Virus record (IMG/VR): IMGVR_UViG_3300029309_000393
Span: 1-21,688 of that record
Direction: 5' to 3' (one strand)
Source of the DNA: a virus
Length of the DNA: 21,688 nucleotides
The notes below the pieces were generated by a model, which searched no databases, had not been told where the DNA came from, and saw only the letters and a list, made by a program, of their open reading frames with translations. Below, piece by piece: positions 1 to 21,688 of the stretch. Both the position numbers and the translations under genes were made by a program. Within the stretch, counting starts at the first letter, position 1, and every line of letters starts with the position of its first letter.

Positions 1-97
1 GGCAAACACTTTTTTTTTCTAGCGTAGAGTCTGCGTACCTTGGTTCTTTGTATAAATAATTTATAGATGGTCGTCTACCTTTTATAAATATATTCAT
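1..97 (-). CDS. Partial hypothetical protein, N-terminus only (runs off left edge)
   Basis: An open frame starts at the ATG at 97-95 and stays open to base 1 (32 codons). Its ATG overlaps the TGA of the upstream wHTH gene as ATGA, the junction used repeatedly in this operon, and a GAGG lies 8 nt before it. The visible N-terminus is basic and aromatic (MNIFIKGRRPS); no family can be recognised from so little. Caution: bases 74-86, inside the first codons, match the promoter-like 13-mer seen elsewhere on this strand, so the frame could instead be an untranslated promoter region. Confidence 0.45.
   Translation of the reverse strand, partial: MNIFIKGRRPSINYLYKEPRYADSTLEKKSVC
74..86 (-). promoter_or_regulatory. 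Candidate phage promoter motif, copy C
   Basis: The minus strand reads TATAAAAGGTAGA with ATATAT upstream, immediately downstream of the wHTH gene's stop and within the first codons of the frame that runs off the left edge. It matches the copies at 2757-2769, 9889-9901 and 14903-14915. No start codon follows within reach, so a ribosome-site explanation does not apply. Confidence 0.45.
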
Positions 98-1005
98 CTT
101 CTTTTCCTCTTCAGTTTCTTTGCGAGGTCTTTGATTATATCCATGGGTGTTCCTTCCTTCTCATCCAGCATACTCAGTACCAATGCCAGAGGATAAGTGG
201 GAAGCTTCTGTTTCTTATTCTGAAACTTCAATAACATTCTCCTGATTGTCTGCATCAATACTTTACTTGGAATCTTGTAGGACATGATCTTAGTCATTTG
301 AGTCCAATCTTTTCTGTCTGGTTGGAAGTGAGATTTATAGATTTCAAAATGTACTTCTTTGAATAACTTCATCAGTTCCATTTCATTTACTTCATTTGAC
401 ATAGAGCTATATTTATTATTATTAACTGAGTCTAGTTCTATGAGTCTAGGTTTAGTTGTCCTATCAACAACTTTTGAGTTGTCCTTTAGACAACTTGTTT
501 GGTCTTTTTTCATGTGTTTCTCCAGGTGTTTTAGTGTTTCATTTTGCTCTTGAATTTGTCGGTTAGGATCGTTGTTGAGAGCGTTTGATTTCACCTCATT
601 ATCGGATGTCAATGGATCATATAATATTCTATAGATAGATGATTTATGTTTGACATTTTGATAGAGTGGTGAGCCTTTACGAAGTCGTTTGATGTATCCC
701 CAATCCATGAGTTTCGTGATAACTCTGGAGATATTCCCTTTATTACTTTGGACTTGTCTGGCGATATAATCGTAGGTGGGAAAGCAAACTCCTGTATAAT
801 TATCAGCAAGAGAACACAGGACAGATAAGACCAGATAGGTTTGAGGTTGACGACAGATTCGTTTATCATTCAATGCTCGTCTGGGTACAACTGTAAATGG
901 ACCTCCCTGATAGATCGACACTACATCATGCTTTCCGTTGCTGAGAATCTTTCGCCTTCTTTTTTCTTCGTAATCTGTAGGTTTGTTCATGGCGAGGTTA
1001 GACAT
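94..1005 (-). CDS. Winged-helix DNA-binding protein, replication-initiator-like
   Basis: 303 aa. Residues about 37-115 read as a winged-helix domain: a helical stretch (QTYLVLSVLCSLADNY), then a turn and a likely recognition helix around 89-102 (NKGNISRVITKLMDWGYI), then a basic wing (KRLRKGSP). Residues 135-205 are a polar linker and 210-303 a helical C-terminus ending in a basic tail (KKLKRKRR). This design (N-terminal wHTH, linker, C-terminal interaction domain) is typical of phage and plasmid replication initiators such as lambda-O or DnaD-like proteins, and also of some MarR-like regulators. It is the largest gene of the left operon and overlaps its upstream neighbour by 8 nt. The initiator role is inferred from architecture; no origin iterons were recognised inside the gene. 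Confidence 0.6.
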   Translation of the reverse strand: MSNLAMNKPTDYEEKRRRKILSNGKHDVVSIYQGGPFTVVPRRALNDKRICRQPQTYLVLSVLCSLADNYTGVCFPTYDYIARQVQSNKGNISRVITKLMDWGYIKRLRKGSPLYQNVKHKSSIYRILYDPLTSDNEVKSNALNNDPNRQIQEQNETLKHLEKHMKKDQTSCLKDNSKVVDRTTKPRLIELDSVNNNKYSSMSNEVNEMELMKLFKEVHFEIYKSHFQPDRKDWTQMTKIMSYKIPSKVLMQTIRRMLLKFQNKKQKLPTYPLALVLSMLDEKEGTPMDIIKDLAKKLKRKRR

Positions 1006-1228
1006 AATCCGATTCTTTTAGTTCTTTAGTTGCTATTGCTTCGTAGCTTTTGACATGATCATTGATGAGTTGTTGTAATAATGCACCATAGCTAAGACAG
1101 GCGAGTTCTTTATTAAGATAGCGTTGTTGTATTTGTTTGACGTTTAACTTCTGATCATGCATACACCAATATAAAAACTCAACAGCTTCGGTAGCTAATA
1201 ATTTATAGGTTTCACTATTTCTATTCAT
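998..1228 (-). CDS. Hypothetical small protein (76 aa)
   Basis: I do not recognise the family. The protein is predicted helical and soluble, with no membrane segment or metal-binding motif (MNRNSETYKLLATEAVEFLY at the N-terminus, then QIQQRYLNKELACLSYGALL). The start at 1228 overlaps the stop of the upstream zinc protein by 8 nt and is preceded by a purine-rich AGAGAAG. Its own stop overlaps the next gene's start by 8 nt, so translation is probably coupled. The middle segment (LNVKQIQQRYLN) resembles a generic helix-turn-helix but is too weak to call. Confidence 0.7.
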   Translation of the reverse strand: MNRNSETYKLLATEAVEFLYWCMHDQKLNVKQIQQRYLNKELACLSYGALLQQLINDHVKSYEAIATKELKESDYV

Positions 1229-1508
1229 TTTTCTTCTCTGTATCGCAAGGAAGTTCTCCTATGTCGTTATGTATATCCCACAACGTATTTGTTGCCTGAC
1301 GACTCTTATATTCCGTTGTAGAGGGTATTTGTTGCACATCCTTTACTGATTTCTCAACACATTCTGGACAGATAAAACAAACCGAGTGAATATTTATATT
1401 GCGTTCTTCACAAAACTGTTCGTAACATTCTTTATCACATTCAAAATCGATTTCATGACAGATGTGGCAATGCACAAATTGTTTTGGAAACATGATGACT
1501 TTACCCAT
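1221..1508 (-). CDS. Cys-rich zinc-binding protein (95 aa)
   Basis: I chose the ATG at 1508 (MGKVIMFPK) rather than the longer frame from 1535, because AAAGGA sits about 6 nt before 1508, nothing like a ribosome site precedes 1535, and the shorter form gives the 8-nt overlap seen elsewhere in this operon. The protein has eight cysteines in its first 50 residues: C14xxC17, C24, C28, C33 and C44xxCxxC50, with H13, H15 and H18 nearby, which suggests one or two zinc sites. The second half is polar and probably disordered. The family is not recognised. Binding of DNA, RNA or a host protein is possible, and the adjacent gene also encodes a paired-CxxC protein. Confidence 0.72.
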   Translation of the reverse strand: MGKVIMFPKQFVHCHICHEIDFECDKECYEQFCEERNINIHSVCFICPECVEKSVKDVQQIPSTTEYKSRQATNTLWDIHNDIGELPCDTEKKNE

Positions 1509-1650
1509 GTGATTGTCCTTTATTATGACATTCATCGCAGATAACTCTATGATTGGAGGAGGGAATCATGCGAAGCTCACTAAGTATTTGATCTTTTGTT
1601 TCATAATATTTCTTGTGTTTACAAACTGTGCATTGGATATAATGTTTCAT
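1501..1650 (-). CDS. Zinc-ribbon-like microprotein (49 aa)
   Basis: Short frame from ATG 1650 to TAA 1503-1501. It has two CxxC knuckles, C7-C10 (CTVC) and C38-C41 (CDEC), separated by a 27-residue charged helical stretch (KHKKYYETKDQILSELR). This is the classic spacing of a small zinc ribbon. The start overlaps the stop of the DUF1064 gene as ATGA, and its own stop overlaps the next gene by 8 nt, so it fits exactly into the coupled operon. Such ribbons occur in phage transcription modulators and nuclease accessory proteins; the specific role is unknown. Confidence 0.75.
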   Translation of the reverse strand: MKHYIQCTVCKHKKYYETKDQILSELRMIPSSNHRVICDECHNKGQSHG

Positions 1651-1952
1651 ATTTCTTTGATGGTTACATTGTGTAGTGCTTCGGTAAGTTTCTTTTTTAA
1701 TTTATAGACTTGTGTTCTAAATCCTTTTACATCCTCATAGACAACTTGTCCGTCTTGTTTGTAGGCAAAGTCCGCCTTGTAATTACAGATAAATTTATTA
1801 TTGATTGTGATTTTAAAATTGGGTTGCAGCTCCAGGTCGGATATGATTTTAGATTTATTGAGCAGACATAACTCTAGGTAGCGGTTCGCTTCTTTCTTTG
1901 AATGAAACCGAATGTTATCGATTGTTGTAATTATATTTTTATACTTACTCAT
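1647..1952 (-). CDS. DUF1064-like PD-(D/E)XK nuclease
   Basis: 101 aa from the ATG at 1952 (MSKYKN), chosen because GAGG lies 6 nt upstream; GTG 1958 and ATG 1955 are in-frame alternatives. It shows the DUF1064 pattern: N-terminal SKYKN, a short IDNIRFHSKKEANRYLEL helix with E21, a QPNF motif (43-46), then the nuclease-like signature YKADFAY (D61) followed by VVYEDVKG (D74-x-K76) and a Lys-rich terminal helix. The D...DxK spacing fits a PD-(D/E)XK fold. Members are common in phage early regions and are thought to act on branched or damaged DNA, possibly as Holliday-junction-type endonucleases. The family call is solid by pattern; the substrate is inferred. Confidence 0.8.
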   Translation of the reverse strand: MSKYKNIITTIDNIRFHSKKEANRYLELCLLNKSKIISDLELQPNFKITINNKFICNYKADFAYKQDGQVVYEDVKGFRTQVYKLKKKLTEALHNVTIKEI

Positions 1953-2085
1953 CATCACCCTCGTATAGCTGATAGTGATATCTGTATTCCAAAGGCACTA
2001 AAATTTCTTTTCCTTTGTGATCTTTGATAGGCACACCATTTTCATCTACAATTATTCCCTGATTATTTATAATCTGTTTCATCAT
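1945..2085 (-). CDS. Hypothetical microprotein (46 aa)
   Basis: Frame from ATG 2085 (or the in-frame ATG 2082) to TAA 1947-1945. The start overlaps the upstream stop as ATGA and the end overlaps the DUF1064 gene by 8 nt, so it occupies the exact gap between two coupled genes. The sequence has a strand-rich look (KQIINNQGIIVDENGVPI) with an acidic C-terminus (YEGDDE), suggesting a small beta-rich adaptor. No family recognised. Confidence 0.68.
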   Translation of the reverse strand: MMKQIINNQGIIVDENGVPIKDHKGKEILVPLEYRYHYQLYEGDDE

Positions 2086-2303
2086 GTATCGCTCTGTGGT
2101 CGTCCATATTTATCGTATTTATGCTTATAATCCATGAAGGTATCGCACTTTACAGCGACTAATTTTTCTTCCCTGTCCTTAAACTGCTTGTATAATTGTG
2201 CGACAACAGTTTCACATTCATTGTTGTAAACCCTACCCAATCTTTTGTGATACAACTGACCATGCAATTCCACCCAAAAGGTTATGATAAGTGGTTCGAT
2301 CAT
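2082..2303 (-). CDS. Hypothetical small protein (73 aa)
   Basis: Not recognised. The sequence is of mixed charge, with a hydrophobic N-terminal strand (MIEPLIITFWVELHGQ), a central helix (VVAQLYKQFKDREEKLVAV) and a basic, polar tail rich in Tyr and Lys (DYKHKYDKYGRPQ). The start overlaps the RHH gene's stop as ATGA, and its stop overlaps the next start, consistent with coupled translation. No metal-binding or membrane motif. Confidence 0.68.
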   Translation of the reverse strand: MIEPLIITFWVELHGQLYHKRLGRVYNNECETVVAQLYKQFKDREEKLVAVKCDTFMDYKHKYDKYGRPQSDT

Positions 2304-2458
2304 TGACCTATAACTTTCTTAAATACATTCGAGGTTTTCATTCCCTCGGTAACAAAGTGATCGACAAGTCTGTTCATCGATATTCTCTGTGTCTTTGATT
2401 GTTGTTTTAGTTTTTCGTAAGTCTTTTCATCAATACGAATGTTTAATTGTCGCATCAT
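2300..2458 (-). CDS. Ribbon-helix-helix (Arc/CopG-type) DNA-binding protein
   Basis: 52 aa from ATG 2458, preceded by a near-perfect AAGGAGG seven nt upstream, the strongest ribosome site of the left operon. The sequence has the RHH plan: a short N-terminal strand with alternating residues (RQLNIRID, about 3-10), helix A (EKTYEKLKQQSK), a turn, and helix B (SMNRLVDHFVTEGM, about 28-40). RHH proteins bind operators as dimers through the strand. Being second in an operon that begins at a divergent control region, it is a natural candidate for an autoregulator of that region or a repressor/Arc-like switch protein. The target is not known. Confidence 0.8.
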   Translation of the reverse strand: MMRQLNIRIDEKTYEKLKQQSKTQRISMNRLVDHFVTEGMKTSNVFKKVIGQ

Positions 2459-2646
2459 TTACACACCTCCTTGAAAGCGGTGTAGCCAAAGAAATCTATG
2501 GCGGGTCGATCAATGACGGGCGATATACCTTTCCATTTAAACTCACACTCATACTTTTTATTGTTCTCGATTGTTGCATTAATAAACTTTAGATTATCTG
2601 GGTTGGCTATGTTAAGTGCCAGTATTATTGTAAATATAAATTCCAT
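2455..2646 (-). CDS. Hypothetical small protein with hydrophobic N-terminus, first gene of left operon
   Basis: 63 aa from ATG 2646. A longer in-frame start at 2706 exists, but AGGAG lies 5 nt before 2646 and the longer form would run through the leader hairpin. The N-terminus (MEFIFTIILALNIA) is hydrophobic and could be a membrane anchor or an uncleaved signal; the rest (KKYECEFKWKGISPVIDRP) looks like a small beta domain. The stop overlaps the RHH start as ATGA. It is the first gene downstream of the leader/hairpin described separately, so its start is the one that the structure could control. Family not recognised. Confidence 0.65.
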   Translation of the reverse strand: MEFIFTIILALNIANPDNLKFINATIENNKKYECEFKWKGISPVIDRPAIDFFGYTAFKEVCK

Positions 2647-2664
2647 TGCTTCTCCTAGTGTTAA

Positions 2665-2704
2665 GGGGAGAATCTCAATTTTACAGAAGGAACAGATTCT
2701 CCCC
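2665..2704 (-). promoter_or_regulatory. Perfect 11-bp inverted repeat in the leader of the left operon
   Basis: On the minus strand GGGGAGAATCT (2704-2694) and AGATTCTCCCC (2675-2665) are perfectly complementary around an 18-nt loop. No T-run follows, so it is not a normal terminator. The 3' arm contains TTCTCC (2672-2667), which is also complementary to GGAGAA (2655-2650), the ribosome site of the gene starting at 2646. Two exclusive foldings are therefore possible, one leaving the ribosome site free and one burying it. The repeats are directly visible; regulation is inferred. Confidence 0.7.
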
Positions 2705-2743
2705 ATATTTCCACCAATAAAAGGTAGGCATAACAGGAAACAT
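2681..2743 (-). CDS. Possible leader peptide (20 codons) overlapping the hairpin
   Basis: A frame from ATG 2743 to TAA 2683-2681 encodes a very aromatic 20-mer containing TFYWWKY, with adjacent Trp codons. Its GENL codons coincide with the 5' arm of the hairpin and its stop lies in the loop. No convincing ribosome site precedes the ATG (a GAGG is about 17 nt away), which argues against efficient translation. It is listed because leader peptides with such codon clusters overlap attenuator arms in known systems; it may be chance. Confidence 0.25.
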   Translation of the reverse strand: MFPVMPTFYWWKYGENLFLL

Positions 2744-2756
2744 AAAAAAAGTTACA

Positions 2757-2769
2757 TCTACCTCTTGTA
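2757..2769 (-). promoter_or_regulatory. Candidate phage promoter motif, copy D
   Basis: The minus strand reads TACAAGAGGTAGA, matching the copies at 74-86, 9889-9901 and 14903-14915 (consensus TAYAARRGGTAGA). It lies about 115 nt upstream of the first gene of the left operon, pointing into it, just before the hairpin leader. A weaker plus-strand relative (AATAAAAGGTAGG, two mismatches) is at 2716-2728. By analogy with single-subunit phage RNA polymerase promoters, whose TATA run is followed by GG, transcription could begin at the GG at 2762-2761. No ATG or gene start is adjacent, so it cannot be explained as a ribosome site. Confidence 0.5.
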
Positions 2770-2798
2770 AAGATAGCAAAAATATATTAGATTGATAC
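2765..2798 (+). promoter_or_regulatory. Candidate promoter for the plus-strand operon
   Basis: TTGTAA (2765-2770) is followed after 17 nt by TAGATT (2788-2793), a plausible sigma-70-type pair. The downstream half, ATATTAGATTGATAC (2784-2798), recurs with one change at 4080-4094, again upstream of a plus-strand gene and again 18-19 nt after a TTG box. The first gene starts at 2846. The -35 box overlaps the minus-strand motif at 2757-2769, so the two directions would compete. Confidence 0.5.
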
Positions 2799-2814
2799 TA
2801 GGTATTTTTACCTA
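2799..2814. promoter_or_regulatory. Operator-like palindrome
   Basis: TAGGTA and TACCTA form perfect 6-bp arms around TTTT, beginning one base after the shared promoter motif and ending 31 bases before the first plus-strand ORF. It sits where a repressor would block transcription start or elongation. The RHH protein and the LexA-like domain encoded nearby are candidate binders, but nothing in the sequence links them directly. It is a poor fit for a terminator, as the stem is AT-rich and no T-run follows. Confidence 0.4.
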
Positions 2815-2845
2815 ATGGCAATTAAGCCAAAAGAAAGGAAACATA

Positions 2846-2995
2846 ATGAATAATCAATTACTACATACAATGTTTGATGCTCAAATGGAGATATTAAATG
2901 ATTTATATTTCAGCGAACGTCTAATGTTACCATTGAAAACAAAAGCTGATATTTATTTAGCAAAAGAATTAAATTTAACTATAGGGGGTAAATAA
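2846..2995 (+). CDS. Hypothetical microprotein (49 aa), first gene of plus operon
   Basis: Frame from ATG 2846 to TAA 2993-2995, preceded by AAAGGA 6 nt upstream. The product is short, helical and amphipathic (MNNQLLHTMFDAQMEILNDL, then PLKTKADIYLAKELNL). No metal-binding, membrane or clear helix-turn-helix motif. It is the first cistron after the divergent control region and is followed after 3 nt by the zinc protein, so it is almost certainly co-transcribed with the recombinase. Function unknown. Confidence 0.65.
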   Translation: MNNQLLHTMFDAQMEILNDLYFSERLMLPLKTKADIYLAKELNLTIGGK

Positions 2996-2998
2996 ATA

Positions 2999-3289
2999 AT
3001 GGCAACAAAAAGAAAAATACAAATAGAAGTAGTGGGATATTTGTGGGTGTGTCCACATGACCACGAAACTTTTATGCCCCATATGACTCAATGGTTTCAT
3101 TGTGATCGTTGTAACAAAAAATATAAAACATCGGATTGTCAACTAAATGAATGGTATAGACACGAACAAATCTATGACGACTACGACAATGCAATACAAA
3201 CTTATGAAGATAAACTGTATCTAAAAAGTATGGAAGAATGGCTTAAAAAACCTAAACTAAAAATTAAAAATATTTCGGAGGAAACATAA
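2999..3289 (+). CDS. Putative zinc-finger protein (96 aa)
   Basis: The first half carries possible metal ligands: C18, H20 and H22 (CPHDH), H28, H34-C35xxC38 (HCDRC) and C47. This resembles a rubredoxin-like or zinc-ribbon knuckle. The second half is a charged helix (NAIQTYEDKLYLKSMEEWL) with a basic tail (KKPKLKIK). The TAA stop shares its last base with the ATG of the serine recombinase (TAATG), implying coupled translation and possibly a working partnership, such as a DNA-binding accessory factor. Family not recognised. Confidence 0.7.
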   Translation: MATKRKIQIEVVGYLWVCPHDHETFMPHMTQWFHCDRCNKKYKTSDCQLNEWYRHEQIYDDYDNAIQTYEDKLYLKSMEEWLKKPKLKIKNISEET

Positions 3290-4050
3290 TGAGTATATTT
3301 AAAACAACAGAAGGCAAGGAGCATACGGGTTTGTATGTTGGTTATCTTCGAGTGTCCACCGAGGATCAGAATTGTACTCGTCAAATATTTAATATTAAAA
3401 AATATCTAAATGGTGGAAAGCATACCCTTAAATTTTTTACTGAAGAACCTATGTCGGGTGCAACCGACCCGTATAAAAGGGAAGAGTTGATGAAGGCAGT
3501 TGACTATTGTCGTAAACATAAAGCAACACTTGTCTTTGCAGACCTTGAGAGATTGTGTCGTAAAATGTGGATGACACTTAGATTCTTGGATGAAGTTATA
3601 AAACAAAACAAGATAAACTTTATTGTCTGTAATGATCCAACCATATCAGAAGATCCTATGCGACTTCAGATGAAGGCAATGTTTTCAGAATGGGAACGCC
3701 AGAGAATCTCTGAACGAACCAAAGAAACACTTGACTCATATCAAGCACAGATAAAAGAGAAGGGATTTTTTACTTCAAAAGAGGGCAAGAAAATCAGACG
3801 TTTGGGTGTGCATAGTTTAATGGATAAAGCTAGGCAGAAGTCAGGCGAGGTAGCAAGTGCAGAAGCAGATCGTTTTGCTAAAAGTATTTACTACTATCTA
3901 AACGATGCTTACACTCAATGTTCTTCTCTTAATGAGATGAGTATATTTCTTAATGATCGTAAAGTTAAAACACCCAGAGGAGGGAGCTGGTATCCTTCGA
4001 GTGTTAAGAATATGTTGAAGCGATTGAAGATAGGAAATTATGATGACTAA
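3289..4050 (+). CDS. Serine recombinase (resolvase/invertase-type catalytic domain)
   Basis: 253 aa. The catalytic domain begins at GYLRVSTEDQ, with the nucleophile Ser23 in the canonical R-V-S context. MSGATDP (55-61) and LERLCR (R88, R91) match the conserved arginine block, and SEWERQRISERTKE starts the long E helix. The C-terminal part (LNEMSIFLNDRKVKTPRGG, then a Trp and SSVKNML) matches the small helix-turn-helix recombinase domain in which TPRGG.W precedes the last helix. The protein is longer than a simple resolvase (about 185 aa) but much shorter than large serine integrases (450 aa or more), as it lacks the zinc ribbon and coiled coil. It may integrate, invert or resolve DNA; no att site or invertible segment could be identified here. 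Confidence 0.9.
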   Translation: MSIFKTTEGKEHTGLYVGYLRVSTEDQNCTRQIFNIKKYLNGGKHTLKFFTEEPMSGATDPYKREELMKAVDYCRKHKATLVFADLERLCRKMWMTLRFLDEVIKQNKINFIVCNDPTISEDPMRLQMKAMFSEWERQRISERTKETLDSYQAQIKEKGFFTSKEGKKIRRLGVHSLMDKARQKSGEVASAEADRFAKSIYYYLNDAYTQCSSLNEMSIFLNDRKVKTPRGGSWYPSSVKNMLKRLKIGNYDD

Positions 4051-4061
4051 TAAATTTTTTC

Positions 4062-4094
4062 TTGATTGCTATAAATATAATATTAAATTGATAC
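4062..4094 (+). promoter_or_regulatory. Candidate internal promoter of the plus operon
   Basis: TTGATT (4062-4067) followed by the motif ATATTAAATTGATAC (4080-4094), nearly identical to 2784-2798. A perfect TATAAT also occurs at 4076-4081. It lies in the 71-nt gap between the recombinase and the gene at 4122, so the recombination cassette could be expressed independently of the recombinase. Confidence 0.5.
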
Positions 4095-4121
4095 ATGATG
4101 TTTTCGAAAGGTGGTTAAATT

Positions 4122-4448
4122 ATGATTAGTGAAAAGTATTTACAAGCTCTCATTAAAGCAGAAAAGAAATCTAAGAGTCAACAAAATGACGAGGACTATC
4201 GCAAGTATGGTAAGTTTATGCGATCCGCTTCAAGGATTACCATACCCTTAACAAATCTTAAAAACCTTAAAACTGCTCATGAGATGTTACAACTATTGGT
4301 CGATGAAATCGGTGAGATTATTAAAAGCAATCATACAGTTTTTGAGAAGATATTTCTTGCTGGTCATTCTGCAACCACTTGTTCGCAACATCTTAAACAA
4401 GCTGCTGATCCAAAGAATAACGGACAACATTTTAAAGGTACTCGCTGA
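4122..4448 (+). CDS. Hypothetical protein (108 aa)
   Basis: Start ATG 4122, with AAAGGTGG seven nt upstream. The protein is Lys-rich and helical, without membrane segments. The central helix (NLKTAHEMLQLLVDEIGEII) could dimerise, and the C-terminal part (HSATTCSQHLKQAADPKNNG) is polar. I do not recognise a family. It opens the second part of the plus operon after the internal promoter and precedes a membrane protein and the recombination genes. Confidence 0.65.
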   Translation: MISEKYLQALIKAEKKSKSQQNDEDYRKYGKFMRSASRITIPLTNLKNLKTAHEMLQLLVDEIGEIIKSNHTVFEKIFLAGHSATTCSQHLKQAADPKNNGQHFKGTR

Positions 4449-4533
4449 TGATACAGACACAACATAGAGTATCGTATACAATTCTAACCTCTAGCATTTA
4501 TCATATTAACATTAATGGAAAGGAAGCAAGCTA

Positions 4534-4833
4534 ATGTTAGACTACAACAACAAACCCAAACCCTTACATTCAAGTAAGTCGCATAATATATATTCCGACA
4601 AGTTAGGAAAAAGATCTATATATAGAAGTTTTACTGAATGGAAAAATAAATCTTTAAATGATTTACAATACTACCTTTTAACAATTAAAAAAACAACAAT
4701 ATTAGAAAATCTATCTCTTTGTTTTTCTGCGGTATTGTTAGTTACTTTTTTTTATTTCTTACTAGTTTTTTTTTGTGCCATTGATGATCAATGTGCAGCA
4801 ATCTATATGGAGGTAGCTCATGCCAACTCCTAA
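4534..4833 (+). CDS. Small single-pass membrane protein (99 aa)
   Basis: Start ATG 4534, preceded by GGAAG. Residues 1-55 are basic and polar, with several Tyr (SKSHNIYSDKLGKRSIYRSF); residues about 60-83 form one very hydrophobic segment rich in Phe and Leu; a short tail of 16 residues follows. By the positive-inside rule the N-terminus would face the cytoplasm. The last 14 nt overlap the start of the nuclease gene, and the AGGAGG-like site of that nuclease lies inside this gene. Function unknown; a superinfection or host-membrane role is possible but unsupported. Confidence 0.55.
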   Translation: MLDYNNKPKPLHSSKSHNIYSDKLGKRSIYRSFTEWKNKSLNDLQYYLLTIKKTTILENLSLCFSAVLLVTFFYFLLVFFCAIDDQCAAIYMEVAHANS

Positions 4834-5770
4834 AAATAAATTTAGTAAAGACGGATTCGAAGTCGGCGCATCTAAAGTTCCCTTGATAGTAATAGGACAA
4901 GACGACTTCGGAAATACAAGAGAACAACTACGTCAAAACTTTGTTGAGATAAGAAACAATCCAGATGTGGTTCGTTTGGAAAGTAAACAAAATAAAAATG
5001 CCAAGGATCGAGGTAACTATCTGGAAGATGGAATTGCTCATTGGGTATCCGATCAACTCGATTCTCTGTGTGCTGATCCTTACTCTGTTACATTTCGTAA
5101 ACCCATTGATGCGTATCGTTTGTCTAAATATAAAATGGCAGCATCCCTCGATGGTGTATTAACAATAGACGGAAAACCAATACAGTATGACGATCCACAA
5201 ACGGGAAAGACTTTTACATTATCTGGCAAGGGTGTGTGTGAAATAAAAACTCAAGGTTATAACGACCATGTAACCTACGATCACATTCTACAACTCCAAG
5301 CTCAGATGTTAGTATCAGGATTTAAGTGGGGTGTTATCGGACACCTTGGTCCTCGTTTGAAAATGCAGATGTATGTCTTTGAATCTAATAAACAAATACA
5401 CAAAAAAATTTTAGAACGAGTTAAAGACTTTTGGCGAAGAGTAGAAAAGGACACGCCTTATCCAGTTATAGTTGAGCCAACAGAGAAAGTTTATTCTGAT
5501 TGGTCGAATGATGACAAAGGTTTAAGCAAACTTACCAACGACTATGATCTTGCCAAGGATGAAATAGAACGCTGGACAACTACAAAAGATCAACTAGCCA
5601 ACGCTATTAAATCTATTCTGAAACAAGAGAACACAAGTTATGTAAAGATCAGAGAGAAACAAATAGCGTGTGAATTAATAACTCGCAAGGCAACAGTTGA
5701 AAGAATTGTTCCAGCAAAACCCGCAAGTCAATATGAAAAACTTACAGTAAAGGAGATAAGTAATGAATGA
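4820..5770 (+). CDS. YqaJ/lambda-exonuclease-family PD-(D/E)XK exonuclease
   Basis: 316 aa. It shows the family signatures in order: RGNYLEDGIAHW with E69, AASLDGV with D111, VCEIKTQ with E141-x-K143, and HILQLQAQM with Q158/Q160, a motif typical of viral YqaJ recombinases. This is a processive double-strand exonuclease type that makes single-stranded tails for an annealing partner. The C-terminal third is a helical extension (KDEIERWTTTKDQLANAIKS). A strong GGAGG precedes the ATG at 4820, and the stop overlaps the annealing-protein start by 8 nt, the usual exonuclease-annealase pairing. It likely serves replication, repair or concatemer formation of the phage genome. Confidence 0.9.
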   Translation: MPTPKNKFSKDGFEVGASKVPLIVIGQDDFGNTREQLRQNFVEIRNNPDVVRLESKQNKNAKDRGNYLEDGIAHWVSDQLDSLCADPYSVTFRKPIDAYRLSKYKMAASLDGVLTIDGKPIQYDDPQTGKTFTLSGKGVCEIKTQGYNDHVTYDHILQLQAQMLVSGFKWGVIGHLGPRLKMQMYVFESNKQIHKKILERVKDFWRRVEKDTPYPVIVEPTEKVYSDWSNDDKGLSKLTNDYDLAKDEIERWTTTKDQLANAIKSILKQENTSYVKIREKQIACELITRKATVERIVPAKPASQYEKLTVKEISNE

Positions 5771-6548
5771 ATTAGCAAATCAATTACAACAAGTAATATT
5801 AAAAGGAGATCTTAGAACCTTATCGGATCAAGATAAATTAATCTATTATAAAAATGTGTGTGATAGTATAGGTATCAATCCATTAACCAAACCTTTTGAT
5901 TACATTGTTCTGAATAATAAACAAACTTTGTATGCAACTAAAAATTGTACCGATCAATTACGATCACTTCATAAGATTAGTATTACAATCAAAGAACAAA
6001 AAATAGATAATGGTTTGTTAACAGTTGTTGTGGAAGGATCGGATCGATCTGGACGACAAGATGCGGATATGGGTTTCGCAAATGTGCAAGGACTTCGAGG
6101 AGAAGCTCTCGGTAATGCCATGCTCAAAGCAGTAACAAAAGCAAAAAGAAGATTGACGCTATCAATTTGTGGACTCGGTGGATTTTTAGATGAAACCGAG
6201 GTAGAAGATCTCCCACAGAGAGCCGTCAGTAAACAAAAGCAAGGTAAGATGACTCCTAATACTCAAGATGTATTAAAGGTTATTGACGAGTCTAATCCTC
6301 CCATCTATACGCTAGTGCTACCAGGCAACAAAGAAAAGGATCATGACTCTTTAGAAACACTTGCATTTACATTCAATGACCTGATGTTGGAGATAATTAA
6401 TCATCCTGATAAAGATAAAAAGGATAAAGTTAAAACAATCGAGAAAGCATTTAAGGTTAATGAAAAGGTTATGACACAATTAAAAGATGCAAACAAAAAA
6501 ACCTACGATGAACTAACAACTAAGTTTGAGAATTTTAAAAATGGATAA
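5763..6548 (+). CDS. RecT/Bet-like single-strand annealing protein
   Basis: 261 aa. The N-terminal half matches phage annealing-type proteins: SIGINPLTKPFDYI (36-48, the NP..KPF/Y motif of the RecT/Bet superfamily), a beta stretch with TLYATKNCTDQLR, and a long conserved segment GEALGNAMLKAVTKAKRR (113-130) followed by LTLSICGLG. The C-terminal third (about 155-261) is charged, helical and probably variable, as in other annealases. It would coat and anneal single strands exposed by the adjacent YqaJ nuclease. AAAGGAG precedes the ATG. The family name is assigned from motif memory and context rather than a profile search, so a related annealase family (Sak-type) remains possible. Confidence 0.75.
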   Translation: MNELANQLQQVILKGDLRTLSDQDKLIYYKNVCDSIGINPLTKPFDYIVLNNKQTLYATKNCTDQLRSLHKISITIKEQKIDNGLLTVVVEGSDRSGRQDADMGFANVQGLRGEALGNAMLKAVTKAKRRLTLSICGLGGFLDETEVEDLPQRAVSKQKQGKMTPNTQDVLKVIDESNPPIYTLVLPGNKEKDHDSLETLAFTFNDLMLEIINHPDKDKKDKVKTIEKAFKVNEKVMTQLKDANKKTYDELTTKFENFKNG

Positions 6549-6756
6549 AAATTTTACACCACTTTCTCAGAAGGTTCTTGCTTTCATAAAAGAATATATG
6601 GAACGAGAAAAGTTTGCACCCTCACAAATTGAAATCAAAGAACATTTCAAACATAAAACTTTATCGGCAGTTCAACTCTCACTTAAAAGATTGGAGCAGT
6701 TACAAAAGATTGAACGTGTCCGAGGGAAGGGGAGATCAATCAGACTTCTTGATTAA
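6541..6756 (+). CDS. LexA-type winged-helix DNA-binding domain, no protease
   Basis: 71 aa from ATG 6541; a TTG 15 nt earlier is less likely because the ATG overlaps the annealase stop by 8 nt. The whole protein aligns with the LexA N-terminal domain: LSQKVLAFIKEYM, FAPSQIEIKEHF (the P.R.EIA-like turn), LSAVQLSLKRLEQLQKIERV (recognition helix and wing) and a final RGKGRSIRLL like LexA's SRGIRLL. The S24 peptidase half (normally residues about 75-200) is absent, so self-cleavage is impossible. It may be a repressor or LexA-box competitor, or it may regulate this operon. Being last and coupled to the recombination genes suggests a link to DNA damage or replication control. Confidence 0.8.
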   Translation: MDKNFTPLSQKVLAFIKEYMEREKFAPSQIEIKEHFKHKTLSAVQLSLKRLEQLQKIERVRGKGRSIRLLD

Positions 6757-7181
6757 GCAAGTGAACGTATGATAGTTGCTAATGATTCTGCTCTGGACTT
6801 GGTTTGTTTATGCCACCTAGAATCGAGCATTTGATTAGCAGCTTCAGCGTAATCTTCTTTGGCTAATGCTTCCCACATCTTTTTAAATTTACTGACACCA
6901 CCTTTACCTAACTGAAATACCATCTCAACAATTACTTCTTTTGCTTTTGGTAACAAAGGTATTGATCCAATAAGATCTTCAGCTCCCTTGAGTGCATCAT
7001 TGAAATCTGATTGAAAACAATCTTCCAAAATTTCTATATCGTACTGTTCATCATCTTGCCAGTTCTCATCATCTTTACACAAATGACCATAGCCAACTGT
7101 CCGCTTACCCAACGAGTCTTTGTAAACATAATTCCTAAATCCTTCATGGACTTTGATTCTGTCTTTTAATCTATCGTACAT
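6753..7181 (-). CDS. Endolysin, T4-type lysozyme (glycoside hydrolase 24)
   Basis: 142 aa. The catalytic triad of T4 lysozyme is in place: HEGFRNYVYKDSLGKRTVGY gives E13, D22 and T28, and GYGH follows. Further down, EMVFQLGKGGVSKF and SRWHKQTKSRAESL match the T4 NMVFQMG and SRW..QTP.RA motifs. It would cleave the peptidoglycan glycan chain. There is no signal peptide, so release depends on the holin encoded two genes upstream. The ATG at 7181 has no purine-rich site, only AT-rich sequence, and follows the preceding stop by 2 nt, suggesting coupled translation. The stop shares TTAA with the convergent LexA-like gene. It is slightly shorter than T4 lysozyme (164 aa). Confidence 0.93.
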   Translation of the reverse strand: MYDRLKDRIKVHEGFRNYVYKDSLGKRTVGYGHLCKDDENWQDDEQYDIEILEDCFQSDFNDALKGAEDLIGSIPLLPKAKEVIVEMVFQLGKGGVSKFKKMWEALAKEDYAEAANQMLDSRWHKQTKSRAESLATIIRSLA

Positions 7182-7183
7182 AT

Positions 7184-7366
7184 CTATTTATATTTTAAAT
7201 GTTTAAATAAAGTTTCGACCAGATCACTCTTACGAAATCTCCGATCTAATTCTAAGCCATGCTTTCTACCTAATTTTTCTAACTCAGATTTTGTCATGAT
7301 CTGTAAGTGAGTTATCTTTAATTTCTTCTTAGGTTTGACAAATATATTTTTTAAAAAACTAAACAT
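7184..7366 (-). CDS. Small basic protein with SAP/Rho-N-like helices
   Basis: 60 aa from ATG 7366, with AGGAGG four nt upstream. The N-terminus is hydrophobic-basic (MFSFLKNIFVKPKKKLK) and the rest (MTKSELEKLGRKHGLELDRRF then RKSDLVETLFKHL) looks like the short helix-turn-helix of SAP, LEM or Rho-N domains (SELEKLGRKHGL.LDRR..K..LVE.L), which bind nucleic acid. It sits between holin and endolysin. Such modules are common as tiny phage proteins; here the position suggests either a lysis accessory or an unrelated passenger. Function not established. Confidence 0.7.
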   Translation of the reverse strand: MFSFLKNIFVKPKKKLKITHLQIMTKSELEKLGRKHGLELDRRFRKSDLVETLFKHLKYK

Positions 7367-7374
7367 ACATCCTC

Positions 7375-7785
7375 CTATTTCTTCATGTTTTCTCTAGCTA
7401 CACCTTTAACCTTTTCATATCCTCTGATTCCTGACATACCAAGTAATGCAACTGTTAAACTTATAAGTTCGCCTGTGTCCACAAAGTTAGGCATGTTTAT
7501 TTCTGGTGCAAACAAATGTGTAAACCAAGTAAGAAGCGGTAATATAAAAAAGTTTACAAACAAACCGATAGCACACACCCACATGATTGCTGGTCTTGCT
7601 CCAGCCACAAACATACTCGGATGCTTAGCTGCTTCTGTGTTAGCTTTAGCTTGTTCCTTTGCCAAAGATGCGGCATGCTTTTCTGACATGGTAGCTATAT
7701 CGTGAGCCAAGCGTGCTTTTTGATCTTTGTCCTCTATAAATTTATCGAGCAATCCTGTAACAGGACCTATTAAAGCTGTTAACAT
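7375..7785 (-). CDS. Holin of the 3TM/GTA-holin-like family
   Basis: 136 aa. An amphipathic N-terminal region and coil (KHAASLAKEQAKANTEA, 37-53) is followed by KHPSMFVAGARPAIMWVCAI (54-73), the diagnostic motif of this holin family, a membrane segment about 66-88, then LISLTVALLGMSGIRGYEK (about 107-125), matching the family's final ALLGM.G.R.YEK. This family was first described in gene-transfer agents and is frequent in alphaproteobacterial phages. It would permeabilise the inner membrane and let the lysozyme reach peptidoglycan. AGGAGG precedes the ATG at 7785. The adjacent genes at 7799 and 8274 also encode membrane-anchored proteins. Confidence 0.85.
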   Translation of the reverse strand: MLTALIGPVTGLLDKFIEDKDQKARLAHDIATMSEKHAASLAKEQAKANTEAAKHPSMFVAGARPAIMWVCAIGLFVNFFILPLLTWFTHLFAPEINMPNFVDTGELISLTVALLGMSGIRGYEKVKGVARENMKK

Positions 7786-7798
7786 TTTACCTCCTTAG

Positions 7799-8272
7799 TT
7801 AAAACCATTTAAATATCTTTCCGTATATTAACAAAGCTGCAATCAACAAAAGAATTATTGCTGAAATACCAATAGCTTTCTTAATCTGTTCTCGTTCTTC
7901 CATAGCTTGACGTAACTGTTCTTTCTTTTTCTTTCTCATGGTTGCAATTTCAGATTGCAAGTTCTCCCATTCTTGTAAACCATTGTCCGCATACAATAAA
8001 AAAATTTCTCGCAATCTATCCTTCTGATCTTTGATTTCTTTTTTACGAAGGTATGCTGCCATAGCATCTTCTTCTATTGATGAGAGTCCGAGCTTTGCTA
8101 ATATACCACCCTTACCTCTGTTACTTGCATGGACATCAAGAGATGATTCTCCATTAACCCACTTCGATATTGAACTAGAAAGATCGACTAATTTCTTCCC
8201 CGTTTTTACACCTTGTTCAATCAATGCTATTCCAGATTTACAAGCAGCGTATGCAGATAATGGATCAAGCAT
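7799..8272 (-). CDS. Coiled-coil protein with C-terminal membrane anchor, lysis region
   Basis: 157 aa. The N-terminal 60 residues are Gly/Ser/Lys-rich and helical (LSAYAACKSGIALIEQGVKT). Residues about 75-132 form a highly charged coiled coil (RKKEIKDQKDRLREI, then MRKKKKEQLRQAMEEREQ). A single hydrophobic helix (about 133-154, IGISAIILLLIAALLIY) ends in a short basic tail. With a tail anchor and coil, it could be a spanin-like, anti-holin or scaffold-type component; no cysteine lipobox for an outer-membrane spanin is visible. It lies between the XhlA-like gene and the holin. The family is familiar from marine phage genomes but has no named function that I know of. Confidence 0.75.
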   Translation of the reverse strand: MLDPLSAYAACKSGIALIEQGVKTGKKLVDLSSSISKWVNGESSLDVHASNRGKGGILAKLGLSSIEEDAMAAYLRKKEIKDQKDRLREIFLLYADNGLQEWENLQSEIATMRKKKKEQLRQAMEEREQIKKAIGISAIILLLIAALLIYGKIFKWF

Positions 8273-8273
8273 T

Positions 8274-8462
8274 TTACACTTTCATAAAGATAGAAATTAA
8301 AGCCACCACCACAGCAACAGTATTACCCATGATAATTGTTTCTAATCTTTTGATTCTAGATTTTAGATCTCCAATATTTTCATGGATGTTATTGTAGCGT
8401 TCCAAACATACTTCTTCATGCTTAGATATTCTCGCTTCGTTCTTATCTGCTTTAGTTACCAT
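8274..8462 (-). CDS. Small coiled-coil membrane protein, XhlA-like
   Basis: 62 aa. Residues about 20-43 form a heptad-like helix (ERYNNIHENIGDLKSRIKRL) and residues 45-61 a single hydrophobic helix (MGNTVAVVVALISIFM). This layout resembles haemolysin XhlA/holin-accessory proteins and the small anchors found in phage lysis cassettes. It ends one base before the next gene's start. The ribosome site is weak (AGGA directly before ATG). Function inferred only from architecture and neighbours (holin and endolysin). Confidence 0.7.
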   Translation of the reverse strand: MVTKADKNEARISKHEEVCLERYNNIHENIGDLKSRIKRLETIIMGNTVAVVVALISIFMKV

Positions 8463-8485
8463 AATCCTATCTTCTATCGTTTATA

Positions 8486-8695
8486 CTATTTTTTTCCTAA
8501 CAAATCTTTGTCCGCTTTTCTTGCTCCACCTTTACCTGATACAAAAGATTTCACTCTACCCATTGCCCAGGCGTGTGCTGAAGTTTTCGGTCTACTCCCG
8601 CTACTATAATAAGCTCCAAGTCCTCGCCTATATACCTTATCGAGTGTTGATTTACCAAACCTTGACGCTCCAGATATGCTAGAATATTTGCTCAT
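8486..8695 (-). CDS. DUF5824-like small phage protein
   Basis: 69 aa, Gly/Ser/Lys-rich, with the pattern RRGLGAYYSSGSRPKTSAHAW followed by AMGRVKSFVSGKGGARKADKDL. From memory, the segment G.GAYYSSGSRP....HAWA..R is the hallmark of the DUF5824 domain, which is widespread in marine phages and giant viruses and has no known function. Pfam number and boundaries should be confirmed. Its ATG overlaps the upstream stop as ATGA. The next gene downstream begins after a 23-nt gap. Confidence 0.75.
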   Translation of the reverse strand: MSKYSSISGASRFGKSTLDKVYRRGLGAYYSSGSRPKTSAHAWAMGRVKSFVSGKGGARKADKDLLGKK

Positions 8696-8793
8696 TTCTT
8701 TTTCTTCCTTAGTTTTTTTAGATCAGCTCCTGTTATTTTGTTTCTAGGTTTTGCAACCGCCGCTAACTTCTTTTGTTTTAGTGTATATACCAT
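8692..8793 (-). CDS. Lys-rich microprotein (33 aa)
   Basis: Frame from ATG 8793 to TGA 8694-8692. Eleven of its 33 residues are Lys (LKQKKLAAVAKPRNKITGAD then LKKLRKKKK). Its ATG shares one base with the upstream TAA (TAATG), AAAGGA lies a few nt before, and its TGA overlaps the DUF5824-like start as ATGA. Exact fit between neighbours on both sides supports a real gene. KITGADLKKLRK is a motif I associate with small marine-phage proteins; function unknown, nucleic-acid or capsid-interior binding possible. Confidence 0.7.
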   Translation of the reverse strand: MVYTLKQKKLAAVAKPRNKITGADLKKLRKKKK

Positions 8794-8993
8794 TATCCTT
8801 TACTCCTTTGTTTACTAATTTTATCCATCATTGCTGGTGTCAGTTTGCCTTGCCTATAAAGTCTGGCAGTTCTTTTTATCTCTGCTTCCCTTGCCTTTGG
8901 GTTCTTAGCTCCAGATACATACTTCTTTGGAACACCACCCTTCGTCTTGGGAACAGGATCAAACCTTCGCATCAATGTTCTTTTGGTTCTCAT
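8793..8993 (-). CDS. Basic small protein (66 aa)
   Basis: Very basic (MRTKRTLMRRFDPVPKTKGG) with the motif GVPKKYVSGAKNPKAREAEI, then RTARLYRQGKLTPAMMDKIS. From memory, VPKKYVSGAKNPKAR is a recurrent motif in tiny marine-phage proteins of unknown function. The start shares one base with the TGA of the upstream gene (TGATG) and the stop shares one base with the next start, so the cluster is strictly packed. No metal or membrane motif. Confidence 0.78.
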   Translation of the reverse strand: MRTKRTLMRRFDPVPKTKGGVPKKYVSGAKNPKAREAEIKRTARLYRQGKLTPAMMDKISKQRSKG

Positions 8994-9145
8994 CAGCTAC
9001 CGATCTTCTTTTGGGTCTTAGAATGTGCGGTAGAAAAAGAATCTCCTTTCATCATCAAGGTTCGCATCATCCTCATATGTTTTAGCGAATGATGTTTCTT
9101 ATGTTTTTTAAGAGTATCCTCTTGTCGCTTTGTAAGTTTGCTCAT
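8993..9145 (-). CDS. His/Lys/Met-rich small protein (50 aa)
   Basis: Frame from ATG 9145 to TGA 8995-8993. It contains KLTKRQEDTLKKHKKHHSLK, then a Met-rich stretch (MRMMRTLMMKGDSF) and STAHSKTQKKIGS. I recognise the same layout (LT.RQ..TLKKH..HHS.KHM....M..G.SF..AH....K.VG) from small marine-phage proteins encoded beside fibre and lysis genes; no function is known to me. It is predicted to be two amphipathic helices. Junctions with both neighbours are within 1-2 nt. Confidence 0.78.
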   Translation of the reverse strand: MSKLTKRQEDTLKKHKKHHSLKHMRMMRTLMMKGDSFSTAHSKTQKKIGS

Positions 9146-9146
9146 A

Positions 9147-9206
9147 TCACTTCTTCTTTTTTTTTCCGTTCATTGGTTTCTTTTTTTTTCCGTAATATCC
9201 TGGCAT
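9147..9206 (-). CDS. Micro-ORF, 19 aa, Lys-rich
   Basis: Frame ATG 9206 to TGA 9149-9147 encoding MPGYYGKKKKPMNGKKKKK. A strong AAAGGAG is 6 nt upstream, and the stop is followed within one base by the next start. MPGYYGKKKKPM resembles a micro-protein motif I know from marine phages. It contains two A9G runs (minus strand, 9189-9180 and 9165-9156), which are slippery for ribosomes and polymerases. Confidence 0.65.
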   Translation of the reverse strand: MPGYYGKKKKPMNGKKKKK

Positions 9207-9232
9207 GGTTGCTCCTTTCTTTTTAGTTAAGT

Positions 9233-9877
9233 TTATCTTTTATATCCCTCAATGTTCTCATCACTAGGTAATGATTGCATTGTAGCCAATGTTTTAATAC
9301 TTCCATCTTTATTATATTCTGTAACAAACAATGCTTTTAACTTATCAAGAGTATCACAATCACTTATTGCCTTTACTATTTTATCAGCTTCTGTTCTAAC
9401 AAATGCTCTATATGTAGATACTGCACTTGGTATTGTTTTACTACTATCTTCAACTTTTCTAGTAACCATCCAATCTGTAGGTGCTAATAAATTAGCTGCT
9501 TGTTTTTGTATTTGTTCTGTATATATAGTTTTTAATCCTTTACTTGCTACATCTCCTACATCTTTACCTTCTGGAATAACACCATCAGTTTTGTTTTGAG
9601 AAGTATATAAAGTATCAGCTATCTCCTTGTCTTTTTTATTAATAGTTTCTGTAACTGTGCCTTTAGAATCATCTACTTTATAAGATACAGTTGTCGGAGT
9701 TTCAAATCTATTATCTACCATTTCTCCAGGTATAAACTTATAAACACCTACAGCTTTTAATTGTGATTCACTCCAATGCTTAAATATACTTTTAGGATGT
9801 ACAATTTCTCCTTCGGTAATAGACTCATTACCTTTAGTTAATTTTATTAATTTACTGTCTTTAACTATCGCCCACAT
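9233..9877 (-). CDS. Tail-fibre-assembly-like / DUF4376-like protein
   Basis: 214 aa. The N-terminal MWAIVKDSKLIKL and EGEIVHPKSIFKHWSESQLKA form the start typical of phage fibre-associated and assembly proteins. Later, LLAPTDWMVTRKVEDSSKTI followed by STYRAFVRTEADKI matches the LL..TDW...R....... YR..VR core shared by DUF4376 and tail-fibre assembly chaperones. The position directly after the adhesin genes agrees with a fibre chaperone or minor fibre protein. It could instead be a virion structural component. Its ribosome site lies inside the repeated motif at 9889-9901. Confidence 0.7.
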   Translation of the reverse strand: MWAIVKDSKLIKLTKGNESITEGEIVHPKSIFKHWSESQLKAVGVYKFIPGEMVDNRFETPTTVSYKVDDSKGTVTETINKKDKEIADTLYTSQNKTDGVIPEGKDVGDVASKGLKTIYTEQIQKQAANLLAPTDWMVTRKVEDSSKTIPSAVSTYRAFVRTEADKIVKAISDCDTLDKLKALFVTEYNKDGSIKTLATMQSLPSDENIEGYKR

Positions 9878-9888
9878 AATACCTACCT

Positions 9889-9901
9889 TCTACCTCTTAT
9901 A
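9889..9901 (-). promoter_or_regulatory. Candidate phage promoter motif, copy A
   Basis: The minus strand reads TATAAGAGGTAGA with ATATAT just upstream, in the 40-nt gap between the adhesin at 9918 and the gene starting at 9877. It matches copies at 74-86, 2757-2769 and 14903-14915. Its GAGG could double as part of a ribosome site, but a second AGGTAGG lies closer to the ATG. Confidence 0.5.
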
Positions 9902-9917
9902 ACATATATTCATAATT

Positions 9918-12290
9918 TTACCTAGCAGTAACTGGACTTACCCCATCTCCAAGGAAGGGATGTTCTGCCCAGCACCAATACAGATAATCATAACTACCAT
10001 TATAATTTGAATTAGTTCCTCTGCATTTAAAACCATTAGATAAAAAATCTAAATCATTTCCAGATGTAGCCTCAGCTTGAGTTAAATCTGGATAAAGAAC
10101 ATTGTCACAAGGGTTGAATACACTTCTTTTATTATCCCACATAATCCAATTGTTACCTATAGTATATCCTTTGATTATCAAAAGCGATGGCTTAAATCCT
10201 GTCTGAATATATGGACCATCTGCATTATTATTTCCACTATACCGTCCAAACGCACTAAAACCATCTACACTATGCCAACAATAGGCAACATAATTATTAC
10301 TACTTTCATTGACCTCATAACCAGTACCGCCAACAATAAAAGCATCAGATGTTGGTGTTCCCCACATAGATGCAGTTCCATATCCATCATCACTATTTAA
10401 TTTTTGATATGTTGTAATGTTTCCAAAACCAGTATGCCAACATCTCCAATTAGTTGAGTTTCCTTTATCTTTAATCCATATTACTTCTGGTGCAGCAGAT
10501 AAACCATGTCCAATTGAACCTGAACTACCAGTTCCAGTATATTCTACAATACTAAATCCAGCTGTCGTATTAGCTTGAACAGTTGAGGTAATTGAACCAT
10601 CAGTATTACTTGCAGTAGTTCCTCCGTTTGCTACCCAGTTCCAGGATACATAGCTGTTACCTGAATTATTTATTGCTGTATTATCACCAATAGCTTGACC
10701 ACCTTTTAAAAATTTACTTAATGAACCATCTCTAAATGCCAGAGCGTTTGTAAGATTTGGAACTAATCTGTTAAATACGCCATTACTACTATCATTAGAG
10801 TGATGACTTCCATCAGCATCACGAACTTTCATCCACACAAATCCACTTACACCTTTATCTGTGGTTGGTAGGTTGTCTTGTTGTAAAGCCACAAAGCCAG
10901 TTGGTGGGGTGTAAGTAAAAGATTTTTGACCGAAGTTAGCTGTTACAATGTCTGTTGAACCAGTACCTGCATCAGTAAGACTAAATCTATAAAAACCAGC
11001 AGTTGTTGATTTTGCAGAAATAATACTCTGCCCACCAGTTCCAGCACTAGGATTTGATGAATTTTGAAAAGTTCCATTTTTTGAAAAATATAATTTATCA
11101 TTATCTAAATCAACAGCTATCCCAATAATATCACTTGTAGTATAGGTATTACCAAAACTAACACTTACTGAGTTATTAGTTATATTACCATTTACTGAAT
11201 AATATCCATAAGAATCAGATAACTTTCCCGCATATTCAGCGGTAGAAGCATATCTATCACTACCCATTATTCCAAGCATAACTCCAGCACTTGATATTGA
11301 GTCTATAGTAGCTTCCATATAATACTTTCCACTTACCATTTTTAGTGTAGATAGCCCTCCTGTCATTGCAGAGGAGGTTGGTAACGTAACTTTTAAATTA
11401 CCTTCAGAAAATGTACTTGATATATTTGGACCATTAACTGCCAATGTCGCATGATTCTGTGTCGGACTATCGGTGGTCTTGTCTCCAGCTACAAGGTTTG
11501 AAACACTAAAATCATTTGTATTTCCACTGGTGTCGTCACCTAAATTACTGGATGATGCAAACTGCAATCTGAACCCATTGGTTCCATAGGTAATACCACT
11601 TAATGTCTTAGGGATCCAACGCCCCGAACTTGTATCGGTGACGCCAAAGGTTGATGGTGTTAATGCTGTGCCATCTACTATGTTAACCTCTGCAAAATAA
11701 TAACTAGCATTTTCTGAACCCGAACTACCATAATCACCACCTAAGTTCATTGGATTAGAAGTGTTGTTTACTTCAAATTGGAAATTTTGGGAAGGGTATG
11801 TTTCTGTTGAAAAACTTGTAATTTGATTCCCATCAATGTACATTTTTATTCTATTTGATGCTGTTGCCTGAGTTGTATCAACTGCTATTAATAGGTGATA
11901 AAATTTTGAAGTATCCTCAAATGTTCTATTAGTAATTAAATTATAGTATGAAGAAGTAGCATCTGTAAATTTAATAGTGTTATCGGTATGGAACATTAAA
12001 AACTCACCAGCAGTTCCTCCAGAAGGTGATGTTGTTAAAATTAAATTTCTTGCACTTCCAAGAGCAACTCTTTTTATCCAAACACTAAATGTCCACGTTT
12101 TTCTATTTCCAGCACTACTTGGTGTTCTTGCTAGTCTTGGGTTATCAGCTCTATTAAATATCAAACTATTAGCAATGGTACCACTATCTGTAAAAGGTAC
12201 AAACTTACCGACTCTCTGCCCCCCGCCGTTTCCTGTATACGTAGAAACAAAGAACTGTGTTTCGCCATTTGGTATTGTTGGTGTTGCCAT
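9918..12290 (-). CDS. Large adhesin / tail-fibre protein with LamG- and SPRY-like domains
   Basis: 790 aa, Ser/Thr/Gly/Asn-rich. After an N-terminal spacer, residues about 64-230 read as a LamG-type jelly roll (WTFSVWIKR, then YHLLIAVDTTQATASNRIKM and YIDGNQITSF). Next, a SPRY-like region ends in IIGIAVDLDNDKLYFSKNG, around residue 400. From about 555 onward lies a different module, WNWVANGG, HGLSAAPEVIWIKDKG, YVAYCWHSVDGFSAFGRYSG, DFLSNGFKCRG and YWCWAEHPFLG, repeatedly met in marine-phage fibre proteins. It likely binds host surface sugars or proteins and extends from the virion. It is a paralogue of the 431-aa gene upstream, sharing the LamG and SPRY parts. Ribosome site GGGAG lies inside the upstream gene's last codons. 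Confidence 0.85.
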   Translation of the reverse strand: MATPTIPNGETQFFVSTYTGNGGGQRVGKFVPFTDSGTIANSLIFNRADNPRLARTPSSAGNRKTWTFSVWIKRVALGSARNLILTTSPSGGTAGEFLMFHTDNTIKFTDATSSYYNLITNRTFEDTSKFYHLLIAVDTTQATASNRIKMYIDGNQITSFSTETYPSQNFQFEVNNTSNPMNLGGDYGSSGSENASYYFAEVNIVDGTALTPSTFGVTDTSSGRWIPKTLSGITYGTNGFRLQFASSSNLGDDTSGNTNDFSVSNLVAGDKTTDSPTQNHATLAVNGPNISSTFSEGNLKVTLPTSSAMTGGLSTLKMVSGKYYMEATIDSISSAGVMLGIMGSDRYASTAEYAGKLSDSYGYYSVNGNITNNSVSVSFGNTYTTSDIIGIAVDLDNDKLYFSKNGTFQNSSNPSAGTGGQSIISAKSTTAGFYRFSLTDAGTGSTDIVTANFGQKSFTYTPPTGFVALQQDNLPTTDKGVSGFVWMKVRDADGSHHSNDSSNGVFNRLVPNLTNALAFRDGSLSKFLKGGQAIGDNTAINNSGNSYVSWNWVANGGTTASNTDGSITSTVQANTTAGFSIVEYTGTGSSGSIGHGLSAAPEVIWIKDKGNSTNWRCWHTGFGNITTYQKLNSDDGYGTASMWGTPTSDAFIVGGTGYEVNESSNNYVAYCWHSVDGFSAFGRYSGNNNADGPYIQTGFKPSLLIIKGYTIGNNWIMWDNKRSVFNPCDNVLYPDLTQAEATSGNDLDFLSNGFKCRGTNSNYNGSYDYLYWCWAEHPFLGDGVSPVTAR

Positions 12291-12291
12291 A

Positions 12292-13587
12292 TTAACTCCC
12301 TAAATTCTTTGTATTGATTGCATTATCATCAGTAATGCCAGAGGGTGTTTGAGTCCATTGATTAGATGCAAATCTTCCTGTTGCACTACACCCGTTAAGA
12401 TGTTGAGTTAATGGCATTATAAAATCCACATCACTAAAATCAAATGAGTGTGTGCTTTGTAATGTTCCATTTCTATAAAATTTTAAATTATTTGAAGTAT
12501 TATCTGTATCTATCCATACACCTATAACATCATTATTTTCAAAAGCATCTCCAACACTACCATCACCACTACTTGAATAATATTTACCAAGATAATCTCC
12601 ATACCCAAACCATTTTGGGGTTGCTGGATTGTTATTTTGATTAACCCCCATTTCAGAAGAACCCCAACCAAAGATTAATTGTATAGTATGGGAATGAACT
12701 ACACCTTCATAATAAAATATACCAGAGTTAGGAGGTATTCCAATCGTACCTAATATTGATTTATAAGTAGCTCCAGAGGTAGTAACTGTTAAATTTCCAT
12801 CACTCATTGTTGTACTTCCTGTTGGTCTTAAAACATTCCAAGTACAATGATTATTCGTAGGACTTTCTCCTACCATTTGATCGTGTGCTGCAAGTCCACT
12901 TGTTGTAAAATCATTACCATTACCTGATTCATCATCTCCTAAGTCAGCACTATCTCTGCCATCAATTTTAAAACCATTACTTCCGTAACTACCACTATAT
13001 TCTTTGGGAATCCAAATACCACTATCGTTTGTTTCTCCAAAGAATTCAGGTCCATAACTAATACCATCTAAATAATGTATTTCTGCTGCATACCCATCAT
13101 AATAATTAGTACCTCCATATAACCTAAAAAGTCGTAATTGCAATCCACTTGTCCAAACACTTGCATCAGCATTTAATGATGGATAACTCTCTGTACTAAA
13201 ACTTGTTTCTCTTTGTCCATTTACATAAAGTCTAATCCTTTCAGAAGAAACTGCATTAGTAGAATCAACAGTTAAAACAAAATGGCACCAGGCTGATGGG
13301 TCTCGGAAAACTCTGTTTGTAACTAAAGATGTACCACCAAACAAAAAAACTCGTATTGTATCATCTGAAAAGAATATCAAAGGAACATCTTGTTGATATG
13401 ACCAAATATCTTGTCTTGAACCTAATAAACTTCTTTTTAACCAAAGTGATATTGTAAATTGTTTTTGATTTCCAGCTCCAGAAAAGTCTTTATACATATA
13501 AGCTGAATCATCATCATTAAACCTAATTGATTGGTCTATAGAGTATGTGCTAACTCCTGATTTATTCCATAATTCACTACTAAACAT
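12292..13587 (-). CDS. LamG/SPRY adhesin, shorter paralogue
   Basis: 431 aa. The region about 37-190 is a LamG-like fold (FTISLWLKRSLLGSRQ, WCHFVLTVDSTNAVSSERIR and YVNGQRETSFSTESYPSLN), aligned with the larger adhesin's WTFSVWIKR and YIDGNQITSFSTETYPS. Then comes a SPRY-like part (FYYEGVVHSHTIQLIFGWGS, VIGVWIDTDNTSNNLKFYRNG). It lacks the long C-terminal module of its neighbour and ends shortly after the SPRY. Together the two suggest a gene duplication that gave separate receptor modules. It starts 3 nt after the fibre gene and overlaps no other gene. Role in receptor binding is inferred. Confidence 0.83.
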   Translation of the reverse strand: MFSSELWNKSGVSTYSIDQSIRFNDDDSAYMYKDFSGAGNQKQFTISLWLKRSLLGSRQDIWSYQQDVPLIFFSDDTIRVFLFGGTSLVTNRVFRDPSAWCHFVLTVDSTNAVSSERIRLYVNGQRETSFSTESYPSLNADASVWTSGLQLRLFRLYGGTNYYDGYAAEIHYLDGISYGPEFFGETNDSGIWIPKEYSGSYGSNGFKIDGRDSADLGDDESGNGNDFTTSGLAAHDQMVGESPTNNHCTWNVLRPTGSTTMSDGNLTVTTSGATYKSILGTIGIPPNSGIFYYEGVVHSHTIQLIFGWGSSEMGVNQNNNPATPKWFGYGDYLGKYYSSSGDGSVGDAFENNDVIGVWIDTDNTSNNLKFYRNGTLQSTHSFDFSDVDFIMPLTQHLNGCSATGRFASNQWTQTPSGITDDNAINTKNLGS

Positions 13588-13590
13588 ACT

Positions 13591-14892
13591 TTATCCAAAT
13601 GCAAGTTGAGGACTACCTAACAATATAGAATTATCAGCTTTAACAATATAAGGCACGACATCGTAGGCACTATTAGTTGAACTTAAAGTTAAACCTCCCG
13701 CTGCTGGTGTTTCATAATCTGTGCCTAAACTTATTGTGCCCGCACTACCACTACTTGGCTGTATAAATATCAATACACCTGTTTGACCTACATTACTTGC
13801 TTCAGTTGTAGGATTGGTCAAAGTATTTGCACCACTTCCTAGAGTAAGAATAAAGTTTTGATTAGCATCAAAGTCTAAAGTTTTACTAGATGAAATAGTA
13901 GCAGTTTCAGTTTTGGGAACTTGAGCAGTAGTATATGTGCCTGTTAATTGTGAAACATTAATTGTTTTGTTGGTAAGAGTTTGCGTAGCAGTTGCACCTA
14001 CAAGTTCTTGATTGCCGCCTGGTGGCAAAGTCAATTCGTTAGTTACTCCAGCACTATGAGGTTGTGCTTTAACTATTTGTCCATGTGAATTCGATTCGCA
14101 GTTAAATTGTATTGCACCAGAATTTGTATTACCTTTTACTGTTACATGACCAGTTCCATTTGGTGCTAATTCAAGATCTCGATTACTTGTGGTTACAATA
14201 TCAAATGTAACTAAATCTAAATTAGCACCTAATTGTGGAGATGAATCATCCGCAAGTGTAGCTATACCAGATCCTGTTGCTCCTGTCGGTATGCCTAATG
14301 TTAAATTTAATTGATCACCGCTCACACTTGCCGATCCTGTGGCACTTGATCCAGCAGACAACGTATTGGTTGTTAAAGCAACTGTACTTATTCCCTTACT
14401 TAATAAGGTTAGATCTGTTCCATCCGTATTGTAGCCAATAACTTTGTTAGCATTGTTTGAGGTAGTATCATTGTAAGGTACAGTTAAACTTGGTGCGGTT
14501 GATCCTGTTACAAATTCTGGTAGCTGTAAGGTACGATCTATTTTTTCTTCAAACTGTTGCAACACCATGATCGTATTATCGAAATCTGTTTCTAATGATG
14601 CAGCGGTAAAGGATGCTCCTGTTGAGTATGCCGATTCTCTTGATAAAGGTTTGTTGGCGAGGATGGTAAGTTTCTGTCCTGACGTGGGAGCTGACGCATA
14701 GTTAACAGTTCCCGTTCCATTGGTGGCGATTGTTACAGTATAATTACTCGATAAGGATTGAGTCGTTTCGCCAAGTATAACTTTTAATTCACTCGCAGCA
14801 TTGATCTGAAAAGAAAATGCAAAAGATGTTTGCGATCCGTTGGTGGTGTACTGAATCCGCCTATTAGTATCGTTAATATCAAATGTCGCCAT
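13591..14892 (-). CDS. Tail fibre with T7 gp17-type N-terminus
   Basis: 433 aa. The N-terminal 130 residues match the T7 gp17 attachment domain: ATFDINDTNRRIQYTTNGSQ, then FAFSFQINAASELKVILG, LTILANKPLSRESAYS and FTAASLETDFDNTIMVLQQF. This domain docks the fibre to the tail. The middle is Ser/Thr/Gly-rich fibre shaft with repeats like TNTLSAGSSATGSASVSG, and the C-terminal part (GVLIFIQPSSGSAGTISLG, DVVPYIVKADNSIL) is the kind of terminal domain seen in marine-phage fibres. The adjacent LamG/SPRY adhesins may bind to it. T7 synteny, with gp17 after gp16, supports the call. Confidence 0.88.
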   Translation of the reverse strand: MATFDINDTNRRIQYTTNGSQTSFAFSFQINAASELKVILGETTQSLSSNYTVTIATNGTGTVNYASAPTSGQKLTILANKPLSRESAYSTGASFTAASLETDFDNTIMVLQQFEEKIDRTLQLPEFVTGSTAPSLTVPYNDTTSNNANKVIGYNTDGTDLTLLSKGISTVALTTNTLSAGSSATGSASVSGDQLNLTLGIPTGATGSGIATLADDSSPQLGANLDLVTFDIVTTSNRDLELAPNGTGHVTVKGNTNSGAIQFNCESNSHGQIVKAQPHSAGVTNELTLPPGGNQELVGATATQTLTNKTINVSQLTGTYTTAQVPKTETATISSSKTLDFDANQNFILTLGSGANTLTNPTTEASNVGQTGVLIFIQPSSGSAGTISLGTDYETPAAGGLTLSSTNSAYDVVPYIVKADNSILLGSPQLAFG

Positions 14893-14902
14893 AAACCTTA
14901 CC

Positions 14903-14915
14903 TCTACCCTTTATA
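14903..14915 (-). promoter_or_regulatory. Candidate phage promoter motif, copy B
   Basis: The minus strand reads TATAAAGGGTAGA preceded by ATATATATTG, in the 49-nt gap between the 994-aa core protein and the tail-fibre gene. It matches the other three copies (74-86, 2757-2769, 9889-9901). GAGG and AAGG follow closer to the ATG as separate ribosome sites. Confidence 0.5.
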
Positions 14916-14941
14916 CAATATATATCGATTAATTTCAAACA

Positions 14942-17926
14942 TTAGTTTTTCAAGTTGTCTATTTTGATTTGTAATTCAGGATATTTTTTTAACAATAATT
15001 CTGTACCGCTTTTTCTTGCATTTGAAAGTATAGAGTTTAAATCACTAAACTGATCGCTCTTTCTTTGAAGTAAAAAATCTGGATCAGCAATTTCTTTTTT
15101 TATTAGGTTCAATAAATTTTTTGTATCTTTGTAACCTCTATCATCGCTACCTAAATGTCGTCTTTTATCAATATAATTACTTTCATTTATAAAAGTTACA
15201 AAGTCGTTATATTGAGCATCGCTAAGTTTTACTCTTTCTATTGTTCTAGGATGACTTTTAAAAGTTCCAACTGTATCAGATAAATCTCTCAAATATTCGT
15301 TTACATCATTAAAATCTGGATTTGTAACTTTTACAGGAGAAACTACTTCGTAATTTAATCCATTGCTTTGTTGTCTTATTTCTCCCCAAAAGTTTAAACC
15401 TGGCAACAAATCATCTGAGAAAAGTGGGTTTCTTGATTTTGCTCTATTAAGGCCAGTATAAAATCCTTCAACGAAAGAAGGAAATGGAACATACTCAAGA
15501 GTACCTAATTGATCTTCGTTTAACATGGTATTAGAAGCATTTGGATTTTGTAATCTTTCAAGAGTTGCTCTAAAACTTGTCTGACCGACTAATTGAAAAT
15601 CAGAAAAAAAACTTAAAGGAGTATTGACCATTGTATCTAAACCAATACCACCAAACTGCCCTATAGCATTTGTTCCGACAGATGTTAATTGCTCTCCAAA
15701 ATATTTACCAAATCTCTCAAAAGTATCTGCTTGACTTGAGTGTGGATTACCAGCAGCTTTCATAAGTTCAGAAACACCTTGAAGGTATGGCATATTTTGA
15801 GCATATTCAGCAGAAGCCAAACTTCCCGCTTTAAATAAATTCTCTAACTCAAATAAATCTGCATCTGAATTGTGAGCGTAGTAAGCATAATCAGCAGCCA
15901 TTGATAAAACAGCAGACATTGGATCAAACCTTGAAAATGTATATCCTTTATATGTTCCATCGGTTTGTTTAAAATTAATTGAATATTGTGAAATATTAGC
16001 ACTATCTAAAAACTTTCTTGCCTTTTTGTCTTTAGGTCCTGACCCAACTACCACAATATCATCCCCAAAATATCCAGAAGCAAGTAACGCCATCATAGCA
16101 AATGTGCCATTACCAATCATTAACTTAGATACTGCCTTATCAAATTCTTTACCTCGCATTGGTGTAGTTCCAAAAGGATCTAACTTGCTAAGTTTCGGAT
16201 CAGAGTTCATAATAGTTCTGTATATAGGCGACCAATTTAAAGTTCTATCAAATGCTTCTTTCATAATATTTGTTGGTGTTTTACTAAAAGGCACAATAAT
16301 TTTCATGCCTGGTAGATTTGCCAATCCTACAAAGCTCGACCAGATACCTTCGGGATTGCCTTGAAATGTTCTTACAAGTGCTTCTTGACTCATTAAATCT
16401 TTTGTTGACTCCGATGGTTCTAAAATACCTTTTGTAAATTTATCCTCGGCTAGTTGTCTAGCTTGGTCTTTTGTAATCTCTCCTGACCTTCTTGCATTTT
16501 GATATGTAATCATGGCATCTCTATATGCTTCTCTATACATTACAGCTCGTTCAGATATTACTTTAAAAAACTCATCCTCTGAACCGAGAAAACGTCCTGG
16601 CAATCTTCCTAATATTCCAAGCATATCAACTAACGGAGCGTAAGCATCTTTATACCCTTTCATATTTCCTATACTGTCTAAAACTTGTGCTACATTATTG
16701 GTGCTTCCGATTGCTCTAGGATTTTTCAAATCAATCTTGGTCATAAAATCTCCAGCTTCTCCCGTTATTAGTGAAGATCCAAAACCCTTAAAAGCATCTT
16801 TTAGAGCATACATCATACCAAACGCTTCTGCGGATGCTTCTCCACTAGGTATCGGTCTAAATTTTGTTTGTCCGTTAACTTCAATTTTTGCAAAATTTTT
16901 ATCTGTAAAAGATCCTGACAAAACTCTATCGTTCACATCTCCTAGTCTACCGCCCAAAGTTCTTACATTTCCTATAACTGATGCTAACCCTGTTTCTGCT
17001 GTTTGTAAGATTTGAAATCCCGCATTACCCGCAACATTAACAATATGAGTTACAGGACTTGATAAGATAGCATTTATGTATAATTCCATTACTGCATCAT
17101 AACTTTTTAAAGCCATGCCTTCTCTTGCAAATTCAGCTCTTCCCGCTGGTGAAAGCGATAAATATGCTTCAGTAGAATAATCAATAAGATCTTCATCTAA
17201 GTTTTCCATAAAATCATTAAGCTCATCTCTATACTGTTTAAGATTTATATTTCTTAGTTTTTGTACGGAAGATACTGCTCCAAGCGACCGACCAACTTCT
17301 GACACCGATCCTGATACTTGACCCATCAAATTAATCTGTATAGCTAGTAAACTTTGAAATTCTTTAAACTCACTTTTTTTAAGAGCCATGTTTGTTCTAG
17401 GTATATCACGAATTTTTCTGGCTTTTTGCTCAAGCTCTTGTCCTAGTTGTAGTGTCATTATTAAACCACTCATCATATCTTCCACAGGCAATATAGTGCC
17501 AACCTTTCTACTCATAATTTTATATGCTACATCTGTAAATCCTGTTTTATCTGCTGTTTCGGTCATTACTTTTTTAACCATATCCTCTAAGGGTTGGCGT
17601 GGTCGTTTTAAAAAATCAAAGAGTTCTTTGTTTTGTATTTTAATTTTTTGCATTAGATCGGTAACATTTACTGTAGTACCATCCCGACCAAGTATTTTGT
17701 TAGTAAGTTTAGTAAAATCTAATCCTTTGCCTTTATATCCACGATCAACAAGTGTTTTATTTAAAGCATCAACAGCATCTTCGCTAACACTTTTAACAAT
17801 TATTTCTCCCCTTGCTCCTGGTGTTAGACTATCTTGCGGAGCAGAAAATTTTCTTACTTCCTTTTGTGTTTCTTCTGCTTTACTTGCTTGTTTAGCTAAA
17901 TAACTAAATATGTTTTTGATTGTCAT
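14942..17926 (-). CDS. Large internal virion / DNA-ejection protein (T7 gp16-like position)
   Basis: 994 aa, mostly helical, Lys/Ser/Asp-rich. The segment LYINAILSSPVTHIVNVAGN (around 283-302) and later hydrophobic stretches (FAMMALLASGYFGDD) are typical of the largest internal/ejection proteins of T7-like and marine podoviruses. The C-terminal third is helical and ends in a charged coil. It is ordered after the other core proteins and before the gp17-type fibre, exactly where T7 gp16 lies. No lytic transglycosylase motif was recognised near the N-terminus, unlike T7 gp16, so peptidoglycan digestion may be done elsewhere. It is probably ejected into the cell to form the trans-envelope channel. 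Confidence 0.75.
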   Translation of the reverse strand: MTIKNIFSYLAKQASKAEETQKEVRKFSAPQDSLTPGARGEIIVKSVSEDAVDALNKTLVDRGYKGKGLDFTKLTNKILGRDGTTVNVTDLMQKIKIQNKELFDFLKRPRQPLEDMVKKVMTETADKTGFTDVAYKIMSRKVGTILPVEDMMSGLIMTLQLGQELEQKARKIRDIPRTNMALKKSEFKEFQSLLAIQINLMGQVSGSVSEVGRSLGAVSSVQKLRNINLKQYRDELNDFMENLDEDLIDYSTEAYLSLSPAGRAEFAREGMALKSYDAVMELYINAILSSPVTHIVNVAGNAGFQILQTAETGLASVIGNVRTLGGRLGDVNDRVLSGSFTDKNFAKIEVNGQTKFRPIPSGEASAEAFGMMYALKDAFKGFGSSLITGEAGDFMTKIDLKNPRAIGSTNNVAQVLDSIGNMKGYKDAYAPLVDMLGILGRLPGRFLGSEDEFFKVISERAVMYREAYRDAMITYQNARRSGEITKDQARQLAEDKFTKGILEPSESTKDLMSQEALVRTFQGNPEGIWSSFVGLANLPGMKIIVPFSKTPTNIMKEAFDRTLNWSPIYRTIMNSDPKLSKLDPFGTTPMRGKEFDKAVSKLMIGNGTFAMMALLASGYFGDDIVVVGSGPKDKKARKFLDSANISQYSINFKQTDGTYKGYTFSRFDPMSAVLSMAADYAYYAHNSDADLFELENLFKAGSLASAEYAQNMPYLQGVSELMKAAGNPHSSQADTFERFGKYFGEQLTSVGTNAIGQFGGIGLDTMVNTPLSFFSDFQLVGQTSFRATLERLQNPNASNTMLNEDQLGTLEYVPFPSFVEGFYTGLNRAKSRNPLFSDDLLPGLNFWGEIRQQSNGLNYEVVSPVKVTNPDFNDVNEYLRDLSDTVGTFKSHPRTIERVKLSDAQYNDFVTFINESNYIDKRRHLGSDDRGYKDTKNLLNLIKKEIADPDFLLQRKSDQFSDLNSILSNARKSGTELLLKKYPELQIKIDNLKN

Positions 17927-17928
17927 TA

Positions 17929-18492
17929 TTAATTTTCCTGACCTACTTCTAATGTTTTTTGATTAGCTGCTTTTACTTGCTCTGATGTTTGTTTTATACT
18001 CTTGACAACTGCGGGAGCTTTCTTGGCTGCTTGTCCTCCTATATTACTAACACCTAAAAATTCTCCAGCAACAAATCCTGATTTAAAATCTTTCTTTTTT
18101 TGATCTGATATATTTAAATCATCAATAAAGTTATCAAAGTAACCTTTATAAAACTGTGATCCATAATTTTCTTTTGATAATGTTTCAAAGGTATTTGCAA
18201 ATGTTTCTAGTTTCTTACCATCTTCTGCTCCAACAGATTTAGCAATACTTACAAACAAACTTGCAAGATCAGTAGGAAATCCTAATGTTGCTCCAAAAGC
18301 TCCAGCACCCATACTTGCAGTTGTTCCCGCCACTCGTTCTAAACCCTCTCCGATACCTTCTAATAATGTAGGTTCAACATAAGGTCTAATATCAACCAAA
18401 CCTTGTTCGTCTTGATAATACTCAAGATCAACACCTGACGATCTCATTCTTCTACTATTTTCAATATAATCAAAAATATCTTTAGTCATCAT
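17929..18492 (-). CDS. Virion/ejection-associated protein (187 aa)
   Basis: After an acidic N-terminus (DIFDYIENSRRMRSSGVDLE), residues about 50-85 are Gly/Ala-rich and hydrophobic (TTASMGAGAFGATLGF, DLASLFVSIAKSVG), a likely membrane-interacting stretch. The rest is helical and charged. The start overlaps the upstream stop by 4 nt, with GGAAGG before it, and it lies between two core proteins, so it is probably a small ejection or core protein. I do not recognise a named family. It could be the split-off N-terminus of a larger core protein, since the 994-aa gene starts 3 nt later. Confidence 0.7.
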   Translation of the reverse strand: MMTKDIFDYIENSRRMRSSGVDLEYYQDEQGLVDIRPYVEPTLLEGIGEGLERVAGTTASMGAGAFGATLGFPTDLASLFVSIAKSVGAEDGKKLETFANTFETLSKENYGSQFYKGYFDNFIDDLNISDQKKKDFKSGFVAGEFLGVSNIGGQAAKKAPAVVKSIKQTSEQVKAANQKTLEVGQEN

Positions 18493-20312
18493 TTACCTTC
18501 CAAATATTTAATTGTATTTGATAGTATGCGATCGTATCTTGCATCCTTTGTTTCATCATAAAATCTTTTCTTAAATAGATCTTTGTTATCTCTTCTGTAA
18601 CTAAGCATTTCTCTCAGTTGTTCTATTTCATCTAACTCCATTATACTTTCTAAAAATTCTTGATTTATTTTGCCTGATCGGTTGTTTTTCTTTGCTTTAG
18701 CAAATGCTTTTTTCAATTCGGTATATTGAAGTCTAAGATCTTGTTGTGTATCGTCATCAACAATTTTATTAATCTTTTTTTCGACTTCACCTATTTGATC
18801 TCGTATAAAAGTGGCAGCATCAAAACTCTCTCCAAGTTCTGTTTTTCTTCTTAACTCTGCTAATGCTTTTTTTCTCATTGCTCTTAGCAGTTGATTTTGT
18901 TTAAAATTTGGATGATCAACGTCAATATTTTCTTGTTCAATAATACCAAATAATTGTTCTGTATTTGAAAGCTCTAATTCAATATTACTTTTTTCATAAG
19001 TATTTAAATCTTTTTCAAGTCCTTCTATGTCTTCTGTGCTTAGTAAAAACCTATTATCATCAATAATTTTAATAGTTAATGCTCCATCGCCAAGTTGTCT
19101 TTTAAGTCTGCTTAAAGTTTGTGCATCACTAACTCTTCTTACACCCATAAACTTTTCTCTGTTTTGTTTAATATCGATAAGTCTTGTGTCGCTTGAATCT
19201 AACGATTGTGCTATTTTAAGATTATCATCGTAAAGTTTAGGATCGTTTTTATCTATGGCAATCTTCATATTCGCAAGTGCATTGTTCATTGCTGTTTCGT
19301 TTTGGATTTTATCTATATCGTTTTCATCTTCTTCAAGTTGTAGTTCATCTCGTCTTGCTGATCGTAGGTTAGAAACTAATTTAATTTTATCCTCGGCTGT
19401 AAACATTTTTAGTAAAGCATCAATTCGAGCATTACCTGTTGCTTTATTTTTAATAATGCTTTTCGAGTATTCTCTTGCTAAACCCGCTTGTAAAGTATAA
19501 CTAATAATTTTGCTTTCATATTGATTCATAAATTCTTTATCAAGTGTTTCATTTAATTTAGTTATTTGTTGAGCAGAATACTCTCCTCTGGTTATTGCTT
19601 CTGTCTGCGATTCAATGATAGTGTTTCTTCTATGTGCTACAAGATCACTCTCAATTTGACTTTGTGTTTTAGCGGGATCAAGTAGAATGTTATCTATCTT
19701 AGTAGGTATGTTTGATTGAATATTACTAAGTATTACGGCAGCAAGACCTTGTTGTTTTTTTGTTTCTGCATCAATAAAGTCGCTCATATAACTTTTAAAA
19801 TAACCGCCTGTTGTTTGCGACAATGTGCCTTTTAGTTTAATATGATCTGTTGGACTTACATCTTTTAAAATATCAGAGTAACCGAGTGATATAGAATCTA
19901 AACCATCAGCCACCTCTTGCGGATCTAAATCTTGTGTTTTTGCCTGACTTATAAATTGTGCATAATCTCTTGTCGCTTGTAATTCTATTTCTGACATTAC
20001 ACTTTGAAATGCTGTGCTTCTAGCAGCTTTGCCTTTTAATCCATACCCAAGTCTTTTTGTAGGATCTTCTCCTGTCTGCGATGCTTTTTCTAACTCCTCC
20101 ATAGTGATTGGATTTGTCGCACCATACATCTCCCCTTCTTCTACCACCTTCTCAGCCATTTGATCATAGAAAAAACCTGACATAGTATTAAGTAACTGTG
20201 TGATCTGACTCTGGCCTACTGCTTCTTGTTCTAATATACCTATTTCGGTTGCAGCACTTGGTGTGTACCTCGGACTTAATATAGATCTATTTAATCGTAC
20301 TCTTTCAGCCAT
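18489..20312 (-). CDS. Internal core protein (T7 gp15-like position)
   Basis: 607 aa, almost entirely helical and charged. The N-terminus (MAERVRLNRSILSPRYTPSA) leads to a region with LLNTMSGFFYDQMAEKVVEE and ATNPITMEELE, then many helices (RRKTELGESFDAATFIRDQI, QQDLRLQYTELKKAFAKAKK) with coiled-coil periodicity. In size, order and composition it parallels T7 gp15, the middle ejection protein. GGAGG precedes the ATG, which shares one base with the upstream TAA (TAATG). The family name is not certain from sequence alone. Confidence 0.75.
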   Translation of the reverse strand: MAERVRLNRSILSPRYTPSAATEIGILEQEAVGQSQITQLLNTMSGFFYDQMAEKVVEEGEMYGATNPITMEELEKASQTGEDPTKRLGYGLKGKAARSTAFQSVMSEIELQATRDYAQFISQAKTQDLDPQEVADGLDSISLGYSDILKDVSPTDHIKLKGTLSQTTGGYFKSYMSDFIDAETKKQQGLAAVILSNIQSNIPTKIDNILLDPAKTQSQIESDLVAHRRNTIIESQTEAITRGEYSAQQITKLNETLDKEFMNQYESKIISYTLQAGLAREYSKSIIKNKATGNARIDALLKMFTAEDKIKLVSNLRSARRDELQLEEDENDIDKIQNETAMNNALANMKIAIDKNDPKLYDDNLKIAQSLDSSDTRLIDIKQNREKFMGVRRVSDAQTLSRLKRQLGDGALTIKIIDDNRFLLSTEDIEGLEKDLNTYEKSNIELELSNTEQLFGIIEQENIDVDHPNFKQNQLLRAMRKKALAELRRKTELGESFDAATFIRDQIGEVEKKINKIVDDDTQQDLRLQYTELKKAFAKAKKNNRSGKINQEFLESIMELDEIEQLREMLSYRRDNKDLFKKRFYDETKDARYDRILSNTIKYLEGK

Positions 20313-21022
20313 TATATCAAACCTCCACCAGCAGTATTAAATACACCATAGTTGCCTGATATTGGATTCGCTCCTCCAGCAATACTTCTACTAAATGCCG
20401 CTTGTCCTGGTCTTGCAACTGCACTCATGACACCGCTTGTCCCAGCAGTATTTATTTGTGAAGCGTTGGCAGCAAGTGAACCTCCAATTGGTACTGGAAT
20501 TGTTGGTCTAGCCATAGGAGTAGGAGCTGAAGTCGATGGTCCTGGCAAACTAAAGTTTAAAGCACCAGATAATCCAACTTGGGCAACTGACATTAATAAA
20601 TCACCGAGCGCAGAAGTTCTTGCTTGTCTTGCTGCCATTTGTCCTTGATACTCTAAATTCCTTGCTTGGCGTTCTGATTGTTCAATGGCTAAGAAAGCTT
20701 CTTGATCTAATATACCAACATCTAATGCTGCTGGTCGTAAGACTTGTTGTTCCGAGAACACCGCTGACGATCCTACTTCTGGTAATACACCACTAGAATA
20801 TCCTCTGGCAATGTTTGATGCTAATGCTCTTTTTGTTCGTCTTAGTATTTCGTTTGCCTGTTCTTGTGCTTTTACTGCTTCGACTCTTCCTTTGAGTCGT
20901 TCATTTCGAGCTTTTGCTTCTGCAATATCTTGTTGTATTCTTCCTTCAGCAACAGAGGATCGATACTGCAAAGCAGAACCAATTAACCCAATACCCGCAC
21001 TAATTACAGAACCAAAACTCAT
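20312..21022 (-). CDS. Internal virion protein (T7 gp14-like position)
   Basis: 236 aa. The N-terminus (MSFGSVISAGIGLIGSALQY) is Gly/Ile-rich and could insert in a membrane. It is followed by a long coiled coil (about 25-75, AEAKARNERLKGRVEAVKAQ), then a polar helical middle and a Gly/Ala/Pro-rich tail. Such a layout (membrane-like Gly segment, coil, flexible tail) and the position directly after the nozzle gene fit T7 gp14-type ejection proteins that insert in the outer membrane. Its ATG overlaps the nozzle stop as ATGA. Confidence 0.75.
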   Translation of the reverse strand: MSFGSVISAGIGLIGSALQYRSSVAEGRIQQDIAEAKARNERLKGRVEAVKAQEQANEILRRTKRALASNIARGYSSGVLPEVGSSAVFSEQQVLRPAALDVGILDQEAFLAIEQSERQARNLEYQGQMAARQARTSALGDLLMSVAQVGLSGALNFSLPGPSTSAPTPMARPTIPVPIGGSLAANASQINTAGTSGVMSAVARPGQAAFSRSIAGGANPISGNYGVFNTAGGGLI

Positions 21023-21688
21023 TGACTACCACTCACGCTATACTCTAAACTTAACAATGTAAAAAATAATGGTTTTGTTTGAGTGATTGATATTTGAGCT
21101 TCCTCGTCATAACCTAATAATGGTGTTACTCGTTTTCGTCCTGTAAATGATGTTTCAGAAGAATCAAGAGTGTAAGGGAACTGTTTAAGACTTATCTCGT
21201 TCCCATTGATAGCAATATTCTGTGTTTGATTTAAAACAGGCGATACCGCTACTATTCTTTTTTTTCTTCCAACCATTGTACCCGAAGCAAGTCTGGGTTC
21301 TGCTGGTAATGTTTTCGCTAATACATCATGATGCAAACCTATTTCAACATACGTTGTTGGAACTTGATCGATTGTTATTTGTCCTGACGAAACAGTTTTT
21401 TCACCCAAGAAAATATCATCTCGAACACATTCCACAGTTTTTCCCTCCAAATGACTAAGACCTGAAACTGTCGTTGAGGTAGGCTTATTGCCATCAGAAC
21501 TCCCATCAAAAAGCTGAAAAGAAGCATCAGTAGTTCTATCATCGTCTAACCTTTCTATATAATGTTTTGTACTACTATTGATCGTTCTTTTAACAATCAC
21601 ATAGATATCATCAATATCAACCGCACAATCTTCGTATGTACCATCAGTTATAAACTCACTTGGAGCTACAACCTTTTGTGATCGGTGT
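21019..21688 (-). CDS. Tail nozzle / tail tubular protein B-like, C-terminal part (partial)
   Basis: The frame is open from the right edge to TGA 21021-21019 (phase 21687). The apparent GTG at 21600 is internal: upstream codons encode HRSQKVVAPSEF and DDIYVIVKRTI, the conserved passage of nozzle proteins (DEVYFVVKR.I...TKRYIE). It continues with RYIE-like HYIERLDDD, then GLSHLEGKTVECV and VEIGLHHDVLAKTLPAEPR, matching the FCCH-like insertion and GL.HLEG.. V..D. motif of T7 gp12-type nozzles. It is the right-most structural protein here, as expected after capsid and tube A. The C-terminus (PLFFTLLSLEYSVSG) is the typical final beta region. The N-terminal two thirds lie beyond the window. Confidence 0.82.
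   Translation of the reverse strand, partial: HRSQKVVAPSEFITDGTYEDCAVDIDDIYVIVKRTINSSTKHYIERLDDDRTTDASFQLFDGSSDGNKPTSTTVSGLSHLEGKTVECVRDDIFLGEKTVSSGQITIDQVPTTYVEIGLHHDVLAKTLPAEPRLASGTMVGRKKRIVAVSPVLNQTQNIAINGNEISLKQFPYTLDSSETSFTGRKRVTPLLGYDEEAQISITQTKPLFFTLLSLEYSVSGSQ

Follow-up and report, generated by a model that had tools for sequence, protein, structure and literature searches.

What does the RNA upstream of the left operon do? In the window (the whole 21,688-nt stretch of viral DNA analyzed here), this minus-strand leader contains a perfect inverted repeat shortly before a Shine-Dalgarno (SD) sequence, and the initial annotation proposed that it works as a translational switch. The window is an IMG/VR virus fragment encoding internal virion proteins of the podovirus type, which distantly resemble proteins of Pelagibacter, Roseobacter and Methylophilales phages. 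For comparative analysis, homologues were gathered by using as queries the 63-aa protein encoded directly downstream of the leader, leader patterns and the replication protein, which yielded about 15 distinct homologous leaders from marine viral contigs, some of them close to one another. Measured by the identity of this first gene, the divergent members of the set are L013 and L035 (about 70%), L066 (61%) and L114/L115 (49%).

The leader (2764-2644, minus strand) comprises, in order, a hairpin that we term P1, a linker, the annotated hairpin (P2), the SD and the first left-operon gene. The SD, AGGAG (2652..2656, minus strand), lies 8 nt past P2, and the gene (2455..2646, minus strand) encodes a 63-aa protein of a conserved family, with relatives 49-98% identical. 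This family shares an ENNxKYxCxFxxKG motif conserved in marine phages; its gene opens the operon in the window and its relatives and is internal in more distant phages. The left operon also encodes a DUF1064/Holliday-junction-resolvase-like gene and a replication initiation protein. The promoter-like motif previously noted upstream does not correspond to a sigma-70 consensus, for which a generic promoter scan returned no match upstream of the leader, but an extended -10-like element that the scan does not list, TGCTATCTT (2770..2778, minus strand), is present and takes the form TGCTATNNN in all distinct relatives. By our reading this element would be an extended -10 from which the leader is transcribed, with a predicted RNA start at about 2764-2762. 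P1 follows directly behind the conserved TGCTATNNN and would therefore form the extreme 5′ terminus of the transcript. The 123-nt leader (2762-2640, minus strand) folds better than shuffled sequences (z -2.46), and its minimum-energy structure retains P2. A candidate 83-aa ORF starting at the ATG at 2706, which would make the hairpin coding sequence, was discarded, as relatives carry stops in frame or lack the ATG.

The two arms of P2, GGGGAGAATCT (2694..2704, minus strand) and AGATTCTCCCC (2665..2675, minus strand), are exact 11-bp reverse complements and pair perfectly, as first annotated. Besides a chance pair at 14162/14229, they are the only G+C-rich 10-base exact inverted-repeat set at short distance in the window, and simulated sequences of the same dinucleotide make-up contain 0.05 G+C-rich 11-mer pairs per window. 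P2 alone is worth -17.7 kcal/mol, and the runner-up among hairpins preceding the SD at the 29 gene starts of the window reaches -7.2. The arms differ extensively among relatives while remaining complementary: GGAGGAGATTGAGG/CCTTAGTCTTCTCC in L002, AGGGAGRATTGG/CTGATTCTCCCT in L003-L010, GTAGGGAAAATC/GGTTTTCCCTAC in L011 and L012, GTAGAGAGAATC/GATTCTCTCTAC in L013, GGGAGAGAGA/TCTCTCTCCC in L035 and AACTAGAGAGAG/CTCTCTCTAGTT in L114. In an alignment of 11 distinct hairpins, whose segments were excised as hairpins and whose arms share ancestry, pairing is kept with two-sided changes in 7 of 10 pairs (13 cells in total); the covariation score is matched by none of 500 shuffles, and slid controls fall far below it. 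The P2 region folds better than its shuffles in most leaders with distinct arms, the L003-L010 group showing no significant difference. Its 3′ end lies 4-10 nt ahead of the SD in every relative that bears P2; L066 has no P2, and there it is P1 that ends 8 nt ahead of the SD. Judged by these comparisons, P2 is under selection as an RNA structure, and the region resembles the left-operon leader RNA that it had been taken for. P2 is not aptamer-like, since its pairing is conserved and its sequence is not. P2 was also considered as an intrinsic terminator and rejected, a terminator scan revealing no such site there.

A second element, P1 (2762-2723), lies upstream of P2 and was absent from the initial annotation. 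Its 5′ strand GGTAGATGTAAC (2751..2762, minus strand) pairs with its 3′ strand GTTATGCCTACC (2723..2734, minus strand) around the 16-nt loop TTTTTTTATGTTTCCT (2735..2750, minus strand). The hairpin folds as GGUAGAUGUAAC-loop-GUUAUGCCUACC, and the loop, U7AUGUUUCCU, is conserved as U7-AUGUUUCCU. Two lineages, with stems CCUAGAUGUUAC/GUGAUAUCUAGG in L066 and GCUAGAUGUAAC/GUUAAAUCUAGC in L114 around a near-identical loop, provide the support for stem covariation: three pairs change on both sides, a result reached by 4 of 500 shuffles. The loop is conserved as far as L066 and is better conserved than the outer part of its own stem. UUUUAUU follows directly after P1, whose loop exceeds the loop limit of the terminator scan. 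The linker TTTTATTGGTGGAAA (2708..2722, minus strand) is present in most leaders and replaced in L011, L012, L066 and L114; its GGAAA could form a pseudoknot with UUUCC of the P1 loop.

The leader thus presents compensatory pairing and a fixed place between the inferred promoter and the start codon, the features of a structured cis-acting 5′ leader. Our preferred explanation, which we advance tentatively and with somewhat less than even confidence, is that 2764-2644 is the structured 5′ leader of an early/replication operon in which P2 matters by shape only and the P1 loop by sequence. P2 would most likely act through structure alone, directing the fold of the leader away from the ribosome site, protecting the message or doing both (as an insulator or stabilizer), and would not toggle between two states. 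The inferred function of P1 would reside in its loop as the sequence-specific part, which probably contacts another RNA or a protein. In folds computed from P2 onward only, blocking the P2 5′ arm makes the SD less accessible than it is with intact P2 in 8 of 10 leaders, and in five of these the difference is large. When full-length leaders are modeled, most of them have a largely paired SD whose chief partner is UUCCU of the P1 loop, a pairing that does not clearly exceed in strength what shuffled upstream sequence gives; regulation by the whole leader is therefore possible, and simple insulation unproven.

The switch initially proposed is a translational attenuator or riboswitch in which displacement of the P2 5′ arm leaves the 3′ arm to bury the SD. 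Its sequence basis is sound: TTCTCC (2672-2667) is complementary to GGAGAA (2655-2650), the SD of the gene at 2646, and the first arm itself includes GGAGAA. Of the two exclusive hairpins thus envisaged, the mutual exclusivity of the pairings holds but their balance does not, as the SD-burying alternative (-5.8 kcal/mol with the 5′ arm hidden) falls about 12 kcal/mol short of P2. With that arm hidden, the complementarity, which extends over the window, L002-L010 and L114, is worth -5.8 to -8.1 kcal/mol, and blocking the 5′ arm lowers SD accessibility in local folds of the window, L002, L003, L010 and L014, yet the alternative is negligible in L011, L012 and L035 (about -1 to -1.5 kcal/mol) and P2 is missing altogether from L066. 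We further counted, among 28 other gene starts, those that fit the P2 3′ arm no worse than the leader's own SD does. The own SD is preferred in the window (equalled by 2 starts), the L003 group (4 in L003) and L114 (3), and is not preferred in L002 (10), L012 (22), L013 (15), L014 (14) or L035 (22), so that across relatives the fit is generic overall and is not kept above what any SD would provide. The purine/pyrimidine polarity of the arms may in fact make some fit to the SD unavoidable, since purines stay on one arm when a stem pair changes by way of G-U. Among the homologues we found no conserved SD-sequestering alternative hairpin, SD-bearing leader peptide or conserved ligand-binding core, and P2 has no conserved sensor sequence and no Rfam match. 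Given the non-conserved SD fit, the sequence freedom of P2 and the lack of a fixed SD-bearing leader peptide, we reject the switch as the leading explanation; it is conceivable for the window and its closest relatives, and unlikely as a general account. In a different form of cis-control, the P1 loop would serve as an anti-SD for the gene that it precedes, with P2 bridging loop and SD; in 7 of 11 leaders the models pair the SD mainly with loop UUCCU (or CUCCU), and L011 has an exact CUCCUUU/AAAGGAG match. The weakness of the pairing (-5.5 to -9.3 kcal/mol), an SD not clearly less accessible than in shuffled-upstream controls and the absence of the interaction from L012, L035, L066 and L114 make this arrangement quite improbable. 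We consider it highly improbable that a leader peptide (MFPVMPTFYWWK...) begins in the P1 loop and that its ribosome regulates P2. An ATG or TTG does occupy that spot in all leaders tested, and a few changes are synonymous, but no SD precedes it and the frame stops before, inside or after the P2 loop, after only 7 aa in L011, or enters the main gene. Equally remote is the notion that these repeats are operators or recombinase sites acting as DNA instead of RNA structures: the region does lie between divergent transcription units and adjoins a serine recombinase gene, but the P2 arms diverge widely while staying complementary, which a DNA-binding protein of one phage group is unlikely to tolerate, and conservation is higher in the P1 loop than in the outer stem pairs that enclose it.

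A further possibility, which we regard as fairly unlikely while giving it some weight, concerns the partner of the P1 loop. The loop (UUAUGUUUCCU) of the left replication transcript might pair in trans with the ribosome-binding site (RBS) of the right operon, AGGAAACAUAA, and block its translation, either within the leader or as a small RNA if the leader were cut after P1, where UUUUAUU follows. The right-operon RBS, AGGAAACATAA (2836..2846, plus strand), is complementary to the P1 loop over a perfect 11 nt in the window, and an 11-nt complement recurs in L066. AGGAAACAT occurs only three times in the 21.7 kb, in the loop (on the opposite strand) and in the RBSs of the first right-operon gene and of the serine recombinase, which are the best loop partners among 29 gene starts; on the same scale, a coding site near 16672 scores slightly above both RBSs and a cis site near 2712 equals them. 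Together with a spacer outside the SD, the right RBS forms an invariant block in 14 relatives despite a swapped downstream gene. Against antisense pairing, hybrid energies are only modestly better than those of shuffled loops (p 0.005-0.24), the target does not follow the loop changes of L011, L012, L013 and L114, and L002, L008, L009, L010, L011 and L026 no longer match at the recombinase RBS. A cis partner, either GGAAAUAU or the leader's own SD, would suit the loop equally well, and the repeats, which share one DNA strand, could represent recombination homology. Compared with phage antisense RNAs of the c4/P4 CI type, the locus offers an exposed loop complementary to a target RBS, and we found neither covarying complementarity nor a c4-family match in the relatives and Rfam. 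The recombinase RBS was separately considered as a universal antisense target and set aside, its match being lost in several relatives. If antisense pairing did take place, switching on replication would silence the recombinase-carrying operon post-transcriptionally, whichever gene stands first.

Several known systems help place the structured leader that we favor. T7, T4 and ompA provide examples of structured 5′ leaders and stabilizing stem-loops in phage and bacterial mRNAs. As in those leaders, a hairpin is found close to or at the 5′ end and directly ahead of the SD, and for P2 structure outweighs sequence; in contrast to them, there are here two covarying hairpins, the first with a well-conserved loop, and no match to a curated RNA family. 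Phage antisense immunity RNAs, such as P1/P7 c4 RNA and P4 CI RNA, likewise are structured RNAs near a phage switch region with a loop complementary to the ribosome site of another operon. The RNA considered here differs from them in being the leader of a replication operon, in having no Rfam match and in showing no loop-target covariation. With ermC-type attenuators and translational riboswitches it shares overlapping arms upstream of the SD that allow two pairings, without sharing a conserved SD pairing, an SD-bearing leader peptide or a conserved aptamer. Like the leader predicted here, the put RNA of HK022 has two hairpins where an early phage transcript begins; the P2 sequence is variable here, and we know of no sequence relation between put and the leader.

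The leader occurs in one copy per genome and is confined to the phage group examined. Distant phages hold no copy, covariance-model matches elsewhere are weak and lie inside genes, and further pattern scans outside the group returned unrelated matches only; the replication protein has no relative in the bacterial genomes or cultured phages searched. Rfam contains no family matching the leader at gathering thresholds and nothing meaningful at permissive ones, and our literature search found no description of such a leader. The element appears to be an uncatalogued leader RNA, supported by covariation, in marine podovirus-like phages. Its position beside a recombinase, within the divergent control region, is one at which a choice between lysis and integration could be taken, and, if the pairing of loop and RBS is real, it would provide an RNA link between both divergent operons.

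The right operon, which carries the serine recombinase and a RecE-like exonuclease, displays features of its own. A 16-bp palindrome, TAGGTATTTTTACCTA (2799..2814, plus strand), lies between the divergent units at the predicted start of the right transcript, and different palindromes occupy the same place in L066 (TAGACATAATTGTCTA) and L114 (TAGGCAAAAATGCCTA, read on the other strand); it is a candidate operator with changed specificity or a candidate 5′ RNA hairpin. Just before the right-operon SD there is a short hairpin, TGGC-AATTAA-GCCA (2816..2829, plus strand), whose stem is preserved in L066 by a U-A to G-C change. Comparison of the window, L002-L014, L026, L035, L066 and L114 reveals that the first right-operon gene (window 2836-3290) is exchanged exactly at the start codon, the constant leader ending in AAAGGAAACATAATG. 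The serine recombinase occurs in two types, about 34% identical, which are swapped between the window and L003 exactly at AGGAAACATAATGA. In L114, around 2902, the recombinase leader likewise has a hairpin with CCAAAAGAAAGGAAACATTATG after it, matching the cassette that precedes the first right-operon gene. At the end of the recombination operon, a 71-aa protein (6541-6756, plus strand) bears weak similarity to the phage transcriptional repressor family PHROG 362 and is a candidate regulator of the palindrome.

Follow-up and report, generated by a model that had tools for sequence, protein, structure and literature searches.

A conserved small serine recombinase with two exchangeable alleles in MEP301-related podoviruses and its tentative role in genome resolution

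The 21,688-base IMG/VR virus record analyzed here in full (the window) carries a gene for a mid-size serine recombinase (SR), directly preceded by a small ORF with CxxC motifs, which raises the question of what such an enzyme does for a podovirus and whether the two gene products belong together. The assignment to a T7-type podovirus in the preliminary description of this DNA was borne out by the T7-type virion genes found in the window, whose products are internal virion proteins, a tail tubular protein and a fibre that matches T7-tail weakly. As judged from sequence comparisons, the window is a podovirus fragment akin to the OM43 phage MEP301, which is among the best-matching isolates by the virion protein and the exonuclease of the window, and which is the nearest phage by terminase, with 65% identity as measured via the window relative G001. 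The SR-YqaJ gene order, virion genes and terminase genes are common to MEP301, the window and its relatives; the excerpted text of the MEP301 paper defines MEP301-type podoviruses by a gene order in common and at least 40% of genes (PMC8024684). A search for terminal repeats on seven records and an Rfam search gave nothing useful, and a promoter/terminator scan returned matches at a level not above chance.

The SR gene (3289..4050, plus strand) encodes a type-A protein of 253 aa, in which a catalytic domain (residues ~15-123) is followed by a long helix (124-158) and a C-terminal helical domain (~176-246). The Pfam Resolvase family PF00239 matches residues 17-154 with 98.6 bits (cut-off 23.3), the best PHROG is phrog_125 'DNA invertase' (E 5e-31), and R21, S23, R64, R88 and R91, which we take to be the resolvase active-site residues, belong to the columns that do not vary in 20 of 20 aligned relatives, so that the intact catalytic motif reported earlier for the 253-aa enzyme is upheld. 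Equally well founded was the statement that the C-terminal domains of large serine integrases are absent, given the protein length and a match to PF07508 'Recombinase' (residues 206-245; 22.2 bits, cut-off 21.1) that extends over only 40 of 102 positions; a match to HTH_62 falls below the Pfam cut-off. SR is thus apparently a small, active serine recombinase without the large-integrase domains. The further idea that its DNA-binding function had been lost was not supported. In an AlphaFold2 model built from 20 relatives (mean pLDDT 77.1, pTM 0.49), helices 201-210, 214-223 and 236-246 form blocks of pLDDT ~80-91 and the linker at ~170-190 has blocks of pLDDT 54-63; SR is hence predicted to keep a C-terminal helical domain of its own (residues ~200-246), confident in the model and matching the start of PF07508. 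The structure comparison placed serine recombinases at the top, with Z 14.3 for the TP901-1 catalytic domain and 13.2 for Sin. When the model is aligned to gamma-delta/Hin (2gm4) or gamma-delta (1gdt), the match reaches residue 247 with an rmsd of 10-11 Å, a value that says nothing on domain placement.

Comparison across relatives indicates that SR is a real, conserved and probably functional gene. Scanning with the YqaJ-type protein yielded 22 contigs, 18 of which carry SR, of type A in 11 contigs and of type B in seven, and the remaining four (L089, L095, L099 and L100) end short of its position, so that SR is present in 18 of the 18 contigs reaching it. A PF00239 search matched nine of 12 records, the three others (G002, G009 and G010) showing no sequence over the SR position, and six of seven in a second set, where the SR of the unmatched record (G027) is truncated by the end of the contig; every record having any SR has only one. 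Estimates of dN/dS are low, with 0.06-0.13 in seven type-A pairs and 0.05-0.26 in six type-B pairs. The type-B SR is ~34% identical to the type-A SR of the window. In a YqaJ tree, which comprises 30 contigs (12 with type A and 18 with type B) and has some weak forks, the SR type switches at least four times, and alleles A and B have replaced each other at least this often, cleanly from start to stop. L005 is of type A, yet its final codons resemble the type-B tail. The C-terminal domains of A and B are 39-44% identical to each other and their catalytic domains 25-34%, while for the SRs of the window and L061 against 11 other SRs the corresponding values are 17-31% and 21-34%. We infer that both alleles bind one target, at the same or a similar site; common ancestry or domain exchange is a simple alternative explanation for the conserved C-terminal domain. 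A and B are sisters in the SR tree (98/94), the deep forks of which are weak. A literature search turned up no report of such an exchange for the SRs of these phages, which does not prove that none exists.

Upstream of SR, a conserved leader between divergent operons (2707..2845, plus strand; promoter assigned by comparison with relatives) opens a slot for small genes, which was tabulated for 21 of 25 loci used as script input; L074, L075, L076 and L078 were dropped, as the start string was not found. In the window, the slot contains the 96-aa CxxC ORF (2999..3289, plus strand), which overlaps the SR gene by one base through TAATG in ...ACATAATGAG, in agreement with the coupling first described. 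However, TAATG-type junctions are also common to unrelated SR neighbours, and the coupling is therefore no sign of an SR-CxxC pair. The ORF, which presumably binds zinc by virtue of its motifs, had no family above cut-off in PHROG and Pfam searches, and its single-sequence structure model is poor (mean pLDDT 62). It occurs in three of the 21 tabulated slots (the window, L002 and L065), and tblastn of the loci agrees, finding it solely there and in L001, which is the window's own copy. In the window and L002 it precedes a type-A SR and in L065 a type-B SR; the window and L065 have the CxxC ORF and the initiation region in common, and divergence starts after the ATG of SR. The proposal that this zinc protein serves as partner of SR thus fails, since patchy presence and pairing with either of two alleles only ~34% identical rule out an obligate partner. 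The CxxC ORF appears instead to be swappable cargo, one of several interchangeable small ORFs and an early accessory gene unrelated to SR.

As to the function of SR itself, we tentatively favour, at somewhat less than an even probability, a stand-alone enzyme of the resolvase/invertase kind with the phage's own DNA as its substrate, most likely resolving dimers or multimers. Recombination-driven replication would make genome dimers or multimers and SR, which we infer to be a resolvase using one site per genome, would recombine the copies of this site and in this way resolve the multimers. Part of the early recombination operon, the SR gene adjoins a YqaJ-type nuclease; a Holliday-junction-type nuclease and a replication initiator are encoded opposite it. 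On the plus strand, SR is followed by ORFs of 108 aa (4122..4448; not found in L005 and G001) and 99 aa (4534..4833), a RecE-like/YqaJ-type exonuclease (4820..5770; phrog_434, with a match to the MEP301 YqaJ protein), a candidate ssDNA-annealing protein assigned by position only (5763..6548; an ERF-family gene lies there in MEP301) and a 76-aa LexA-type DNA-binding protein (6526..6756; PF01726, 38.9 bits). The minus strand carries an O/DnaD-like replication initiation protein (94..1005; PHROG and Pfam searches), the Holliday junction resolvase-type nuclease (1647..1958; phrog_190) and a 52-aa Arc-like repressor (2300..2458; phrog_3180, 39.8 bits). The conserved protein encoded by 5763-6548 has no PHROG match and no Pfam match above cut-off, and may be an unrecognised annealing protein. 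Several phages have SRs of like size and layout, as do non-mobilizable plasmids with lengths of 6 to 41 kb. Intramolecular resolution is favoured because of the small size of the enzyme, its plasmid relatives, the recombination and replication neighbours, the single SR per record and the lack of a second-site pair. Several observations count against it. The plasmid relatives are only ~30% identical to the window SR, and ParA (PF13614) was found in none of 10 records, so that a plasmid stage draws no support from there; small SRs with HTH are known from phage-plasmids, as stated in the excerpted source (PMC8026635). A temperate lifestyle would be consistent with the operator-like palindrome described below, the Arc-like repressor and the LexA-type protein. 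Moreover, if the enzyme had its site adjacent to the gene, clean allele swaps that leave the flanking DNA behind would be unexpected, except where A and B share the site.

No recombination site of SR was identified, nor one of the res type, which in resolvase systems is usually located next to the gene. Immediately downstream of the inferred early promoter, the leader contains the palindrome TAGGTA-TTTT-TACCTA (2799..2814), whose half-sites covary in relatives (TAGRYA-N4-TRYCTA). Copies lie at 2799-2814 in the window, at 19813 and 25247 in G001, at 9320 and 15785 in G006 and at 18166 and 24364 in G020, the second copy, which covaries in part, lying at a distance of 5.4-6.5 kb within a 169-aa ORF close to the terminase gene (G001, G006 and G003). 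Between clades, the half-sites change on both sides (TAGGTA, TAGGCA and TAGACA), independently of the SR type. As near-identical type-B SRs (G001; L069/G020, 97%) differ in half-site, TAGGTA versus TAGGCA, and the window and G001 share one half-site with different SRs, the palindrome was ruled out as the crossover site of SR. It is probably an operator, with the Arc-like (2300-2458) or the LexA-type (6526-6756) protein as candidate ligand. Another conserved element is a stretch of ~90 bp, nearly invariant in DNA, within the type-B SR gene (L061:6173-6895, around codons 79-109 in the L061-L074 comparison). It holds even in L074, whose synonymous sites elsewhere are saturated, and 0 of 2000 codon shuffles were as low over 30 codons. 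This block may be either an exchange patch or an embedded site; type-A SR genes showed no consistent invariant block.

The main rival to genome resolution, which we regard as unlikely though the best placed of the alternatives, is that SR is a small serine integrase that integrates the phage at a host site and excises it again. Allele swapping is common among integrases and, together with the repressor-like genes and the operator-like palindrome at the early promoter, speaks for such a role. Integration is retained as a rival in view of the small resolvase-like integrases of filamentous Ralstonia phages, the excerpted reports describing phiRSM ORF14 and phiRs551 ORF13 (196 aa) as recombinases required for integration (PMC3816273, PMC5608472). 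On the other side, SR swaps bring no flanking attP-like DNA, SR is devoid of the large-integrase domains, and no tRNA gene lies within the window, where the sole match in a search for a tRNA-like attP was a T-arm-like stretch with one mismatch inside a fibre gene. A tyrosine integrase was likewise found in none of 10 records. Prophages, for which a search had been suggested in the preliminary description, were absent among the matches listed when 84,980 genomes, one for each species, were scanned with the type-A alignment; these matches, at least four, are all 25-29% identical over ~140-150 residues and come from gut-type MAGs.

Improbable in our estimate is a cassette system, in which two diverged alleles that keep a common DNA target are rivals for a single slot and SR itself helps to shuffle the adjacent small early genes. 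Between leader and SR, 0-3 cargo ORFs are present and both occupied and empty forms exist: the leader runs directly into SR in four of 21 loci (L063, L064, L070 and L071), a scan of the L035 slot gave no ATG-started ORF of 40 aa, and 13 of 21 slots hold small ORFs other than CxxC. Several cargo boundaries share the GGAAACATAATG initiation region, and four cargo genes are found next to either SR type, the CxxC ORF being one of them. Relatives of the 49-aa ORF of the window (2846..2995, plus strand) precede SR in L002 and L010 (type A) and in L081 (type B), a 75-aa ORF is found in L004 and L005 (A) and in L065 (B), and a 96-aa MFIKDL/MYIKDL ORF in L003 (A) and in L067 and L069 (B). However, beyond the ribosome-binding site and ATG the boundary sequences vary between loci, and short-homology recombination by the YqaJ-type system with selection for working start sites would suffice to explain the exchanges. 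Nine cargo ORFs compared with PHROG gave no known-function family and one weak match to an unknown-function family; the slot (2846-3289 in the window) and its counterparts in relatives are a possible source of counter-defence genes.

No greater probability is given to the view that SR is inactive or solely regulatory, since its catalytic residues are invariant, its dN/dS is low and small SRs are not known to need PF07508. This had been suspected for ORF4 of MEP301, whose resolvase domain was noted by the authors and which, according to the excerpted text, is maybe a non-functional serine recombinase as PF07508 is missing (PMC8024684). Adjacent to each other in the window (9918-13587) are two SPRY-domain fibre-type genes, strongly variable among close relatives, and the first of them (9918-12290) also carries DUF7483. 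In line with the initial report of no inverted repeats at the fibre genes, no convincing flanking pair was found in the 21.7-kb window; the sole exact 16-nt inverted pair listed has one arm within the SR gene and the other within the gene for a 994-aa virion protein, and longer inverted pairs have 70-89% matches and are scattered across the window. Least probable of all is inversion of a fibre or other segment by SR, which would require a pair of inverted crossover sites around the segment and for which the PHROG family name and the variable SPRY fibre genes can be cited, but against which stand this lack of good repeats around the fibres of the 21.7-kb fragment and the location of labelled fibre genes in annotated records on one strand with other late genes.

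Phages of the MEP301 type infect streamlined ocean bacteria, and a conserved recombinase in such phages, with no other integrase found, poses the question of whether a hidden persistent stage exists or genome resolution is needed. The allele swaps, across which the C-terminal domain stays conserved, amount to a natural experiment on recombinase specificity. The slot next to the promoter provides a catalogue of small early genes with possible counter-defence candidates.

Among known systems, large serine integrases have a complete recombinase domain and a zinc-ribbon/coiled-coil domain after the catalytic domain, and the window SR has the catalytic domain fold in common with Bxb1, phiC31 and TP901-1 but lacks most of the former domain and the latter. 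The Bcep22-like podovirus JC1, as described in the excerpted source, integrates via a 551-aa SR with attP 41 bp upstream and thus employs a different enzyme class (PMC9144972). The phiRSM and phiRs551 integrases are described as small and resolvase-like, as is the window SR; in these phages integration was shown and an att core lies beside the gene, whereas no such core was found in the window. Size and layout of the window SR recur in recombinases of non-mobilizable plasmids of Moritella, Methylobacterium, Synechococcus and Microvirga (~28-31% identical). SRs of the phages Cellulophaga Calle/phi38:1, Shewanella 1/4, Vibrio 277E43-1 and phAPEC8 also have ~220-250 aa with a catalytic N-terminus and a short C-terminal domain, but are ~28-31% identical and have other gene neighbours. 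Closest in arrangement is MEP301 ORF4 (gp04), a 229-aa 'recombinase family protein' with a resolvase domain, located as in the window directly before YqaJ (gp05) and followed by ERF (gp06); it is 29% identical to the window SR over a 182-column alignment, has no PF07508 match and falls outside the A+B group in the SR tree. The window SR belongs to an already known kind of enzyme, and in MEP301 ORF4 a more distant SR had already been published from the corresponding position.
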